A DNA stretch of 64,000 nt from assembly GCF_013033965.1 (NCBI RefSeq), contig NZ_WQFE01000004.1, forward strand, positions 248,001 through 312,000. The letters are read 5' to 3'. Below the pieces are notes generated by a model. It did not search any database, was not told the origin of the DNA, and saw nothing but the letters and a program-made list of their open reading frames with translations. Shown piece after piece: positions 1 to 64,000 of this stretch. Position numbers and translations under genes: made by a program. Within the stretch, counting starts at the first letter, position 1, and each line of letters opens with the position of its first letter. Source of the stretch: Ruegeria atlantica. GTDB lineage: Bacteria; Pseudomonadota; Alphaproteobacteria; Rhodobacterales; Rhodobacteraceae.

Positions 1-1057
1 GGCCACGCAGATGGAAATTGCGGGCATTCGCCCCAGCCGCCGCAACAACACGCTGCGCCCTGCGGTGACGGTGGGTTTCATATGCGGACAGCGCCTGCGA
101 TATCCCGGATTGATCTTCAAAAGATCGGGCCAATACCCAGGCATCTTCCAGCGCAAGACACGCACCCTGCGCCATAAATGGGAGCGTCGGGTGAGCCGCA
201 TCCCCTAGCAATGCAACGCGGCCGTTCTGCCAGCGCTCTGCAACCGGACGCAGGAACAACGCCCAAATATGGGGTTCCTGCGCCTGTTTCAGTATCTCTC
301 CGACGGCGCCCCCAAAATCAGAGAATCGCGCCCGCAAGTCCTCGGGGTCGCCGCGCAGGCGCCAGCCCTCATCCTGCCAGTCAGAACGTTCCTCTATGGC
401 AACGACATTCATCAGCGTGTGATCACGAAGCGGATAGGTTACCACGTGCCGCCCCGGCCCCATGGTCAGAACAGCGCGCGGTTTTTGATCGCGCCGTGCC
501 CACGGAATCGTAGCCCGCCACGCCACCTGATGCGTGAATTCCGCCGTCTCGGGGCCGTTCAGATCAGCGCGGATGTCGCTTCGTCCGCCATCGGCGGCAA
601 TGACGCAATCAACCGCTGTTTTGGTGCCATCATCCAGAACAATCTCGGCTTCGGAAGGGTGTTTGCAAACCTGCGCAACGCGCGCGCCCAATTGAAACTC
701 GACACCTTCCCGATACGCCGCCTTGTGCAGTAATCCCAGCAAATCGGCACGATGGTAATAGTAGGTCGGTCCAGCGGCAGGCGCAGGTATCTCGCTGATT
801 GATCGCCCTGCCCTATAGTCGCGCAGCACCGTTCCGTAAGACCGCAGGCCCGCCTCGGGCGTTTCGCCCACAACGTTCAGGGCACGCAGCACGACCATTC
901 CATTTTCGCTGATCTGCAGGCCCGCGCCAACTTCGGTCAATTCGGCAGCTTGTTCAAAAACCACGACCTGAGCCCCGCGTTGCCGCAACGCCAGAGCTGC
1001 GGAAATTCCGCCAATACCACCGCCGATGATGCCAAATTTCAGACCGTTGATATTCAT
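1..1057 (-). CDS. FAD-dependent aromatic monooxygenase (UbiH/salicylate hydroxylase type), 3' end missing
   Basis: Flavoprotein hydroxylase of the class A group, which uses NAD(P)H, O2 and FAD to hydroxylate an aromatic ring; the substrate cannot be read from sequence. The 352 visible codons start at ATG 1057. They show an N-terminal FAD-binding Rossmann motif (GGGIGG, about residues 12-17), the middle DG motif (AADGGRSDIRADL, about 155-167) and the C-terminal GD motif that binds the FAD ribityl chain (LLGDAAHP, about 283-290). The frame is open to the window edge, so the last part of the gene lies outside. It lies 71 bp downstream of dksA on the same strand but behind a terminator. Salicylate, 3-hydroxybenzoate or 6-hydroxynicotinate hydroxylases are all possible. 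Confidence 0.85.
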   Translation of the reverse strand, partial: MNINGLKFGIIGGGIGGISAALALRQRGAQVVVFEQAAELTEVGAGLQISENGMVVLRALNVVGETPEAGLRSYGTVLRDYRAGRSISEIPAPAAGPTYYYHRADLLGLLHKAAYREGVEFQLGARVAQVCKHPSEAEIVLDDGTKTAVDCVIAADGGRSDIRADLNGPETAEFTHQVAWRATIPWARRDQKPRAVLTMGPGRHVVTYPLRDHTLMNVVAIEERSDWQDEGWRLRGDPEDLRARFSDFGGAVGEILKQAQEPHIWALFLRPVAERWQNGRVALLGDAAHPTLPFMAQGACLALEDAWVLARSFEDQSGISQALSAYETHRHRRAQRVVAAAGANARNFHLRG

Positions 1058-1075
1058 GTCACTGGCTTAAAGCAA

Positions 1076-1104
1076 AAACGCCGGAGCGAAAGACCCCGGC
1101 GTTT
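1076..1104 (-). terminator. Rho-independent terminator of dksA
   Basis: Perfect 9-bp stem AAACGCCGG / CCGGCGTTT with an 11-nt loop. Read on the minus strand it follows the dksA stop codon by about 25 nt and ends in GCGTTTTTG, giving a short U-tract. It separates dksA from the monooxygenase gene. Confidence 0.8.
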
Positions 1105-1128
1105 GAGAATTGTGCATTTTCACAGCGA

Positions 1129-1551
1129 TCAATCGTCGCGGTGGACCTTTTCGCGACGCTCGTGGCGCTCTTGCGCTTCCAGCGTCATGGTCGCGATTGG
1201 ACGCGCATCCAGACGTTTCAGCGAAATCGGATCGCCCGTCATCTCGCAATACCCGTACTCCCCCTCGTCGATCCGGCGCAGGGCCGAGTCGATCTTGGCT
1301 ACCAGCTTGCGCTGGCGATCACGGGTCCGCAGTTCCAGCGCACGATCAGTTTCCTCGCTTGCGCGATCTGCGACGTCCGGAATGTTGCGGGTGTTGTCCT
1401 GCAGCCCTTCGATCGTGTCGCGGCTGCCTGCCAAAAGTTCAGTCTTCCACTCCAGCAGTTTACGACGAAAATACTCTAACTGCTTGTCGTTCATAAATGG
1501 TTCGTCTTCGGCTGGACGATAATCCTCCGGCAGAAATACTTCCTGCTTCAT
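1129..1551 (-). CDS. dksA: RNA polymerase-binding transcription factor DksA, single-cysteine type
   Basis: DksA enters the RNA polymerase secondary channel and, with ppGpp, adjusts promoters during the stringent response. ATG 1551 is chosen because GGAG lies 5 nt before it and the 140-aa product starts MKQEVFLPEDYRPAED; an open frame extends to 1656 but lacks such a site. The coiled-coil tip keeps the acidic D59-x2-D62-R-A64 pattern. The usual four-cysteine zinc finger is reduced to Cys102-x2-Thr105 and Thr123-x2-Ala126, so only one thiol remains. Single-cysteine DksA proteins are known from Rhodobacter sphaeroides and from Pseudomonas DksA2, and work without a canonical zinc site. Identification is firm. 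Confidence 0.95.
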   Translation of the reverse strand: MKQEVFLPEDYRPAEDEPFMNDKQLEYFRRKLLEWKTELLAGSRDTIEGLQDNTRNIPDVADRASEETDRALELRTRDRQRKLVAKIDSALRRIDEGEYGYCEMTGDPISLKRLDARPIATMTLEAQERHERREKVHRDD

Positions 1552-1923
1552 TTTTGCTCCCTCGGTGTGGCCTGCAACGCCGGTCACCTTTGCTTCACCT
1601 GACATGCGGCAATCCCCTTCTGCGGTGCGTTTATCCGACAGCGGGGGGAATGTCACTATGGAAACGTAGCCCGATTGCGTGCCGTTTCTGCTCCTCTAAA
1701 TATGAGACTTAAAACAACAATTCCTTGTTTTTCTGTGAAAATTAACAGGCATTTTTGGGGCGCCCCATTAATTGTCGCACCCCGTGTTCGCGCCCGAATC
1801 AACCAAAGGCATTGGAGTCGCACATCAATTTCGCCCCGCGCGACGCAGCGACCTGTCTTGTCAAATTTTCTGCCCCGCTATAACCCCAAGGACACACGCC
1901 GCGCGCTATTGAATGAGGGGCCC
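1552..1923. other. Divergent intergenic region dksA / moxR
   Basis: 372 bp without a convincing gene, holding the promoters for dksA (minus) and the MoxR operon (plus). Visible items are an inverted repeat AAAACAA / TTGTTTT at 1711-1731, a GGGGCGCCCC palindrome at about 1758-1767, and the promoter-like sequence at 1858-1884 listed separately. The AT-rich stretch 1695-1755 contrasts with its surroundings. Confidence 0.5.
1858..1884 (+). promoter_or_regulatory. Candidate sigma-70-type promoter of the MoxR operon
   Basis: TTGTCA (1858-1863) and TATAAC (1879-1884) are separated by 15 bp, about 40 bp before the moxR start codon. The spacing is slightly short, so this is a moderate call. Confidence 0.4.
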
Positions 1924-2769
1924 ATGACCGCACGTTTCCAAGGTACAGCCGAGTACGTTGCCACCGACGACCTGACCATTGCGGTGAATGCCGCCGTTAC
2001 GCTGGAACGCCCCTTGCTGGTCAAGGGGGAACCCGGAACCGGCAAGACCGAGTTGGCCAAACAGGTTGCTGGCGCGCTGGGGCTGAAGATGATCGAGTGG
2101 AACGTGAAATCCACCACCCGCGCGCAGCAGGGCTTGTATGAATATGACGCGGTCAGCCGCCTTCGCGACAGCCAGTTGGGCGACGAGCGTGTGCATGATG
2201 TGTCGAACTATATCCGCAAGGGCAAGCTATGGCAGGCTTTTGATGCCGACGAGAAGGTCGTGTTGCTGATTGACGAGATCGACAAAGCCGACATCGAGTT
2301 TCCAAACGATCTGCTGCAGGAACTCGATAAGATGGAGTTCCACGTCTATGAGACCGGCGACACCATCAAAGCCAAGAACCGCCCTATCGTGATCATCACG
2401 TCGAACAACGAAAAGGAACTGCCTGACGCGTTCTTGCGGCGCTGTTTCTTCCACTATATCCGCTTCCCGGATGAGGCGACCATGCGCCGGATCGTCGAAG
2501 TTCACCACCCAGGCATCAAGGATGCATTGCTGACCACGGCCCTGACCCAGTTCTACGAAATCCGGGAAACGCAGGGTTTGAAGAAAAAACCCTCGACCTC
2601 GGAAGTGCTGGATTGGCTCAAACTGTTGCTGGCCGAGGACCTGACCGCCGAAGACCTCAAGCGCGACGGAGCCAATGCACTGCCCAAGTTGCACGGTGCG
2701 CTGCTGAAGAACGAACAGGACGTTCATCTTTTTGAACGCCTCGCCTTCATGGCCCGCAGCAAACGCTGA
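1924..2769 (+). CDS. MoxR-family AAA+ ATPase
   Basis: AAA+ ATPase of the MoxR group, which act as chaperones or metal-centre maturation factors together with a von Willebrand A partner. The 281-aa protein has Walker A GEPGTGKT (residues 35-42), Walker B LLIDEIDK (about 114-121), a sensor-1 region VIITSNNEKELP, and the arginine-rich LRRCFFHYI segment. ATG 1924 follows GAGGGG; the upstream in-frame extension has no ribosome site. The likely partner is the CoxE-like VWA gene at 4877. Here three other genes lie between the two, and the 116-bp gap after this gene contains a GC hairpin (2791-2809). The client is unknown. Confidence 0.9.
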   Translation: MTARFQGTAEYVATDDLTIAVNAAVTLERPLLVKGEPGTGKTELAKQVAGALGLKMIEWNVKSTTRAQQGLYEYDAVSRLRDSQLGDERVHDVSNYIRKGKLWQAFDADEKVVLLIDEIDKADIEFPNDLLQELDKMEFHVYETGDTIKAKNRPIVIITSNNEKELPDAFLRRCFFHYIRFPDEATMRRIVEVHHPGIKDALLTTALTQFYEIRETQGLKKKPSTSEVLDWLKLLLAEDLTAEDLKRDGANALPKLHGALLKNEQDVHLFERLAFMARSKR

Positions 2770-2790
2770 GAATGTTGAACACTCGGTGAT

Positions 2791-2809
2791 CCCCGCTTGC
2801 CTTGCGGGG
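2791..2809 (+). terminator. GC hairpin after moxR
   Basis: CCCCGC (2791-2796) pairs with GCGGGG (2804-2809) around a 7-nt loop, 22 nt after the moxR stop. There is no T-run, so it may slow or protect the mRNA 3' end rather than stop transcription fully before the GNAT gene. Confidence 0.4.
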
Positions 2810-2885
2810 GTCCGGGTGCCAGCATTGGCGGCGAAGCCGTCCGGCGTTGTCGGGCATTCCAACCCGACGACATAGGAGCCATCGC

Positions 2886-3335
2886 TTGCCCGACACCCTC
2901 AAGATCCGAGCGTTGCAACCCGATGACCGCGCCGACTGGGCCGAGATGTGGCGCGACTATCTGGCGTTTTATGAAACGACCGTGCCCGCGCAGACCTATG
3001 CTAGCACCTTCGCGCGGTTATTGGGGGATGATCCAAATGACTTTTCCTGTTTTGTGGCCGAAGCCGATGGCCAACTGCTCGGCCTGACTCACTACCTGTT
3101 TCACCGCCATGCATGGAAAGAGGAAAGCGTCTGCTACCTGCAGGACCTGTACGCCCGGCCCGAAAGCCGGGGAACCGGCGTAGGCCGCGCCTTGATCCAG
3201 GCGGTTTATGACGAGGCCGACCGACAAGGCGCGCCGTCGGTCTATTGGTTGACGCAAGAGTTCAATCACACAGCCCGCAAACTCTATGACCGTATCGGTA
3301 AACAAACGCCATTTATCCGGTATAACCGTCCATGA
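2886..3335 (+). CDS. GNAT-family N-acetyltransferase
   Basis: 149-aa single-domain acetyl-CoA-dependent N-acetyltransferase. The acetyl-CoA binding motif A is seen as LYARPESRGTGVGRALI, followed by a C-terminal NHTARKLYDRIG segment typical of small-molecule or amino-group acetyltransferases. The start is TTG 2886, preceded by AGGAG at 2874-2878 with 7-nt spacing; the open frame begins at 2802 but its first part is not GNAT-like. The stop overlaps the next gene as ATGA, indicating translational coupling to the DUF2927 lipoprotein. Its substrate cannot be predicted. It sits between the MoxR and VWA genes. Confidence 0.85.
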   Translation: MPDTLKIRALQPDDRADWAEMWRDYLAFYETTVPAQTYASTFARLLGDDPNDFSCFVAEADGQLLGLTHYLFHRHAWKEESVCYLQDLYARPESRGTGVGRALIQAVYDEADRQGAPSVYWLTQEFNHTARKLYDRIGKQTPFIRYNRP

Positions 3336-4699
3336 TCAGGTTTGCCGCGATCCTGTTTGGCCTCACCATGGCGGGTTGCACTCCGGTCGCGACGCCCGAG
3401 CCGCAGACGCGCGTCAAAGCGATCGAGGCAAACCTGCCACCCGCCAAGGCGTTCAAAACGACCCGCACCGCACCGCCCTCACGGTCCAACAAGAACATCG
3501 CTGACGACTTTCTATTGCTGCACTTCGCGCTCGAAGGCGGTGCCACCTTGCCTGTGTTCACTCGGTTCGAGACCCCCGTCACCGTTCGGCTTACGGGATC
3601 GCCTACGCCGTCAATGCAACGTGATCTGACCCGCTTGTTGACACGTCTGCAGCGCGAGGCCGGGATCGACATTCGGCAGGTTACGGATGGTCAGGCCAAT
3701 ATCACCATCGAGGCCGTCAGCCAGGAGCAGATCCAGCGCATCCTACCGCAAGCCGCCTGTTTCGTGGTGCCCAACGCCTCGAGCTTTGAGGAATACCGCA
3801 AAGACCGCCGCAAACGGAAAAGCAGCTGGACCGCGCTGCGCAGCCGCGAACGGCTGGGCATTTTCATTCCCTATGACGTGAGCCCGCAGGAAAAGCGTGA
3901 CTGCCTGCATGAGGAACTGGCACAGGCACTCGGGCCACTGAATGACCTGTACCACCTGCCGGATTCGGTGTTCAACGACGACAACATCCACACCATCTTG
4001 ACGGGTTTTGACATGCTGATCCTGCGGACGGCGTACTCGCCCCAACTGCGCAGCGGCATGACGCGCGAGCAGGTTCAGGCTGCTTTGCCCGGTATTCTCA
4101 GCCGGTTGAACCCACGTGGGGATACTATCCCCGCGAAACCTGTTTCCAACACGCCGCGCGCCTGGATCAATGCCGTACAAAAATCGCTCGGTCCTGGTCC
4201 GGGAACCCGCAACCGGGTTCGAGCGGCGGAACGAGCCGTTCAGATCGGAAAGGAACAGGGCTGGACCGACCACCGCCGCGCCTATCCCCACTACATCCTT
4301 GGGCGTATGGCGCAATTCGACAACCCGCAGGAAGCCCTTCGCCACTACAAAATTGCTGAACAATTTCTGCGCTCTACGCCGGGAACTGAAATCCATCAGG
4401 CCTATATAACAACGCAAACAGCAGCCTTCGCACTGGCACAGGGCCAGGGGCCCGCAATTCTGCCCGAATTGGACAAGGCAATTGCTGTCATGTCACGGGC
4501 TGAAAATGCCTCTCAATTGGCCACTTTGCTTTTGTTGAAATCAGAAGCGCTGAATCAGGCCGGGCGACCAAATCAGGCACGTACCGTCAGGCTGGACAGT
4601 CTGGCATGGGCGCGATACGGCTTTGGCTCGGAAGTCGTGGTCCGGTCGCTGATGCAGGAAGTTGCCGAAGCTCCGTCCACCAACAACAGAGGCGGATAA
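3332..4699 (+). CDS. DUF2927 domain lipoprotein
   Basis: 455-aa predicted lipoprotein of unknown function. The N-terminus is a lipoprotein signal peptide with lipobox MAGC (Cys16 becomes the lipidated residue), so the protein is anchored in the inner or outer membrane facing the periplasm. The central part (about residues 55-240) resembles DUF2927, with the CLHEELAQALGPLNDLYHLP block. The C-terminal third (about 270-450) is helical and TPR-like (ILGRMAQFDNPQEALRHYKI). The HEE segment is not a complete HExxH zinc site. It overlaps the GNAT gene by 4 bp and is followed after 3 bp by a 56-aa membrane protein, so these genes are probably co-transcribed. Confidence 0.8.
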   Translation: MIRFAAILFGLTMAGCTPVATPEPQTRVKAIEANLPPAKAFKTTRTAPPSRSNKNIADDFLLLHFALEGGATLPVFTRFETPVTVRLTGSPTPSMQRDLTRLLTRLQREAGIDIRQVTDGQANITIEAVSQEQIQRILPQAACFVVPNASSFEEYRKDRRKRKSSWTALRSRERLGIFIPYDVSPQEKRDCLHEELAQALGPLNDLYHLPDSVFNDDNIHTILTGFDMLILRTAYSPQLRSGMTREQVQAALPGILSRLNPRGDTIPAKPVSNTPRAWINAVQKSLGPGPGTRNRVRAAERAVQIGKEQGWTDHRRAYPHYILGRMAQFDNPQEALRHYKIAEQFLRSTPGTEIHQAYITTQTAAFALAQGQGPAILPELDKAIAVMSRAENASQLATLLLLKSEALNQAGRPNQARTVRLDSLAWARYGFGSEVVVRSLMQEVAEAPSTNNRGG

Positions 4700-4702
4700 C
4701 GC

Positions 4703-4873
4703 ATGGTCGTGGTTTTGGGAATGGCGCTGTTGGGGGCGATCCTTGGCGGACTGAAAGCTCGGAAACGCAATGGCAGCGGCGCGGATATTGCCCAATATGC
4801 GGCTGGCTACGGCATCGCCTTTGCGCTGGTCGGTCTCATCTTGTCCCTGATCCTTGTCCGCATGGTGGGGTAA
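4703..4873 (+). CDS. Small two-helix membrane protein (56 aa), unrecognised
   Basis: A short ORF running from ATG 4703 to TAA 4873. It begins MVVVLGMALLGAILGGLKARKR and ends with a second hydrophobic stretch (GIAFALVGLILSLILVRMVG). Two membrane helices are joined by a short basic, polar loop. It starts 3 bp after the DUF2927 stop and ends 3 bp before the VWA start, which strongly supports it as a real operon member. No family is recognised. It could anchor or assist the VWA or lipoprotein. Confidence 0.75.
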   Translation: MVVVLGMALLGAILGGLKARKRNGSGADIAQYAAGYGIAFALVGLILSLILVRMVG

Positions 4874-4876
4874 CGA

Positions 4877-6061
4877 ATGTTTCTGCCCTTTTTCGAAAAT
4901 CTCCGCAAAGCAGGCATTCCCGTATCACTGCGCGAATACCTGACCTTTCTGGAGGGCATGAAAAAAGGGCTGGCGACCTATGATGTAGAGGCGTTCTATT
5001 ACCTTGCCCGCGTGTCGATGGTGAAGGACGAGCGCAACATCGACAAATTCGACCAGGCCTTTGCCGCCAGTTTCAAAGGTCTGGAAGAGATCAGCTTTGA
5101 TCAGGTGCTCGAAGCCGTCGATATTCCGGCCGAATGGCTGGCCAAGATGGCCGAGAAACACCTGTCAGACGAAGAAAAGGCCGAGATCGAGGCCTTGGGC
5201 GGCTTTGACAAGCTGATGGAGACATTGCGCGAACGTCTCAAGGATCAGGAAGGCCGCCATCAGGGCGGCAACAAGTGGATCGGCACCGCCGGGACATCTC
5301 CGTTCGGGGCCTATGGCTATAACCCCGAAGGCGTTCGGATCGGCCAGAAGGAAAGCCGCCATCAGCGCGCCGTCAAGGTCTGGGACAAGCGTGAGTTCAA
5401 GAACCTGGACGACACAGTTGAATTGGGTACGCGCAATATCAAAGTGGCACTGAAACGCCTGCGCCGCTGGGCACGTGAGGGTGCAGCCGAGGAATTGGAT
5501 CTGGATGGCACCATCCGCGCCACGGCCGAACATGGCTATCTGGACGTTAAAACCCGGCCAGAGCGTCACAACGCGGTCAAAGTGCTGCTGTTTCTGGATG
5601 TGGGCGGTTCCATGGACCCGCATATCAAGGTGGTTGAAGAGCTGTTTTCTGCTGCAAGAACCGAATTCAAGCATCTGGAATATTACTACTTTCACAACTG
5701 CCTTTACGAAGGCGTCTGGCGCGACAATCACCGCCGCTGGGACCAGCAGACCCCGACCCACGAGGTACTGCGCACCTATGGCCCGGACTACAAATGCATC
5801 TTCGTCGGCGACGCCTCGATGAGCCCCTACGAGATCGCCTATCCCGGCGGTGCGAACGAGCACTGGAACCAGGAGGCCGGTCAGGTCTGGTTGCAGCGCG
5901 CGCGGGATCAGTGGTCATCCAATCTGTGGATCAACCCGGTGCCGGAAAAGTACTGGGAATACACTCATTCCATCGGCATGATCCGAGAGATTTTCGAGGA
6001 TCGCATGGTGCCGATGACGCTGGCCGGGCTGGAACAGGGCATGCGGGAATTGACCCGGTAG
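4877..6061 (+). CDS. VWA domain protein, CoxE-like
   Basis: 394-aa von Willebrand A protein of the CoxE type, the usual partner of MoxR ATPases in metal-enzyme maturation or chaperone systems. The N-terminal 200 residues are helical and charged. The VWA fold starts at about residue 234 with the metal-ion-dependent adhesion site DVGGS (241-245), in which the usual DxSxS has a Gly at the third position, and later FVGDASMSPYE supplies the distal Asp. The C-terminus (VPEKYWEYTHSIGMIREIF) is typical of the family. There is no signal peptide, so it is cytoplasmic. It starts 3 bp after the small membrane gene. Confidence 0.88.
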   Translation: MFLPFFENLRKAGIPVSLREYLTFLEGMKKGLATYDVEAFYYLARVSMVKDERNIDKFDQAFAASFKGLEEISFDQVLEAVDIPAEWLAKMAEKHLSDEEKAEIEALGGFDKLMETLRERLKDQEGRHQGGNKWIGTAGTSPFGAYGYNPEGVRIGQKESRHQRAVKVWDKREFKNLDDTVELGTRNIKVALKRLRRWAREGAAEELDLDGTIRATAEHGYLDVKTRPERHNAVKVLLFLDVGGSMDPHIKVVEELFSAARTEFKHLEYYYFHNCLYEGVWRDNHRRWDQQTPTHEVLRTYGPDYKCIFVGDASMSPYEIAYPGGANEHWNQEAGQVWLQRARDQWSSNLWINPVPEKYWEYTHSIGMIREIFEDRMVPMTLAGLEQGMRELTR

Positions 6062-6074
6062 CAGGGTCGTCCGA

Positions 6075-6743
6075 TTAAATCTGCAGAACCGGCGCCCACG
6101 CAATTCGGAATGAAACTGCCAGGAAAAACAACACGCTACCTGTCAGAACGAAGACGTGCCAGATCGTGTTGTGGAACGGCACCCACTCCAGAAGATAGAA
6201 AGCTATGCCTGCGGTATAGACGATACCTCCGGTGATCATCAGCACGACGACAGGCTGCGACAGGTCAGCTAGCAGAGCTTGGCCTGCCCACACAGCCGCC
6301 CATCCCATCAACACGTAGAGCGCAAGGCCAATCCAACGGAAGCGGTGCGGGTCGATCATCTTCAGGACCGACCCAAGCGTTGCAGAGGACCAAAGCCCGA
6401 TCATGAGACCGGGCATCTGGGTGCCAGACAGCAAGATGAATGGCGTGTACGTGCCTGCAATTTTGATATAAATTCCCGAATGATCAAGGCGGCGCAACAA
6501 GTCTCCCCATCGCTCAGACTGCACCATGTTGTAGAGGGCGGAAAACGACAACATGAGGATGAGCGTGAAGCCGTATACCGAGGCACCGAGAACTGCAGCC
6601 GGCTCGGTCCGATATAAGGCCGTCAGGGCGATCAGCGTAGGAACGGCCAAAACAGCCGCAGCGACGCCTAGTATATGAACCACACCATCACTGACCCGTT
6701 CAGCCCGGCTGTAGGCCGGGCGGATATCGGCAAAAGACCACAT
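6075..6743 (-). CDS. Hemolysin III / PAQR-family membrane protein
   Basis: About 222-aa integral membrane protein of the HlyIII/YqfA (PAQR) family with seven predicted helices. Family signatures are RAERVSDGVVHILG near the N-terminus (the conserved Ser-Asp-His cluster) and HNTIWHVFVLTGSVLFF near the C-terminus; the Asp and His residues form the putative zinc hydrolase site of the superfamily. ATG 6743 is preferred, but TTG 6779 would add 12 residues and neither has a strong ribosome site. It converges on the VWA gene with 13 bp between stops. The name hemolysin is historical; the physiological role is unclear. Confidence 0.82.
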   Translation of the reverse strand: MWSFADIRPAYSRAERVSDGVVHILGVAAAVLAVPTLIALTALYRTEPAAVLGASVYGFTLILMLSFSALYNMVQSERWGDLLRRLDHSGIYIKIAGTYTPFILLSGTQMPGLMIGLWSSATLGSVLKMIDPHRFRWIGLALYVLMGWAAVWAGQALLADLSQPVVVLMITGGIVYTAGIAFYLLEWVPFHNTIWHVFVLTGSVLFFLAVSFRIAWAPVLQI

Positions 6744-6951
6744 AGTTTCAAAGCTATGGCTTATAGGGCCCTGCGACAAGTCTGGCAGCTACCCTTGTTT
6801 CACCTGTTCACCTCAGTTTGATTGCCCTTGACGGGGTGACTTTGGCGACCCGTGAAAACTCAGGCACTTAGGAAATTAGTTCCTTTTTCAAAGCAGTTTT
6901 GATGATACTGGCGCGGTTGCCTAATCGCCCATCCGGACCCATATTTGAGAC

Positions 6952-7641
6952 ATGCTACGTCTGACGCCAATCCTGCTGGCCATTGCTTATGCCATTGTGA
7001 TGTACCGGATTTCTGTCTGGCGCACCCATAAAGACCTGGATGCAAAATCAACCGAGCTGGCCGACCCTGCCCTGAAACGCATGACTGACCGGCTGGCCGC
7101 GGCTTTGGAGATCGACCGGGTGCCGGTCTACATCTACGAGATCGACCCGGTAAACGGTCTGGCGGCACCGGACGGCCGGATTTTCATTACACGTGGATTC
7201 TATCGCAAATTCCGTAGTGGCGAGGTTTCGGCCGAAGAAATGGCCAGCGTCATCGCGCATGAACTGGGTCACGTGGCGCTGGGTCATGCGCGGCGTCGAA
7301 TGATCGACTTTTCGGGCCAGAATGCACTGCGGGCCGCGTTGATGATGCTTCTGAACCGCTTTATCCCGTTCATCGGCGCATGGATTGCCAATATGCTGAC
7401 ACACCTGCTGGCATCGCGTTTGTCGCGTGGCGATGAGTATGAGGCTGATGAATATGCGGCTGCCTTGCTGACCAAGGCCGGAATCGGGATCGGGCCGCAG
7501 AAATCCCTGTTTCACAAGCTGGAAGACCTGACGCAACAGCGCGCTGGCGTTGTGCCCGCCTGGCTGATGAGCCATCCAAAAACAGATGAGCGGATCGCAG
7601 CGTTAGAAGTGCTTGAGCGGCGTTGGGGCGCAGGAGGATAG
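6952..7641 (+). CDS. M48-family zinc metalloprotease
   Basis: 229-aa membrane-anchored metallopeptidase. An N-terminal hydrophobic helix (about residues 5-22) is followed by the M48 catalytic core: HELGH at 103-107 supplies two zinc-binding His and the catalytic Glu, and E162 in DEYEADEYA (the ExxxD motif) is the third ligand. The hydrophobic stretch at about 125-155 may embed in the membrane. Length and layout fit small HtpX/Ste24-type quality-control proteases. Only a weak ribosome site (TTTGAGAC) precedes ATG 6952. A copy of the dispersed terminator element follows 9 bp after the stop. Confidence 0.88.
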   Translation: MLRLTPILLAIAYAIVMYRISVWRTHKDLDAKSTELADPALKRMTDRLAAALEIDRVPVYIYEIDPVNGLAAPDGRIFITRGFYRKFRSGEVSAEEMASVIAHELGHVALGHARRRMIDFSGQNALRAALMMLLNRFIPFIGAWIANMLTHLLASRLSRGDEYEADEYAAALLTKAGIGIGPQKSLFHKLEDLTQQRAGVVPAWLMSHPKTDERIAALEVLERRWGAGG

Positions 7642-7650
7642 GATTGCGCA

Positions 7651-7708
7651 GCGAGGGGCCAGCCCCTCGCGCTCCCCGAGATATTTTTGGCCAGATGAAG
7701 CTGGATCC
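7651..7708 (+). repeat. Dispersed 3'-end element, copy 1
   Basis: A 9-bp stem (7651-7659 with 7662-7670) leads into CTCCCCGAGATATTTTTGG, then CCAGATGAAG and GGATCC (7703-7708). Read in the direction of the M48 gene the order is stop codon, GC hairpin, T-rich core. It lies between converging genes (M48 protease and PIN protein). The same core recurs at 15291, 30105, 45720 and 45769. Confidence 0.85.
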
Positions 7709-7711
7709 CGG

Positions 7712-8254
7712 TTACGTGGAGAGCGCTTTGCCCAAGCGTGGGAGGCGCGCTTTTTTCATCAGGGCGCGCAAGGTCCATTGGTCACCAGACAAGCGGTTGG
7801 CCTCGGCAAGGACGCGAGTGGCGATATCAGTTATACCATCGGGGTCGGATTGCCAGATCCCGTGTAAGAGACTGTCGGGGTCGCGGCGCTCCAGCCCCTC
7901 TTCGAACAGGATGTTGCGGGGAAAGTCCTTGGCATTGACCGTAACGATCACATCCGCCGAGGACGCCACGGCAGTCGCCAGAACATGGATATCCGCGCTG
8001 TCGGGCAGCCAGAGGCGCTGTTCGACATTTGTTGCTGCGGGAAATGCGGCTTTCGGCCAATTGACTTGCGCCAACGCGATTTCAGCGCGGGCCTGAGCCT
8101 CGCCTGCCGGACCCAGTTTACGGGCCGCGCGCGCCCATTCCTCGAGGATGCGCGGCGACCAAACAGGTGTGAAATGACCCAGTTTGGCCGCGCCCAACAA
8201 CATCTCTCGCATCACCGTGGGGTAGATGACGCAGGTATCCAGAACCGCCTTCAC
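7712..8254 (-). CDS. PIN-domain protein (putative nuclease, VapC-like)
   Basis: 180-aa single PIN domain, a fold usually forming an RNase with a cluster of acidic residues. The acidic positions are visible: Asp6 (VLDTCVIYP), Glu38/39 (ILEEWAR), Asp85/88 (LPDSADIHVLA) and Asp101 with Asp110 (ADVIVTVNAKDF). The start is GTG 8254, overlapping the TGA of the methyltransferase as GTGA. PIN toxins normally pair with an upstream small antitoxin; none is present, the upstream gene being an rRNA methyltransferase. It may therefore be an orphan toxin homologue or an RNA-processing factor co-expressed with the methyltransferase. Confidence 0.8.
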   Translation of the reverse strand: MKAVLDTCVIYPTVMREMLLGAAKLGHFTPVWSPRILEEWARAARKLGPAGEAQARAEIALAQVNWPKAAFPAATNVEQRLWLPDSADIHVLATAVASSADVIVTVNAKDFPRNILFEEGLERRDPDSLLHGIWQSDPDGITDIATRVLAEANRLSGDQWTLRALMKKARLPRLGKALST

Positions 8255-9453
8255 AGCCGGTAGAACACAGCTTTGAGATAGCCGCTTTCGGCCAGTTGCG
8301 GCAGTTGTGGATGGTCGGGACCGGCGAAGCCCGTATGAATCAGTTGTGCCTGTCGCCCTGCCCGGCCGATCCCGCGCGACGAGGCGTCGCGGAACCGCCC
8401 CAGATCCGCCGCATGCGAACACGAGCACAGGCCCAGATAGCCGCCCGGTTTGACCAGCGCCGCCGCTAGGCGGGCCACACGTTCATAGGCGCGCAGACCT
8501 GCGTCCAGCGCTTGTTTCGAAGGTGCAAAGGCTGGCGGGTCGCAGATGACGACGTCGAACTGTGCGCCTTCTTCGCCGAGTTGGGTCAGGACCTCGAACG
8601 CGTCGCCTTGGCGTGAATGGAACTTGTCTGCAAAACCAGAGGCCTCAGCCCCTTTCACCGCAAGGTCCAGCGCGGCAGCAGATCCATCCACGGACAGCGC
8701 TTGCCCTGCGCCGCCGGCCAACATGGCCAGTCCGAAACCACCCACATGGCTAAAGACGTCCAATACCCGCGCGCCGGGCTGCACCAGTCGCGCTGCGAAG
8801 GCATGGTTGGGGCGTTGGTCATAGAAAAGGCCGGTTTTCTGGCCGCCGGTCAGATCGGCCATATAGGTCGCGCCATTCATCGGCACTGGTAGTGGCGCAT
8901 CGGGCGTTGTACCGCGCAATGTCACGCTCACGTCGTCCAAGCCTTCCAGCCCTCGGGTTCGGCCTGAGGCGTTTTTGAGCACGGTTTTCACGCCGGTGAC
9001 CGTAACCAGAGCCTCGGTCAAGGTTTCCAGATGCACCTCGGCCCACGCGGCATTGGGCTGAATCACACAGGCATCACCGAAACGGTCGATAATGACGCCG
9101 GGAAAGCCGTCCGCTTCGGCGTGGATCAGGCGGTAGTATGGCGCGTCGAACAAACGCTCGCGCATCTCAAGCGCACGGCGAAGGCGGGTTTCGAACCAAG
9201 CCGCATCAAGTTGCGCGTCCAAATCCCGGTCCAGAACGCGGCACATGATTTTGGAGTCGGGGTTCACCGCAACCAGTGCGATTGGCGCGCGCTTTTCATC
9301 CTCGAGCACCGCTAGTGCTCCTGCCGGAATCTTGCGCGTGCGGCGGTCCGTCACGATGTCATTTGCGTAGACCCACGGAAAGCCATGGCGCAGGCCGCGC
9401 GCATTGGCTTTGGGCTTCAGACGGATACGGGGGCGGTCGGCAGATTGGGTCAT
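8251..9453 (-). CDS. RlmI-like class I rRNA large-subunit methyltransferase
   Basis: 400-aa SAM-dependent methyltransferase resembling RlmI, which makes m5C1962 in E. coli 23S rRNA. The N-terminal PUA-type RNA-binding domain (residues 1-80) begins IRLKPKANARGLRHGFPWVY. The middle carries LTGGQKTGLFYDQRPNH, and the SAM-binding Rossmann domain has VLDVFSHVGGFGL. The catalytic motif is CDPPAFAPSK, followed by the cysteine-rich GLCSCSH. ATG 9453 is preceded by GAGGG at 9-nt spacing; the frame extends further upstream without a good site. It is translationally coupled to the PIN gene. Confidence 0.88.
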   Translation of the reverse strand: MTQSADRPRIRLKPKANARGLRHGFPWVYANDIVTDRRTRKIPAGALAVLEDEKRAPIALVAVNPDSKIMCRVLDRDLDAQLDAAWFETRLRRALEMRERLFDAPYYRLIHAEADGFPGVIIDRFGDACVIQPNAAWAEVHLETLTEALVTVTGVKTVLKNASGRTRGLEGLDDVSVTLRGTTPDAPLPVPMNGATYMADLTGGQKTGLFYDQRPNHAFAARLVQPGARVLDVFSHVGGFGLAMLAGGAGQALSVDGSAAALDLAVKGAEASGFADKFHSRQGDAFEVLTQLGEEGAQFDVVICDPPAFAPSKQALDAGLRAYERVARLAAALVKPGGYLGLCSCSHAADLGRFRDASSRGIGRAGRQAQLIHTGFAGPDHPQLPQLAESGYLKAVFYRL

Positions 9454-9491
9454 GACGCCCTCATAGTCGCGAACGCCCCGAGGGAAAAGCC

Positions 9492-9764
9492 CTAGCGGTC
9501 GCGCGAGCGCCAACCACCCCGGCGTTTGGGGGTCTTGGCGGTTTGCAGCCCTTCGGCCAGCACTTGGGTCATCGGATGACCGGCCTCTTGCTGAGAATAG
9601 GCGGCGTGCAGGTCAACCAATGCCTGCGCCTGATCCCGTTCGGGCGGCAAGCTCAGCGCCCAATCCAGGAAAATACTGCGGCACTCGGGCAGAGTGATCC
9701 CCTCGATCCGGTAAGCTTCGCGGATCAACCCCTTGTGATCGTTCGGATCTTTACTCTGCGCCAT
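9492..9764 (-). CDS. Conserved-looking small protein of unknown function, coupled to glnE
   Basis: 90-aa soluble, mixed-charge protein starting MAQSKDPNDHKGLIREAYRI and ending in a basic tail (TAKTPKRRGGWRSRDR). It contains one cysteine (LPECRSIFLDWAL) and no signal peptide or membrane helix. ATG 9764 is chosen over ATG 9770 because the GAGG then lies at a usable distance. The gene overlaps the end of glnE by 14 bp, so the two are surely co-translated. I do not recognise the family. Linkage to glnE hints at nitrogen metabolism, but that is inference from position only. Confidence 0.7.
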   Translation of the reverse strand: MAQSKDPNDHKGLIREAYRIEGITLPECRSIFLDWALSLPPERDQAQALVDLHAAYSQQEAGHPMTQVLAEGLQTAKTPKRRGGWRSRDR

Positions 9765-12540
9765 CGCCATTTCCTCTAATCACTCCGCCGATGATCTCAG
9801 CGGCGGTGCTGTAGCTGTCTTGCAGCGCGCCTTGCAGCTGTTCAACCTGTTCAAACCCGGTCGCCCGGCACAGGAAGGCAGAGCCGCCTTCTCCGACCTT
9901 GTCAGCTTCGATAACCTTTCCGGACAACAAACGCGCTGCGCATTGTACGGACCAGCATAGGTCGTAGCTGTCCTTTAGCGTTTGCGCCCGAGCGACGTCC
10001 AACAGCCCGGCAGCGACGGCCCCATCCAATCCGGAATGGACATCACGCTGCGCCACGCCTGATAACAGCGCCCCGGTTTCGGCCATCAGCTCGATATCCA
10101 TCATTCGGCCGGGCCCGTTCTTGGCGTCCCATATTCCGGCCGGTGATTTGGCTGCGGCCAGGCGGGCGCGCATCTCGGCCACTTCGCGCAGGACCTTCTG
10201 CTGGTCGCGCGGTTGCGACAGCAGGTTTGTGCGGAACGATTCAATATCCTCGGACAGACCTTCGTCTCCGGCGATCACCTTGGCTCGCGTCAGGGCGAGG
10301 TGTTCCCAGACCCAGGCTTCGTTCTGCTGATAGTTGGTAAAGCTGGCCCAGCTTGTCGCCACCGGACCCTGATTTCCAGATGGGCGCAGGCGCATATCGA
10401 CCTCATACAAACGCCCCTGCGACATCGGCGCGGTCAGTGCCGTGATCAGTGCCTGCGTGAAACGCGCGTAGTAGGTGCGGGTGGCCAAGGGGCGCGGCCC
10501 CTCGGACATATCCTGATCCAGAGGGTCATAAATCACGATCATATCCAGGTCGGATTGCGAGTTGATCCGCCCTGCCCCGAGCGAGCCCATGCCCAGAACG
10601 GTTGCACCACGTCCCGGAGCAGGTCCATGTTTGCTGGCGAACTGCGCGGACACGCGCGGCAGGATGGCGGCGATCACAGCACTGGCAAGCTCAGCATATT
10701 GTCGCCCGGCTTCTTTGCCGTCGATCAGGCCTCGCAGGTGGTGAACACCGACGCGGAAATGCCATTCCTTGCACCAGCGTCGGGCCAAATCCAGCTGGCT
10801 TTCGTAGTCCGTTTCCTGCGTAAGCGCCTGATCCAAATCGGCCTGCAGCGTGGCCAGACCCGGCCAGTCGCTAAAGAAACTGCCCCCGATCACCGCATCA
10901 AACACCGAAGCGTTGCGCGACAGATGCGCCGCCAGCGCATGGGATGTCCCGACGATATCAATCAGCAGATCGATCAGTTGGGGGTTGGCCTCGAACAGGG
11001 AAAACAACTGAACACCAGCGGGTAAGCCGGACAGAAAACCATCCAGCGCCCGCAGAGCTTCGTCCGGTTGTGCCGTTTTTGCCAGTCGCGACAGCAGCTC
11101 GGGCTTGAGGCGTTCGAATATTCGCGCGCCACGTTGTGATCGCAAAGCGGGGTATGTCGTCCAGCGGGCCAGAACGTTCTGGTCGAATTCCACCTCGCCC
11201 ACCGGTGCGCGGGTAGATGAGCCGGGGGCAAAAAAGCCCTCGGTCAGTTCGTGCACTTCGGTCAGGCGGCGGGTCAGATCCTTGGTCAGCTCTGCGGCGT
11301 CGATCCCCATCAGGCAGGCCACGCGTTCTATCCCGTCCGGCGATTGCGGCACCTTGTGGGTCTGGGCGTCATGAACCATCTGGATACGATGCTCGACCTC
11401 GCGATGGGCACGGTAGTGATCGGTCAGCTTGTCGGCTACGTCCTGCGGAACCCAGCCTTTTTCGGCCAGCGCCGCCAAGCCGGGTACGGTTCCACGAACG
11501 CGCAGGTCCGGGTCGCGGCCACCGGCAATCAATTGGCGTGTCTGGGTAAAGAACTCAATCTCACGAATGCCGCCCTGCCCCAGCTTCATATCGTGACCCG
11601 GTATGGTTAGAGCACCACCGGTCCCCTTGTTCTCACGTATCCGCAGACGCATGTCGTGGGCGTCCTGAATGGCCGCGAAGTCGAGATGCCGCCGCCAGAC
11701 AAAGGGGCGAAGCGTTTCCAGAAACCGCGTTCCAGCAGCGAGGTCACCAGCGCACGGACGCGCCTTGATATAGGCCGCGCGCTCCCACGTGCGGCCCAGG
11801 CTTTCATAGTATCGCTCGGCTGCCTCGGCCGCCATGCAGACAGGCGTGACTGCCGGGTCCGGGCGCAAACGTAGATCGGTGCGGAATACATACCCATCCG
11901 CAGTCTTGTCGCTGAGAGTGGCGCAGAAATTGCGTGTCGCCCGCACCATGCCCTGCCGCGCTTCGTAGAAGTCATCGGGGTCAAACCGCGTCTCATCGAA
12001 GAGGACGATCAGGTCGATATCCGAGCTGTAATTCAGCTCATGCGCGCCCATCTTGCCCATCGCCAGGATGATCATCCCGGCTGCGGTCTCGACATCGTCC
12101 GGCCCCATCCCTGGCAGTTTGCCGCGACGGATCAGGTTGGCGATCTCGGCCTTGGCCGCCACATCCGCCGCCAATGCGCCAAAATCGGTTAGCGCTGCAG
12201 TCACTTTCTCTAACGGCCACGCGCCTGCCAGATCCGCCAGAGCAGTCAGTAATGCCATCCGGCGTTTGGCCAGCCGTAGTCCCGGCTTCAACTGATCCGG
12301 CGGCAGTTCTCGTGCAGCCCGCAGCACTTCGGCCAGCGCGTCATTAGGCTGCTGCAGCGCCGCGGCCAGCCAATCCTTTTCGTGGTCAATCAAGCTTTTA
12401 AGATAGGGGCTGGAACCAGCCGCCCCCGCAATCAACTCACCTTGTTCGGGTGTAATGCCACCAACAGCATCGCGGGCTTCGTCGCCCAGTGATGGATCGA
12501 ACGCACGCGGCAACCGCTGAATGGAAAGCGGCTCGCTCAT
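9751..12540 (-). CDS. glnE: Bifunctional glutamine synthetase adenylyltransferase / adenylyl-removing enzyme
   Basis: GlnE adds AMP to and removes AMP from glutamine synthetase according to PII and glutamine levels. At 929 aa it has family length. Two nucleotidyltransferase domains are present: the N-terminal adenylyl-removing domain with YSSDIDLIVLFDE (about residues 173-185), and the C-terminal adenylylating domain with INSQSDLDMIVIYDP (about 660-674), each with the paired Asp of the NTase superfamily. Long helical linkers surround the R domain. The start ATG 12540 overlaps the upstream SnoaL-like gene as ATGA, and the 3' end overlaps the 90-aa gene, making a tight three-gene operon. Confidence 0.97.
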   Translation of the reverse strand: MSEPLSIQRLPRAFDPSLGDEARDAVGGITPEQGELIAGAAGSSPYLKSLIDHEKDWLAAALQQPNDALAEVLRAARELPPDQLKPGLRLAKRRMALLTALADLAGAWPLEKVTAALTDFGALAADVAAKAEIANLIRRGKLPGMGPDDVETAAGMIILAMGKMGAHELNYSSDIDLIVLFDETRFDPDDFYEARQGMVRATRNFCATLSDKTADGYVFRTDLRLRPDPAVTPVCMAAEAAERYYESLGRTWERAAYIKARPCAGDLAAGTRFLETLRPFVWRRHLDFAAIQDAHDMRLRIRENKGTGGALTIPGHDMKLGQGGIREIEFFTQTRQLIAGGRDPDLRVRGTVPGLAALAEKGWVPQDVADKLTDHYRAHREVEHRIQMVHDAQTHKVPQSPDGIERVACLMGIDAAELTKDLTRRLTEVHELTEGFFAPGSSTRAPVGEVEFDQNVLARWTTYPALRSQRGARIFERLKPELLSRLAKTAQPDEALRALDGFLSGLPAGVQLFSLFEANPQLIDLLIDIVGTSHALAAHLSRNASVFDAVIGGSFFSDWPGLATLQADLDQALTQETDYESQLDLARRWCKEWHFRVGVHHLRGLIDGKEAGRQYAELASAVIAAILPRVSAQFASKHGPAPGRGATVLGMGSLGAGRINSQSDLDMIVIYDPLDQDMSEGPRPLATRTYYARFTQALITALTAPMSQGRLYEVDMRLRPSGNQGPVATSWASFTNYQQNEAWVWEHLALTRAKVIAGDEGLSEDIESFRTNLLSQPRDQQKVLREVAEMRARLAAAKSPAGIWDAKNGPGRMMDIELMAETGALLSGVAQRDVHSGLDGAVAAGLLDVARAQTLKDSYDLCWSVQCAARLLSGKVIEADKVGEGGSAFLCRATGFEQVEQLQGALQDSYSTAAEIIGGVIRGNGDGAE

Positions 12541-12926
12541 TGAGCCTCCAGCGGCGTATCCTGGCTGAAACTGTTGACCCAGACGTCATGCCGCCGTTCC
12601 CAAAGGGACGAGATCAACATCGCCTCCCAATTTTCAGCACCGGGTCGTTGATAGTCCGCCCGATACGACAGCAAAACGACATCCGAGGCCAGAACCCGTA
12701 GCCGCGTATCGCTCAACTCGTATCGTGCCATCGTCGGAGCATCGGCAAACTGCCCCACATGATCGTCCCGATTTGCGAAGCCGGTCGGATATACCCCAAG
12801 GAAATCTGCGCTCAGCAAAGCGCGGTCAGCGGCCGCATTGCCTTCCATCAAGGCAGTCCAGACCTGCTTTTCCAGGTTCAAAATCTCATCCAGCGTCGGA
12901 GGTGTCGTATTTTCAACATGTTGCAT
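12537..12926 (-). CDS. SnoaL/DUF4440-like (NTF2 fold) protein
   Basis: 129-aa protein of the NTF2 superfamily by pattern: an N-terminal helix LDEILNLEKQVWTALMEGNAAADRALLSADFLGV, a central LSDTRLRVLASDVVLLSYRADY strand pair and the closing WVNSFSQDTP. Members are often ketosteroid-isomerase-like enzymes or stress proteins of unclear activity; no catalytic residue can be assigned. ATG 12926 lacks a clear ribosome site. The stop overlaps glnE by 4 bp. It diverges from the DUF2852 gene across a 147-bp region containing two related operator-like repeats, so it is probably controlled with that gene. Confidence 0.7.
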   Translation of the reverse strand: MQHVENTTPPTLDEILNLEKQVWTALMEGNAAADRALLSADFLGVYPTGFANRDDHVGQFADAPTMARYELSDTRLRVLASDVVLLSYRADYQRPGAENWEAMLISSLWERRHDVWVNSFSQDTPLEAQ

Positions 12927-12979
12927 AGGCGGAAAGTGCGCCCGTTCCGCAGCAAGGTCAACCGCCGCAAATTACAAAA

Positions 12980-12996
12980 TGTAAATCATTTTCACA
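12980..12996. promoter_or_regulatory. Operator-like inverted repeat, copy A
   Basis: TGTAAA-N5-TTCACA, an imperfect 17-bp inverted repeat. Its reverse complement matches copy B (13038-13054) at the outer six bases on one side and seven on the other. A perfect TTACA-AAA-TGTAA palindrome (12972-12984) overlaps its left half. Confidence 0.5.
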
Positions 12997-13037
12997 TTGA
13001 CCCCTTGCAACCCCGGCTTCAGTTCCCATCTAGACAA

Positions 13038-13054
13038 TGTGAACGCAATTTACA
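13038..13054. promoter_or_regulatory. Operator-like inverted repeat, copy B
   Basis: TGTGAA-N5-TTTACA, oriented oppositely to copy A, 41 bp downstream of it and 19 bp before the DUF2852 start codon. The sequence between the copies contains TTGACC (12997-13002), a possible -35 box. Confidence 0.5.
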
Positions 13055-13073
13055 TCAAACCCGGAGAACCCAA

Positions 13074-13496
13074 ATGACCGCATTGTCCGACCACGCCGTC
13101 CCACAAAATCCGGGGTGGCTCTCTCGTGCCGAAGCCTGGATGGATGACAAGGGCAAAGGGGCCTGGATCGCCGCCATGGTCCTTGGTTTCATCTTTTTCT
13201 GGCCCGTTGGCCTGGCTCTTCTTGCCTATATGATCTGGAGCAAACGCATGTTCAGCAAATCCTGCAGCCGTCGCAAATCCTGGCACAGCCACATGAGTGC
13301 TATGAAGCCATCCGGCAATAGTGCGTTTGACGCCTACAAGTCCGACACACTGGCCCGCCTGGAACGCGAACAACAGGACTTTGAGGCCTTCCTGCGCCGC
13401 CTGCGCGATGCCAAAGACAAGGCCGAGTTCGATCAGTTCATGGACGAACGCGCCCGTGAAAACCACGATGAGGCTGAAAACGGCGACCGCGCCTAA
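13074..13496 (+). CDS. DUF2852 membrane protein
   Basis: 140-aa protein of the Rhodobacterales/Rhizobiales DUF2852 family, function unknown. One strong hydrophobic segment (WIAAMVLGFIFFWPVGLALL) lies at about residues 31-50. It is followed by a basic stretch (SKRMFSKSCSRRKSWH) and a long, highly charged helical C-terminus (LARLEREQQDFEAFLRRLRDAKDKAEFDQFMDE), probably a cytoplasmic coiled coil. ATG 13074 has GGAG 8-9 nt upstream. The divergent promoter region carries the paired 17-bp operators. A hairpin separates it from the RDD gene, 65 bp downstream. Confidence 0.82.
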   Translation: MTALSDHAVPQNPGWLSRAEAWMDDKGKGAWIAAMVLGFIFFWPVGLALLAYMIWSKRMFSKSCSRRKSWHSHMSAMKPSGNSAFDAYKSDTLARLEREQQDFEAFLRRLRDAKDKAEFDQFMDERARENHDEAENGDRA

Positions 13497-13506
13497 GCCG
13501 ACCTTG

Positions 13507-13531
13507 CCCTGTCCCAAATTTCGGGACAGGG
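13507..13531 (+). terminator. Intercistronic hairpin DUF2852 / RDD
   Basis: CCCTGTCCC (13507-13515) pairs with GGGACAGGG (13523-13531), a perfect 9-bp stem with a 7-nt loop, 10 nt after the DUF2852 stop. No T-run follows, so partial termination or mRNA 3'-end protection is likelier than a full stop. Confidence 0.55.
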
Positions 13532-13561
13532 TGTCCAAAAATCTCACCCGGAAAACAAAAT

Positions 13562-13993
13562 ATGACGCATTTGCCTGACCCAGACCGACAGCCTGAATTC
13601 TATCAGTCTGTCGCAACCAAGCGTTTTATCGCCTGGTTATTCGACATCGCCTTTATCTCGCTGCTCTGCACGGTGGCGATCCTGCTGACCTTTGGTCTGG
13701 GCTTTTTCATTCTGGCCCTTATCTATGCGATCGTCAGTTTCGCTTACCGCGTCATCACCATCGCCAATGGCTCTGCAACACTGGGCATGCGCTTTATGGG
13801 GATCGAGCTGCGCGATTCTTTCGGATCCCGCATGGATTTTGGCAAAGCAGTGGCCCATACAGCCGGTTACTTTGTCAGCATGGCGTTTCCGGTCATCCAA
13901 GTTATCTCGGTCATCATGATGCTGACCAGCGCACGCGGCCAAGGCCTTACTGATGCGTTCCTTGGGACGGTTATGATCAACCAGCGCGCGTAA
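13562..13993 (+). CDS. RDD-family membrane protein
   Basis: 143-aa RDD-domain protein, a family with conserved Arg-Asp-Asp residues in the first two helices; some members are implicated in Na+/H+ exchange, most are uncharacterised. KRFIAWLFDIAFISLL (about residues 20-35) provides the conserved Arg and first Asp. Hydrophobic segments fall at about 27-70 and 98-120. The GSATLGMRFMGIEL signature lies between them. It probably shares the DUF2852 promoter. A 77-bp gap precedes bpt. Confidence 0.8.
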   Translation: MTHLPDPDRQPEFYQSVATKRFIAWLFDIAFISLLCTVAILLTFGLGFFILALIYAIVSFAYRVITIANGSATLGMRFMGIELRDSFGSRMDFGKAVAHTAGYFVSMAFPVIQVISVIMMLTSARGQGLTDAFLGTVMINQRA

Positions 13994-14070
13994 AAAATTC
14001 AACAGCGTGAATCACTTGGCGGTTTTGGGATCGGTTGTTATCATCTGGTCCCAGGAGACACGGAACGTTC

Positions 14071-14895
14071 ATGCGACACACGCTGCCAATCGCGCCACAA
14101 TTCTATGTGACGGCACCACAGCCCTGCCCTTACCTTGAGGGCCGGATGGAACGTAAACTGTTCACCGCCCTTCAGGGGGAAGGTGCGGATCAGCTGAATA
14201 ACTCGCTGTCTCAACAAGGGTTTCGCCGGTCGCAAAACGTGTTGTATCGCCCGTCCTGCTCTGACTGCGCTGCTTGCTTGTCTGCCCGAATCAATGTTTC
14301 AGCCTTTCGCCCGAGCAAAAGCCAAAAGCGGGCTGCCAAACGCAACGCATACCTGCAACGCAGGGCAAACTCACCTTGGGCAACGGACGAACAGTACGAA
14401 CTCTTCCGACGTTATCTCGACAACCGCCACGCGGATGGTGGAATGGCCGATATGGACGTTTTCGAGTTTGCAGCGATGATCGAAGAGACCCCGATCCGAA
14501 GCCGGGTTGTGGAATATGCCGACGACGAGACCGGAGATCTGATTGGTGTCAGCCTGACCGATGTCCTGGATGACGGCCTCAGCATGGTCTACTCGTTTTA
14601 CGATCCAAAGCAGCCGCAAAGCTCTTTGGGCACGTATATGATCCTCGATCATATCGACATCGCGCGCGAGGCCGGACTGCCGTATGTCTACCTAGGATAC
14701 TGGGTGCCGGGCAGCCCCAAAATGGGTTACAAAGCGCGCTTCTCGGGGCTGGAGGCCTACTATCAGGGCGAATGGATCAGTGTGAATAACCCATCTGAAC
14801 TGACGGATTCCAGCCACCACCCCTTGTCCACCGCGCCCATTGCGGAACAGGTGGCCAGCATCCAATTGCCCGACCGCCACCCCACCAAAGGCTGA
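14071..14895 (+). CDS. bpt: Aspartate/glutamate leucyltransferase (aminoacyl-tRNA-protein transferase)
   Basis: Bpt transfers leucine from Leu-tRNA to N-terminal Asp or Glu of proteins, making them N-end-rule substrates for ClpAP. The 274-aa product begins [22 protein letters not shown]. It holds the conserved cysteines (CPYL and [11 protein letters not shown]) and the [25 protein letters not shown] block of the ATE/Bpt C-terminal GNAT-like domain. ATG 14071 is used because the homologous N-terminus starts there. It is followed after 7 bp by a VOC gene on the same strand. Confidence 0.92.
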
Positions 14896-14902
14896 TAGTC
14901 CC

Positions 14903-15292
14903 ATGAACCAGAGCCTGTTTGCGGTCACCTTGGTGGTGCCGGACTATGACAATGCGATCGCGTTCTACACCCAAACTCTCCGCTTCATCCTTCTGCAGGA
15001 TATCGACCTCGGTGGTGGGAAACGCTGGGTCCGCGTAGCCCCGCCGGGATCAGCCGAGGCATCCCTGCTGCTGGCCAAGGCCGACGGCCTAAACCAGACC
15101 GAGGCCATCGGAAACCAAACCGGTGGCCGCGTGGGCTTTTTCCTGCAAACCGACGATTTCGACCGTGATCACAGCGCAATGACCTCCGCAGGCGTCCATT
15201 TCGAAGAAGACCCGCGTCACGAACCTTATGGCACTGTCGCCGTCTGGCGCGACCCATTTGGCAACCGCTGGGACCTGATACAGTTCACCTGA
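14903..15292 (+). CDS. VOC-superfamily (glyoxalase/bleomycin-resistance fold) protein
   Basis: 129-aa vicinal-oxygen-chelate protein with the paired beta-alpha-beta-beta-beta modules: VTLVVPDYDNAIAFYTQTLRF at the start and the closing EPYGTVAVWRDPFGNRWDLIQ. The family covers metal-dependent lyases, dioxygenases and binding proteins; no specific substrate can be assigned. ATG 14903 lies 7 bp after the bpt stop with a weak ribosome site, so it is probably translated by coupling. Its stop codon abuts copy 2 of the dispersed 3'-end element. Confidence 0.8.
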   Translation: MNQSLFAVTLVVPDYDNAIAFYTQTLRFILLQDIDLGGGKRWVRVAPPGSAEASLLLAKADGLNQTEAIGNQTGGRVGFFLQTDDFDRDHSAMTSAGVHFEEDPRHEPYGTVAVWRDPFGNRWDLIQFT

Positions 15293-15362
15293 TCCACCTT
15301 CATCTGGCCCAAAATATCTCGGGGTTGAATTGGCCGCAGGACAAGAAGGGGCAGCGCCCCTT
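15291..15362 (-). repeat. Dispersed 3'-end element, copy 2
   Basis: Read on the minus strand, downstream of dctM: the GGGGC-AGC-GCCCC class hairpin (15348-15360), then CCCCGAGATATTTTGGGCC, CAGATGAAG and the GGATCC-like end (here GATC, overlapping the VOC stop). The hairpin and the core are separated by 23 nt. Confidence 0.8.
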
Positions 15363-15378
15363 TCCGAAACACCAAAGC

Positions 15379-15403
15379 AAAGGGGGCCGAAATGGCCCCC
15401 TTT
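15379..15403 (-). terminator. Bidirectional terminator between VOC and dctM
   Basis: AAAGGGGGCC (15379-15388) pairs with GGCCCCCTTT (15394-15403) around a 5-nt loop. T-rich sequence follows on the plus strand (CCCCCTTTTC) and, more weakly, on the minus strand (CCCCCTTTGC). It lies 24 nt past the dctM stop. Confidence 0.85.
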
Positions 15404-15426
15404 TCAATTGGATCAACTGCGCCAGA

Positions 15427-17781
15427 TCAGTTCGGGATCAAATCCGGAACAATAGTCACGATCGATGGGAAGAACCACAGGATCGCGATTCCGACTACCT
15501 GAATGATCACGAACGGAATGATCCCGCGATAGATGTGGCCCGTCGTAACCTCCTTGGGTGCAACCCCCCGCAGATAGAACAGCGCAAACCCAAACGGTGG
15601 TGTCAGGAACGAGGTCTGGAGGTTGACCGCCACCATGATTGTCACCCATTTCGGATCGAACGAGCCGCCATAGATCACTGGTCCCACGATGGGGATCACG
15701 ATGTAGATGATCTCGAGGAAGTCCAGCACAAAGCCCAGAATGAACAGCACCAGCATCACGATCAGGAAGACCGTGAACTCGTTGTCAAAGCTGCGCAGGA
15801 ACTGCTGGATATAGTGCTCACCACCAAACGAGATCACCACCAGGTTCAGCAGCTGTGATCCGATCAGGATGGTGAACACCATCGAGGTCACCTTGGCCGT
15901 CTCGCGCACCACCGGCGTCAGAACGCCGCTCGAGAACAGAACCCAGCACCCATACAGCAGGCCAAACAGGGCGAACAGGTAGGCACCGTAGGCAATGAAA
16001 AAGGCGACCCAGGTGTCAAAGCTGACGTTGCCCTGATTGATGCGCAGGTCGAAGTTCACGCCCATCAGCAACGCGATGATCACGGCGAAAGTGGCCCAGA
16101 TGATCACCTTGCCCGAGCGTCCTTGATCCTGCAGCTTGCGATAGGCTGCCAGCATGATCGCCCCGCCCGCTCCCAGCGCTGCTGCTGGTGTCGGGTTGGT
16201 CACACCACCCAGGATCGAGCCGAGCACCGCGATGATCAGAACCAGTGGCGGGAATACCACCCGGATCAGATCGTTCGTGGCGCATCGGGCTGCCGCTTCC
16301 TTGCACCCATACATTGCCAGGGCAAAGGGCAAAGCCAGAAGGACGAAGGTCAGCCCCGAAGACGTTGTTGGTGCGATGAGCAATACATCAACCAGCAACA
16401 TCAGAAGCAGACCAATAGCCCCCAAGATCAACGGCTGCGTCGGTTTGGACGGCGCAATGCCTCGGCCCATGACCAACGTCAGACCCAGCAGAACGACTAT
16501 CACCGCGACGCCAGTACCAATCGGCGCTGCCGCGGCGATCTTGGCGTCGCGCGCCGCGGTCAGCGCCTCTTCGCTCAGACGTTCGGCATTGGCGACTCCG
16601 CCAGCGGCGTCAATCGCTTCCTGCTCGGACACGGCCTGATCCCAGGCGGATTGCCCATGCAGTTCGATCATCGACACCTTGCACTGCTCGGACACGTTGG
16701 TACGCAGCGACGCGCCCTCGCCGATGTCCGAGAACGCCGAGACATTGATATTTTGGCTCCCAATAACGCCCGAGCTGCCCAGAAGGACGGCACCTACGAT
16801 CAGCGCCACCGGCGCACCCAGCAACCAGGTCAGACCCTCGCTGCGTGTGATCGGCTCACCGCTGCCACCCGACATTGGAACCGCCGGTGCTTTCTCGGGG
16901 TTCAGCAGCGCGTAACCAAAGGCGTAAAGCGCATAGAGCAAGGCCAGCATGATCCCCGGCAACAGGGCGGCCTGAAACAGTGTTCCGACCGAAACAACCG
17001 CAGGCTCGCCCAGATATGTCAGCGCGTCGGTACATCCCGCATCCTGAGCACGGGTTTCCTGAGCGGTCGAATAAAGATCACCGGCCAACGTGCCCAACAG
17101 AACGATCACAATAGACGGCGGAATGATCTGCCCCAACGTGCCCGATGCCGCGATCACACCCGTCGCCAGTTCCGGCGAGTAGTTGTTCCGTAACATGGTC
17201 GGCAATGCCAGCAGGCCCATAGTTACAACCGTCGCACCAACGATCCCTGTCGAGGCCGCAAGGAACGCACCCACGACCACGATTGACACGGCCAGACCGC
17301 CTGGTAGCGGACCAAAAACGCGCGCCATTGTGGTCAGCAGGTCGTTCGCGATCTTCGAACGTTCCAGCGTGATACCCATCAGGACGAACATCAGCACGGC
17401 CAACAGGGTCTCGATGGATTGCCCGGCCAGGACCCGCTCGTTCATACGGTTCACGATGAACGATACGTTGCGGTCCAAAGCGGTTTCCCACCCCTGCACA
17501 AAGACCGGCTCTGCGATCCTTGGTAAGTCGGGGTATCGGAACACGGATATTACGTCGGGTTTGACGCCCGAGTTCACAACGTCCCGATAGGCTTGCGAGC
17601 CTGTGTCAATCGCCTGGTGTATCAGCAGTCCGGCACTGTCTAGCGCCGCGATGATCCCGAATGAGATGATACCGGCCCCGCCGATGGCAAAGGCCACCGG
17701 AAAGCCGGAAAGGATGCCCCCAAAGAGGCAGAAGAATACGATAATGAGGCCTATCTCGACGCCATCAAGTCCGAATAACAT
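15427..17781 (-). CDS. dctM: TRAP transporter large membrane subunit DctM, oversized
   Basis: DctM is the sodium-coupled translocation subunit of TRAP transporters. At 784 aa this copy is nearly twice the usual 420-440. The conserved parts are present at both ends: an N-terminal FFCLFGGILSGFPVAFAIGG, LLTTMARVFGPLPGGLAVS, the ASGTLGQIIPPSIVIVLLG loop, and C-terminal LVLFILGFVLDFLEIIYIVIPIVGPVI and TSFLTPPFGFALFYLRGVAP. Extra material is a soluble loop at about residues 70-120 and a block at about 255-560 with additional helices and a cysteine-containing polar insert (SEQCKVSMIELHGQSAWDQ). It ends the dctPQM operon, 17 bp after dctQ. Confidence 0.9.
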   Translation of the reverse strand: MLFGLDGVEIGLIIVFFCLFGGILSGFPVAFAIGGAGIISFGIIAALDSAGLLIHQAIDTGSQAYRDVVNSGVKPDVISVFRYPDLPRIAEPVFVQGWETALDRNVSFIVNRMNERVLAGQSIETLLAVLMFVLMGITLERSKIANDLLTTMARVFGPLPGGLAVSIVVVGAFLAASTGIVGATVVTMGLLALPTMLRNNYSPELATGVIAASGTLGQIIPPSIVIVLLGTLAGDLYSTAQETRAQDAGCTDALTYLGEPAVVSVGTLFQAALLPGIMLALLYALYAFGYALLNPEKAPAVPMSGGSGEPITRSEGLTWLLGAPVALIVGAVLLGSSGVIGSQNINVSAFSDIGEGASLRTNVSEQCKVSMIELHGQSAWDQAVSEQEAIDAAGGVANAERLSEEALTAARDAKIAAAAPIGTGVAVIVVLLGLTLVMGRGIAPSKPTQPLILGAIGLLLMLLVDVLLIAPTTSSGLTFVLLALPFALAMYGCKEAAARCATNDLIRVVFPPLVLIIAVLGSILGGVTNPTPAAALGAGGAIMLAAYRKLQDQGRSGKVIIWATFAVIIALLMGVNFDLRINQGNVSFDTWVAFFIAYGAYLFALFGLLYGCWVLFSSGVLTPVVRETAKVTSMVFTILIGSQLLNLVVISFGGEHYIQQFLRSFDNEFTVFLIVMLVLFILGFVLDFLEIIYIVIPIVGPVIYGGSFDPKWVTIMVAVNLQTSFLTPPFGFALFYLRGVAPKEVTTGHIYRGIIPFVIIQVVGIAILWFFPSIVTIVPDLIPN

Positions 17782-17798
17782 TGTCTGGATCTCCGTCC

Positions 17799-18725
17799 CT
17801 AATGCGCGCCTTCATAGGCTTCTTCACCCTCGCCAAGGCTGTCCTTGTCGAGGTATTTTCCAACGCTGTCCGGTCCTTCCACATATTCCAGGTACGAACG
17901 GTACAGGAACGCGATGGCGTGCAGGAACACCATTCCGGCAAATGCAATCAGCAGGATCTTGAACAGGAAGTATCCGTTGAACCCGTTGGGGCTGAACCCG
18001 ATGGTTTCGACATTCCAGCGCAGCGCGCGGGACTTCATCACCAGGCGGTCCAGCGTGTCACTGGCCGAGGGTTTCGGCACGATCAGATGCCGCCACATGA
18101 AGTACCAGCCATACATCCAGGTCAGCACCGCCATCGGCATCATGAACAGCAGCGCGCCCAGCATGTCGACAACACGTTTGGCGCGGTGGCTAATGCCGGC
18201 ATAAATCAGGTCAACACGCACGTGACCGCCCTGCACGAATGTGTAGGTGCAGCACAGGCAAACGACCATCGCGTTATACAGCTTCAGCTCTTCGGCGAAC
18301 CAGCTGATATCCATCTGAAACGGAATGCCCAGACCAAAGGACATGTCCGGGCGGGTAAACACGCGCTGCATGAACACGATGACGATCTGCTGAACGACCA
18401 TCAACAACCCGGCCCAGGCAAAGAAACGCCCGGTGGTATTGGCGAACCCTTCCAGGCCCCGCACCATGCCCCACATGAAATTCCGGTAATACAGCCCGAT
18501 GGCCGTCAGAACCAGAAAGAGGGTGAAAACCACAAAAAAGAACTCGACCGATCCACCGTAGTAGACAAAGCGCATGATGGCTTCTTTGTCCGACCAGTTC
18601 AGCCAGAGTTGCGGATGCGTGATGGCGTATCCGAAATTATAGAAGGCTTCGGCAATGTTTTGAACGAACCACACCAGTCCGTTCCACAGGGCGCCGAAGA
18701 ACGAGATACCGTTTTCGTCCTGCAT
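17799..18725 (-). CDS. dctQ: TRAP transporter small membrane subunit DctQ, oversized
   Basis: 308-aa DctQ, longer than the usual 160-200 aa, matching the oversized DctM. It shows the family helices FANTTGRFFAWAGLLMVVQQIVIVFMQ, WFAEELKLYNAMVVCLCCTYTF with the GGHVRVDLIYAGI motif, and VDMLGALLFMMPMAVLTWMYGWYFMW. An extended N-terminal region (residues 1-100) adds two helices. ATG 18725 is chosen because GGGGA lies 6 nt upstream; nine more codons would be possible. It lies between dctP and dctM in the order P-Q-M. Confidence 0.88.
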   Translation of the reverse strand: MQDENGISFFGALWNGLVWFVQNIAEAFYNFGYAITHPQLWLNWSDKEAIMRFVYYGGSVEFFFVVFTLFLVLTAIGLYYRNFMWGMVRGLEGFANTTGRFFAWAGLLMVVQQIVIVFMQRVFTRPDMSFGLGIPFQMDISWFAEELKLYNAMVVCLCCTYTFVQGGHVRVDLIYAGISHRAKRVVDMLGALLFMMPMAVLTWMYGWYFMWRHLIVPKPSASDTLDRLVMKSRALRWNVETIGFSPNGFNGYFLFKILLIAFAGMVFLHAIAFLYRSYLEYVEGPDSVGKYLDKDSLGEGEEAYEGAH

Positions 18726-18799
18726 GTTGTCCCCAGGTCGTATCAGTTGCACTGCTGATTATAGCGGTTTGATGGGTCCGCGCATACGCAACAGAGAAA

Positions 18800-18825
18800 G
18801 GTTTCCCCGCGATTGCGGGGAAACC
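18800..18825 (-). terminator. Intercistronic hairpin dctP / dctQ
   Basis: GGTTTCCCCGC (18800-18810) and GCGGGGAAACC (18815-18825) form a perfect 11-bp stem with a GATT loop, followed on the minus strand by TTTCTCTG. It begins 21 nt past the dctP stop. It fits a partial terminator or mRNA stabiliser that would make binding protein in excess over the membrane subunits. Confidence 0.8.
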
Positions 18826-18846
18826 AATTGATCGTTTGGAAAACGT

Positions 18847-19929
18847 TTAGCCGCGGACGCGGTTACGCTGTGTTGTGTAAACGCCCGACGACAGGTCCAG
18901 CCAGCCAGCCGACGAAGCCGACGAGGCCATGTGGCTGTCGTGGATTTTCTTGAACAGCTCGTCGCCCATGTTTTCGTCCAGCACTTCCTGGCTGGCCTGA
19001 CCGAATGCATCCCAAACGCTGTCAGGGAATTCCATGACCTTGACGCCTCCCGACTGCAGACGCTGCAGGGCTGCACCGTTGTTGGCCAGGAACTGTGCCA
19101 GGTTCCACTGGTGGCATTCAGCCGCCGCGATCTCGATGATCTTCTGCTGAGCAGGTGTCAGGCTTTCGAAGACGTCGCGGTTGGTTGCCAGCGACAGGCC
19201 TGCGTTCGGCTCGTGGAAACCGGCAGTGTAGTACACCTTGGTGATTTCCTGGAAGCCGGCCTTTTCGTCAGCCCACGGACCGATCCACTCGGTACCGTCA
19301 ATCGCGCCGGACGACAGCGCCTGATACACTTCCGAGCCCGGAATGTTCTGCACGGACGCGCCAAGTTTACCCAGCGCCTGACCACCCAGACCCGGCATAC
19401 GGAATTTCAGACCCTGGAAGTCTTCGGGGCCGTTGATCTCTTTCGAGTACCAGCCACCTGCCTGCGCGCCGGTGTTACCGGCCAGGAACGATTTCAGACC
19501 AAAGATCTGGCCCAGCTCGTCATGCAGCTCCATGCCGCCGTCCTGGTAGTACCAGTTCACCATTTCCTGAGCGGTCATGCCGAACGGAACAGCGGTGAAG
19601 AAAGCGTAGCCCGGGTGCTGACCTACAAAGTAGTAGTCTGCGGCGTGGTACATGTCAGCCTGACCGGACGATACCGCGTCAAATACTTCGAACGCACCAA
19701 CCAGTTCACCAGCAGCTTTGATGTCCACGGTCAGGTTGCCGTCCGACATTGCGGTGATGCTGTCGGCGCAACGCTGTGCACTGTCGAAAACACCCGCCAG
19801 GCCGCGGCCCCAAGAGGTTACCATGGTCAGCGTGCGCTTGCCCTGCGCATAAGCCGGAGCCGCCAGTGTGGTGGCAGCAGCTGCCGAACCGCCCAGAGCA
19901 GATGTTTTTAGAAATGAACGACGATCCAT
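18847..19929 (-). CDS. dctP: TRAP transporter substrate-binding protein (TakP-like 2-oxoacid type)
   Basis: Periplasmic receptor of the TRAP system. The 360-aa precursor begins with a twin-arginine-like signal (MDRRSFLKTSALGGSAAA) ending at the AYAQ cleavage site. FRMPGLGGQALGKLG carries the conserved Arg that binds the substrate carboxylate. GGWYSKEINGPEDFQGLKF and AIDGTEWIGPWADEKAGF fit the TakP / monocarboxylate 2-oxoacid subgroup, so pyruvate or another 2-oxoacid is a reasonable but unproven ligand. It is the first gene of dctPQM and diverges from a histidine kinase gene across 247 bp. Confidence 0.9.
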   Translation of the reverse strand: MDRRSFLKTSALGGSAAAATTLAAPAYAQGKRTLTMVTSWGRGLAGVFDSAQRCADSITAMSDGNLTVDIKAAGELVGAFEVFDAVSSGQADMYHAADYYFVGQHPGYAFFTAVPFGMTAQEMVNWYYQDGGMELHDELGQIFGLKSFLAGNTGAQAGGWYSKEINGPEDFQGLKFRMPGLGGQALGKLGASVQNIPGSEVYQALSSGAIDGTEWIGPWADEKAGFQEITKVYYTAGFHEPNAGLSLATNRDVFESLTPAQQKIIEIAAAECHQWNLAQFLANNGAALQRLQSGGVKVMEFPDSVWDAFGQASQEVLDENMGDELFKKIHDSHMASSASSAGWLDLSSGVYTTQRNRVRG

Positions 19930-20028
19930 ATGAGTATTCCTCCCCTACATGTCCAAAACCCGGTGCAATACCGGGCACAGTCGTTTTCAGTGCGCGTCAG
20001 CCTAATGACCAAGATGTGAATGTGAATA

Positions 20029-20044
20029 CCTAGTACTACGTAGG
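20029..20044. promoter_or_regulatory. Candidate operator between dctP and the two-component genes
   Basis: CCTAGTACTACGTAGG, an imperfect inverted repeat with CCTA...TAGG ends and overlapping GTAC/TAC half-sites, in the 247-bp divergent region. It lies 100 bp before dctP and 133 bp before the kinase gene. A NarL-type regulator site is the natural guess. Confidence 0.4.
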
Positions 20045-20176
20045 AGGGTGCGTTTTTGGCGATTTCCGGGGTGCAAACTGCGGCAAACGCAAAATAATTC
20101 TGCGCGCGCCCCACTCATATGCGCCAATTCACCAAAAATTTTGCATTTTCCTGCGTGCTTGCGTATCGATTCGACC

Positions 20177-21610
20177 ATGAGGGGATTCCGTAATCTGATC
20201 GCGCTGACCTATGGCCAGAAATTGTCGCTTGTGGCGGCCATTCCTCTGGTTGTCGCCGTGGCCGCGATTGCTTTCTTTGTGGTTCAGGAATCCCGCGCGA
20301 CTGCAGAACGCGAAATTCAGGCGCTTGAACGACGTCTCATCGAGGCTAAGAAAGAAGAGCTCAAGAACTATGTCACGCAGGCCCGCAACGGGTTTGCCTA
20401 TATCTATGGACGCGCATCGACCGAGGACAAGGTGGCGCAGAATCTAGTGACCCAGATCCTGTCGGCGATGATCTACGGAAAGGACGGCTTCTTTTTCGTC
20501 TATGATTATGACGGCAACAACCTTGTCAGCCCGCGCCAGACCGAATTCATCAACCGCAACTGGGAGGGTCTGACTGATAGCGACGGCACACCAATCGTGG
20601 ACGAATTCATCAGCCTCGCCCGTCAGGGTGCGGGCTGGCACAGTTTCATGTGGCAGAAACCTTCGACCGGAGAAGAGGCGCAGATGATCGCTTACGTGGT
20701 CGGTCTGCAGGACTGGCGTTGGGCGGTTGGCACCGGGGTGTTCATCGACGATATTGTCGCAACTGTCGCAACTGCACGGGCGGAAGTTGAGGCGCGCGTT
20801 CAACGGACTTTTTCATATATTGGCGCAATTGTCCTTGCCGCGGTCTTGGTCGTCTTCACCTCGGGCATGTTGCTGAATGTCCGCGAGCGCAGGCTGGCAG
20901 ACGCCAAGCTTAAGGAACTGACGCAGCGGGTTTTCGACGCGCAAGAGGAAGAGCGCGGCCGCGTGGCGCGCGAGCTGCATGATGGCATCAGCCAGATCCT
21001 CGTAGGCGTGCGCTATACTCTGGACAATGCGCGCCGCCGCTTGTCGCGCGGCGATGACGACGGTGCGCGCGATCCGCTGGACAAGGGGATCGACACCCTT
21101 GGGTCAGCCATTACCGAAGTCCGTCGCATCAGCCGCGATCTGCGCCCTGGCGTGCTGGACGATCTGGGCCTTGGCCCTGCCCTGAAGGCGCTGACCGATG
21201 ATTTTTGTGAACGCACCGGGATCGAGACCGAGTTCTCGACCGTGGTTTTCCGCAACCGGCTGGATCAGGACAGCAAGATCGCCCTCTACCGTATCGCGCA
21301 AGAGGCGCTGACCAACATTGAGCGTCATTCAGGGGCGACCCGTGTTACAATCGACCTGCGCGGCCACAAGAAAGGCGCAACAATGCGGATCACCGACAAT
21401 GGTCGCGGGCTACGCACCACGCCAGACCCCGCCAACCCCGGTATCGGCCTGCGCAATATGCAGGAACGTATCGAACAACTTGACGGATCGCTGCGCATTC
21501 TGTCATCACGCGCCCCACGCAGCGGCACGGTGATCGAGGTCAGCCTGCCTCTCAGCCACATGCTGCCGCCGCAGGAAGACGCAATGCCCAACCGAAAGGC
21601 CGGTACATGA
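20177..21610 (+). CDS. Sensor histidine kinase with periplasmic single-Cache domain (HisKA_3 type)
   Basis: 477-aa membrane sensor kinase. Helix 1 (about residues 15-36) and helix 2 (about 212-232) bracket a periplasmic sCache_2 ligand domain with the signature GKDGFFFVYDYDGNNLVSP (about 101-119) and the closing DWRWAVGTGVFIDD. A NarX/DegS-type dimerisation domain has the phospho-accepting His268 in RELHDGISQ, and the HATPase has DNGRG and GIGLRNMQERIEQL. ATG 20177 starts the hydrophobic N-terminus. It overlaps the response regulator by 4 bp. sCache_2 domains often sense small carboxylates, consistent with control of the divergent TRAP operon. Confidence 0.9.
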   Translation: MRGFRNLIALTYGQKLSLVAAIPLVVAVAAIAFFVVQESRATAEREIQALERRLIEAKKEELKNYVTQARNGFAYIYGRASTEDKVAQNLVTQILSAMIYGKDGFFFVYDYDGNNLVSPRQTEFINRNWEGLTDSDGTPIVDEFISLARQGAGWHSFMWQKPSTGEEAQMIAYVVGLQDWRWAVGTGVFIDDIVATVATARAEVEARVQRTFSYIGAIVLAAVLVVFTSGMLLNVRERRLADAKLKELTQRVFDAQEEERGRVARELHDGISQILVGVRYTLDNARRRLSRGDDDGARDPLDKGIDTLGSAITEVRRISRDLRPGVLDDLGLGPALKALTDDFCERTGIETEFSTVVFRNRLDQDSKIALYRIAQEALTNIERHSGATRVTIDLRGHKKGATMRITDNGRGLRTTPDPANPGIGLRNMQERIEQLDGSLRILSSRAPRSGTVIEVSLPLSHMLPPQEDAMPNRKAGT

Positions 21611-22254
21611 GCGATCAGACAATCCGGGTTCTTATCGTAGACGACCACCCCATGGTCGCCGAAGGGATTCAGTCGATCCTTGAAAGCTATGACGAGATCG
21701 AGGTGGTCGGCACACTGGGCAGCGGGCAAGAAGCCGTCGATCAGGCCACCGCTCTGAAGCCCGACGTGATCCTGATGGATCTGAACATGCCCGGCTTAGG
21801 CGGCCTCAGCGCGACCGAAATAATTCTGGAACGGCTGCCACAGACACGCATTCTGATCCTGTCCATGCACGACAGCCGCGAATACATCTCAACCGCGCTC
21901 AGCCACGGTGCCAGAGGATACGTTCTAAAGGACGTTCCCACAGACGAGATAAAACAGGCCATCGACGCCGTAATGCGCGGCGAACAATACCTGTGCACAG
22001 GCGCTAGCGGATCTCTACAGCCCAAGGGCGACAGCGCCCGCGAAGCGCTGACCGGGCGCGAACAAACGATCCTGCTGGAACTGGCGCAGGGCAAATCCAA
22101 CAAGGAAGTCGCCGCAGCGCTGGATATCTCGGTCCGAACTGTTGAAACCCACCGCAAGAACATCAAACGCAAACTGGGGATCTCCTCCACCGCGGGCCTG
22201 ACCCGCTATGCGTTGGAACATGGCGTTTTACAGGGCACCAGTCCCGGCTTTTGA
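21607..22254 (+). CDS. NarL/FixJ-family response regulator
   Basis: 215-aa two-domain regulator. The receiver has the acidic pair D12-D13 (IVDDHP), the phosphorylation site Asp58 (ILMDLNMPG), and Lys in YVLKDVP. The C-terminal LuxR-type helix-turn-helix begins at about residue 140 (LTGREQTILLELAQGKSNKEVAAAL) and ends in ISVRTVETHRKNIKRKLGI. The ATGA overlap with the kinase makes them a cognate pair. Target genes probably include dctPQM. Confidence 0.93.
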   Translation: MSDQTIRVLIVDDHPMVAEGIQSILESYDEIEVVGTLGSGQEAVDQATALKPDVILMDLNMPGLGGLSATEIILERLPQTRILILSMHDSREYISTALSHGARGYVLKDVPTDEIKQAIDAVMRGEQYLCTGASGSLQPKGDSAREALTGREQTILLELAQGKSNKEVAAALDISVRTVETHRKNIKRKLGISSTAGLTRYALEHGVLQGTSPGF

Positions 22255-22258
22255 CCCC

Positions 22259-22310
22259 GCAGCGCGGCACGCGCTGCCCGGCCCAACCGGAGGAGATGCG
22301 CCAAAGGCGC
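22259..22310. terminator. Tandem GC hairpins between converging genes
   Basis: A perfect 8-bp stem GCAGCGCG / CGCGCTGC (22259-22277, 3-nt loop) is followed by GCGCC-AAA-GGCGC (22298-22310). They lie right after the response regulator stop and before the end of the VOC gene on the other strand, so they probably end transcripts from both sides. No T-run is present. The core sequence of the five-copy element is absent here. Confidence 0.6.
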
Positions 22311-22337
22311 GCCGACGACGGGCGGGAGCCTTTGGTT

Positions 22338-22721
22338 TCACGGCCTTGGTCGAATGTCCTCACCAAAAAATACCAGTGTTCCATCCTCATCGAGGACGTG
22401 AAACTCGCGTTGCAGATATGGCTGGTCGAACGGCGGTCGCACGCGCCCTTCCGGTAAATCTGCCAGCCCTTCCTTGAGGGATTCATACAGATCATCAATC
22501 CCGTGCACATCGATGTAAAAGGACTGATCGTCCCCCAAGGCACGCCCATCATCGCGCGGGGGACATTCCAGCAACCGAATGGCGACCTTGCCGCGCGACA
22601 GGAAAGCGTAATTGTCCTGCCTAAACCCGCAAGTAAACCCCAGCCGGTCGCAATAGAAATCAATCTGGTTTTGAAGGGAAGAACACAAAACAAATGGTGT
22701 AAGTTGCAATATCTCAGGCAC
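22338..22721 (-). CDS. VOC-superfamily (glyoxalase-like) protein
   Basis: 127-aa VOC-fold protein: LTPFVLCSSLQNQIDFYCDRLGF opens the first module and FHVLDEDGTLVFFGEDI closes the second. It resembles bleomycin-resistance-like binding proteins. GTG 22721 is chosen because GGAGG lies 5 nt upstream; a GTG at 22766 would add 15 residues rich in Cys and Trp that do not look like the family. It follows the oxygenase gene by 48 bp on the same strand and may be co-transcribed. Confidence 0.75.
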   Translation of the reverse strand: MPEILQLTPFVLCSSLQNQIDFYCDRLGFTCGFRQDNYAFLSRGKVAIRLLECPPRDDGRALGDDQSFYIDVHGIDDLYESLKEGLADLPEGRVRPPFDQPYLQREFHVLDEDGTLVFFGEDIRPRP

Positions 22722-22769
22722 CTGAGCCTCCGGTTGCCAGCCATCCGATGTCTCGCAACATAGCACAGG

Positions 22770-23615
22770 TCAATCCAACAGACGATCCTTGCGCAAGCCC
22801 GCGCGCTCGTGATGATGCGGCAGAACCCGCCCGTACAGTTGTTGGGTACGTTCAACCCCACCACACATGCCTTCGGCTTCGACAAATGAAAAGATGCCGA
22901 CATATCGGCTGCGCGCTCCCTGGACCGGGGCGACCCGATGCAAAGCGTATCTGCCCTTGAAAACTTGCAGATCTCCCGGTTGAAGCTCCAAAGTCCTGAC
23001 CAGTGCCCGATTTCCGTCCAGCACCGATCCCACGGACGAGAAGTTCTCGTCCTCGGCGCTACGCAGGTTCGGCACGTATTCAAAGGCCCCTCCGGCTTCG
23101 CCATTCTGGATGGCCAGCGTCACGGTGAAGTTGTTGGTATCGAAATGCCAGGGAAAGCCCTGCCCCTCTTCGACAACATTTACGATCACATCTGCCAGCG
23201 GGTCGTCATAACGAAAAAACTGATCCTCCGGCTCGTTTAACCCATCGCGAATGAACGGCAAAAAGCCCTCGAATTCATAGATACGGCGCAGTGGGCCCGA
23301 TTTGGGGAAGTTGTCCGCCGGAACGAAGGCATTCGAGCGGTCATAGAACCTGCGTACTGGGTGACTAAGGTCCAATCGCGGATCGTCCTGCGAAAAATAG
23401 GCGTTGGTGCGGTTGAAAGACCGGTGCGCCTTACTGGCCACAGAATCCGCCTCTTTCAACAGCTGCGCCAGCCCCTCAGGGTGGACAAAACCGGGCAGAA
23501 CGGCACAGCCGTCCTGATCCAGCTCGCGGCGGAGATCACCGATCAGTCGTTCATATGCACGCGAGCCCGGGCAATCGATCGGATACCGCCCCAGATCAAC
23601 CAGATCATGGATCAT
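22770..23615 (-). CDS. HalD/BesD-like Fe(II)/2-oxoglutarate-dependent oxygenase with an intact HxD site
   Basis: 281-aa non-haem iron enzyme. The metal site reads His157-Phe-Asp159 (PWHFDTNNFTV) with a distal His226 (YALHRVAPV), and an Arg a few residues later (ARSRYVGIFSF) is placed to bind 2-oxoglutarate. The overall layout resembles the HalD/BesD group, whose amino-acid halogenases have Gly in place of the Asp so that chloride can bind iron. Here the Asp is retained, so hydroxylation is the expected chemistry. ATG 23615 follows GGGAGG at 6 nt. The substrate is unknown; a VOC gene lies downstream. Confidence 0.75.
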   Translation of the reverse strand: MIHDLVDLGRYPIDCPGSRAYERLIGDLRRELDQDGCAVLPGFVHPEGLAQLLKEADSVASKAHRSFNRTNAYFSQDDPRLDLSHPVRRFYDRSNAFVPADNFPKSGPLRRIYEFEGFLPFIRDGLNEPEDQFFRYDDPLADVIVNVVEEGQGFPWHFDTNNFTVTLAIQNGEAGGAFEYVPNLRSAEDENFSSVGSVLDGNRALVRTLELQPGDLQVFKGRYALHRVAPVQGARSRYVGIFSFVEAEGMCGGVERTQQLYGRVLPHHHERAGLRKDRLLD

Positions 23616-23896
23616 CCTCCGCCTCCCTTTTTTGTTCGGTCACTCTTAGCGTGCCGCAGTCAAAACCTCTCATCATGCTTGTTTCGGACATCGCGATGCC
23701 GCTTTTTGACCGCCCTCAAGGCAGCGTTTTGGGCGCAAAAGGGGGGATTTTTCCTGAATATTCCCCGCATGCGTCAATCTGCGCAATAAAATGTCGCAAA
23801 ATTCACCCTGCGAGTTAGAAAATTGGTGCAATTGCCTGTTGACGCCCCTTTCCTCGGCTCATAATGTCCCTGCCAAGCAAAAAGGAGCCTCTGGCG
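23616..23896. other. Divergent intergenic region, oxygenase / ilv operon
   Basis: 281 bp without a gene. The left part is promoter space for the oxygenase gene (minus). The right part carries the ilv promoter at 23839-23866 and the start of the ilv leader RNA. No other structure stands out. Confidence 0.5.
23839..23866 (+). promoter_or_regulatory. Candidate promoter of the ilvB leader transcript
   Basis: TTGACG (23839-23844) and CATAATG (23860-23866) with 15-16 bp spacing. A start near 23873 would give a leader RNA in which AAGGAG (about 23882-23886) precedes the leader peptide. Confidence 0.55.
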
Positions 23897-23944
23897 ATGA
23901 AAACGCTAGTCGTAATCGTAGGAACCACGCGCATGGGCCGGTAA
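23897..23944 (+). CDS. ilv operon leader peptide (15 aa)
   Basis: A short ORF with a good ribosome site (AAGGAG, 10 nt upstream) encoding MKTLVVIVGTTRMGR. Residues 4-8 are Leu-Val-Val-Ile-Val, the three branched-chain amino acids made by the downstream pathway, followed by two Thr. This is the composition expected of an attenuation leader: ribosome stalling at these codons when charged Leu, Val or Ile tRNA is scarce would change folding of the RNA at 23929-23990. The stop codon lies inside the first hairpin. Similar leaders are known before ilv genes in enterobacteria, and ilvBN attenuation has been reported in Caulobacter. Confidence 0.8.
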   Translation: MKTLVVIVGTTRMGR

Positions 23945-23998
23945 CGGTAAACCATAATCGAACCCATGCGCCTCCGAAAATCTCGGGGGCTTTTTTTT
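23929..23998 (+). promoter_or_regulatory. Transcription attenuator of the ilvB-ilvN operon
   Basis: Two alternative stems. GCGCATGGG (23929-23937, last codons of the leader peptide) pairs perfectly with CCCATGCGC (23963-23971). The terminator stem GCCTCCGA (23970-23977) / TCGGGGGC (23983-23990) is followed by eight T (23991-23998). The stems share two bases (23970-23971), so they compete, though the overlap is small. ilvB starts 40 bp past the T-run. Confidence 0.8.
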
Positions 23999-24037
23999 GT
24001 CAAACGCAAGACACATGTCGCGAACGGAGCAAAGCAG

Positions 24038-25789
24038 ATGACACGTGAGATGACCGGCGCAAAGATGGTAGTCCAGGCCCTCAAGGATCAGGGCGTGGAC
24101 ACGGTATTCGGATACCCCGGCGGCGCCGTGCTACCGATCTATGACGAAATCTTTCTGCAAAACGATATCCGTCACATTCTGGTGCGGCATGAACAGGGCG
24201 CGGTTCACGCGGCCGAGGGCTATGCCCGATCCACCGGCAAGCCCGGTGTTGCCCTTGTGACCTCTGGCCCCGGCGCGACAAACGCCGTGACCGGCCTGAC
24301 GGATGCGCTGCTGGATTCGATCCCGATTGTGGTTCTGACCGGACAGGTTCCGACGTTCATGATCGGCTCGGACGCGTTCCAGGAAGCCGACACCGTTGGC
24401 ATCACCCGCCCCTGCACCAAGCATAACTGGCTGGTCAAAGATACGGATTCGCTGGCCGACACTATGCACGAGGCGTTTCACGTCGCCACCTCTGGTCGTC
24501 CTGGCCCGGTACTGGTCGACATTCCCAAGGACGTTCAGTTCGCGTCGGGCGAGTATAGCGCGCCCAAGCCCTCGACGTCGCACTACCAGCCAGTTCTGAA
24601 AGGCGATCTGGAAGAAATCACCGAACTGGTTGCCGCGATGGAAACGGCCAAGAAACCCGTTTTCTATACTGGCGGCGGCGTCATCAACTCCGGCACGGCA
24701 GCCAGTCAGTTGTTGCGTGAACTGGTCGATGCAACAGGCTTCCCGATCACCTCGACCCTGATGGGTCTGGGTGCCTACCCGGCATCGGGCAAGAACTGGC
24801 TGGGCATGCTGGGTATGCATGGTCTTTATGAGGCCAATCTGGCGATGCACGACTGCGACCTGATGATCAACATCGGCGCACGTTTCGATGACCGCATCAC
24901 CGGGCGGATCGACGCGTTCTCGCCGAATTCCAAAAAGGCACATATCGACATCGACCCGTCCTCGATCAACAAGGTGATCCGCGTTGATATCCCGATTGTC
25001 GGTGATGTTGCCCATGTGCTGGAAGACATCCTCAAGGTCTGGAAGGCGCGCGGTCGTAAAACCGATGCGGCGTCGGTTGCCAAGTGGCAGGACCAGATCA
25101 ATGATTGGCGCAAGGTCAACTGTCTGGCCTACACCAACAGCGAAAAGACGATCAAACCGCAATACGCGCTGCAACGTCTTGAAGAGCTGACCAAAAAGCA
25201 TGACCGCTATATCACCACCGAAGTTGGTCAGCATCAGATGTGGGCGGCGCAATATCTGGGCTTCGAAGACCCCAACCGCTGGATGACATCGGGCGGGCTG
25301 GGCACTATGGGCTACGGCTTTCCAGCCTCCATCGGTGTTCAGATGGCGCACCCCGAAGCGCTAGTCATCAACGTCGCGGGCGAGGCTTCGTGGCTGATGA
25401 ACATGCAGGAAATGGGCACCGCAGCGCAGTATCGCCTGCCAGTGAAGCAGTTCATTCTGAACAACGAACGTCTGGGCATGGTGCGCCAGTGGCAGGAACT
25501 GTTGCATGGCGAGCGCTATTCGCATTCGTGGTCCGAGGCCCTGCCCGATTTCGTCAAACTCGCCGAAGCATTTGGCGCCAAGGGCATCCTGTGTTCCGAC
25601 CCTGCCGATCTGGATGACGCGATCATGGAGATGATCAACTATGACGGTCCGGTGATCTTTGACTGCTTGGTCGAAAAGCACGAGAACTGCTTCCCCATGA
25701 TCCCGTCGGGTAAGGCCCATAACGAAATGCTGCTGGGCGAGGCAGAGACGCAGGGCGTGATCGACTCCAAAGGCTCGGTTCTGGTTTGA
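24038..25789 (+). CDS. ilvB: Acetolactate synthase large (catalytic) subunit
   Basis: First common enzyme of Val, Leu and Ile synthesis: condenses pyruvate with pyruvate or 2-oxobutyrate using thiamine diphosphate. The 583-aa length is typical. The N-terminal GYPGGAVLPIYD motif, the catalytic Glu52 (RHEQGAVHAAEGYAR), and LGMHGLYEANLAM with RFDDRITG are present. The thiamine-diphosphate/Mg motif, usually GDG-x24-27-NN, reads G448-E449-A450-S451 with N475-N476 at the right spacing. ATG 24038 follows GGAG; the open frame extends back into the attenuator. Expression is expected to respond to the leader peptide at 23897. Confidence 0.95.
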   Translation: MTREMTGAKMVVQALKDQGVDTVFGYPGGAVLPIYDEIFLQNDIRHILVRHEQGAVHAAEGYARSTGKPGVALVTSGPGATNAVTGLTDALLDSIPIVVLTGQVPTFMIGSDAFQEADTVGITRPCTKHNWLVKDTDSLADTMHEAFHVATSGRPGPVLVDIPKDVQFASGEYSAPKPSTSHYQPVLKGDLEEITELVAAMETAKKPVFYTGGGVINSGTAASQLLRELVDATGFPITSTLMGLGAYPASGKNWLGMLGMHGLYEANLAMHDCDLMINIGARFDDRITGRIDAFSPNSKKAHIDIDPSSINKVIRVDIPIVGDVAHVLEDILKVWKARGRKTDAASVAKWQDQINDWRKVNCLAYTNSEKTIKPQYALQRLEELTKKHDRYITTEVGQHQMWAAQYLGFEDPNRWMTSGGLGTMGYGFPASIGVQMAHPEALVINVAGEASWLMNMQEMGTAAQYRLPVKQFILNNERLGMVRQWQELLHGERYSHSWSEALPDFVKLAEAFGAKGILCSDPADLDDAIMEMINYDGPVIFDCLVEKHENCFPMIPSGKAHNEMLLGEAETQGVIDSKGSVLV

Positions 25790-25794
25790 AACTA

Positions 25795-26199
25795 ATGTCG
25801 GACCACGAGGATACGCTAGTCAGGCAACGCCTTCGCAATCTTCAGATTGAGGCGTTGGAACTGGCGTCGTCGTGGCCCGCTCAACTGAAGTACCAAAACG
25901 AGGCTCCCGAGGTTTCGGTTCCAAACGAGGTCATCAATCAATGGGATGACGTATTCCATGGGGACGAAACACAGTTCTCCAAGCCTCCGTATTCACAATC
26001 TGAGGAAATCGCTCTCCGGAAATACTCATGCGTACTAAATGATATCTGCCAAACAACACCCGCTTCGCTGCCTGTCTTGCAGGAAGTGTTCAAGCTTTCT
26101 GCGTGGCAGGAGCTGAGGGGTGCCGCGAAAGAAGCGCTGGATGTCATGATGGTCCGTGGCCCAATTTCTGAGGACTCTCAAAAGAAGGACGACGACTAA
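25795..26199 (+). CDS. Unrecognised 134-aa protein inside the ilvB-ilvN operon
   Basis: Soluble acidic protein, no signal or membrane helix, from ATG 25795 (TTG 25786 would add three residues and overlap the ilvB stop). It begins MSDHEDTLVRQRLRNLQIEA and ends in a charged SEDSQKKDDD tail. The middle is helical (SLPVLQEVFKLSAWQELRGAAKEALDVMM). The ribosome site is poor. It lies 5 bp after ilvB, and its stop overlaps the ilvN start as TAATG, so it is translated with the operon. ilvB and ilvN are normally direct neighbours. Codon and base composition look more AT-rich than the flanking genes, suggesting later insertion. No function can be assigned. Confidence 0.7.
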   Translation: MSDHEDTLVRQRLRNLQIEALELASSWPAQLKYQNEAPEVSVPNEVINQWDDVFHGDETQFSKPPYSQSEEIALRKYSCVLNDICQTTPASLPVLQEVFKLSAWQELRGAAKEALDVMMVRGPISEDSQKKDDD

Positions 26200-26759
26200 T
26201 GTCTGCCCTACATATCAAACAAGGCGCAACGCGCCATTCGGCCTATAACCTACGCCCCACTTTCTCGGACGTGCAGGAGCGCCATACAATCGCGGTTCTG
26301 GTCGAGAACGAGCCCGGTGTTCTGGCCCGCGTGATCGGGTTGTTCTCGGGCCGTGGCTACAACATCGAAAGCCTGACCGTTGCCGAAGTGGACCATACCG
26401 GCCACCTCAGCCGCATCACTATTGTGACGACGGGCACCCCTCAAGTGATCGAACAGATCAAGGCGCAACTGGGCCGCATCGTTTCGGTGCGAGATGTGCA
26501 TGACCTGACCGTTGAGGGCTCATCGGTCGAGCGGGAACTGGCGATCATCAAAGTCGTCGGTGCCGGCGATAAGCGGGTAGAAGCGTTGCGACTGGCCGAT
26601 ATCTTCCGTGCCAGTGTCGTCGACAGCACGCTAAACTCGTTCATCTTTGAAATCACCGGCGCGCCGGACAAGATCGATGCCTTTGCCGATCTGATGCGCC
26701 CGCTTGGCCTTGTTGAGATCGCGCGCACCGGCGTGGCCGCCCTGCTGCGCGGCGACTGA
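26199..26759 (+). CDS. ilvN: Acetolactate synthase small (regulatory) subunit
   Basis: 186-aa regulatory subunit that activates the catalytic subunit and confers valine feedback inhibition. The N-terminal ACT domain is clear: HTIAVLVENEPGVLARVIGLFSGRGYNIESLTV (about residues 29-61). A second half has ERELAIIKV and the IFRASVVDSTLNSFIFEITG C-terminal domain. An extra 25-residue N-terminal extension precedes the ACT domain. It overlaps the preceding unknown gene by one base. Also called ilvH. Confidence 0.95.
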   Translation: MSALHIKQGATRHSAYNLRPTFSDVQERHTIAVLVENEPGVLARVIGLFSGRGYNIESLTVAEVDHTGHLSRITIVTTGTPQVIEQIKAQLGRIVSVRDVHDLTVEGSSVERELAIIKVVGAGDKRVEALRLADIFRASVVDSTLNSFIFEITGAPDKIDAFADLMRPLGLVEIARTGVAALLRGD

Positions 26760-26765
26760 CTTTAG

Positions 26766-26794
26766 CGCCTCGCCCCAACAACCGGGGCGAGGCG
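26766..26794 (+). terminator. Hairpin terminator of the ilv operon
   Basis: Perfect 11-bp stem CGCCTCGCCCC / GGGGCGAGGCG with a 7-nt loop, starting 7 nt after the ilvN stop. It is very stable, although no T-run follows. Confidence 0.7.
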
Positions 26795-27035
26795 ATCTCC
26801 AATGACATGTTCAAACCATGCGACTGTATGTTGCTTATGAGCATGGACACTTCAAAAGATCATACAAATTAGCATAAAGCCTATTGCGTTTACCTGCCCC
26901 TACGTTAGCTTCGAAGTGTAGCGTGGTGTTGGGATGCGCCAGCTAGGGTCACCAGTACGATTGAGAATGCATGAACGGCCAATTGGTCGGGTGCGTCGCG
27001 TTTTTTGGAATGACACTCTGGAACCTGGGACAGAA

Positions 27036-27776
27036 ATGACCAAGAGTATCCGCAACCCTGATGAATTGCGCCGGATGTTCGGCGCCAACCTGCGGCAATT
27101 GTCGCGCCAATACCCGTCCGTTTCCGAGCTGTGCCGCCAGTTGGGCATCAACAGGACACAATTCAACAGATACCTGTCGGGCGAGAGCTTTCCCCGCCCC
27201 GATGTCCTGGATCGTATGTGCCGGTTTTTCGAGGTCGACGCCCGTATCCTGTTGCTGCCGCTGGATGAAATTGAAATGCCTCCGGAACATCCGGCGGCCT
27301 CAGCCCTGACCGAATTCCTGGGGTCCGGCCCCTCGACGCTGACGGAACATCTGCTACCGGCGGGCTTTTACTACGCCACTGAAACGGGACTGGATGGAAA
27401 TCTTACGACAAGACATCGGCTGATCCACACCCGCCGTTTACCTGAATGCACGCTGGTGCGCGGCTATGAGCCTGAAAATGATGCTATTCCTACCGACACA
27501 ACCAGACGAGAGGTACAGGGCATTGCAGCCTGCGCGGGCCGCCAGATCTTTATCCTGATGTCCAGCCGCGCGGCTCAAAACAGCCGTATCTACCTTGTGA
27601 CGCGCGGAGCGGAGGAGAATTCCGAGCGGTGGCGCGGTGTCGCAATTTGCCTTTCCAAAACGAACGCCCAGGCAACCACAATGCGCCGCCTCACGCTCAA
27701 TTATCTGGGCGCCCAGGCCAAGGCTGCCCTACCGGCGGCGCGGGCCGCCAAACGGTTCAAACAGAACGCCGCATAA
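27036..27776 (+). CDS. XRE-type helix-turn-helix transcriptional regulator
   Basis: 246-aa protein with an N-terminal HTH of the lambda-repressor type (about residues 8-65: FGANLRQLSRQYPSVSELCRQLGINRTQFNRYLSGESFPRPDVLDRMCRFFEVD). It has a C-terminal domain of about 170 residues (YYATETGLDGNLTTRHRLI, IFILMSSRAAQNSRIYLV) that I cannot name and that may bind an effector. ATG 27036 has a weak GGGA upstream; the frame is open from 26934. It converges closely on the DUF2189 gene (5 bp between stops). Its targets are unknown. Confidence 0.8.
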   Translation: MTKSIRNPDELRRMFGANLRQLSRQYPSVSELCRQLGINRTQFNRYLSGESFPRPDVLDRMCRFFEVDARILLLPLDEIEMPPEHPAASALTEFLGSGPSTLTEHLLPAGFYYATETGLDGNLTTRHRLIHTRRLPECTLVRGYEPENDAIPTDTTRREVQGIAACAGRQIFILMSSRAAQNSRIYLVTRGAEENSERWRGVAICLSKTNAQATTMRRLTLNYLGAQAKAALPAARAAKRFKQNAA

Positions 27777-27781
27777 CTTCT

Positions 27782-28564
27782 TCAGGCGTCTTTACCGGCT
27801 CCCGCTAGAGTAATGAGACGATACAGGTGCCAACTGGCATGGCCCAGCAACGGCAAGACGATCAACAGCCCCAAGAACCAGGGGATCATTGCCACGAACG
27901 TAACGACGGCCACGAACACACCCCAACCCAGCATGACTTTCGGGTTCGACCGGACATAGCTGAAACTGGCGATCATCGCGGTCACAAAATCCAGTTCCCG
28001 GTCCAGCAACATCGGTATCGAAAGAACGGTGATCATATACAGAATGATGGCAAAAATGGCCCCGACAACGCTTCCGACAGCCAGCATCGTCAGGCCATTG
28101 GCTGTCATGTAGACCTCAAGCGAACTGGACACGTTGGTCATGGTCGACAGCCCCATGAACAGCGCAAAGATCATATGACCCAGGAAAAACCAGAACAGAA
28201 AAATCACTACGATGATCGCGCAGATGGATGGCAGTTGGCGGCGACTTTGCTGAAGCACAACGCCAAATATCTCACCATAGTCCGGGGATTCGCCCTGTTC
28301 CAACCGGTGCGACACCTCATAAAGCCCTACCGCTGCGAAGGGGCCGAGCAAAGGAAACCCAATGGCGGCCAGCACCAGCCAGTATGACGTCTGCGTCTGC
28401 ACTGTGACCCACGCCATCGCCCAGCCTGCCAGCACATAAAACCCACCAAACAACAGGCCAAAGATCGGAGCCCGCCGAAAATCCGCCCAAGCACGGCGCA
28501 ATGCTTGGCGCAGCATTCCAGTGTCCACGGGTCCCAAGTCTGGAACCCCGAATGGTTTCTCCAT
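27782..28564 (-). CDS. DUF2189 integral membrane protein
   Basis: 260-aa polytopic membrane protein with about six helices, resembling DUF2189. It shows [23 protein letters not shown] near the N-terminus, [38 protein letters not shown]-like loop [20 protein letters not shown], and a final [18 protein letters not shown]. Function is unknown; related proteins are found beside cytochrome oxidase genes in some species, but not here. AGGAGG lies about 12 nt before ATG 28564. It lies 33 bp downstream of the amidase gene on the same strand. Confidence 0.8.
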
Positions 28565-28597
28565 GTTCTGCCTCTCCTCCTGTTACCGACCCTCTCC

Positions 28598-30007
28598 TCA
28601 AGCCGGTTGTTTTTGTGGCCACCCGGTAGCAGCATGATACGCCGCCCCGATTGACAGTATATGTGCATCAGCGCCGCGCGGACCAAAGACCTGCATGCCC
28701 ATCGGCAAACCACCTGCCCCAAACCCGACCGGCACCGACAGACACGGCAAACCAATCAGACTGACCGGAATCATGACCTGCATCCAACGGTGATAGGTAT
28801 CCATGTTTTTGCCCGCGATCTCGGTGGGATACGGAAGCTCAAGTTCAAACGGCCAGACCTGAGCGGACGGCAGGATCAACGCATCATACTCAGCGAACAG
28901 CGCAGCAGCGCACCGGAACCAATCCGATCGCTGCGCACTCGCCTGATGCACCTGCATCGCCGTCAGGGCCTGCCCCTGGTCCAGCTCCCATTGCGCGGTG
29001 TCTTTCAACTGCCCCCGCTGTTCCGACTGAGGGGCCAGACCGGCCGCCACGCTCCAGGACCGTAAGGTCGACCAGCTTTCGAACATAGACTCCGCATCAA
29101 ACGGCGGCGCAACAGGTTCAACCCGCGCGCCCAACTGCGCAAAAACGCTCAGTGCATCCCGGCACAGTTCCAAAATACCGTCCTCAAACGGAAACGCTCC
29201 GCCCCAATCGCCCAGCCAGCCGATCCGCATGCCGGCCAAGTCAGCTGCCTGAACCGGAGACACCGCCGGGCTGTGAGGGGTTGCGGGATGCCGAGGGTCC
29301 GGCCCTGAAATCACGTCCAACAACACGCCTAAATCTTCTGGGGTGCGCGCCATCGGACCAAGCGAGGACAGCTGATGAAGGAACACGTCACCTACAGGTT
29401 CAGGCGGGACACGCCCCCAGCTTGGACGAAACCCATAGACATTGTTCCAGGCCGCCGGGTTGCGCAGGCTGCCCATCATGTCGGAACCGTCCGCCAGCGC
29501 CACCATCCCGGTGGCCAGCGCAACGGCTGCCCCACCCGACGACCCACCACATGTCTTTGAGTGGTCATATGGGTTGCGTGTAGTACCATAAACCGGGTTG
29601 AACGTGTGCGAACCCAACCCGAACTCTGGCGTATTGGTTTTGCCAATCAGAATTGCACCCGCAGCCCGCATCCGAGCCGCTATCAGGTCGTCCCTGTCAG
29701 GCACATAGTCACGAAACAGCGGCGATCCCTGCGACGACACCACGCCCGCAACATTCACAAGGTCTTTTACGGCAATCGGCAGCCCATGCAACGGCCCCAA
29801 CACCGGCCCCGCATCCAACGCACGTGCCTCGGCCATCAGCGCTTCTTCATCGCGCAGCGCGACAATCGCATTCAGGGACGGATTGATTGCCGAAATGCGA
29901 TCCAATGTTGCACGCATAAGATCACCGGCAGACAGACGTCGGCTTGAAAGCTCAGCCAACAGGTCTGTCGCGGTTGTCTGACTTAAGTCCATCCCAAGGC
30001 CCATCAT
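28598..30007 (-). CDS. Amidase-signature family protein
   Basis: About 469-aa amidase-signature hydrolase using a Ser-cisSer-Lys triad. Lys is in GLPIAVKDLVNVAG (about residue 82). The Gly/Ser-rich block KTCGGSSGGAAVALATGM holds the cis-Ser, and ADGSDMMGSLRNPAAWNN holds the nucleophile Ser. The usual GTDTGGSIR there reads GSDMMGSLR, with Met-Met replacing the oxyanion-hole Gly-Gly. Start is uncertain: ATG 30007 is used, with GTG 30013 and ATG 29992 as alternatives and no strong ribosome site. It could be an amide or nitrile-pathway hydrolase. GatA is unlikely given the isolated context. Confidence 0.82.
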   Translation of the reverse strand: MMGLGMDLSQTTATDLLAELSSRRLSAGDLMRATLDRISAINPSLNAIVALRDEEALMAEARALDAGPVLGPLHGLPIAVKDLVNVAGVVSSQGSPLFRDYVPDRDDLIAARMRAAGAILIGKTNTPEFGLGSHTFNPVYGTTRNPYDHSKTCGGSSGGAAVALATGMVALADGSDMMGSLRNPAAWNNVYGFRPSWGRVPPEPVGDVFLHQLSSLGPMARTPEDLGVLLDVISGPDPRHPATPHSPAVSPVQAADLAGMRIGWLGDWGGAFPFEDGILELCRDALSVFAQLGARVEPVAPPFDAESMFESWSTLRSWSVAAGLAPQSEQRGQLKDTAQWELDQGQALTAMQVHQASAQRSDWFRCAAALFAEYDALILPSAQVWPFELELPYPTEIAGKNMDTYHRWMQVMIPVSLIGLPCLSVPVGFGAGGLPMGMQVFGPRGADAHILSIGAAYHAATGWPQKQPA

Positions 30008-30104
30008 GTTCACAGCTATAGCGTTGCGATCAGACTACCGAGGCCAGAACTCCATTTAAACCCGTGTTTTACATATACCTTTTGCCCTGCACGCTGCAGT
30101 GCCC

Positions 30105-30173
30105 GGATCCACTTCATCTGGCTAAAAATATCTCGGGGGAGTCTCCGCCTGCGGAGACGGGGGCAGCGCCCCC
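30105..30173 (-). repeat. Dispersed 3'-end element, copy 3
   Basis: Downstream of prfB on the minus strand: hairpin GGGGGC-AGC-GCCCCC class (30159-30173), a second 8-bp hairpin GTCTCCGC / GCGGAGAC (30141-30158), then CCCCCGAGATATTTTTAGCC, AGATGAAG and GGATCC (30105-30110). It starts 9 bp past the prfB stop and is the most complete copy. Confidence 0.88.
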
Positions 30174-30181
30174 TGCCTACC

Positions 30182-31306
30182 TTATTCGCCTTGCGCCTCG
30201 GACCGGCTTTTGCCCGCAACATCCATCGCGAGGGTCGCGGCCATAAAGCCATCCAGATCCCCGTCCAGAACGCCCTTGGTATCCGACGTCTCATGATTTG
30301 TGCGCAGATCCTTGACCATTTGGTAGGGCTGCAAAACGTAAGATCGGATCTGGTTGCCCCAGCCCGCGTCACCCTTGGCTTCATGTGCGGCGTTGATATC
30401 GGCGTTGCGGCGATCCAGCTCTTGCTGGTAAAGGCGCGACTTCAGTGCCTTCATGGCAATGTCACGGTTCTGGTGCTGCGATTTCTCGGAACTGGTCACG
30501 ACAATCCCGGTCGGAATGTGCGTGATCCGCACCGCCGAGTCCGTGGTGTTCACGTGCTGACCACCTGCGCCCGAAGACCGGTAGGTGTCGATGCGGATAT
30601 CTGACGGGTTCACCTCGATCTCGATATTGTCGTCAACCACTGGGTAGACCCAGACCGAGCTGAAGGAAGTATGCCGCTTGGCCGCCGAGTCATAGGGCGA
30701 AATCCGCACCAAACGGTGCACACCGCTTTCGGACTTCAGCCAGCCATAGGCATTGTGCCCAGAGATCTTGTAGGCGGCGGATTTGATCCCCGCCTCTTCA
30801 CCTGCAGTCTCGGACTGCAGCTCGACAGTGTACCCCTTCTTCTCGGCCCAACGCACATACATCCGCGCCAGCATCGAAGCCCAGTCACAGCTTTCGGTAC
30901 CACCGGCGCCCGAGTTGATTTCAAGGAACGTATCATTGCCATCTGCTTCGCCATCCAGCAACGCCTCAAGTTCTTTCTTGGCGGCCTTCGCCCCCAGTTT
31001 CTGGATGGCGTCTTCGGCGTCGGTAACGACCTCTTCGTCCTCTTCCATCTCACCAAGTTCAATCAGCTCGATATTGTCGCTGAGGTCAGTTTTGATCGAT
31101 TCATAGGTCTCAATCGCGTCCACCAACATCTGACGCTCACGCATCAGTTTTTGTGCGTTTTCGGGGTTGTCCCACAGGTTGGGATCCTCGACACGCGCAT
31201 TGAATTCCTCAAGACGATGAGGGGCGGTCTCATAGTCCATACGCTGCGCCAGCAGCTCCAGCGACTTTTCGATTTCCGCCACGATATTTTGGGTTTCGGC
31301 GCGCAT
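30182..31306 (-). CDS. prfB: Peptide chain release factor 2 (RF2)
   Basis: RF2 terminates translation at UGA and UAA. The 374-aa frame is continuous, with no internal in-frame UGA and no +1 programmed frameshift of the kind that regulates prfB in E. coli. The GGQ peptidyl-hydrolysis motif is present in [18 protein letters not shown]. The stop-codon-reading tripeptide region reads [15 protein letters not shown], with SPY where E. coli has SPF. It diverges from the phosphotransferase gene across 76 bp. Confidence 0.96.
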
Positions 31307-31382
31307 GGTCTTGTCCCAACTTGCTCAATCAGGCCTGCGTGATAGCAAGAGGCGCGGGCCACCACAAGACAGGCGAGACGGA

Positions 31383-32216
31383 ATGCAAAACGCACTGAAC
31401 GAGTTTCTGACCAGATGGGAATTGCAAGACCCTCAGCCCGTTGCAGAAACCGGCCATGCGCAAGTGTGGAGGGTCCGAACTTTGGACAATTCGTCTGCGG
31501 CCCTCAAAATCTATCGCCGCCAACACCGAGGCAATGAAACCAATGGCCCGCGCCTGATGCGTCTTTGGCATGACAGGGGTGTCGCGCTCATTCTGGCCGA
31601 GGCCCAAAACGCCGTTCTTGCGGGATGGCTGGACGGACCATCGCTGGGAGAGATCGCGCGATCAGGCCGCCCGGGTGAAGCGGTGCGTAGCCTCGCAGCA
31701 GCGGCGGGTCGGCTGCACGACCTGCCAACGGTCATCGCGACCGGGCTGAAACCGCTTCACGAGGTGTTCGCGCCGATTTTCGACTGCCAGTTCTCAGACG
31801 ACTGCCCAACCCGGCTGAGGGATGACATGGTTCACGCGATCAGCATCGGCCGCCACCTGCTGGACACACAAGAGACCATTGTTCCGCTGCATGGGGATCT
31901 GCATCATGACAATGTGATTGCGACTCCCGCCGGACTTCGGGTCTTTGACGCCAAGGGGTACATTGGCGACCCAGCCTTTGAACTGGCCAATGCCCTGCGC
32001 CACCCTAAGGGCATGCCTGAATGGGTCCGCCGACCTCAACAGATTGCGTTCGGCCTAAAGCTGTATGCGAACGCCATGCACGTCGCCGAAACTCGACTTG
32101 CCAAATGGGCGGCTGCAAAATGTGCCTTGTCGATCTTCTGGCGCGCTGACGGCTGCGTTTCAAATGATGCAGAAGCAGACCTGTTGCACCTGCTTCTGCG
32201 GAAGGCAGATCAATAA
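31383..32216 (+). CDS. Aminoglycoside-phosphotransferase-like kinase (APH fold)
   Basis: 277-aa small-molecule kinase of the APH/choline kinase superfamily, closest in appearance to the streptomycin 6-phosphotransferase (StrB) group. The catalytic loop is LHGDLHHDNVIAT (about residues 177-189), and the metal-binding Asp lies in LRVFDAKGYIGDPAFELAN. ATG 31383 follows GAGACGGA; the frame extends to 31305. It sits between prfB and mrcA on the opposite strand, overlapping the mrcA 3' end by 7 bp. True antibiotic resistance cannot be inferred: many such homologues phosphorylate metabolites. Confidence 0.8.
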   Translation: MQNALNEFLTRWELQDPQPVAETGHAQVWRVRTLDNSSAALKIYRRQHRGNETNGPRLMRLWHDRGVALILAEAQNAVLAGWLDGPSLGEIARSGRPGEAVRSLAAAAGRLHDLPTVIATGLKPLHEVFAPIFDCQFSDDCPTRLRDDMVHAISIGRHLLDTQETIVPLHGDLHHDNVIATPAGLRVFDAKGYIGDPAFELANALRHPKGMPEWVRRPQQIAFGLKLYANAMHVAETRLAKWAAAKCALSIFWRADGCVSNDAEADLLHLLLRKADQ

Positions 32217-34696
32217 AGACCACCCGTTGAAAGATCGCCCTGGCTGGCATTCGGCCCAACCGTCACGGTGTTGCCCGTCGACGTGGTCACCTGACGGCCC
32301 GAGCTGGCCTCTTCGAACAGTGGCAGGTCGGAACCCATTGCAAATCCACCATCATAGACGCGGTCGATGAAGCCGTCGACGCCATCGCGGAAATACTCGG
32401 CCACAACATAGTCGCCCGATGCATCGGCAGGCAGCCGTGCGCCACTAAAGCGGTCGATCTTGATGAAATGGCCACCTTCTGGCACCTCAAACGGACCACC
32501 ACCGTATTTCTCGACGGCTTTCTCCATAAAGCTCTGGAAAACGGGACCGCACATCGTGCCACCATATGCCCCCCGCCCCATCGGGCGCGGGCGGTCGTAA
32601 CCGATATAGCATCCGGCAACGATGTTAGAAGTAAAGCCGATGAACCACGCATCCTTGGATTCGTTCGTCGTACCCGTCTTGCCCGCAGTCGGCACCGGCA
32701 GGTTGACATGGGCCGACGCGGTACCGCGATCCACGACACCTTTCATCATCGACGTCAGCTGATACGCGGTAATCGCATCCATGACCTGGCTGCGGTTGGT
32801 CTCGATGGTGGGCGACTCATCCGGTTCAATCCAGGCCGAGTTACAATCCAGACATTGCCGGTCGTCATGGCGATAAATCGTCTTGCCGAACCGGTCCTGA
32901 ATACGGTCAACCAGCGTGGGTTCTACCCGCTCGCCGCCATTGGCGAACATCGCGTAAGCCGCCACCATTTTATACAGGGTTGTCTCTTCGGACCCCAATG
33001 AGTTCGCCAGGAATGCACCCATCCGGTCATAGACGCCAAAGCGTTCCGCGTAACCGGCCACGACCGGCATGGTTACCTCTTGCGCAAGACGGATGGTCAT
33101 CAGGTTCCGCGACTGTTCGATCCCGGTGCGCAGCGGCGTTGGACCATAGAACTTGTTCGACGAGTTCTTGGGTCGCCACAGCCCCTGCGGCGTGTTCACT
33201 TCGATCGGGGCGTCCACGACGATGGTCGCAGGGCTGTAACCACTGTCCAGCGCAGCGGCATAGACGAAGGGTTTAAAGCTGGAGCCGGGCTGGCGCTGCG
33301 CCTGCGTGGCGCGGTTGAACACCGAATCCTGATACGAGAACCCGCCCTGCATCGCGAGAACACGGCCCGAGTTCACGTCCATCGCAACAAAGCCGCCCTG
33401 CACTTCGGGCACCTGACGGGCGGACCACTGGCCCTCCTCTCCGGCCATGACCAAAATGACGTCACCGCGCTTAAAGTTCGCCGCAAAATCACCTTGCATC
33501 CATTTGATGTCGGAACGTGGGACGATCCCATCGGCTGGGCCGTTCTCAATCCCCACTGTTAATTGCTGCTCACCGACGTTCATCACCACAGCTGGATACC
33601 ACTGGGTCGGAAGCACCACATCGCGTGGGATCTCCATGATGGACAACGCTTCGCGCCATTGTGTCTCGTCCGCCAGTTTTTCTTCTGGGATGACCTCGCC
33701 TGTTCCGCGCCATTTCCCGCGCGAGCGGTCGTATTTCTGTAGCGCTGTGCGCAGCGCTTTGGCGGCCTCAATCTGCATTTCCTCATCGACCGAGGCACGG
33801 ACGGCAAAGCCGCCGGTAAAGAACTCACCCTCGCCGAAATCCTCGCTCAGCTGGCGGCGGATCTCGTCAGTAAAGTAGTCACGCGGCGGCAGCGCAGTGC
33901 GGAAGCTCTCGAAATCGCCATTCTGGACCGAGCGCAGCGGCTGTTCGACTTCGACCTCATATGTCGCTTGGTCGATATAGCCGTTCTGCTGCATCTCGCG
34001 CAGCACGTAGTTGCGGCGTGCCAGCAACCGGTCTTTTTGACGGACCGGGTGATAATCCGACGGGGCTTTGGGCATCGCCGCCAAAGTTGCGGCTTCATGC
34101 GGTTCAAGCTCTTGCAGAGTTTTGTTGAAATAGGTCTGCGCGGCAGCGGTCACCCCATAGGAGTTCTGGCCCAGAAAGATCTCGTTCATGTAAAGTTCGA
34201 GGATCTGTTCCTTGTCCAGCGTGTCCTCAAGGCGTGTGGCCAGGATGATTTCCTTGATCTTACGTTCGGCGCGACGGTCACCGGAAAGCAGGAAGTTCTT
34301 CATCACCTGCTGCGTAATGGTCGAGGCACCCCGAACATTCTCACCCTTGGACTTCACCGCTTCGACACCGGCGGCAATGATACCGCGCGGGTCATAGCCC
34401 TGATGGGTGTAGAAGTTTTTGTCCTCCGCCGAGATAAACGCCTGCTTCACCAGATCCGGGATCTCCTCGGACGGCGTGAACAGGCGACGTTCCTGCGCGA
34501 ATTCGTCGATCAGCTGGCCTTCGCCCGAATAGATTCGGCTGATCGTGGGCGGCTTATATTGCGCCAGCGATTCATGGCTGGGCAGATCGCGCCCATACAT
34601 CCAGAAGATCGCGCCAACGACCAGCGCGGCCATAAAAATACCCAGGGTCACGAGGCTGAAGATCGCCCCGAAAATCGAAAGAATGAAACGGATCAC
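32210..34696 (-). CDS. mrcA: Penicillin-binding protein 1A (bifunctional transglycosylase-transpeptidase)
   Basis: Class A PBP polymerising and cross-linking peptidoglycan. The 828-aa product has an N-terminal membrane anchor (about residues 7-33). The GT51 glycosyltransferase domain shows ISAEDKNFYTHQGYD with its catalytic Glu and GASTITQQVMKNFLL. The transpeptidase has the nucleophile motif SSFK (QRQPGSSFKPFVYAA), an SRN motif (EQSRNLMTIRLA) and KTGTT (TAGKTGTTNESKDAWF). It lies 95 bp downstream of amiC, the order usual in alphaproteobacteria (amiC-mrcA-prfB), here interrupted by an antisense gene. Confidence 0.95.
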   Translation of the reverse strand: MIRFILSIFGAIFSLVTLGIFMAALVVGAIFWMYGRDLPSHESLAQYKPPTISRIYSGEGQLIDEFAQERRLFTPSEEIPDLVKQAFISAEDKNFYTHQGYDPRGIIAAGVEAVKSKGENVRGASTITQQVMKNFLLSGDRRAERKIKEIILATRLEDTLDKEQILELYMNEIFLGQNSYGVTAAAQTYFNKTLQELEPHEAATLAAMPKAPSDYHPVRQKDRLLARRNYVLREMQQNGYIDQATYEVEVEQPLRSVQNGDFESFRTALPPRDYFTDEIRRQLSEDFGEGEFFTGGFAVRASVDEEMQIEAAKALRTALQKYDRSRGKWRGTGEVIPEEKLADETQWREALSIMEIPRDVVLPTQWYPAVVMNVGEQQLTVGIENGPADGIVPRSDIKWMQGDFAANFKRGDVILVMAGEEGQWSARQVPEVQGGFVAMDVNSGRVLAMQGGFSYQDSVFNRATQAQRQPGSSFKPFVYAAALDSGYSPATIVVDAPIEVNTPQGLWRPKNSSNKFYGPTPLRTGIEQSRNLMTIRLAQEVTMPVVAGYAERFGVYDRMGAFLANSLGSEETTLYKMVAAYAMFANGGERVEPTLVDRIQDRFGKTIYRHDDRQCLDCNSAWIEPDESPTIETNRSQVMDAITAYQLTSMMKGVVDRGTASAHVNLPVPTAGKTGTTNESKDAWFIGFTSNIVAGCYIGYDRPRPMGRGAYGGTMCGPVFQSFMEKAVEKYGGGPFEVPEGGHFIKIDRFSGARLPADASGDYVVAEYFRDGVDGFIDRVYDGGFAMGSDLPLFEEASSGRQVTTSTGNTVTVGPNASQGDLSTGGLY

Positions 34697-34791
34697 GTTA
34701 CTGCCTTTTACTCGCGGTGACGTCTATATAGTGATGGCCCTGCCCCGGGTCAAAACACGATGGCCAATAATAGCCGGTTTACGCCGCAGGG

Positions 34792-36012
34792 TCACTGACC
34801 AATCAGGGATCGTTTTATCAGGTCTTCCTGCCGCCATTTCTTCAACCCATCCACAATGCCCTGCGCCATGCCCACGCGCCATTCCGGGTTTCGGATGTTC
34901 TTCAAATCGCGCGGACTGGACAAAAATCCAAGCTCGACCAGAACTGAAGGGATGTCCGCCGCCTTAAGAACAGAGAATGAGGCCGTGCGGATCGGCCTGC
35001 TGTTCATCGGGCCGCCCTGCTGAGTCATGCCATCGGCCAGCGCCCGAGCCAGCGCGTCAGTTCGGGGCTTGGTTTCCTGCCGGGCGATATCCAGCAATAC
35101 GTCGGCCACTTGATCATCTGCGCCGCTCAGATCAATGCCCGAGATCAGATCACCCCGGTCATGCCTTTCGGCCAGTTTGTCGCTGGCCACGTCCGAGGCT
35201 TCATCGGACAGTGTATACACCGCAGCCCCATGCGCCCGCCCCTCGGAGAGGATATCCGCGTGCAGCGAGATGAACACATCCGCACCCGCGCGATGCGCCA
35301 GCGCAATACGCCGTTCGAGTGAAACGAATTGGTCATCAACGCGCGTCATCACCACTTCGAAGCCGCCGGTCCGCAGCAAATGCTCGCGAAGCTCGCGCGC
35401 GAAGGTCAACATCAAGGTCTTTTCGTCCAAGCCGTCGACCTCGGCCCCCGGATCAATGCCACCATGACCCGGGTCGAGCATGACCCGCAACGCACCTGAT
35501 CCGCCACGGCGCGGTTGGGCCGGGGTTAGCGCAGGCTCTGGCAAATCCCAGCCTTGTTGACGGGGTGCGCCTGCGCCAGCCGCGAATGTATCGAAATCGG
35601 TTCCTTGCAGCAGCAGCGACAGCTGCGCCCCTCCGGTGGCCTCATCAATCCGCATCTCGGCCCGTTCAACGGCCAAAGGCGCGCCAAGATCAAGTACCAA
35701 ACGCGACCAGCCAGGCACATACGCACCGAACTGAACACCGCTGATACGGTCGGTCTGCAAAAAGGTCTCGCGGTCAAGCCCGGTCCAGTCAACCTCCTGG
35801 AAATCCAGAACCATGCGATAGGGGTCTTGCAAGGTGAACACCCGATAAGGCACGCCCTGGCTGAGGCCGAGATCGACACGCACTCCGGCGCGACCTTCGT
35901 CCACAATTCGGCTGTCATCCGGCAACACGCGCGCAAGCGCGCTGAAATCATGCGCCGCAACGGCCGTCGACAGCGCCCAGAACAGCGCTATGGCGTAGAT
36001 GATCCTGCTCAT
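34792..36012 (-). CDS. amiC: N-acetylmuramoyl-L-alanine amidase (AmiC/Amidase_3 type)
   Basis: Zinc amidase that splits stem peptides from glycan during daughter-cell separation. The 406-aa precursor has a Sec signal peptide (ALFWALSTAVAAHD). An N-terminal AMIN domain (about 25-150) targets the septum or envelope. The C-terminal Amidase_3 domain begins MLDPGHGGIDPGAEV, with the first zinc His. Further ligands and catalytic residues are in FISLHADIL and VLVELGFLSSP. It is exported to the periplasm. It is upstream of mrcA on the same strand. Confidence 0.93.
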   Translation of the reverse strand: MSRIIYAIALFWALSTAVAAHDFSALARVLPDDSRIVDEGRAGVRVDLGLSQGVPYRVFTLQDPYRMVLDFQEVDWTGLDRETFLQTDRISGVQFGAYVPGWSRLVLDLGAPLAVERAEMRIDEATGGAQLSLLLQGTDFDTFAAGAGAPRQQGWDLPEPALTPAQPRRGGSGALRVMLDPGHGGIDPGAEVDGLDEKTLMLTFARELREHLLRTGGFEVVMTRVDDQFVSLERRIALAHRAGADVFISLHADILSEGRAHGAAVYTLSDEASDVASDKLAERHDRGDLISGIDLSGADDQVADVLLDIARQETKPRTDALARALADGMTQQGGPMNSRPIRTASFSVLKAADIPSVLVELGFLSSPRDLKNIRNPEWRVGMAQGIVDGLKKWRQEDLIKRSLIGQ

Positions 36013-36078
36013 GGCCTCAAGTTTTCCCGAGATCGTTTGTCCGGCACTCTATCGCATCCGAGGCCCGTTGTGAACGGC

Positions 36079-37242
36079 TCAAGCCTGTTCCGTGATCGCA
36101 CCACGTTCAGCCATAAAGCGATGCAAGCGCCGCAGCCCTTCTTCGATGTCAGGGGTCGAGCGCGCGTATGAGAACCGCAGCGTCACATGACCACGCAGCG
36201 GGTCGAAATCCAGCCCCGGCGTGACAGCCACCCCGGCCTTTTCCAGGATCTCGGCTGCAAAGGCGCGGCTGTCATCCGTCAGGTCCGAGACGTCAGCGTA
36301 GACGTAGAATGCCCCATCCGGCGGCGCGATGTTGGTGAACCCGGCCTTGGGAAGCCCTTCCAGCATCAATTCGCGGTTGCGGCGATAGACATCCAGATTG
36401 GTCTGCAATTCCTCGTTGCAATCCATCGCGGCAAGCGCGGCTACTTGGCTGGCGTGCGGAGCACAGATGAACATGTTCTGGGCGATCCGTTCAACCACGC
36501 GCACTTGATCCTCGGGGACGACCATCCAGCCGACACGCCAGCCGGTCATCGAGAAATACTTGGAGAACGAATTGATCACATAGCACTCATCCGTCAGTTC
36601 CAGCGCAGTGACGGCTTTGGCCTCGTATTCCAGACCGTGATAAATCTCATCGCTAATGAACGAAGCGCCCTGCCCGTGCGCCGCATCAATCAGCGCGCCC
36701 ATTGCCGAATGATCCAGCATGGTGCCGGTGGGATTGGCCGGCGATGCAACCATCAGGCCCTGCAGGTCGAGCGCTGCGAAATCGGATGGAACCGGCTGCA
36801 AACGGTTTTCGGTAGCGGTCGGCAGATCGACCGGCACCAGACTTAACGCCTTCAGAATCTGCCGGTAAGACGGATAGCCCGGCGCACCGATCCCCACGCG
36901 ATCACCACTGTCGAACAGGGCGGTGAAGGCCAGCAGGAACCCTCCGGACGATCCGGGCGTAACCACAACACGTTCGGGGTTCAGGTCAACATTATACCAT
37001 TCGCCATAAAGCCGCGCGATCCGTTGGCGCAGTGCAGGCAGACCCAAAGCCACAGTGTAGCCCAGCGGGCCTTGGTCCATCTCTCTGGCCAGGGCGTGAA
37101 CGGCGCCTTTGGGCGCACCGGTCCCCGGCTGACCAACCTCCATGTGGATGATGTGGCGTCCAGCCTCTTCGGCGCGGCGCGCAGCCTCCATCACGTCCAT
37201 CACGATGAAGGGATCGACCCCGGATCGGGTTGAGTTTCTCAT
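36079..37242 (-). CDS. PLP-dependent aminotransferase, class I/II
   Basis: 387-aa fold-type I aminotransferase. The PLP lysine is in NSFSKYFSMTGWRVGWMV. Cofactor contacts are in VTPGSSGGFLLAFTALFD, ASPANPTGTML and FISDEIYHGLEY, and the substrate-carboxylate Arg in TLRFSYARS. It resembles aspartate/aromatic aminotransferases, but the exact substrate is open. ATG 37242 (MRNSTRSG) is chosen because GGGAG lies 6 nt upstream; ATG 37266 would give eight more residues. It is divergent from the M48 protease gene with only 22 bp between the start codons. Confidence 0.88.
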   Translation of the reverse strand: MRNSTRSGVDPFIVMDVMEAARRAEEAGRHIIHMEVGQPGTGAPKGAVHALAREMDQGPLGYTVALGLPALRQRIARLYGEWYNVDLNPERVVVTPGSSGGFLLAFTALFDSGDRVGIGAPGYPSYRQILKALSLVPVDLPTATENRLQPVPSDFAALDLQGLMVASPANPTGTMLDHSAMGALIDAAHGQGASFISDEIYHGLEYEAKAVTALELTDECYVINSFSKYFSMTGWRVGWMVVPEDQVRVVERIAQNMFICAPHASQVAALAAMDCNEELQTNLDVYRRNRELMLEGLPKAGFTNIAPPDGAFYVYADVSDLTDDSRAFAAEILEKAGVAVTPGLDFDPLRGHVTLRFSYARSTPDIEEGLRRLHRFMAERGAITEQA

Positions 37243-37264
37243 GCCCATCTCCCATGTTGCAGCC

Positions 37265-38626
37265 ATGGCTTTTGAACGCTTATCCAGGCTGGCGTCAATC
37301 CCGGCCCTGTTGCTGATTGCAGTGACATGGATGGGCAGCGCATTCCAGTCCAGCGCTCAAGGCTTGATCCGCGACCCAGATATCGAACACGGGTTGCGCG
37401 AACTGGCCTTTCCCATTCTGCGGGCCGCCGGGTTGAACACCAATCGGGTGAAAATTCTGGTCGTCAACGACCGCACCTTCAACGCCTTTGTCATTGATTA
37501 CAACGCGATCTACCTGAATTACGGACTGATCCTGACCGTCGACAGCCCCGAGATGCTGCAGGCCGTGATTGCACATGAGGCAGCCCATATCGCCAATGGC
37601 CATCTGGCCCGACGGGCCGAGAATCTGCGCGCCACGCAGCGCAAAGCCATGCTGGGCACGGCGCTGGCCCTTGTTGCCGCTGCCGCAGGCGGGGGCGAAG
37701 CCGCAGCGGGAATCGCCATTGGAACAAACGCCTCGGCCCTGCGAGGTTTTCTAGGACATACACGGGCAGAAGAGGCATCGGCCGACCGCAGTTCTGCCAG
37801 CTATCTGCGTGCGGCGGGGATTTCGCCCAGTGGGATGGTCGCCCTGCACCAAAAATTCGCTGGTCAAGAATTGCTGAGCACAGCCAACCAAGATCCCTAT
37901 ATGCGATCCCATCCTACCAGCCGTGAACGCCTGCGCGCTGCTGAGGCCTTTGTGGGAGAGTTCAGCGATAATACTGCACCAAACCCAAACGCCGACTACT
38001 GGTTTGCGCGGGTCAAGGGCAAGCTGTCGGCCTTCCTGCGCTCACCCGGTTGGACCCTGCGCCGGTCCAAGGAAGAAGACGCGCAGGACATTCGCCTGAT
38101 GCGCGAGGCCGCCGCTCATCACCAGAATCGTGATCTGGCCCGCGCGAAGGATGCAATTGAAGGCGCGCTGGAAATCCGGCCCGATGATCCGTTTTACTAC
38201 GAACTCAAGGGCCAAATTCTTCTGGAAAACAGAAGGTTGCCTGACGCTATTAAAGCATATGGGCAGGCGGTTGAAATGGCCCCGAATGATTCGTTGCTTT
38301 TGGCGGGTTACGGGCGCGCTTTGCTGGCCGATGGGCAGACAGCCGATGCCTTGAAGGTCCTTGAAAAGGCGCGCGCACGGGACTATCGCAATGCACGACT
38401 GATGCAGGATCTTGGAATGGCTTACGCCAAGGTCGGGAACAATGGCATGGCCTCGGCTGTGACCGCAGAACGCTATGCCCTGCAAGGCCGATTGGCAGAT
38501 GCAGGTATTCATGCAAAACGCGCCATCGGGCAGTTGCCCGAAGGCTCACCTGGTTGGCAACGGGCACAGGATGTGCTGATTGCCTCGGAACAAGCGAAGA
38601 AGAAAAAGAAAAGGAACCGGAAATGA
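37265..38626 (+). CDS. Periplasmic M48 metalloprotease with TPR repeats (BepA-like)
   Basis: 453-aa exported protease resembling BepA/YfgC, which removes misassembled outer-membrane proteins. The signal peptide (LASIPALLLIAVTWMGSAFQSSAQ) is followed by the M48 domain: HEAAH at 104-108 carries two zinc His and the catalytic Glu, and the RAEEASADRSS helix the third ligand. The C-terminal 170 residues form TPR repeats (ALEIRPDDPFYYELKGQIL, AYGQAVEMAPNDSLLLAGYGRAL), ending in a run of Lys. The ATG 37265 has no clear ribosome site. Its stop overlaps the dsbA-like gene as ATGA, so both act together in envelope protein quality control. Confidence 0.9.
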   Translation: MAFERLSRLASIPALLLIAVTWMGSAFQSSAQGLIRDPDIEHGLRELAFPILRAAGLNTNRVKILVVNDRTFNAFVIDYNAIYLNYGLILTVDSPEMLQAVIAHEAAHIANGHLARRAENLRATQRKAMLGTALALVAAAAGGGEAAAGIAIGTNASALRGFLGHTRAEEASADRSSASYLRAAGISPSGMVALHQKFAGQELLSTANQDPYMRSHPTSRERLRAAEAFVGEFSDNTAPNPNADYWFARVKGKLSAFLRSPGWTLRRSKEEDAQDIRLMREAAAHHQNRDLARAKDAIEGALEIRPDDPFYYELKGQILLENRRLPDAIKAYGQAVEMAPNDSLLLAGYGRALLADGQTADALKVLEKARARDYRNARLMQDLGMAYAKVGNNGMASAVTAERYALQGRLADAGIHAKRAIGQLPEGSPGWQRAQDVLIASEQAKKKKKRNRK

Positions 38627-39381
38627 TCCTCAGACATGCTGCACCCGCCCTTCTGGGGCTTTCCCTGATCGCAGGCCCCGTGCAGGCCCTTGACCTGAGC
38701 ACCATGAGCGACGCCGAACGTGAGCAGTTCGGTGTCCAGGTGCGCGAATACCTTCTGGAAAATCCCGAAGTGATCATCGAAGCGATCAACATTCTTGAAC
38801 AGCGCAACGCCGCCGCCGAAGCCGCCGCAGACAAGGATCTGGTCGCGGCCAACGCGGACGAGCTGTTCAACGACGGCTATAGCTGGGTTGGCGGCAACCC
38901 CGATGGCGACATCACTCTGGTCGAGTTCATGGATTACCGCTGCGGCTATTGCCGCCGCGCCGTGCCCGAAGTCGCAAGTCTGCTTGCCGAAGACGGCAAC
39001 ATCCGCCTTGTGATCAAGGAATTCCCGATCCTGGGCGACGCCTCGGTTCTGTCGTCGCGTTTTGCGGTTGCGACCAAACATGTCGCAGGGGATGATGCCT
39101 ATAAACAAGTCCATGACGCACTGCTGGAATTCACTGGTGAGCCGTCTGAGGTTTCATTGCGCCGAATTTCGGACGGCCTGGGTTTGGACAGCGATGCTAT
39201 CGTCGCGGCCATGGACAGCGAGCAGGTTACTGAAGAAATCAGTCGGACCCGCGCATTGGCGCAACGTATGCAAATCTCGGGTACACCTTCGTTTGTTCTG
39301 GGCACAGAAATGCTGCGCGGCTTCCTGCCCGCTGACCAGATGCAACAGATCGCTGATGGCGTGCGGGCCGAACAAGGTTAA
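38623..39381 (+). CDS. DsbA-family thiol-disulfide oxidoreductase
   Basis: 252-aa exported thioredoxin-fold protein. The signal peptide (LLGLSLIAGPVQAL) is followed by a helical segment with the motif VREYLLENPEVIIEAINIL (Com1/ScsC-like N-terminal extension), the active site Cys107-Gly-Tyr-Cys110 (MDYRCGYCRRA), and the cis-Pro loop SGTPSFVLG. It is similar to periplasmic DsbA/ScsC proteins that oxidise or isomerise disulfides. It overlaps the upstream M48-TPR gene by 4 bp. A GC hairpin follows the stop. Confidence 0.9.
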   Translation: MILRHAAPALLGLSLIAGPVQALDLSTMSDAEREQFGVQVREYLLENPEVIIEAINILEQRNAAAEAAADKDLVAANADELFNDGYSWVGGNPDGDITLVEFMDYRCGYCRRAVPEVASLLAEDGNIRLVIKEFPILGDASVLSSRFAVATKHVAGDDAYKQVHDALLEFTGEPSEVSLRRISDGLGLDSDAIVAAMDSEQVTEEISRTRALAQRMQISGTPSFVLGTEMLRGFLPADQMQQIADGVRAEQG

Positions 39382-39388
39382 TGCGGCA

Positions 39389-39405
39389 GGGCGGCAGGGC
39401 CGCCC
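39389..39405 (+). terminator. GC hairpin after the DsbA-family gene
   Basis: GGGCGGC-AGG-GCCGCCC, a perfect 7-bp stem 8 nt past the stop codon, without a T-run. Confidence 0.5.
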
Positions 39406-39439
39406 TCTGCTCGCATCGCCAGTCGGGCGCAGATTGCAT

Positions 39440-39537
39440 AGGCGAACAGCCCTTGGATTGAATGCGCTTCTTGTGAAAACAGGCAAAAAATGCCTGTAGG
39501 CCGATTTACCCTCTTTTCACAGGCCACAAGTTCGCCT
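39440..39537. other. Nested inverted repeats, candidate structured RNA or control element
   Basis: Three concentric arm pairs lie in a 98-nt gene-free stretch. AGGCGAAC (39440-39447) pairs with GTTCGCCT (39530-39537). TGTGAAAA (39472-39479) pairs with TTTTCACA (39514-39521). ACAGGCA (39479-39485) pairs with TGCCTGT (39491-39497) around an A5 loop. All arms are perfect; the middle and inner stems share one base at 39479. The element ends 65 nt before the CHAP lipoprotein start and could be its 5' leader. Confidence 0.55.
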
Positions 39538-39602
39538 TAGAACTTCATTACCACTCAAACCGGCAATGAAGTTTCTTGGATATCTGCGTCAACAAAACGG
39601 AT

Positions 39603-40136
39603 ATGATTTGTCCACGCCTGCCCGGCATCGCCCGCGTTGCGATTGCGCTGGCGCTTTTCGTTCTTTTCTCTGCCTGCGCTCAGAATCCGAACGACACTGA
39701 TCTTGATCCGGAACGTCAGGCAATGGCGCTGCAAGAGGTCTCAAAGAAACAAGCCCGTGGGCAAAGAGTGTGGTGCGTGCCCTACGCACGCAACCTCAGC
39801 GGCATTGAAATTCGCGGCAACGCCAAAGACTGGTGGGGGAAGGCGCGCAATGTCTTTGACCGCGGCAATGAACCGGTTGTCGGTGCGGTGATGTCATTTC
39901 GGGCAACCCGGGGAATGCCCCTTGGCCACGTGGCTGTCGTGTCCGACGTTGTCACCGAGAGGGAAGTCATCGTGAACCACGCCAACTGGCACCGCAACAA
40001 GGTATCGTTAAAAATGGGCGTTAAGGACGTATCAAAAAACAACGATTGGACGTTAGTGAGGGTCGAAACTCATCCCGGTCGCTATGGTAGTTTCTACCCA
40101 GTAAACGGGTTCATATATCCAAACTTTATCGAGTAA
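39603..40136 (+). CDS. CHAP-domain lipoprotein (putative cysteine amidohydrolase)
   Basis: 177-aa lipoprotein: the hydrophobic signal IARVAIALALFVLFSAC ends in a lipobox with Cys25. The mature part is a CHAP/NlpC-like domain with the catalytic Cys58 (RVWCVPYARNLSGI) and His109 (MPLGHVAVVSDVV), and a polar VNHANWH segment as the likely third position. CHAP enzymes cut peptidoglycan peptides or other amides, here presumably in the periplasm. ATG 39603 is preferred over TTG 39576. It is a single gene preceded by the nested inverted repeats. Confidence 0.82.
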   Translation: MICPRLPGIARVAIALALFVLFSACAQNPNDTDLDPERQAMALQEVSKKQARGQRVWCVPYARNLSGIEIRGNAKDWWGKARNVFDRGNEPVVGAVMSFRATRGMPLGHVAVVSDVVTEREVIVNHANWHRNKVSLKMGVKDVSKNNDWTLVRVETHPGRYGSFYPVNGFIYPNFIE

Positions 40137-40231
40137 CTCTGTTTCCGATTGCGTCTGCTTCAGACCGTGCAAACCGACCACTTTGCAACCGAGGCGTTTT
40201 TCGGATCATCTGCGTTAGTGTCTTTGCGAGC

Positions 40232-41353
40232 TTACTCTGCCGCCTCAGCTGCAGCATCCAACTCGGCGGCCTTCTTCTCGACCTCATCAACGATGTGATC
40301 GATCATCTGATCGTTCGACATCTTGTGGCTGGCCTTGCCTGCCAGATAAACCATTCCGGATCCCGCCCCACCGCCGGTAAAGCCCACATCGGTCATAAGC
40401 GCCTCACCCGGGCCGTTAACCACGCAGCCGATGATAGACAGGCTCATCGGCGTTTTGATGTGTTCCAGCCGCTGCTCCAGCGCCTCGACCGTCTTGATCA
40501 CGTCAAAACCCTGCCGCGCGCAGGACGGGCAGGATATGATGTTGACGCCACGATGGCGCAAGCCCAGAGATTTCAGGATCTCATAGCCCACCTTTACTTC
40601 TTCAACCGGGTCGGCAGAGAGGCTGACACGGATCGTGTCTCCGATGCCCATCCACAGCAGGTTGCCCAAACCGATAGCGGATTTGATGGTGCCGGATACC
40701 AGCCCCCCCGCCTCAGTGATACCAAGGTGGATTGGCGCGTCCGTGGCCTCGGCAATGCCCTGATAGGCCGCAGCCGACAGAAAGACGTCGCTGGCCTTCA
40801 CGCTGATCTTGAATTCGTGAAAGTCGTTGTCCTGAAGGATGCGAATATGTTCCAGCCCGCTTTCGACCATCGCCTCGGGGCATGGCTCGCCATATTTCTC
40901 AAGCAGGTGCTTTTCCAGACTGCCTGCGTTCACGCCGATGCGGATCGAACAATTGTGGTCGCGTGCCGCCTTGATGACTTCCTTTACGCGCTTTTCATCG
41001 CCGATATTGCCCGGGTTGATCCGCAGGCATGCAGCGCCTGCCTCTGCCGCTTCGATACCCCTGCGGTAGTGAAAGTGAATGTCGGCTACGATGGGAACCG
41101 GGCTTTCGCGCACGATCTCTTTCAACGCCTTTGATGACGCCTCATCCGGGACGGACACGCGCACGATATCGGCACCAGCCTCTGCCGCAGCCTGAACCTG
41201 CGCCACAGTCCCGGCAACATCCGTTGTCAGAGTGTTGGTCATCGTCTGAACAGCGATGGGCGCGTCGCCCCCGACCGGAACATTCCCGACCATGATCTGA
41301 CGGGATTTGCGGCGATAGATGTTTCGCCATGGGCGGACGTGATTGAGGGACAT
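40232..41353 (-). CDS. ispG: 4-hydroxy-3-methylbut-2-en-1-yl diphosphate synthase
   Basis: IspG (GcpE) makes HMBPP from MEcPP in the non-mevalonate isoprenoid pathway, using a [4Fe-4S] cluster. The 373-aa protein shows [12 protein letters not shown] and [16 protein letters not shown] in the TIM-barrel, and the cluster ligands in [14 protein letters not shown] and [12 protein letters not shown], followed by the conserved Glu. The C-terminus has an acidic Ala/Glu tail. It lies 71 bp downstream of rodZ on the same strand, a linkage seen in many bacteria. Confidence 0.95.
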
Positions 41354-41424
41354 ATGGACGGGTCCAAAACAGACTGAGTTGCGTCTTTAAATAGTCCGCC
41401 TACCCGCGCACCGCAATGGCCAGA

Positions 41425-42639
41425 TCACTCAGCCGGCGTTTCCGGTTCAACCGCCTGAAGTTCGGCGACCAACTGTTTTAGGGCGCTATTCTGTTCGGCT
41501 TCCAGATCGGCAACCTCATAGCGTTCGGCGACTGCGTCCTTGGACAGCAGGACACCTTTGGTCACTGTGCCCGGCGCGCCGACAGGTCCGAAATGTTCAC
41601 CGTTCATCGAGAAATAAACGGACCCCGAAGCCCCGGCGCGCAGCTGCGGCGGTTCTTCGGTCAGGGGAATTTCAAATGTGTTGCCCTGCTCGACCGTACC
41701 CAGTGTACCTTCGAACAGAACGCTTCCATCTGCGGCACGAATGCGCATCCACGATGGCGCAACGGCCACGATTTTCAGAGCGGTATCAACCTGCTCGACC
41801 ACCTGAGGCAATGCGGGGCGTTCAACCGTATGTACTTCGGCCACTTCAATCTTGGGTGCCTCTGGCGGGCGGAACGTGCCCACGGTGCGCGGGTCCAATG
41901 TCGCAATCGGTGCGTCTCGTGCCACAAGTACCGGAACATCCAGTGCCTGTGGGCGATAAAGGCGATCTAACGCTTCGGGCGTCGGGGCTGTGGTATCTGG
42001 TGCCTCGGCGATTTCGACCGGGGCGCGGGCAGCATCAAGCGGATCAAGATCCGACAGAACAACCGGGGCCTGTTCAACCGGGCTGACCTGAACCTGTTGG
42101 ATTTTGTTCAGCACGGCCCAGCCACCATAGCCAATACCGCAAATCACGGTGAGCAGAACCAAAGACGACCCGATGGCGCGCGGCTCAATCTGGCTGACCA
42201 GAGATTCCTTGCCCGGGATATACGGCGTGTTCGGCGAGATGAACGGATCGCGCCCCATCGGTCCGCGCGCAGGCAATCCGCCCGAAGACTTGCGAACAAC
42301 CGACGCCTCGGCCGACATACCATGGGCAACCTCAAATCCGCTTTCAGCGCAGAAGGTGGCAAAAGTTTCGTCGGGGTTCATGCCCAGATAGCGGGCGTAA
42401 GAACGCACATACCCGGCGATGAAGCCGGGTGTGTCGAACGCCTCGGGATCGGCGTCTTCTATGGCAGCGATGTAGTTGGCTTTGATCCGCAGCTCGCGCT
42501 GAACATCCAGAAGAGACTTGCCCATTGTCGCGCGTTCGCCGCGCATCCTGTCGCCAAGCCGCACTTCATAGTCGTCGAAGCCCTTTGGCCGGACGTCCGT
42601 GCTGTCTTCGGATTCGCGCTGTGATCTGCGCCCAATCAT
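41425..42639 (-). CDS. rodZ: Cytoskeleton protein RodZ-like
   Basis: 404-aa single-pass membrane protein. The N-terminal cytoplasmic helix-turn-helix (about residues 25-100: LGDRMRGERATMGKSLLDVQRELRIKANYIAAIEDAD) is the MreB-binding domain of RodZ. A transmembrane helix follows at about 158-178 (GSSLVLLTVICGIGYGGWAV). Then come a Pro/Ala-rich periplasmic linker and a C-terminal DUF4115-type beta domain (SWMRIRAADGSVLFEGTL, ending near GVLLSK). It organises cell shape and rod growth. The order rodZ-ispG is conserved; hemA lies upstream, 129 bp away. Confidence 0.9.
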   Translation of the reverse strand: MIGRRSQRESEDSTDVRPKGFDDYEVRLGDRMRGERATMGKSLLDVQRELRIKANYIAAIEDADPEAFDTPGFIAGYVRSYARYLGMNPDETFATFCAESGFEVAHGMSAEASVVRKSSGGLPARGPMGRDPFISPNTPYIPGKESLVSQIEPRAIGSSLVLLTVICGIGYGGWAVLNKIQQVQVSPVEQAPVVLSDLDPLDAARAPVEIAEAPDTTAPTPEALDRLYRPQALDVPVLVARDAPIATLDPRTVGTFRPPEAPKIEVAEVHTVERPALPQVVEQVDTALKIVAVAPSWMRIRAADGSVLFEGTLGTVEQGNTFEIPLTEEPPQLRAGASGSVYFSMNGEHFGPVGAPGTVTKGVLLSKDAVAERYEVADLEAEQNSALKQLVAELQAVEPETPAE

Positions 42640-42674
42640 CCCTGCTGCCCCATTCTGCCTTGTGCGTCTTACAC

Positions 42675-42723
42675 GCTAACGACGAATCGCTCCAATTATG
42701 ATTCGTGCGTCTCTTTTGTTAGC
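42675..42723. promoter_or_regulatory. Nested inverted repeats between hemA and rodZ
   Basis: ACGAATC (42682-42688) pairs with GATTCGT (42700-42706), and GCTAAC (42675-42680) with GTTAGC (42718-42723) outside it. The spacer is AT-rich. It lies upstream of rodZ and past the hemA stop, so either an operator or a weak transcript-end structure. Confidence 0.35.
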
Positions 42724-42768
42724 GAAAGCTTAACACGCGACAAGCAAATTGCACACTTTGGCGTGAGG

Positions 42769-43992
42769 TTATCCTGCAAGTTCGGCGCGATTTAGCGCAC
42801 AATGTGACCAAAGTTCGTCCATCGCGTGGATCAAACGGTTCATTTCACCCGGCCCATGCACAGGAGACGGGGTAAAGCGCAGACGTTCCGTGCCACGCGG
42901 CACAGTCGGGAAATTGATCGGTTGAACGTAAATACCATGATCGTCCAGCAACTTGTCGCTGAGGATCTTAGTGTGGACCGGGTTGCCAACAATCACCGGC
43001 ACAATGTGGCTGCCGTGATCGATCAGCGGCAGGCCCATGCCTTTCAGTCGCAGCTTGAGCACTTTGGCCTGAGTCTGGTGCTGCTCGCGCAGGTCAGACG
43101 CCCCCTTGAGGTAGGCAACCGACGCCGCCGCGCCCGCAGCCACCGAAGGCGGCAACGACGTGGTAAAGATGAACCCCGGCGCATAAGAGCGTACGGCGTC
43201 ACACATTTTCTCGCTGGCCGCGATATAACCACCCATCACACCATAGGCTTTTGCCAGTGTGCCGTTGATGATGTCGATGCGATGCGCCAGACGATCACGC
43301 TCGGTCACGCCTCCACCGCGCGGGCCGTACATACCAACCGCGTGCACTTCGTCGATATAGGTCAGGGCGCCGAACTCGTCGGCCAGGTCGCAGATTTCTT
43401 CGATCGGGCCGAAATCACCGTCCATCGAATAGACGGATTCGAACGCAATAAGCTTAGGGGCGGCCGGATCGTCGGCCTCAAGCAATTCACGCAGATGCGC
43501 GACGTCATTGTGCCGGAAAATGCGCTTGGAACCGCCATTGCGGCGCACACCTTCGATCATCGAAGCATGGTTCAGCGCGTCAGAATAAATGATCAGGCCG
43601 GGGAACAACTTGGGCAACGTGCTAAGTGTCGCGTCATTCGCAATATACGCACTGGTAAACAGCAACGCAGCCTCTTTGCCGTGCAGATCGGCCAGCTCAG
43701 CCTCAAGCTGTTTGTGATACACGGTCGTGCCCGAAATGTTGCGCGTTCCGCCGGAACCGGCACCCGCAGCATCAACAGCATCATGCATCGCATTCAGAAC
43801 AACCGGGTTCTGGCCCATACCCAGGTAGTCGTTGCCACACCACACGGTAATGTTCTGTTGCGACCCGTCGGGACGCGTGCGCACAGCATGCGGGAAGTGA
43901 CCGTTCTGGCGTTCGATATCAATGAAGGTCCGGTAACGTCCTTCTTCGTGCAGCCTGGCAATCGCTGAATCGAGCTGAGCAGTATAGTCCAC
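42769..43992 (-). CDS. hemA: 5-aminolevulinate synthase
   Basis: Condenses glycine and succinyl-CoA to 5-aminolevulinate, the first step of haem (and bacteriochlorophyll) synthesis by the C4 pathway of alphaproteobacteria. The 407-aa length equals the Rhodobacter enzyme. The PLP lysine is Lys248 ([13 protein letters not shown]), with [14 protein letters not shown], the [11 protein letters not shown] glycine loop and [13 protein letters not shown] also present. GTG 43992 is the start: AGGAG lies 8 nt upstream and the mature sequence begins [17 protein letters not shown]. An FNR-type box is centred about 142 bp upstream, as expected for oxygen control. Confidence 0.97.
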
Positions 43993-44324
43993 CGGTTTCT
44001 CCTTCTGTGCCCGGCATTGACCTTCTGGTTGCCGAACCCTTGTTCCCACAGATACCAGAGCATGCTGTTCCTGCGGTTTGCGTCCCCTGGAATGCCTTGC
44101 CTAGTGGCATCGTCGGAGTCGCGACATTGATTTGCATCAATTATCCCCGATCTTGCCATGGGACAAGTAAAGTTACGGCCATCAGACGCGAGGAAACGAC
44201 GCAGGCGTTCCAAAGTCACATATCCCGTTTCCGATAGTATACCCCAAATCCCGTCGATACGCACTGGACGGCACCGCCGGTACTGATAGGTTCCGCACCA
44301 GTTCACGCCATTCAGGAGAGGCTC
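43993..44324. other. Divergent regulatory region hemA / M20 peptidase
   Basis: 332 bp without a convincing gene. It contains the FNR-type box at 44127-44140 and a nearby partial palindrome CTTGCC-ATGG-GACAAG (about 44152-44167). Promoters for both genes must lie here. No further structure is obvious. Confidence 0.6.
44127..44140. promoter_or_regulatory. FNR/FnrL-type binding site upstream of hemA
   Basis: TTGAT-TTGC-ATCAA is a perfect TTGAT-N4-ATCAA match. In Rhodobacter sphaeroides FnrL controls hemA through such a site. It is centred about 142 bp before the hemA start and about 191 bp before the M20 peptidase start, so either gene could respond, hemA being more likely. Confidence 0.85.
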
Positions 44325-45710
44325 ATGTCACTAGACGCTGTTCTGAGCAGGATCGACACCGATCTGTCCACGTCCATCGACCGCTTGATGGAATTTCTGC
44401 GCATCCCATCGATTTCGACCGATCCGGCTTACAAAGAGCAGGTTGATCAGGCCGCCGACTGGTTGGTCGCCGATCTGCAAAGCATCGGCATTGCGGCCGA
44501 AAAACGCGAAACCCCCGGTCACCCGATGGTGGTTGGCCATGTGGGGGAGGACAGCGGCGGCCCGCACGTTCTGTTTTACGGGCACTACGACGTGCAACCC
44601 GTTGATCCGCTGGAGCTTTGGAACCGCGACCCATTCGACCCGGCGCTGGAAGATACCGAAAACGGACAGGTCATCCGCGGCCGTGGTTCGTCGGATGACA
44701 AGGGTCAGTTGATGACCTTTGTCGAGGCCTGCCGTGCTTGGAAGGCGGTTCACGGATCCCTGCCCTGCCGCATCACGTTCTTCTTCGAGGGCGAAGAAGA
44801 ATCCGGCTCTCCCTCGTTGGTGCCGTTCCTTGAAGCCAACAAGGACGAGTTGAAGGCTGATCTGGCGCTGGTTTGCGACACCTCGATGGTTTCTCGCGGC
44901 GTACCATCGATCGCGTCGCAACTGCGCGGCATGCTCAAGGATGAGTTCACCATCATCGGTCCCCGCATCGACCTGCATTCCGGGCACTACGGCGGCCCCG
45001 GGCTGAACCCGTTGCGCGAACTGTCGAAAATCGTCGCGTCCTTCTATGACGACGAAACCGGGCGCGTGGCCGTTGACGGGTTTTATGAAGGTGTCCACGA
45101 AGTACCTGCCGAGCAGCTACGTCAGTGGGAAAACTGCGGCTTTGATGAGGCGGAATACCTGAATTCGGTGGGCTATTCCCAACCCCATGGTGAAAAGGGC
45201 TATTCCACATTAGAACAGCAATGGGCGCGTCCGACACTGGAAGTGAATGGTTTGTGGGGCGGCTACAACGGCGCAGGTTCGAAAACCGTGATCCCGTCCG
45301 AGGCGCACTGCAAGATCACTTGCCGTCTTGTCGGCGACATGGACCCCGACGCGCTGCGCGATAAGGTCCGCAAACATGTCGAAGAACGTCTTTCTTCCGA
45401 CGCGAAAGTTGTCTGGGACAACGACCTTGAAGGCTCGCCAGCATCGGTGATGAACCTCGACCGCCCGGAATTCGAAGCGGCGCGCGGCGCTCTGTCGGAT
45501 GAATGGGACCGTGAAGCTGTCTTTACCGGTATGGGAGGCTCGATCCCGGTGGTTGGCTATTTCGATACAGTTCTCGGCTTGGATTCGATGCTGGTCGGCT
45601 ATGCCAACGACGACGACGCGATCCATTCACCGAACGAAAAATATGACGTGAAAAGCTTCCACAAGGGTATTCGCTCGTGGGCGCGCATTCTGGATGCTTT
45701 GCGCAACTAA
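44325..45710 (+). CDS. M20-family metallodipeptidase
   Basis: 461-aa zinc peptidase of the M20 (ArgE/DapE/dipeptidase) family. Metal ligands appear in order: His in LFYGHYDVQPVDP, Asp in RGSSDDKGQLM, Glu-Glu in FEGEEESGSPS, Asp in LVCDTSMVS and His in DAIHSPNEKYDV. The lid or dimerisation domain is at about residues 190-350 with IDLHSGHYGG. It is closest to the cytosolic non-specific dipeptidase/M20C-like group rather than DapE. AGGAG precedes ATG 44325. No signal peptide. The dispersed element follows 9 bp after the stop. Confidence 0.9.
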   Translation: MSLDAVLSRIDTDLSTSIDRLMEFLRIPSISTDPAYKEQVDQAADWLVADLQSIGIAAEKRETPGHPMVVGHVGEDSGGPHVLFYGHYDVQPVDPLELWNRDPFDPALEDTENGQVIRGRGSSDDKGQLMTFVEACRAWKAVHGSLPCRITFFFEGEEESGSPSLVPFLEANKDELKADLALVCDTSMVSRGVPSIASQLRGMLKDEFTIIGPRIDLHSGHYGGPGLNPLRELSKIVASFYDDETGRVAVDGFYEGVHEVPAEQLRQWENCGFDEAEYLNSVGYSQPHGEKGYSTLEQQWARPTLEVNGLWGGYNGAGSKTVIPSEAHCKITCRLVGDMDPDALRDKVRKHVEERLSSDAKVVWDNDLEGSPASVMNLDRPEFEAARGALSDEWDREAVFTGMGGSIPVVGYFDTVLGLDSMLVGYANDDDAIHSPNEKYDVKSFHKGIRSWARILDALRN

Positions 45711-45719
45711 ACACGTTTT

Positions 45720-45774
45720 GCGAGGCCCTGCCTCGCGCTCCGAGGTATTTGAGGCCAGATGAAGACACGGATCC
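45720..45774 (+). repeat. Dispersed 3'-end element, copy 4
   Basis: Hairpin GCGAGGC-CCT-GCCTCGC (45720-45736), then CTCCGAGGTATTTGAGGCC, AGATGAAG and GGATCC (45769-45774). It serves the M20 peptidase transcript. The core is more diverged (GGTATTTGA instead of GATATTTTT). It shares its GGATCC with copy 5. Confidence 0.8.
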
Positions 45775-45837
45775 GCTGCTTCATCTGGCTGAAAGTACCT
45801 CGGGGGAGTCGCCGAAGGCGGCGGGGGCAGAGCCCCC
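45769..45837 (-). repeat. Dispersed 3'-end element, copy 5
   Basis: Mirror image of copy 4, serving lpdA: from the lpdA stop, hairpin GGGGGC-AGA-GCCCCC class (45823-45837), small hairpin CGCC-GAA-GGCG (45810-45820), CCCCCGAGGTACTTTCAGCC, AGATGAAG and GGATCC. It begins 5 bp past the lpdA stop. Confidence 0.85.
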
Positions 45838-45842
45838 TTCCC

Positions 45843-47237
45843 TTACATGTGGATCACACGTCCGTAGGCGTCCAGCACGCTTTCGTGCATCATCTCTGAC
45901 AGCGTCGGGTGCGGGAAGACAGTATTCATAAGGTCTTCTTCCGTGGTTTCCAGCTGTCGGCCTACAACATACCCCTGAATCAATTCCGTGACTTCAGCGC
46001 CAATCATATGCGCACCCAAAAGCTCTCCGGTTTTGGCGTCGAACACTGTTTTGATCAGGCCTTCGGGCTCGCCGAGAGCGATAGCCTTGCCGTTGCCGAT
46101 GAACGGGAACCTGCCGACTTTTATGTCGTATCCCAGTTCCTTGGCCTTCGCCTCTGAATACCCAACGGACGCCACCTGCGGTTGGCAATAGGTACAACCG
46201 GCGATGCTTTCAGGTTTCACCGGATGGGTATGTTTGCCGGCGATCAACTCGGCGACCATGACACCCTCGTGGCTGGCCTTGTGCGCAAGCCAAGGCGCGC
46301 CGGCAATGTCACCGATCGCATAAAGGCCATCGACACCTGTACGACAGAACTCATCCGTGACGACATGTGTACGGTCGATTTTGACGCCCAAGGCCTCGAG
46401 CCCGAGGTTTTCGACATTCCCCACGATCCCCACGGCCGAGATTACGGTGTCAAAGTCGTGCTTTTCGACTTTGCCCTTAACTTCAATATGGGCTGTGACT
46501 TTACCCTTCGCGCGGTCCAGTTGTTTGACCATCGCCTTTTCCATGATGGTCATGCCTTGTTTGGTAAAGGCTTTCTTGGCCAGCGCGCTGATTTCGGCAT
46601 CTTCGACCGGTAGCACGCGGTCCATCACCTCGACCACGGTCGTGTCCGCGCCCAACGTGTTATAGAAACTGGCGAATTCGATCCCGATTGCACCAGAACC
46701 AATGACCAGCAGCTTTTTCGGCATCCGCGGCGGCTGTAGCGCGTGCTTGTATGTCCAGACCAGATTGCCGTCTGCTTCTAGTCCCGGCAGCTCCCGAGCG
46801 CGCGCGCCGGTCGCCAGCACGATGTTCTTGGCCGTCAGTTCCTCGGTACCCTTGTCGGTTTTGACAGTGACCTTGCCTTTGGCAGGGATCGTGGCCTCGC
46901 CCATCACAACGGTCACCTTGTTCTTTTTCAGCAAATGGCCAATGCCGCCTGACAGTTGCGCCGCAACCCCGCGCGAGCGTTTCACGACCGCATCCAGATC
47001 AAAACCAACTTTGTCAGCGCTCAGACCGAAATCCTTGGCGCGCTCCATAAGATGAAAAACCTCGGAGGTCCGCAGCAGCGCCTTGGTCGGGATACAGCCC
47101 CAGTTCAGGCAGATACCGCCCAAATGTTCGCGCTCAACCACAGCGGTTTTCAGGCCCAGCTGTGCGGCACGGATAGCAGCCACATATCCACCAGGACCGG
47201 CGCCAATTACGATCAGATCAAAAGATTGTGCTGCCAT
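45843..47237 (-). CDS. lpdA: Dihydrolipoyl dehydrogenase (E3)
   Basis: FAD enzyme reoxidising the lipoyl groups of 2-oxoacid dehydrogenase complexes with NAD+. The 464-aa protein has the FAD motif GAGPGGYVAAI (about residues 12-22), the redox disulfide GGICLNWGCIPTKALL (about 40-55), the NAD motif VIGSGAIGIEFASFY, the second FAD contact YAIGDIAGAPWLAHKA, and the C-terminal His-Glu pair in FPHPTLSEMMHESV. No other complex subunit is adjacent, but it carries the same upstream palindrome as pdhA at 63 kb. ATG 47237 follows GAGAGGG. Confidence 0.96.
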   Translation of the reverse strand: MAAQSFDLIVIGAGPGGYVAAIRAAQLGLKTAVVEREHLGGICLNWGCIPTKALLRTSEVFHLMERAKDFGLSADKVGFDLDAVVKRSRGVAAQLSGGIGHLLKKNKVTVVMGEATIPAKGKVTVKTDKGTEELTAKNIVLATGARARELPGLEADGNLVWTYKHALQPPRMPKKLLVIGSGAIGIEFASFYNTLGADTTVVEVMDRVLPVEDAEISALAKKAFTKQGMTIMEKAMVKQLDRAKGKVTAHIEVKGKVEKHDFDTVISAVGIVGNVENLGLEALGVKIDRTHVVTDEFCRTGVDGLYAIGDIAGAPWLAHKASHEGVMVAELIAGKHTHPVKPESIAGCTYCQPQVASVGYSEAKAKELGYDIKVGRFPFIGNGKAIALGEPEGLIKTVFDAKTGELLGAHMIGAEVTELIQGYVVGRQLETTEEDLMNTVFPHPTLSEMMHESVLDAYGRVIHM

Positions 47238-47266
47238 GTTTCCCTCTCGGCGCAGGTCGATTCAGA

Positions 47267-47290
47267 AATTAGTTTACCATTAAACTAATT
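47267..47290. promoter_or_regulatory. Perfect palindrome upstream of lpdA (putative PDH-regulon operator)
   Basis: Ten-base arms AATTAGTTTA and TAAACTAATT around CCAT. The inner 18 bp, TAGTTTA-N4-TAAACTA, are identical in the paired bases to the palindrome upstream of pdhA (63032-63049). It ends 30 bp before the lpdA start codon. Confidence 0.8.
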
Positions 47291-47453
47291 CCCTGAATGC
47301 ATCAACATATTGCTCCCGCGACAAAAGAGACGCAGGGTAAACCGGCGCGTTACGCGCTGTTTTCAGCCTATACCGCGCGTGAACCAATGGCTAGAAGATA
47401 CGCACCGGGCTTGCCCGAACATTGTGAAACCCAAGTTATTCGAAAGACTTACC

Positions 47454-47888
47454 ATGGCCAAAACGCTCAAAGATCTGTTGCTTGCCCTGCTTAACGCCAC
47501 GCTTATCCTGATTGCGCTTTGCCTGTTTCTGGGGTGGAAGCTGGCGGCGACGGTCGACGATGTCACCACCAAGTTTGCCGAAAAGGTTCAGATCGTGGCG
47601 CCTTTAAAGGAAGACGTTCAGGGCGTACGCGGCGAATTGACGGCATTGCGCAGCGACCTGTCCTCGCTTCAACTTGACGGAACAACGGTCGATAGCGCCA
47701 CGGCTCAGAAACTGTCTAAAGCGTTGGAAAAACTGGACGACCTGGAGAGCAACCTGCAAGCGGCCCAGACGAAAATAGCAGAGCTAACCGAGTCCCCGGA
47801 ACAGCTCATCAACACTACACTTGAAAATTCGGCCGACCTTGTAGCCGACCGGGTTATTTCAATCCGAGGGTGCGAGCCTGCGTCCTAG
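47454..47888 (+). CDS. Hypothetical membrane-anchored coiled-coil protein
   Basis: 144-aa protein: an N-terminal hydrophobic helix (LLLALLNATLILIALCLFLGW, about residues 8-28), then a periplasmic helical region with heptad-like charge (VQGVRGELTALRSDLSSLQL, LSKALEKLDDLESNLQAAQTKIAEL). It looks like a membrane-anchored coiled coil; no family recognised. ATG 47454 begins MAKTLKDLL; the frame extends to 47310 but that part overlaps promoter DNA. Its stop overlaps the converging DUF924 gene by 4 bp (CTAG). Confidence 0.65.
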   Translation: MAKTLKDLLLALLNATLILIALCLFLGWKLAATVDDVTTKFAEKVQIVAPLKEDVQGVRGELTALRSDLSSLQLDGTTVDSATAQKLSKALEKLDDLESNLQAAQTKIAELTESPEQLINTTLENSADLVADRVISIRGCEPAS

Positions 47889-48463
47889 CCGGCTGTTTGC
47901 AGCTCACGCACTGTCGCGCCGTATCCGCCCATGCTGACATAGGCGGCCTCGTGTTCCGTCATTGGACGCGAGAGGGCATCGTTGCGATACGGGAACCGGC
48001 CGAACTTGCGGATCACTTCGCGATGCGCCCGTGCGTGCAACAGGTTGCCGTCGTCGCCGTCGGTCATGTTCTGACACATCAGGCGCACACAGCGTTCCTG
48101 ATCACACAGGTTTTCCGAATGCATCAAAGGAAGATAGAAGAACTGGCGGGCCGGTTCGTCAATCTTCAGATCCCACCCTTTGTCCACCGCACATTTCGCC
48201 GCTGACAATGCCGCCCGGTCCGAGGCGAAAGCCTCGGCGCTTCCTCGGAACATATTGCGCGGGAACTGATCCATCAGGATGATGTACGCCAATGCGCCGC
48301 TGGGATAGGTCAGCCAAAGGGAGAACTTGCCCTCACACGCAGCCTTCCATGTGGTCAGGAACTTTTCGCGGATTTCAGCATCCAATGCGTCATCCTGCAG
48401 ATACCAACCCTTGGGACCAACTTCATCTAACCAAAAACTCAATACTTCTTCAGGACTTGCCAT
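47885..48463 (-). CDS. DUF924 family protein
   Basis: 192-aa soluble helical protein of the DUF924 family (TPR-like fold, function unknown). Family blocks seen are VLSFWLDEVGPKGWYLQDDALD, YILMDQFPRNMFRGSAEAFASD, FFYLPLMHSENLCDQERCV and the C-terminal VIRKFGRFPYRNDALSR. ATG 48463 follows AAGGG; ten further codons upstream lack support. It is a lone gene downstream of the MFS gene direction, converging on the coiled-coil gene. Confidence 0.88.
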   Translation of the reverse strand: MASPEEVLSFWLDEVGPKGWYLQDDALDAEIREKFLTTWKAACEGKFSLWLTYPSGALAYIILMDQFPRNMFRGSAEAFASDRAALSAAKCAVDKGWDLKIDEPARQFFYLPLMHSENLCDQERCVRLMCQNMTDGDDGNLLHARAHREVIRKFGRFPYRNDALSRPMTEHEAAYVSMGGYGATVRELQTAG

Positions 48464-48572
48464 GCCCTTAACTCCGTCGTGTTTCCCCCCCAAGGGACGT
48501 AACTTTATTTAAGTGTGTTTTTCAGAATTGTAACAGTAAATTATTGCAACATTTGCGACATAAATCTGTGTC

Positions 48573-49844
48573 CTAGGCAACATCTTGCGCTTCCTGCTCG
48601 GCTTCCGCGGCCTCAATGGCCACTTCCTGCGCGACTTCAAGCGCAACAGGCGACGCTGTTGGATAGACCGGGGACATTGTGCCAGTTTCGTCAATCGGGA
48701 TCGCGGCGCGTTGCGTCATGCGATACATCGCGTAAGCAGCCATCGTGACCAGCAGAGCGGCAATGAACAGGAAAAAACCTGAGGGACCAAAGACCGCATC
48801 CCCCATAAGCCAGCCTGTGATCAGCGGGCCCGCGATCGCCCCGAGGCCGTTGATGAACAATAGCCCCCCTGAGGCTGCGGCCATGTCCTCGTGCTCCAGG
48901 AAGTCATTCGCATGGGCAATCAGCAGTGAATACAGAGGGTTCGACATGCCGCCGATCACGAAGGCTGCGCCCAGAAGGATTGGGAACGTCACTCCGAACA
49001 GCATACCCGCAATGGCCGCGCAGCCTCCAACCCCAGCAACAAGCATAATCAGGAAACGGCGATCCATGCGGTCGGACATCCAACCCAGCGGATACTGCAA
49101 GACCAGAGCGCCAACATAGAAAGCCGCAACAAAAGTCGAAATCTCGACCAATGTCAGGCCCGCACGGGCGCCGTATACCGACGCCATCCCGAACTGGGCT
49201 GAGAACACGCCACCCAGAAGAAACATGCCAACACAGCCTAATGGCGAATACCCGAACAATTCGCGCAGCGTCATCGGCTTGGTTGTGTCAAACGCAGGTG
49301 TTGGCGAGATCGACAGGAGAATGGGCGCAAAAGAGACCGAAACCAGGATCGAGGCGATGACAAAGGTGTCGAATCCAGCCGGATCGCCCACCAAGACCAG
49401 GCCCTGTGCGCTGATGATCCCGGTCATCTGGAAGATCATGTAAAGAGACAACGCCTGACCGCGGTTCTCGTTGCTGGCTGCGTTGTTGAGCCAGCTTTCC
49501 GCAGTAACGTACACTCCGGAAAAGCAGAACCCGATCACGACACGACCAAGAATCCAGATAATCGGGTCGGTCATCAGCGGATACATGATCATCACGGCGG
49601 AAATAAACGACGCCAGCGCCGCAAAGACCCGTACGTGCCCGACACGCCGGATCATTTCGGGCGCAAAGCGCGATCCGCCCAGAAAGCCTACAAAATAGGC
49701 GGACATCACAAACGACATCTGAAGGGTCGAATATCCCTCGATCTCACCACGGACACCCAGGATCGTCCCCTGCAGGCCGTTTCCGACCATCAACAGGCCC
49801 ATACCGAGCAAAAGCGCCCATGCGCTGGATAGGACCTGGATCAT
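48573..49844 (-). CDS. MFS transporter (YcaD-like)
   Basis: 423-aa major facilitator with about 12 helices. Motifs include GNGLQGTILGVRGEIEGYST and SAYFVGFLGGSRFAPEMIRRVGHVRVFA in the first half, GRVVIGFCFSGVYVTAESWLNN, and YPLGWMSDRMDRRFLIML in the second half. The pattern resembles the YcaD/YbfB group of uncharacterised MFS proteins. The C-terminal 50 residues form an Ala/Glu-rich cytoplasmic tail. ATG 49844 is preceded by GGAGGCCCCA. Substrate unknown. Confidence 0.85.
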   Translation of the reverse strand: MIQVLSSAWALLLGMGLLMVGNGLQGTILGVRGEIEGYSTLQMSFVMSAYFVGFLGGSRFAPEMIRRVGHVRVFAALASFISAVMIMYPLMTDPIIWILGRVVIGFCFSGVYVTAESWLNNAASNENRGQALSLYMIFQMTGIISAQGLVLVGDPAGFDTFVIASILVSVSFAPILLSISPTPAFDTTKPMTLRELFGYSPLGCVGMFLLGGVFSAQFGMASVYGARAGLTLVEISTFVAAFYVGALVLQYPLGWMSDRMDRRFLIMLVAGVGGCAAIAGMLFGVTFPILLGAAFVIGGMSNPLYSLLIAHANDFLEHEDMAAASGGLLFINGLGAIAGPLITGWLMGDAVFGPSGFFLFIAALLVTMAAYAMYRMTQRAAIPIDETGTMSPVYPTASPVALEVAQEVAIEAAEAEQEAQDVA

Positions 49845-49956
49845 TGGGGCCTCCGAAACTTTCCGACCTAAACTGTCACACCGTTTTGCAATCAAAAACG
49901 GCTTTGGTCATGCTTGTCTACGACATTGGAAGGATTCGATCCCGACAACACGCCCC

Positions 49957-51003
49957 TTACGGGATCAAAAGCGACGCATCCCCGTACGAGAAGAACCGGT
50001 AATTCTGTTCAATCGCATGCGCATAAACCCGTCGCATACGCTCCTGCCCCATCAGGGCTGACACCAGCATCAACAAGGTGGATTTCGGCAGATGGAAATT
50101 GGTCATCAGCGCATCGGTAACGTGGAACTGAAAGCCGGGATAGATGAAGATATCGGTCTCGCCTTCCCACGGTTCGATCTGACCTGAACGGCCCGCGCTT
50201 TCGATCAGACGCAACGCAGTTGTGCCAACCGGGATGACCCTGCCGCCAGCGGTTTTGGTATCGCGGATCTCTTGCGCGGCGGCGGCGCTGACGCTGCCCC
50301 ATTCCGCGTGCATCTTGTGGGTCGTCACGTCCTCGACCTTGACCGGCAGAAATGTGCCCGCGCCAACGTGCAGGGTGACATGAGTGAACGCGACGCCACG
50401 CGCGCCCAGCGCCTGCATCAACACCTCATCAAAATGCAGCGACGCCGTCGGAGCGGCGACCGCTCCGGAATTTCGGGCCCAGATTGTCTGGTAATCCGTC
50501 TTGTCCTGCTCATCCGCCGGCCGCTTGGCCGCGATATAAGGCGGCAGAGGCATTGCCCCGGCCTGCTCCAGCGCGGCATCGAAATCGTCACCCGACAGAT
50601 TGAACCGCAGATAGGCCTGACCGTCCTCGACCCGCACAAGCGTGGCGCTAAGCTGATCCGAGAACTGAATGTCTTCGCCCAGTTTCACCTTCTTTAGCGG
50701 TTTGATCAGGGCCGCCCATGTGCCATCAGCTTGCGGGTCCAGCAATGTCGCCTCAATCGCAGCAGACACTGGCCCTTGCGCGCTGTCGCGATGGCGCCGT
50801 CCGTTCAGGCGCGCGGGGATGACGCGTGTGTCATTCAGCACCAACCGGTCGCCGGGCTGCAGCCAGTCCGGCAGGTCAAAGACATGCGCGTCCGAGATCG
50901 CATCACCATTGGCCACAAGAAGCCGCGCGGATGAGCGCGGGCTGGCGGGGCGTGTGGCAATCCGGTCTTCTGGCAGATGGAAATCAAAATCGCTGAGCTT
51001 CAT
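49957..51003 (-). CDS. queA: tRNA preQ1(34) S-adenosylmethionine ribosyltransferase-isomerase
   Basis: QueA transfers the ribosyl moiety of SAM to preQ1 in tRNA, forming epoxyqueuosine in the queuosine pathway. The 348-aa product begins [20 protein letters not shown]. It contains [69 protein letters not shown], and the C-terminal [21 protein letters not shown] 51003 is chosen from the homologous start. It lies downstream of the large AsmA-like gene on the same strand (57 bp). Confidence 0.95.
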
Positions 51004-51060
51004 AGCCGCGCCATACAATTCCACACCGAAATCGGCAACAGCTCATTCTGGTGTTTTGGG

Positions 51061-54000
51061 TCAATTGTCCCTTGGCGGAGAACCAAAAGTCCTTTTGGGT
51101 TCATCCGGCTTTCTGGGCTGCGCGTTGGGACCATCTGATACGGTCGGCGGCGGTGCCCGCAACAGGTTGCGCAGGAACAGTGGCGCAAGACCTGACAGCG
51201 GGTTTACCGAAACCTTTGGCTTGGAAAGTGGTCCGGTCAGCCTGTAATTGAAGCCAATGATCCCTTCACCCTTTTTCGTAAACACGCTTCCGATGGCATT
51301 CACCAGATAGATAGGCGAGATCGCGCCCCGCAGGTTCAGCATGCCCGCAACCGTGTCAATCGTCCCGTCAAAGGACAAGCCGATGGACGGGCCAACGGCG
51401 CTGCCACTAAGGACTTTGATCTCGGTCGGGGTGATCCGCATTCGGCTGTCGATGGTCGAGAAGAAGATCCCCTGCCCGGTCATCTCGTCCAAAAGACCAA
51501 CAAGACTGATTGCGTCCAGCAGCGCGGCCATTGCGGGAGCATCGGTAATGCGCGTGTTCAGGATTTGGAGGATCACATCATAGTGCCCTGGTGCGCCGAC
51601 CGGTTCCAACTGCAGATCAAGACTGCCGCCCCGCGCCTGCGTGATCACGCCCGCGGACCGCAACACGGCCCCCGCGTCCTTTGATTTTATGTTCACGGCA
51701 CTACGGCTGTTGCGCGGTGTCACCTGACCGCTGACCGCCGTACCGCCGTTCACGTTCGCGGTAAACGTGCCATTCACGCCCCCCGTGGTCTGAAACGCAC
51801 CCCGGAACCCGGTCAGCGCAATATCTTCAGTCACCTGAAGTCGGTCCAACAGGACATCGATCCTTGGACCCTGGCCGGACCCTCCGCCACTGCCGCCCTC
51901 GCCAAAAGTTGCACGACCCAAATTCATGACACCGCCCTGAACGACAATATTGGGAACAGGACCGCCGGTGTTGATCAATTCAGCCGGAACGGCCAGCCAG
52001 TTGCCCAGATCAAAGGAACTGAACCGCATCCGGTCGAAAACACCCCCGTCCCGGAAGGAAATCGAGCCTGAAGTGCGCAGTCCAGCCACATCAAGTGTAA
52101 GGTCGTCCACGTTGGGCTTTTCACCCAAGGTGGCATCCAGCGTCATCTTTCCGGTCGCGCCCGTCCCTTTGCGCCAACCAAGTTCTGGGATCGCCATCCC
52201 GACCCCGGCAAGGTTCGAGGTGGCCGAGAGTTTTACGGGTTCATCCGCGCCGATGCCCACGGTGATCTCAGCAGTGCCTTTTCCCGTCAGCATGCCCGTC
52301 GGCAGCGGTACTTTCAGTTCGCTCATCAGCGCCGGCGACAATTCGATCTGGCCAGTTAGCTGGCTGCGCTGCGGTCCATCTCCTCCGATCTGCTGACGCC
52401 ACGACGCCTGCATCGGCACCTGACCGAACAAACCATAGCCGTCGATCTTCACCTCGGTCTGATTGCCGGACAGGTTCAAAAGATCGGCACTCACAGAAAA
52501 GCCGGGGACAAGCTTATCGCTTTGGACATTGTCGATCTCGCCGGTGTAGTGGAACTCGGTATCCTGAAATTTCAGCCCTTTTTTCAAAGGCAATGACAAG
52601 GTGCCGGACAAGCCAATTTCGCCTGCCGCCAGATCGACCGGCAACTTGGCTTTGCTCATCAGGCTTAGTGGCGGTCGGTCCAGAAGCGACAGGGCCGCCT
52701 CGACGCTGCCACGCGCCTCGATCCGGGCAATCGCGGGCGTTCCGTCCTTGGCCGTCGTATCAGGGATAATGAACGAAGTTCCCGAGGCGTCTACCGCGCC
52801 ACCCTGATCAGCGAAAACAACCCCCTTTTCAGCCGTGACCGTAAAGCGGTTTTTCAACAGGCTTAGGCGGCCCTGCCCGTCCTGGATCAGCGGTAAGGTC
52901 TTGGCGAAACGGATCTTGGCCTTCTCAAACCCAAGACCGAGATAGAGATCCGGCTTGCTGCCGGGATGCAAACGCAGTGAAAATTCCACATCCGAAAACT
53001 GACCTTCGTACAGGTTCTCCGAAACCCATTTTCGTGGGTTCGGTGCCAGTGCCTCGGGCCAGTACCGCAACAGGTTTTCGGACCCCATCTTGTCCAGTTG
53101 CGCGTCCAGCTCGACGTCCCAACCGTCGGGGCGTCCACTAAGCTTGCCCGACGCGTGCAACTCGTGCAGGGCATCCGTGATGGTCATCTGCCCCAGCCGC
53201 AGCTCGAACGGAGAAAGCTTCATCTGAAAGTCCAGTTCCGCCCGTGCCGTTTCCAGTGATTCCGGGAAAAGGCCACCGGGGTATATGTCGATGCTGCTCA
53301 GGGTCAATTGGGCCGTCAGGCTTTCGAGAACGCCATTTTCGACACCATTGAGATAAGCCTTGCCTTCGGCCTGTACCGCGCCCAGATCCGAAACAACCGA
53401 AGCTTCGTTAAAGTCCAGAACCTGCCGCGCAGGATCATAAGTAAAATACGCCCGCGCAGATTCGAAACGGATCGGGCGCGTTTCAGGCGTGGGTTGCAGG
53501 ACACCCTCACCGAGATTCAGCGTCGCAAAAAGCGGACCCAACGCGGCCTGCCCATCAACGCTGCCCCGCAAAGCGCCGGAAATCGGTGCTTTGAGCACCT
53601 GCAACCAGGCCAGCGCAACGCTTTGAGTGGCAATGTCTTCCGCGGGAAGATCGGTAATCGAAACCCCAAAACTCGCCTGAGGGGTGCCAAGAACGCTGGT
53701 ATAGTTCGCCTCGATCGTGCTGGCGTAATCGCGTCCGGTCAGCACTGAAAAGCCGGTCGCCAGACGCATTTCATCCCCGTCCCGGACGATCGAGATATGT
53801 CCGCCGTCAAACACCCACGCCTTCCCAAGCCGCAAGTCCTGATAGTCCAACGTAAGCGATTCCAGATCCACCGACCTCAAACCCGACAGAAACGGCGACA
53901 GGAACACATCATCCGATTCCTCGATGAGCTGTGCCAGCGTCGGGGCCTTTTGCACCGGAGTACTGCCCGACCCAACAGTCAGCGAAAGTGCGCCGTCCAT

Positions 54001-54453
54001 GCCACGGGTCAATGCGATCTGCGCGCCACGCAAAACAATCCGTCGGGGTCTGATCTTACCGCGCAGCAATTCGCGCATCGACAGACGGGTCCGCAGATCC
54101 GAAACCTGAGCGATCTGCTGCCCTGCCGCATCGCTGATGGTCACGTCCGTCAACCGGATACGCGGACGCCAGTTTTCATTGACGATAAAGCTGGCGTCCC
54201 CAAAGGTGAATTTCAATCCACCAAGGCTGCGTTCAAGGCGTTCTTCTACCCTTTGCGTAACCCATTCCGGCGCGTGCAGCTGTTTCCCGATCAGAAAGAA
54301 CCACCCTGCGCCAGCCAGCAGGCACAGCAACAACAAGGATCCAATGCTCCAGCGCGCGGCAATACGACGGCGTGACCGGCGGCGGACAGGCGTCTCGGGC
54401 CGGTCGCCACTTGCGTCTTCGTGCTGAGCCAATTTTTTATCCAAGTCTTTCAA
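51061..54453 (-). CDS. YhdP-like AsmA-superfamily envelope protein (DUF3971)
   Basis: 1130-aa protein with a basic cytoplasmic N-terminus (VRRRSRRRIAARW) and one membrane helix (SIGSLLLLCLLAGAGWFFLIG, about residues 36-56). A long periplasmic beta-rich domain follows, of the kind that forms lipid-carrying bridges in AsmA/YhdP/TamB proteins. The DUF3971 part is at about 270-700 and an AsmA_2-type C-terminus at about 880-1080 (DAPAMAALLDAISLVGLLDEMTG, INLRGAISPIYLVNAIGSVF). It presumably helps move phospholipid to the outer membrane. The start is TTG 54453, with no ATG before the helix. Divergent from bcp by 59 bp. Confidence 0.85.
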   Translation of the reverse strand: MKDLDKKLAQHEDASGDRPETPVRRRSRRRIAARWSIGSLLLLCLLAGAGWFFLIGKQLHAPEWVTQRVEERLERSLGGLKFTFGDASFIVNENWRPRIRLTDVTISDAAGQQIAQVSDLRTRLSMRELLRGKIRPRRIVLRGAQIALTRGMDGALSLTVGSGSTPVQKAPTLAQLIEESDDVFLSPFLSGLRSVDLESLTLDYQDLRLGKAWVFDGGHISIVRDGDEMRLATGFSVLTGRDYASTIEANYTSVLGTPQASFGVSITDLPAEDIATQSVALAWLQVLKAPISGALRGSVDGQAALGPLFATLNLGEGVLQPTPETRPIRFESARAYFTYDPARQVLDFNEASVVSDLGAVQAEGKAYLNGVENGVLESLTAQLTLSSIDIYPGGLFPESLETARAELDFQMKLSPFELRLGQMTITDALHELHASGKLSGRPDGWDVELDAQLDKMGSENLLRYWPEALAPNPRKWVSENLYEGQFSDVEFSLRLHPGSKPDLYLGLGFEKAKIRFAKTLPLIQDGQGRLSLLKNRFTVTAEKGVVFADQGGAVDASGTSFIIPDTTAKDGTPAIARIEARGSVEAALSLLDRPPLSLMSKAKLPVDLAAGEIGLSGTLSLPLKKGLKFQDTEFHYTGEIDNVQSDKLVPGFSVSADLLNLSGNQTEVKIDGYGLFGQVPMQASWRQQIGGDGPQRSQLTGQIELSPALMSELKVPLPTGMLTGKGTAEITVGIGADEPVKLSATSNLAGVGMAIPELGWRKGTGATGKMTLDATLGEKPNVDDLTLDVAGLRTSGSISFRDGGVFDRMRFSSFDLGNWLAVPAELINTGGPVPNIVVQGGVMNLGRATFGEGGSGGGSGQGPRIDVLLDRLQVTEDIALTGFRGAFQTTGGVNGTFTANVNGGTAVSGQVTPRNSRSAVNIKSKDAGAVLRSAGVITQARGGSLDLQLEPVGAPGHYDVILQILNTRITDAPAMAALLDAISLVGLLDEMTGQGIFFSTIDSRMRITPTEIKVLSGSAVGPSIGLSFDGTIDTVAGMLNLRGAISPIYLVNAIGSVFTKKGEGIIGFNYRLTGPLSKPKVSVNPLSGLAPLFLRNLLRAPPPTVSDGPNAQPRKPDEPKRTFGSPPRDN

Positions 54454-54512
54454 CCCGCTCGCGTCGCCCTATTATGCCGGGCAGCACTTAAAATCCTTTA
54501 GCGGAGTTTCCA

Positions 54513-54974
54513 ATGCCCGACGTAACAGACATCGCCCCTGATTTCACATTACCCCGCGACGGCGGCGGCGAAGTGACCCTATCGGACCTGCGCGGCGGTA
54601 CCGTCGTTCTGTTTTTCTACCCCCGCGATGATACGCCGGGCTGCACCAAGGAATCCATCGGTTTCTCGGAACAACTTCAGGAGTTTGGTGATGCAGGCGC
54701 TCAAGTTTTCGGCATTTCGCGGGACAGCATTGCCAAGCATGACAAGTTTGTTGCCAAGCACGGCCTGACCACTCCGCTGCTGTCGGACGAAGGGGCTTCG
54801 GTCTGCGAAGACTATGGCGTCTGGGTCGAAAAGAACATGTACGGCAAAAAATCGATGGGCATTCAGCGATCGACCTTCCTGATCGACGGCGACGGCAAGA
54901 TTGTAAAAGTCTGGCGCAAGGTCAAAGTCCCCGGCCATGTGGACGAGGTTCTTGAGGCAGTGCGCAGCCTATAG
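54513..54974 (+). CDS. bcp: Thioredoxin-dependent peroxiredoxin, BCP/PrxQ type
   Basis: 153-aa peroxiredoxin reducing hydroperoxides. The peroxidatic Cys is in PRDDTPGCTKESIGF (about residue 46). The resolving Cys normally five residues later (CTxEAC) is absent, being Gly or Phe here, and the only other cysteine is in GASVCEDYGVW (about 84). It is therefore a 1-Cys enzyme or uses the distant Cys. GGAG precedes ATG 54513. It may share an operon with the DUF455 gene 64 bp downstream. Confidence 0.92.
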   Translation: MPDVTDIAPDFTLPRDGGGEVTLSDLRGGTVVLFFYPRDDTPGCTKESIGFSEQLQEFGDAGAQVFGISRDSIAKHDKFVAKHGLTTPLLSDEGASVCEDYGVWVEKNMYGKKSMGIQRSTFLIDGDGKIVKVWRKVKVPGHVDEVLEAVRSL

Positions 54975-55038
54975 CGCTCTCGACCACGGTCGCCATCCGG
55001 TTTAAGAGCCGCCTATCTCAATCAGCGGAGGCAACGCA

Positions 55039-55875
55039 GTGCCCAAAACACTGACCCAGATGGCGACCGAAGTTCTGACAACGGCGGATGGTCGGGAAAA
55101 GACCAACTTGTCCAAGCGTCACGCAGCTGCCTGGTTCGCATCGCGCAAGGGCGACGCGCCTGAGATTGAGGTCGGGACCGCAACTCCGCCGCTGAGCCCT
55201 GCCCGCCCGGAAAAGCCCGAGCTGCTGTCGCCGCGTGAGGTTCCAAAGCGCAAGCCCGGAACCGAGGCCGGGCGTATCGCCCTGCTTCACGCAGTTGCGC
55301 ATATCGAGCTGAACGCCGTCGACCTGCATTGGGACATCATCGCGCGGTTCGGTCACGTGCCGATGCCAATCGGTTTCTATGATGACTGGGTCAAATGCGC
55401 CGAGGAAGAGTCGCGGCATTTCGAGATGGTCTGCGATTGTCTGGAAAGCATGGGCAGCCACTATGGCGCCCTGCCTGCGCATGCCGGAATGTGGCGCGCC
55501 GCCGAAGACACTGCCGAAGACCTGATGGGCCGACTTGCGGTTGTCCCCATGGTCCTGGAGGCCCGCGGGCTGGACGTGACGCCCGGCATGATCGACATAT
55601 TCCGCAAAGCAAAAGCCGAACAGGCAATTGCCGCGCTCGAAGTCATCTATGCCGAAGAAGTGGGTCACGTCGCTTATGGTTCAAAGTGGTTCCACTTCTT
55701 GTGTGGGCGCGAAAATGCCGACCCGAAGGATGTATTCCACCAGTTGGTGCGTCGCTACTTCCATGGTGTCCTGAAACCACCGTTTAATGAAGAAAAACGA
55801 GCCGAGGCAGGACTCCCCCCGGATTTCTACTGGCCCTTGACGGAAGACCTGCCATTGCCGGGACAGGCGCAATAA
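55039..55875 (+). CDS. DUF455 ferritin-like protein
   Basis: 278-aa ferritin-like four-helix protein of the DUF455 family. Metal-binding Glu/His candidates occur in GRIALLHAVAHIELNAVDLHWD, CAEEESRHFEMV, MVLEARGLDVTP and EVIYAEEVGHVAYG, the pattern of a carboxylate-bridged di-iron site, so an oxidase or oxygenase role is plausible but unproven. GTG 55039 has GGAGG upstream. The final residues FYWPLTEDLPLP are typical of the family. A 180-bp gap follows before the M23 gene. Confidence 0.85.
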   Translation: MPKTLTQMATEVLTTADGREKTNLSKRHAAAWFASRKGDAPEIEVGTATPPLSPARPEKPELLSPREVPKRKPGTEAGRIALLHAVAHIELNAVDLHWDIIARFGHVPMPIGFYDDWVKCAEEESRHFEMVCDCLESMGSHYGALPAHAGMWRAAEDTAEDLMGRLAVVPMVLEARGLDVTPGMIDIFRKAKAEQAIAALEVIYAEEVGHVAYGSKWFHFLCGRENADPKDVFHQLVRRYFHGVLKPPFNEEKRAEAGLPPDFYWPLTEDLPLPGQAQ

Positions 55876-56055
55876 ACATGCTCAAGTTGACGTTATCGGC
55901 AATTTCCCGCCTAGAATCGGCGACAAAAACCTGTAACGCAAGGTCGAATTGTTAACAAACTTGCCCAAAGTCGCCTCTGCCTCTATGCACTTCGCCCAAG
56001 GGACGGCTATCACTCACGACCGCTCCCGATCTTTGGGGATGGAGAGGTAGGACGC

Positions 56056-57381
56056 GTGAGAACACGTCTGGCAATCAAATTACACTCATTATTCGAGCGG
56101 CATTTTCCCGAACGCCGCGTCTTTCTGAAATCGGATAACGATACGCGATTCATTCGACTCAGTTCGGAAACGCAGGTTGTTGCTGTCGCTGGCGTAGCGC
56201 TGTTCGTTGGGTGGACAGCCGTTGCGACTGCGATCCTGCTGATGGACAGCATCGGGTCGGGCAACTTCCGGGAACAGGCCAAGCGTGATCAGGCGACCTA
56301 TCAGGAACGTCTGAACATCATGTCCGCGGAACGGGATGTCCGCGCGCAAGAGGCGTTGGCCGCACAGGATCGGTTCAACGCAGCGCTCGAGCAGATTTCG
56401 GCGATGCAGTCTGAACTGCTGGCATCGGAAAACCGCCGCCGCGAGCTGGAAACCGGCATCGACGTCATCCAGACCACACTGCGCGCAACAATGAAACAGC
56501 GCGAAGAAGCGCGGACAGAGTTGGTCAAGCTGCAGCAGGAAGCCGGCGAAGGCGACATGTATCTGGCCGCCGCTGGCAACCCCGAGCAGATGAACTTTAT
56601 GACCGAGGCATTGTCCCGCACCGCCGAGGAGCGGGACCAGATTGCCGCCGATGCCAAGAACGCCCTGGAACAGCGTGACGACCTTGAGCTGGAAATCCGG
56701 TTGATGCAGGAACGCAGCGACGAGATCTTCCGCCAGTTGGAAGAGGCGATGGTCATCTCGGTCGAACCACTGGACAAGATGTTCCGAAAGGCCGGCATGC
56801 CCACCGACCGCATCATCGAAGAAGTCCGCCGCGGCTATAGTGGCATGGGCGGCCCCCTAACCCCTATCTCTTTCAGCACGCGCGGTGAGGACCTGACCCC
56901 CGACGAGATCCGCGCAAATGCTCTGTTGCAACAGATGGATCAGTTGAACCTGTATCGAATTGCAGCAGAGAAGGCGCCGTTTGCAAGCCCCGTCAACGCC
57001 ATCGTACGATTTACGAGCGGCTTCGGGACGCGCCGTGACCCCAAGACAGGCGGTCGCCGCATGCACAACGGCGCTGATTTTGCCGGTGCCCATGGCACCG
57101 ATATTTTTGCCACCGCCGACGGTGTGGTCACCCATGCTGGCTGGCAGTCCGGGTTCGGACGGCTGGTAAAAATCAAACACGCGTTCGGAATTGAGACACT
57201 TTATGCCCATAACACGAAGATACGCGTGAAGGTTGGTCAAAGGGTCTCGCGCGGGGATCATATTGCTGATATGGGTAGCACCGGACGGTCGACCGGCACG
57301 CATCTGCACTATGAAGTACGCGTGAACGGAAAACCTGTTAACCCAATGACTTACATCAAGGCTGCGAGAAATGTTTTCTAA
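56056..57381 (+). CDS. M23 metalloendopeptidase, membrane-anchored (LmdC-like partner of bactofilin)
   Basis: 441-aa peptidoglycan hydrolase. A cytoplasmic N-terminus and one membrane helix (about residues 43-62) are followed by a long coiled coil (about 75-230). The LytM/M23 domain follows at about 310-430: RMHNGADFAGAHGT supplies the first His and Asp ligands and GTHLHYEVRVNG the HxH motif, so the zinc site looks intact. GTG 56056 is preceded by GGAGAGG/AGGAC. Its 3' end overlaps the bactofilin gene by 11 bp; M23-bactofilin pairs control local cell-wall growth in alphaproteobacteria. Confidence 0.92.
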   Translation: MRTRLAIKLHSLFERHFPERRVFLKSDNDTRFIRLSSETQVVAVAGVALFVGWTAVATAILLMDSIGSGNFREQAKRDQATYQERLNIMSAERDVRAQEALAAQDRFNAALEQISAMQSELLASENRRRELETGIDVIQTTLRATMKQREEARTELVKLQQEAGEGDMYLAAAGNPEQMNFMTEALSRTAEERDQIAADAKNALEQRDDLELEIRLMQERSDEIFRQLEEAMVISVEPLDKMFRKAGMPTDRIIEEVRRGYSGMGGPLTPISFSTRGEDLTPDEIRANALLQQMDQLNLYRIAAEKAPFASPVNAIVRFTSGFGTRRDPKTGGRRMHNGADFAGAHGTDIFATADGVVTHAGWQSGFGRLVKIKHAFGIETLYAHNTKIRVKVGQRVSRGDHIADMGSTGRSTGTHLHYEVRVNGKPVNPMTYIKAARNVF

Positions 57382-57871
57382 GAGCAAAATCAACGAGCCC
57401 GCATCCAATGCACCCGAGGCGGCAAAACCTGCTGCTCCGGCGACTCCGGCTGCCCCTGCACCGGCAGAAACCAAAGCCAGCACCGCGCCCAAGCCCAAGC
57501 CGCCAGCGTCGGTTCTGTCCTCGGACCTGCACATCACGGGCAATCTGAAGACCTCGGGCGATATCCAGGTCGAAGGCACTGTCGAAGGCGACATCCGTGC
57601 GCATCTGCTGACAATCGGTGAGACCGCGACCATCAAAGGCGAAGTCACCGCCGACGACGTGGTGATCAATGGCCGTATCGTGGGCCGCGTCCGTGGTCTG
57701 AAAGTGCGCCTGACCTCGACCGCACGTGTCGAAGGCGACATCATCCACAAGACCATCGCGATCGAAAGCGGCGCGCATTTCGAAGGTTCGGTTCAGCGTC
57801 AGGACGACCCCCTGAACCCGGGCCGCAGCGGCAAGGCGGGTGCAAACCCGGCAGCCGAGGTCAAGCAGTAA
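57371..57871 (+). CDS. Bactofilin
   Basis: 166-aa bactofilin, a cytoskeletal protein that polymerises without nucleotide. The Ala/Pro/Lys-rich disordered N-terminus (about residues 1-47) precedes the right-handed beta-helix core (SDLHITGNLKTSGDIQVEGTVEGDIRAHLLTIGETATIKGEVTADDVVINGRIVGRVRG), with repeats of 6-7 residues. A disordered tail closes the protein. It overlaps the M23 gene by 11 bp in another frame, so it is translationally coupled to its likely partner enzyme. A strong terminator follows. Confidence 0.95.
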   Translation: MFSKSKINEPASNAPEAAKPAAPATPAAPAPAETKASTAPKPKPPASVLSSDLHITGNLKTSGDIQVEGTVEGDIRAHLLTIGETATIKGEVTADDVVINGRIVGRVRGLKVRLTSTARVEGDIIHKTIAIESGAHFEGSVQRQDDPLNPGRSGKAGANPAAEVKQ

Positions 57872-57897
57872 CGCGGACCACTGTTCATTGTTGCAAG

Positions 57898-57924
57898 CGC
57901 CGCAGGAAAACCTGCGGCGTTTTT
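57898..57924 (+). terminator. Rho-independent terminator of the M23-bactofilin operon
   Basis: CGCCGCAGG-AAAA-CCTGCGGCG, a perfect 9-bp stem followed by TTTTT (57920-57924). Confidence 0.93.
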
Positions 57925-57988
57925 CGTTTGACGTGGATGGTTAGGTTTTCCGGTTCCAACCGCCCGGCGGGTCCGTATAGTGACGCCC

Positions 57989-58798
57989 ATGTTGTTCTTT
58001 TTCATAGCGTTGGCGTTAATCTTTGGTTTCGTACTGTACCGCTACCGGTCCAAATCCAGGGCGCGCCAACAGCTTTTGTCCACGCCCCTGACCGACGAGC
58101 AGCGCATCCTCATCGAACAGCAGGTGCCGCTAGTCAGGCGATTGCCCCTGGACCTGCGCGTCAAGCTGGATGGCAAAGTGAACTTGTTTCTGGATCAGGT
58201 TCGTTTCTATGGCTGCGACGGGTTGGAGGTGACCGAAGAGATGGAGTTGGCCATCGCAGCTCAGGCTTGTTTGCTTATTGTGAACAGCGATCTTTGGTAC
58301 GATCACCTGACAACGATCTTGATCTATCCTGACGCGTTCAAATCGCGGCAGCGTCGGCAGGATGGTTACGTCGTCAGTGAGAAAGAGATCGTGCGCACCG
58401 GTGAAAGCTGGGACCGTGGACCGGTTATCCTGTCCTGGACCCACAGCAAGCTGGGCGCGCTGAACGACCATGACGGACAGAACGTCGTGCTGCATGAGTT
58501 CGCCCACCAGATCGACGACCTGTCGGGCGGCACCAACGGTGTCCCGATCCTGAGTGACGGGCAGAGTTTTGCCGAATGGGAGCGTGTGTTTCTAGCAGCC
58601 TATGACACCCTTGTCCGTGCCGTGGAAAGTGGGCGGTCTACCGTCATCGATGCATACGGCGCGACGGGGCACGAAGAATTCTTTGCCGTTTCAGTTGAGG
58701 TCTTTTTTGAAAAGCCGCGCGACCTGAAATCTGAAGCGCCAGAGGTTTATGACCAACTTGCCAAACTGTTTCGCCTGGACCCGGTTACCTGGGGTTAG
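57989..58798 (+). CDS. mtfA: M90-family zinc peptidase (MtfA-like)
   Basis: 269-aa peptidase resembling MtfA, which in E. coli acts on the glucose phosphotransferase repressor Mlc; in this lineage the role is unknown. An N-terminal membrane helix (MLFFFIALALIFGFVLYRY) is followed by the catalytic domain with HEFAH at 169-173 (NVVLHEFAHQIDDL) and the downstream ATGHEEFFAVSVEVFFEKP Glu-rich helix carrying the third ligand. FYGCDGLEVTEEMELAIAAQACLL is the family signature. ATG 57989 is preferred; a GTG at 57980 would add three residues. Confidence 0.87.
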   Translation: MLFFFIALALIFGFVLYRYRSKSRARQQLLSTPLTDEQRILIEQQVPLVRRLPLDLRVKLDGKVNLFLDQVRFYGCDGLEVTEEMELAIAAQACLLIVNSDLWYDHLTTILIYPDAFKSRQRRQDGYVVSEKEIVRTGESWDRGPVILSWTHSKLGALNDHDGQNVVLHEFAHQIDDLSGGTNGVPILSDGQSFAEWERVFLAAYDTLVRAVESGRSTVIDAYGATGHEEFFAVSVEVFFEKPRDLKSEAPEVYDQLAKLFRLDPVTWG

Positions 58799-58922
58799 GC
58801 GTGTATAGCCCCCTAAACGCCTCACTCCTGACCACTGCTCGTAAAATTTCCCCTTATCCAAACATTTCACAAATTATCATTTTCGAATTAGTCTTAAATC
58901 AGTGTTTTCAGGAGGGTTTTTC

Positions 58923-59609
58923 ATGTCATCAAAACTCATGGCCGAGTTCTTCGGCACGTTCTGGTTGGTTCTGGGCGGTTGCGGCAGCGCCGTGCTGGCC
59001 GCCGGTGTAGCCGATGTAGGAATCGGCTGGCTGGGCGTTTCCTTTGCTTTTGGTCTGACCGTTTTGACGATGGCCTATGCCGTTGGGCATATCTCGGGCG
59101 GTCATTTCAATCCCGCGGTCAGCCTTGGGCTGATGATCGGAGGGCGGTTTCCAGCAAAGGATCTTATCCCCTATTGGATCGCTCAGGTCATCGGCGCGAT
59201 TGCCGCCGCGGCAGTTCTTTACCTGATCGTCAGCGGCGCGCCCGGATTTGAAGGCGTGGGTGGGTTTGCCTCAAACGGCTATGGCGAGGCGTCACCTGAA
59301 GGCTATTCGCTGATGTCCGCGCTGGTGATCGAAATCGTCATGACCGCATTCTTCATCATCATCATCCTGGGCGCCACATCCAACGGCGCACCAGCCGGGT
59401 TCGGTCCCATTGCTATCGGTCTTGGATTGACGCTGATCCACCTGATCTCGATCCCGGTGACGAACACATCGGTCAATCCGGCCCGGTCCACCGGGGTTGC
59501 GCTGTTCGCGGACGCCCCTGCTCTTGGGCAGCTCTGGTTGTTCTGGGTGGCACCTTTGATCGGCGGCGCAATTGGCGCGTTGATCTGGAAAGCGATGAGC
59601 GACGATTAG
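58923..59609 (+). CDS. aqpZ: Aquaporin Z
   Basis: Water channel of the inner membrane, 228 aa with six helices. The two pore half-helices carry HFNPAVSLG (about residues 62-70) and VNPARSTG (about 184-191), both with intact NPA boxes. The selectivity-filter residues expected in AqpZ (Phe and His in the first half, Arg after the second NPA) are consistent with a water-specific pore. AGGAGG lies 8 nt before ATG 58923. The upstream 124 bp is AT-rich and presumably holds its promoter. Confidence 0.94.
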
Positions 59610-59624
59610 ACCACTCAGCAATGG

Positions 59625-59660
59625 AACGCCCCGACGCGATCAGCGCCGGGGCGTTTTTTT
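59625..59660 (+). terminator. Terminator between aqpZ and the cyclophilin genes
   Basis: AACGCCCCG (59625-59633) pairs with CGGGGCGTT (59647-59655) around a 13-nt loop, followed by a run of seven T. The T-run reaches the stop codon of the converging cyclophilin gene. Confidence 0.92.
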
Positions 59661-60207
59661 ATTCGGTGACGGTGACCTTTTTCATCACGTCCGGCTGGCC
59701 GATCACAGCGCCGTTCTGACCCTCACCGCGTTTGATCGCGTCAACCACGTCCATACCGCCGGTTACCTGACCAACAACCGTGTACTGGCCGTTCAGGAAC
59801 GGGCCCGGTTCGAACATGATGAAGAACTGCGAGTTGGCGCTGTTGGGATCTTGCGCCCGCGCCATGCCGACAACACCCCGGTCGAATTCGAAATCCGAAA
59901 ATTCGGCCGGAAGGTCCGCGCGGTCAGAGCCACCGGTGCCAGCGCGTCGCAAGTCGCCGCCCAGACGGCCATGCTCAACATCACCGGTCTGAGCCATGAA
60001 GCCGTCAATCACGCGGTGAAACACGACGCCATCATATTTGCCTTCGGCAGCCAGAGCAGAGATCTGCTCGACATGTTTTGGGGCAATATCATCGAACAGG
60101 TCGATTGTGACGGTGCCATTGGCACCCTCGCCTTCGATCTCGACCTCAAGGCCTGTGGCCAGCGCAGGGCTGGCCAACAGGGTAAATGCTGCGGCCAGTT
60201 TATACAT
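59659..60207 (-). CDS. Periplasmic cyclophilin-type peptidyl-prolyl isomerase
   Basis: 182-aa cyclophilin with a cleavable signal (MYKLAAAFTLLASPALATG), so exported. Catalytic-site residues are seen in VVFHRVIDGFMAQTGD (His-Arg), SQFFIMF and the GQYTVVGQVTGGMDVVD segment. It overlaps the preceding cytoplasmic cyclophilin gene by 8 bp and is expressed with it, giving one enzyme for each compartment. Confidence 0.92.
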   Translation of the reverse strand: MYKLAAAFTLLASPALATGLEVEIEGEGANGTVTIDLFDDIAPKHVEQISALAAEGKYDGVVFHRVIDGFMAQTGDVEHGRLGGDLRRAGTGGSDRADLPAEFSDFEFDRGVVGMARAQDPNSANSQFFIMFEPGPFLNGQYTVVGQVTGGMDVVDAIKRGEGQNGAVIGQPDVMKKVTVTE

Positions 60208-60706
60208 CTGCGGCCACCTTGACGCTGATCATGCGGTCAGGGCTCATCGGCGGCTCGCCACGGACGATGGCATCAACATGCTCCATCCCGTCGATGACGC
60301 GGCCATACACGGTGTACTGGCCGTTCAGGAAGTGGTTGTCCTTGAAGTTGATGAAGAACTGCGAGTTGGCCGAGTCCGGGTTCTGCGAACGGGCCGCACC
60401 CAGAGTACCGCGATCGTGGGGCAGCTTGGAGAACTCGGCCGGGACGTTCGGCAGCGACGACCCGCCGGTGCCCGCCATACGCAGGTTGAACCCGTCTTCC
60501 ATGTCGCCATGCTGTACGTCGCCAGTCTGCGCCATGAAGCCGTCGATCACACGGTGAAAGGCCACGTTGTCGTACTCGCCAGCCCGCGCCAGTTCTTTCA
60601 TCCGCGCGCTGTGCTGGGGTGCCACATCGGGCAACAGTTCGATGACGACATTGCCGTCCTTGAGCTCGACGATGATTGTGTTTTCGGGATCCTTGATTTC
60701 GGCCAT
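60200..60706 (-). CDS. Cytoplasmic cyclophilin-type peptidyl-prolyl isomerase
   Basis: 168-aa cyclophilin without a signal peptide, starting MAEIKDPENTIIVELKDG at ATG 60706 with AGGAGG 8 nt upstream; the frame extends to 60775 without support. The active-site blocks VAFHRVIDGFMAQTGDVQ, NSQFFINFKDNHFLNGQYTVYG and VDAIVRGEPP are intact. It shares much sequence with the downstream gene, so the pair probably arose by duplication followed by gain of an export signal. Confidence 0.93.
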   Translation of the reverse strand: MAEIKDPENTIIVELKDGNVVIELLPDVAPQHSARMKELARAGEYDNVAFHRVIDGFMAQTGDVQHGDMEDGFNLRMAGTGGSSLPNVPAEFSKLPHDRGTLGAARSQNPDSANSQFFINFKDNHFLNGQYTVYGRVIDGMEHVDAIVRGEPPMSPDRMISVKVAADV

Positions 60707-60842
60707 GAGGCCCTCCTGTCGTTTTATCTTGCGCAAATACCTATGCGCAGGGCACCGGAATGCCAAGTGACGCATTGACCTGACGGCAAAATGCAGGAAA
60801 AGAACCGCCTAAGTCACTTTCAAATTTGTCGAGGATTGCGCG

Positions 60843-62033
60843 ATGGGCTGGAAAACACTGGACGACATGGACCTGAACGGCAAACGCGTGCTGGTGCGCG
60901 TGGACATCAACGTCCCGGTGGTCGACGGGGTCGTGACAGACGCCACCCGGATCGAGCGCATCGTGCCGACCGTGAGGGACATTCTGGCTGCTGGCGGCAA
61001 GCCCATCCTGCTGGCGCATTTCGGGCGTCCAGGTGGCGAACGCCGCCAGAACCTCTCGCTAAAGCAGCTTGTTCCGACGCTCGAGACCGCATTTGGCACC
61101 AGGGTGCGATTTGGCGATGACTGCGTCGGGATTGAGGCGGAAACTGCAGCGGCCAACTTGGGCGCGGGCGAAGTGCTTTTGTTGGAAAACACACGCTTTC
61201 ACGCTTCAGAAACCAAGAATAGCCCGGAATTGGCCGCCGGCATGGCCAAGATGGGCGATGTGTACTGCAATGATGCCTTCTCAGCCGCGCACCGCGCGCA
61301 CAGCTCAACCGAAGCACTGGCCCGTCTTCTGCCCGCCTGTGCGGGCCGTCTGATGCAGCAAGAGCTGAGCGCGCTGGAAGCCGCGCTTGGCTCGCCCAAA
61401 CGTCCTGTCACTGCCGTCGTCGGCGGCGCCAAGGTTTCGACCAAGCTGGACCTGCTGGGCAACCTGATCGAAAAGGTGGATTACCTGATCATCGGCGGGG
61501 GCATGGCGAACACTTTCCTTGTCGCCCAAGACATAAACGTCGGCAAGTCGCTGGCAGAAACCGCGATGAAAGATACGGCTGCCGAAATTCTGTCCAAGGC
61601 CGAAACAACCGGCTGCCAGATCATCCTGCCCCGTGACATCGTAGTCGCCGAAAAGTTCGAGGCCAACGCTCCCACTCAGATCCTTCCTGTCGATCAATGC
61701 CCCGAAGACGGCATGATCCTTGACGCTGGGCCGGAAACCGTCGCGATGATCACTGAGATATTTGAGAAAAGCCAAACCCTGATCTGGAACGGCCCGCTAG
61801 GTGCATTCGAAATCGAGCCTTTTGATGCCGCGACCAACGCAGCAGCGCTGAAAGCGGCTGCGCTGACACGCTCCGGGCAGCTTGTATCGGTTGCAGGCGG
61901 CGGTGATACGGTCGCAGCGCTGAACGCATCGGGCGCTGCAAAGGATTTCTCGTACATCTCGACAGCTGGTGGCGCGTTCCTGGAATGGATGGAAGGCAAG
62001 ACCCTGCCCGGCGTTGCCGCGCTGGATCAGTAA
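60843..62033 (+). CDS. pgk: Phosphoglycerate kinase
   Basis: Interconverts 1,3-bisphosphoglycerate and 3-phosphoglycerate with ADP/ATP. The 396-aa protein has all expected blocks: [88 protein letters not shown] and the nucleotide loop [12 protein letters not shown]. It diverges from the cyclophilin pair across 136 bp. No other glycolytic gene is adjacent. Confidence 0.97.
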
Positions 62034-62093
62034 CCCCGCTTTGGTTGGCAATCGGCGTCTATGGTACACCCCGCCTAAAACGGGAGATTGGCC

Positions 62094-62438
62094 ATGAAAG
62101 CCGTTGCCGTCATTTCTGTCTTGCTTCTACCTTCGGCCGCCTTCGCACAATCCCATTGCGACGGGCAAACTCAGCTTGATCTCAATTTTTGTGCCAAGGA
62201 AAAATGGGAGGTCGCGGATCGAGAGCTGAACCGCCTTTGGTCCGAGATCAAGCCAACCGCCGACGCGCGCGGCGACGGGCAAGCCCTGCTGACCCAACAA
62301 CGCGCCTGGTTGAAACACCGTGACGCGACCTGTGACCCCGAGCTAGACAGCGATGGCAGCGCGGCCCCGATGCTCTATTGGGCTTGCATGGAAGAACAAG
62401 CTCTAAAGCGCAATCAAGAGCTTGCAGCCTGGCAATAA
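62094..62438 (+). CDS. LprI-like (DUF1311) exported protein
   Basis: 114-aa secreted protein: signal peptide ending AFAQ, then the DUF1311 pattern with four cysteines (HCDGQTQLDLNFCAKEKWEVADRELNRLW, ATCDPE and WACMEEQAL) likely to form two disulfides. The family includes the lysozyme inhibitor LprI, so it may protect peptidoglycan, though many members are unstudied. ATG 62094 follows GGGAG. It lies 60 bp after pgk. Confidence 0.85.
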   Translation: MKAVAVISVLLLPSAAFAQSHCDGQTQLDLNFCAKEKWEVADRELNRLWSEIKPTADARGDGQALLTQQRAWLKHRDATCDPELDSDGSAAPMLYWACMEEQALKRNQELAAWQ

Positions 62439-62603
62439 TGTGGTTGTCCCCGGCTCTGCCCCCCCAGACCACACACATTTCTTCGTCGATTATCAAAAAG
62501 TGCGAATCAAGGGATTCACAAGCCGAATCACCTGTGACATAGTGCTGGCAGATGTCCGAAAAGGGCACATTATTGAGGCAGACTTCATACGGCGGTAAAC
62601 AGA
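62439..62603. other. Intergenic region upstream of ftsB
   Basis: 165 bp with no gene. A TGTGGT / ACCACA pair (62439-62444 and 62468-62473) could close a weak terminator-like stem for the DUF1311 gene. The rest is presumed ftsB promoter. Confidence 0.4.
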
Positions 62604-62903
62604 GTGTCCCGTTCCCATCGGCCCGGTTTGGGCGCAGTTGCATTTTTCATGGTGGCTTTCATGCTGGGTGTTTATTTCACCTTCGCTGCCGTGCAAGGCG
62701 ATTATGGCCTGTTCCGGCGGGTCGAAATTGCAGCGGAACGGGACGCCCTGTCGCGCGACTTGGCACGGCTTGACGCCGAGATCGCAGAGATGGAAAACCT
62801 GACGCGACGCTTGTCGGACACCTATCTCGATCTTGATCTTCTTGATCAACAGGCGCGTTCCGTGCTGGGCATGATCCGCTCGGATGAAATCGTCATCCGC
62901 TGA
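62604..62903 (+). CDS. ftsB: Septum formation initiator, FtsB/DivIC family
   Basis: 99-aa bitopic division protein. A short cytoplasmic N-terminus and one membrane helix (AVAFFMVAFMLGVYFTFAAV, about residues 11-30) precede a periplasmic coiled coil (ERDALSRDLARLDAEIAEMENLTRRL) and the LDLDLLDQQARSVLGM segment characteristic of FtsB. It joins FtsL and FtsQ at the divisome. The start is GTG 62604 with a weak ribosome site. It precedes pdhA, a neighbourhood common in alphaproteobacteria. Confidence 0.9.
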   Translation: MSRSHRPGLGAVAFFMVAFMLGVYFTFAAVQGDYGLFRRVEIAAERDALSRDLARLDAEIAEMENLTRRLSDTYLDLDLLDQQARSVLGMIRSDEIVIR

Positions 62904-63030
62904 TCCTCTGATCGGATTTCGTTGACAAATCCATGACGCAATTCACTCGCGTTTTGTGACCATATGGGCGTCGATTGCCCTACGCAGCGTCACATTTCCA
63001 CTCGCCAGAGAGCAGGAAATGCTTTATGAA

Positions 63031-63050
63031 ATAGTTTAACGCTAAACTAT
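63031..63050. promoter_or_regulatory. Perfect palindrome upstream of pdhA (putative PDH-regulon operator)
   Basis: ATAGTTTA-ACGC-TAAACTAT; the inner TAGTTTA-N4-TAAACTA matches the site before lpdA. It ends 26 bp before the pdhA start codon. A TTGACA (62922-62927) further upstream could be a -35 box, but no matching -10 was clear. Confidence 0.8.
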
Positions 63051-63076
63051 CTTGCCGAGAGGGGGAGATCGCCACT

Positions 63077-64000
63077 ATGGCTGCGCGAAAAACCACAAAG
63101 AAACCAAATGTTTCTGCGGAAGAACTTACCGAATATTACCGTGAGATGTTGCTGATCCGCCGATTCGAGGAAAAGGCCGGTCAACTGTATGGCATGGGTC
63201 TGATTGGCGGTTTCTGCCACCTCTACATCGGTCAGGAGGCTGTTGTTGTCGGCCTCGAAGCTGCTGCCGAAGAGGGTGACAAGCGTATTACCTCCTACCG
63301 CGACCACGGTCACATGCTGGCCTGTGGCATGGATCCGGGTGGCGTGATGGCCGAACTGACCGGACGCATCGGAGGCCTTTCCAAGGGCAAGGGCGGCTCG
63401 ATGCACATGTTCTCGAAAGAAAAGCATTTCTATGGCGGCCACGGCATCGTTGGCGCACAGGTGCCGCTGGGTGCCGGTCTGGCATTTGCCGACAAGTACA
63501 AGGGCAACGGACGCGTGACATTCACCTATTTCGGTGACGGCGCCGCGAACCAGGGCCAGGTCTATGAAACCTTCAACATGGCCGCCCTGTGGGATTTGCC
63601 GGTGGTGTTCGTGATCGAGAACAACCAATACGCCATGGGCACCGCGCAGGCGCGCTCGACATCGACCAAGGATATCTACCACCGCGGCGAAGCGTTCGGC
63701 ATCCCGGGTGAGATCGTCAACGGCATGGATGTGCTGGCGGTCAAGGCCGCTGGCGAAAAGGCTGTCGCGCACTGTCGCGCGGGCAAAGGCCCCTACATCC
63801 TTGAGATCAAGACCTACCGCTACCGCGGCCACTCGATGTCCGACCCGGCCAAATACCGCACCCGCGAAGAGGTTCAGAAGGTTCGCGAACAAAGCGACCC
63901 GATCGAACATGTGCGCGAGCTGCTGCTGACCGGCAAACACGCGACCGAGGATGACCTGAAGGCGATCGACAAAGAGATCAAAGAGATCGTCAATCAAGCC
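63077..64000 (+). CDS. pdhA: Pyruvate dehydrogenase E1 component, alpha subunit (3' end missing)
   Basis: E1 alpha decarboxylates pyruvate with thiamine diphosphate. The first 308 codons are present and the frame is open at the window edge. Visible are a basic leader (MAARKTTKKPNVSAEE), IRRFEEKAGQLYGMGLIGGFCHLYIGQEA, the phosphorylation-loop region YRDHGHMLACG, the substrate loop GGSMHMFS, the ThDP/Mg motif GDGAANQGQVYETFNMAALW with VIENNQYAMGT, and RYRGHSMSDPAKYRT. GGGGGAG lies 7 nt before ATG 63077. pdhB and an E2 gene would be expected next. Confidence 0.96.
   Translation, partial: MAARKTTKKPNVSAEELTEYYREMLLIRRFEEKAGQLYGMGLIGGFCHLYIGQEAVVVGLEAAAEEGDKRITSYRDHGHMLACGMDPGGVMAELTGRIGGLSKGKGGSMHMFSKEKHFYGGHGIVGAQVPLGAGLAFADKYKGNGRVTFTYFGDGAANQGQVYETFNMAALWDLPVVFVIENNQYAMGTAQARSTSTKDIYHRGEAFGIPGEIVNGMDVLAVKAAGEKAVAHCRAGKGPYILEIKTYRYRGHSMSDPAKYRTREEVQKVREQSDPIEHVRELLLTGKHATEDDLKAIDKEIKEIVNQA

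Follow-up and report, generated by a model that had tools for sequence, protein, structure and literature searches.

The 64-kb stretch of DNA analysed here (the window) carries lpdA, encoding dihydrolipoyl dehydrogenase (E3), and pdhA, encoding pyruvate dehydrogenase E1 alpha, and each gene is preceded by the perfect palindrome TAGTTTA-N4-TAAACTA (Table 1). Rereading of the letters places both palindromes where an earlier note on this DNA had put them, 32 bp upstream of the lpdA ATG (minus strand) and 27 bp upstream of that of pdhA (63077). The gene identities proposed in that note hold as well, since both products score above the cut-offs of their NCBIfam models; the pdhA reading frame runs past the end of the window (64000).

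Table 1. Positions of the genes, palindromes and predicted promoter elements discussed in the text.
Feature	Position	Strand	Details
lpdA, dihydrolipoyl dehydrogenase (E3)	45843..47237	-	454-aa part against TIGR01350 lipoamide_DH: 556 bits, cut-off 408.8
Operator-like site before lpdA	47267..47290	.	AATTAGTTTA-CCAT-TAAACTAATT; 10-bp arms; core 47270-47287
Predicted -10 of lpdA (TAATGG)	47277-47282	-	17-bp gap from -35; within the palindrome
Predicted -35 of lpdA (TTGATG)	47300..47305	-	TTGA conserved in 12 lpdA upstream regions
Predicted -35 of pdhA (TCGCCA)	63002..63007	+	Aligned promoters of 58 genomes
Predicted -10 of pdhA (TATGAA)	63025..63030	+	Aligned promoters of 58 genomes; ends 1 bp before the palindrome
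Operator-like site before pdhA	63032..63049	.	TAGTTTA-ACGC-TAAACTA
pdhA (P0004), pyruvate dehydrogenase E1 alpha	63077..64000	+	TIGR03182: 514.6 bits, cut-off 393.85
ubiG-linked MarR, candidate regulator (P0003)	G000:C4:48602-49039		146 aa; outside the window
One-mismatch copy of the site	G000:C34:423039-423056		AAGTTTAACGTTAAACTA; loci L003/L036; outside the window
Three-mismatch palindrome at the start codon of P0001	G000:C47:217041-217058		Locus L080
CceR-type site before an enolase-like gene	G000:C34:216204-216217		TGTTATCGCTAACA; locus L136; outside the window

Occurrence of the palindrome in the genome and across the family

With up to three mismatches allowed, TAGTTTA-N4-TAAACTA matches the window three times, against a mean of 0.27 in shuffled sequence, and three or more matches were reached in none of 100 shuffles. 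Two exact copies, those before lpdA and pdhA, are present in the 4.67-Mb genome, where 0.003 are expected from the base composition of the window (58% GC). A genome scan at up to two mismatches adds one copy with one mismatch and two copies with two. One of the two-mismatch copies lies upstream of maeB (malic enzyme), a third target gene that was absent from the lpdA/pdhA pair of the earlier note, and the other has no assigned gene. The one-mismatch copy is flanked by a gene for D-lactate dehydrogenase and, about 111 bp downstream, by phaB (acetoacetyl-CoA reductase), which may be an additional target in this genome. Little weight can be given to weak copies by themselves, because in this same genome the reversed control pattern outnumbers the motif, with 14 matches per strand compared with 5 when two mismatches are allowed, and 36 compared with 8 when three are.

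Among 100 Rhodobacteraceae genomes the exact site occurs 71 times, in 40 genomes, and the reversed control pattern once, in the genome of the window. All of these loci were read, and 67 of the 71 sites lie before pdhA (33), maeB (22) or lpdA (12), the other four being elsewhere (L008 in G090, L011 in G028, L024 in G032 and L042 in G033). The motif is therefore not scattered at random, and it is kept before the pdhA and lpdA genes of the family, the two points on which the earlier note had let its operator stand or fall. The pdhA upstream region was read in 90 genomes, and many of those with no exact copy still carry the site there; in the 79 that have the ubiG-linked MarR gene described below, its commonest position is 27 bp before the ATG. 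Shuffled pdhA upstream regions reached three mismatches or fewer in 20 of 2700 cases. Named genomes give the same picture: the best 80 of 580 PdhA matches, the closest of which are from Ruegeria (96–97% identity), have 0, 1, 2, 3 and 4 mismatches before pdhA in 43, 18, 15, 2 and 2 cases, i.e. at most four in 80/80 and at most three in 78/80, this set overlapping the 90 regions so that the two counts are not independent. TAGTTTA-N4-TAAACTA is an operator-like site, conserved across the family before pdhA, lpdA and maeB.

A count in 24 chosen genomes at up to one mismatch gave 21 sites in 17 genomes, and none for the control; they lie before pdhA (14, assigned by position), lpdA (3), maeB (3) and aceE (1). 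The aceE gene encodes a non-homologous, homodimeric pyruvate dehydrogenase E1, and it is preceded by the site in two genomes (loci L114 and L346). In G121 the site is exact, and the gene, which is partial, scores 782.5 bits where the model of the full-length protein asks for 859.9; in G056 the site has one mismatch, and the gene that starts 182 bp after it shares 87% identity with the aceE of G121. Since a non-homologous gene also carries it, the site tracks function rather than one gene lineage.

In the aligned upstream regions the palindrome arms are conserved letter by letter. The spacers do vary, as the earlier note had argued from the two copies in the window, but they are not free, as most of them read RYRY (ACGC, ATGC, ATAT, GCGT, etc.). 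That the same genes keep the site throughout the family lends strong support to the proposal of that note that lpdA and pdhA are joined by what would be a protein operator.

maeB is often divergent from its neighbour, which is either a conserved gene with an IRLPT...DDIPF motif or a cytidine deaminase-like gene (named by eye); such arrangements were read in loci L028, L033, L038 and L039 and in L013, L018 and L031. Given this divergence, the operator may serve two promoters.

Position of the palindrome relative to predicted promoters

When the 58 pdhA regions whose site has no more than one mismatch are aligned, a -35-like T(C/T)GC and, after a 17-bp gap, a TATRAR -10 are seen directly before the palindrome, and as this predicted -10 adjoins the palindrome, pdhA transcription is predicted to start within it. 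In 12 regions upstream of lpdA and 22 upstream of maeB, the palindrome is preceded at approximately 13–18 bp by a -35-like element, which places the predicted -10 of these genes inside the palindrome. The layouts at the three genes, in which the promoter elements are themselves predictions, suggest a repressor: a site that overlaps or abuts the predicted promoter points to repression, and the repressor that the earlier note had in mind would fit this position.

A MarR subfamily whose recognition helix covaries with the site

A scan of 240 genomes across the class, 237 of them outside the family, in which a YR centre was required, found sites in 3/237 outgroup genomes, which belong to three different families. 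Each of the three sites precedes a gene for an Acg-type FMN oxidoreductase, followed by a MarR gene; the oxidoreductase is confirmed by NCBIfam in one of these genomes and is 54–56% identical to it in the other two. In four outgroup loci (L140, L141, L178 and L180) the oxidoreductase promoter contains two TAGTTTA-type palindromes 21 bp, or two helical turns, apart.

In Rhodobacteraceae this MarR subfamily forms two branches, one encoded beside the oxidoreductase and one beside ubiG and a carbon-nitrogen hydrolase gene, and the ubiG-linked branch is the widespread one. The oxidoreductase promoters of 26 distinct genomes link the recognition helix to the site: with a GA[MI]TN helix the site (up to three mismatches) is present in 12/13 promoters, and with other recognition helices in 0/13 (Fisher p 2.7e-6, not corrected for relatedness, several of the 26 genomes sharing a genus). 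Without the three genomes that were found through their exact site (G238, G242 and G318) the count for GA[MI]TN is 9/10. These counts leave out the same-genome duplicate loci L175, L177 and L185, locus L194, where the oxidoreductase gene was not found, and some ten other paralogues of the oxidoreductase type. Where the helix of the oxidoreductase-linked MarR is PKTSMTHT-like, the Acg-type oxidoreductase gene is preceded by a different palindrome, roughly TAGTRCGA...TCGYACTA (loci L145, L149, L151, L155, L158, L161, L163 and L192). Such pairs of operator and helix amount to a natural experiment on specificity change in a MarR protein. Palindromic registers recur 10 bp apart in L149, L151 and L163.

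The ubiG-linked MarR of the genome of the window, P0003, has a MarR domain (PF12802 MarR_2, 38 bits for a cut-off of 27; PF01047, 27.2 bits for a cut-off of 24.6). Its branch has the recognition helix TRGAMTNT in 52 of the 54 loci read, some genomes being represented twice, and TRGAITNT in the other two; as both are of the GA[MI]TN type, the ubiG-linked MarR is expected to bind the palindrome of the window. P0003 is devoid of cysteine, which makes an OhrR-like thiol switch unlikely in this protein, and a cysteine is present in 4 of the 54 loci.

Co-occurrence of the ubiG-linked MarR with the pdhA site

An orthologue of P0003 (at least 56% identity) is present in 82 of the 100 Rhodobacteraceae genomes. 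Among the 90 pdhA upstream regions, the site is found at up to three mismatches in 76/79 from genomes with the ubiG-linked MarR versus 4/11 from genomes without it (p 4.7e-6); in G085 pdhA is present and the contig begins within the gene. The 79 regions comprise 31, 23, 15, 7, 2 and 1 with 0, 1, 2, 3, 4 and 5 mismatches. The four genomes with a site and no MarR gene (G033, G068, G078 and G096) are assemblies that are 74–83% complete, so the gene may lie in their missing part. When only genomes at least 90% complete are kept, a filter that drops G008, G021, G022, G028, G033, G068, G078 and G096 from the 90 regions, the pdhA site is present in 73/76 genomes with the ubiG-linked MarR versus 0/6 without it. 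In the complete genomes G002, G020 and G023 the MarR gene is present and the pdhA site is found only at four to five mismatches.

On a PdhA tree of 88 of the 91 genomes with PdhA (G028, G077 and G081 were left out), absence of the MarR gene, incomplete genomes included, needs 10 changes, six of which are forced by well-supported branches; MarR absence is thus not confined to a single clade. Well-supported branches provide two independent pairs of complete genomes for a joint loss of gene and site, and both pairs agree, which is not significant. Adding the incomplete genomes raises the number of pairs to six; the mean counts are 2.0 in agreement, 0.2 in disagreement and 3.8 without a difference.

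No linkage was found between the ubiG-linked MarR gene and its proposed targets pdhA, lpdA and maeB, and none of the 54 loci of this gene has a good site before the gene itself, the best match having four mismatches (L167 and L210, from the same genome) and the other 52 having six to eight. Computation shows where the sites lie, which genes they precede and how they covary and co-occur with the MarR gene; linkage in the outgroup, covariation of operator and helix, and co-occurrence favour the MarR half of the earlier guess of a MarR- or GntR-type protein. That the ubiG-linked MarR would be the reader of the palindrome is well supported by these comparisons.

Alternative explanations

Another conserved regulator, such as a MarR paralogue, a TetR, a GntR or another dimeric helix–turn–helix protein, could bind the site while the ubiG-linked MarR merely covaries with it. 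This is unlikely. Two points speak for it: no linkage joins the MarR gene to the targets, and the co-loss test has only six complete genomes without MarR. Outgroup linkage and helix covariation independently point to the subfamily of the ubiG-linked MarR. An alternative MarR, P0001, the start codon of which overlaps a three-mismatch palindrome, was tested and rejected, as it is not conserved across the 100 genomes (54–60% identity in six other genomes, next best 38%). The P0001 gene is near a gene that, by eye, resembles one for maleylacetoacetate isomerase.

The site might instead belong to the LacI regulator CceR (GapR, RSP_1663), reading the same half-site at two spacings, which we regard as improbable. 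In the excerpted text of a network model of R. sphaeroides, malic enzyme and PdhAB (RSP_2968, RSP_4047-4050) are assigned to RSP_1663, with a motif, [AGT]GTT-N6-8-AAC[ACT], that falls into two clusters by spacer (PMC4344238), and the excerpt of a P. denitrificans study reports that MaeB is lower in a cceR deletion (PMC11323563), so CceR may also act on maeB. The centre of the spacer is also often CG, as in LacI operators. In a search for CceR orthologues in 22 chosen genomes, CceR too was missing from five of the six complete genomes without the site (G004, G014, G029, G059 and G083, with a 38% match only); since these five lack MarR, site and CceR together, co-loss alone hardly separates the two proteins.

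Spacing and targets speak against CceR. The CceR-type N6 pattern, TGTTANCGNTAACA, has 37 matches in 24/41 genomes, for nine matches of a control pattern, whereas the palindromes of the window have N8 spacing. pdhA, lpdA and maeB are absent from all 24 CceR-type loci read (24 of the 37 matches, one per genome), and several of these sites are at zwf, eno, gap, pyk and cceR (gene names by eye). To our knowledge a spacing 2 bp longer is not expected of one LacI dimer, which counts against CceR. Among the genes that the excerpted regulon text of PMC4052901 names for GapR there is no pdh or lpd gene and none for malic enzyme. Two genomes discriminate between the two regulators: G090 has an exact pdhA site and no CceR orthologue, and G048 has CceR and neither the ubiG-linked MarR nor the site. 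More broadly, six genomes with CceR and without MarR (G047, G048, G066, G071, G085 and G094) have no exact site before any gene, versus 38/82 genomes with MarR (p 0.034). CceR, which had been considered for the TTAnCGnTAA-like core, is disfavoured by spacing, by targets and by G090 and G048, and these differences suggest that the R. sphaeroides model, in the part of it that is cited above (PMC4344238), merged two regulons under CceR. The genome of the window has a CceR-type site, TGTTATCGCTAACA, before its enolase-like gene (Table 1), and sites like it stand before a LacI gene in L118, L120, L123 and L138.

An RNA hairpin in a 5' leader is a very improbable role for the palindrome: the inverted repeat lies mostly 15–50 bp before a start codon, but the letters of the arms are themselves conserved, single substitutions are mostly one-sided, and the arms overlap the predicted -10 of lpdA and maeB. 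A copied repeat or chance, which identical arms at two places 15.7 kb apart might have suggested, has a negligible probability and is already refuted by the 0.003 exact sites expected per genome and by the 71 sites in 100 genomes, against one for the reversed control, nearly always at the same genes.

Proposed mechanism, origin and meaning

We consider it probable, on the strength of the comparisons above, that TAGTTTA-N4-TAAACTA, with its mostly RYRY spacer, is the operator of a repressor, the ubiG-linked MarR, which would control maeB, the pdhA operon and lpdA. A dimer of this protein would sit on the palindrome, where it would cover the predicted -10 (lpdA and maeB) or the predicted transcription start after the -10 (pdhA) and so keep RNA polymerase off the promoter; a small ligand, the existence of which we infer, would free the dimer from the operator. 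The physiological sense may be to gate the flux from malate through pyruvate to acetyl-CoA, which would perhaps be turned off during growth on acetate.

The two branches of the subfamily could have arisen by an early duplication, in Rhodobacteraceae, of a local MarR of the oxidoreductase gene. One copy would have been relocated to the neighbourhood of ubiG and would have retained its recognition helix while its own operator disappeared; it would also have gained operators at pdhA, lpdA, maeB and even aceE. The sister copy, which stayed with the oxidoreductase gene, would have changed both helix and operator. We hold this history to be evenly balanced between true and false; if it is true, the ubiG-linked copy would be a widespread switch of the node between pyruvate and acetyl-CoA. 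Pyruvate dehydrogenase and malic enzyme set the feed of acetyl-CoA in roseobacters and their phototrophic relatives, and this node gains a specific operator, a candidate regulator present in 82/100 genomes of the family, and a testable regulon. A MarR repressor with its regulon is a known kind of system. The ubiG-linked member, its targets and its duplication origin were not met in the open literature searched; among the matches listed there, none has a title that concerns control of pyruvate dehydrogenase by a MarR protein in Rhodobacteraceae, and among the papers listed for the letters of the half-sites none looks related from its title or the start of its abstract.

Comparison with known systems

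In enterobacteria PdhR, of the FadR subfamily of GntR proteins, is a dedicated repressor of the pyruvate dehydrogenase genes and acts at a palindrome near the promoter. The system proposed here likewise has a palindrome near the promoter of pyruvate dehydrogenase genes and a putative dedicated repressor; it differs in that the candidate is a MarR protein, that maeB is within the proposed regulon and that the regulator gene is unlinked. The palindromes differ too, as the earlier note had pointed out: the PdhR box is AATTGGT-N3-ACCAATT, against TAGTTTA-N4-TAAACTA in the window.

RamB of Paracoccus denitrificans, a member of the ScfR family, resembles the proposed regulator in acting on acetyl-CoA metabolism in a related bacterium, but the protein family differs, and the excerpted text describes RamB as an activator with a site before the glyoxylate-cycle operon that is made of two nearly identical boxes, 18 bp apart (PMC10370305). 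This two-box architecture with its 18-bp spacer led us to drop ScfR/RamB regulators as candidates. CceR/GapR is similar in being a central carbon regulator of Rhodobacteraceae with an AT-rich palindrome of GTT...AAC halves. It is set apart by its N6 spacing, compared with N8 here, by its different targets in the loci read and, in the few discriminating genomes, by where it is present.

The local repressors of the MarR family are small winged-helix proteins with palindromic operators of 16–20 bp, and the outgroup members of the subfamily conform to this type, as they lie in an operon behind such a palindrome. The ubiG-linked member departs from it, being unlinked to its proposed targets and without a good site before its own gene, and its proposed role lies in central metabolism instead of in the control of an adjacent gene.
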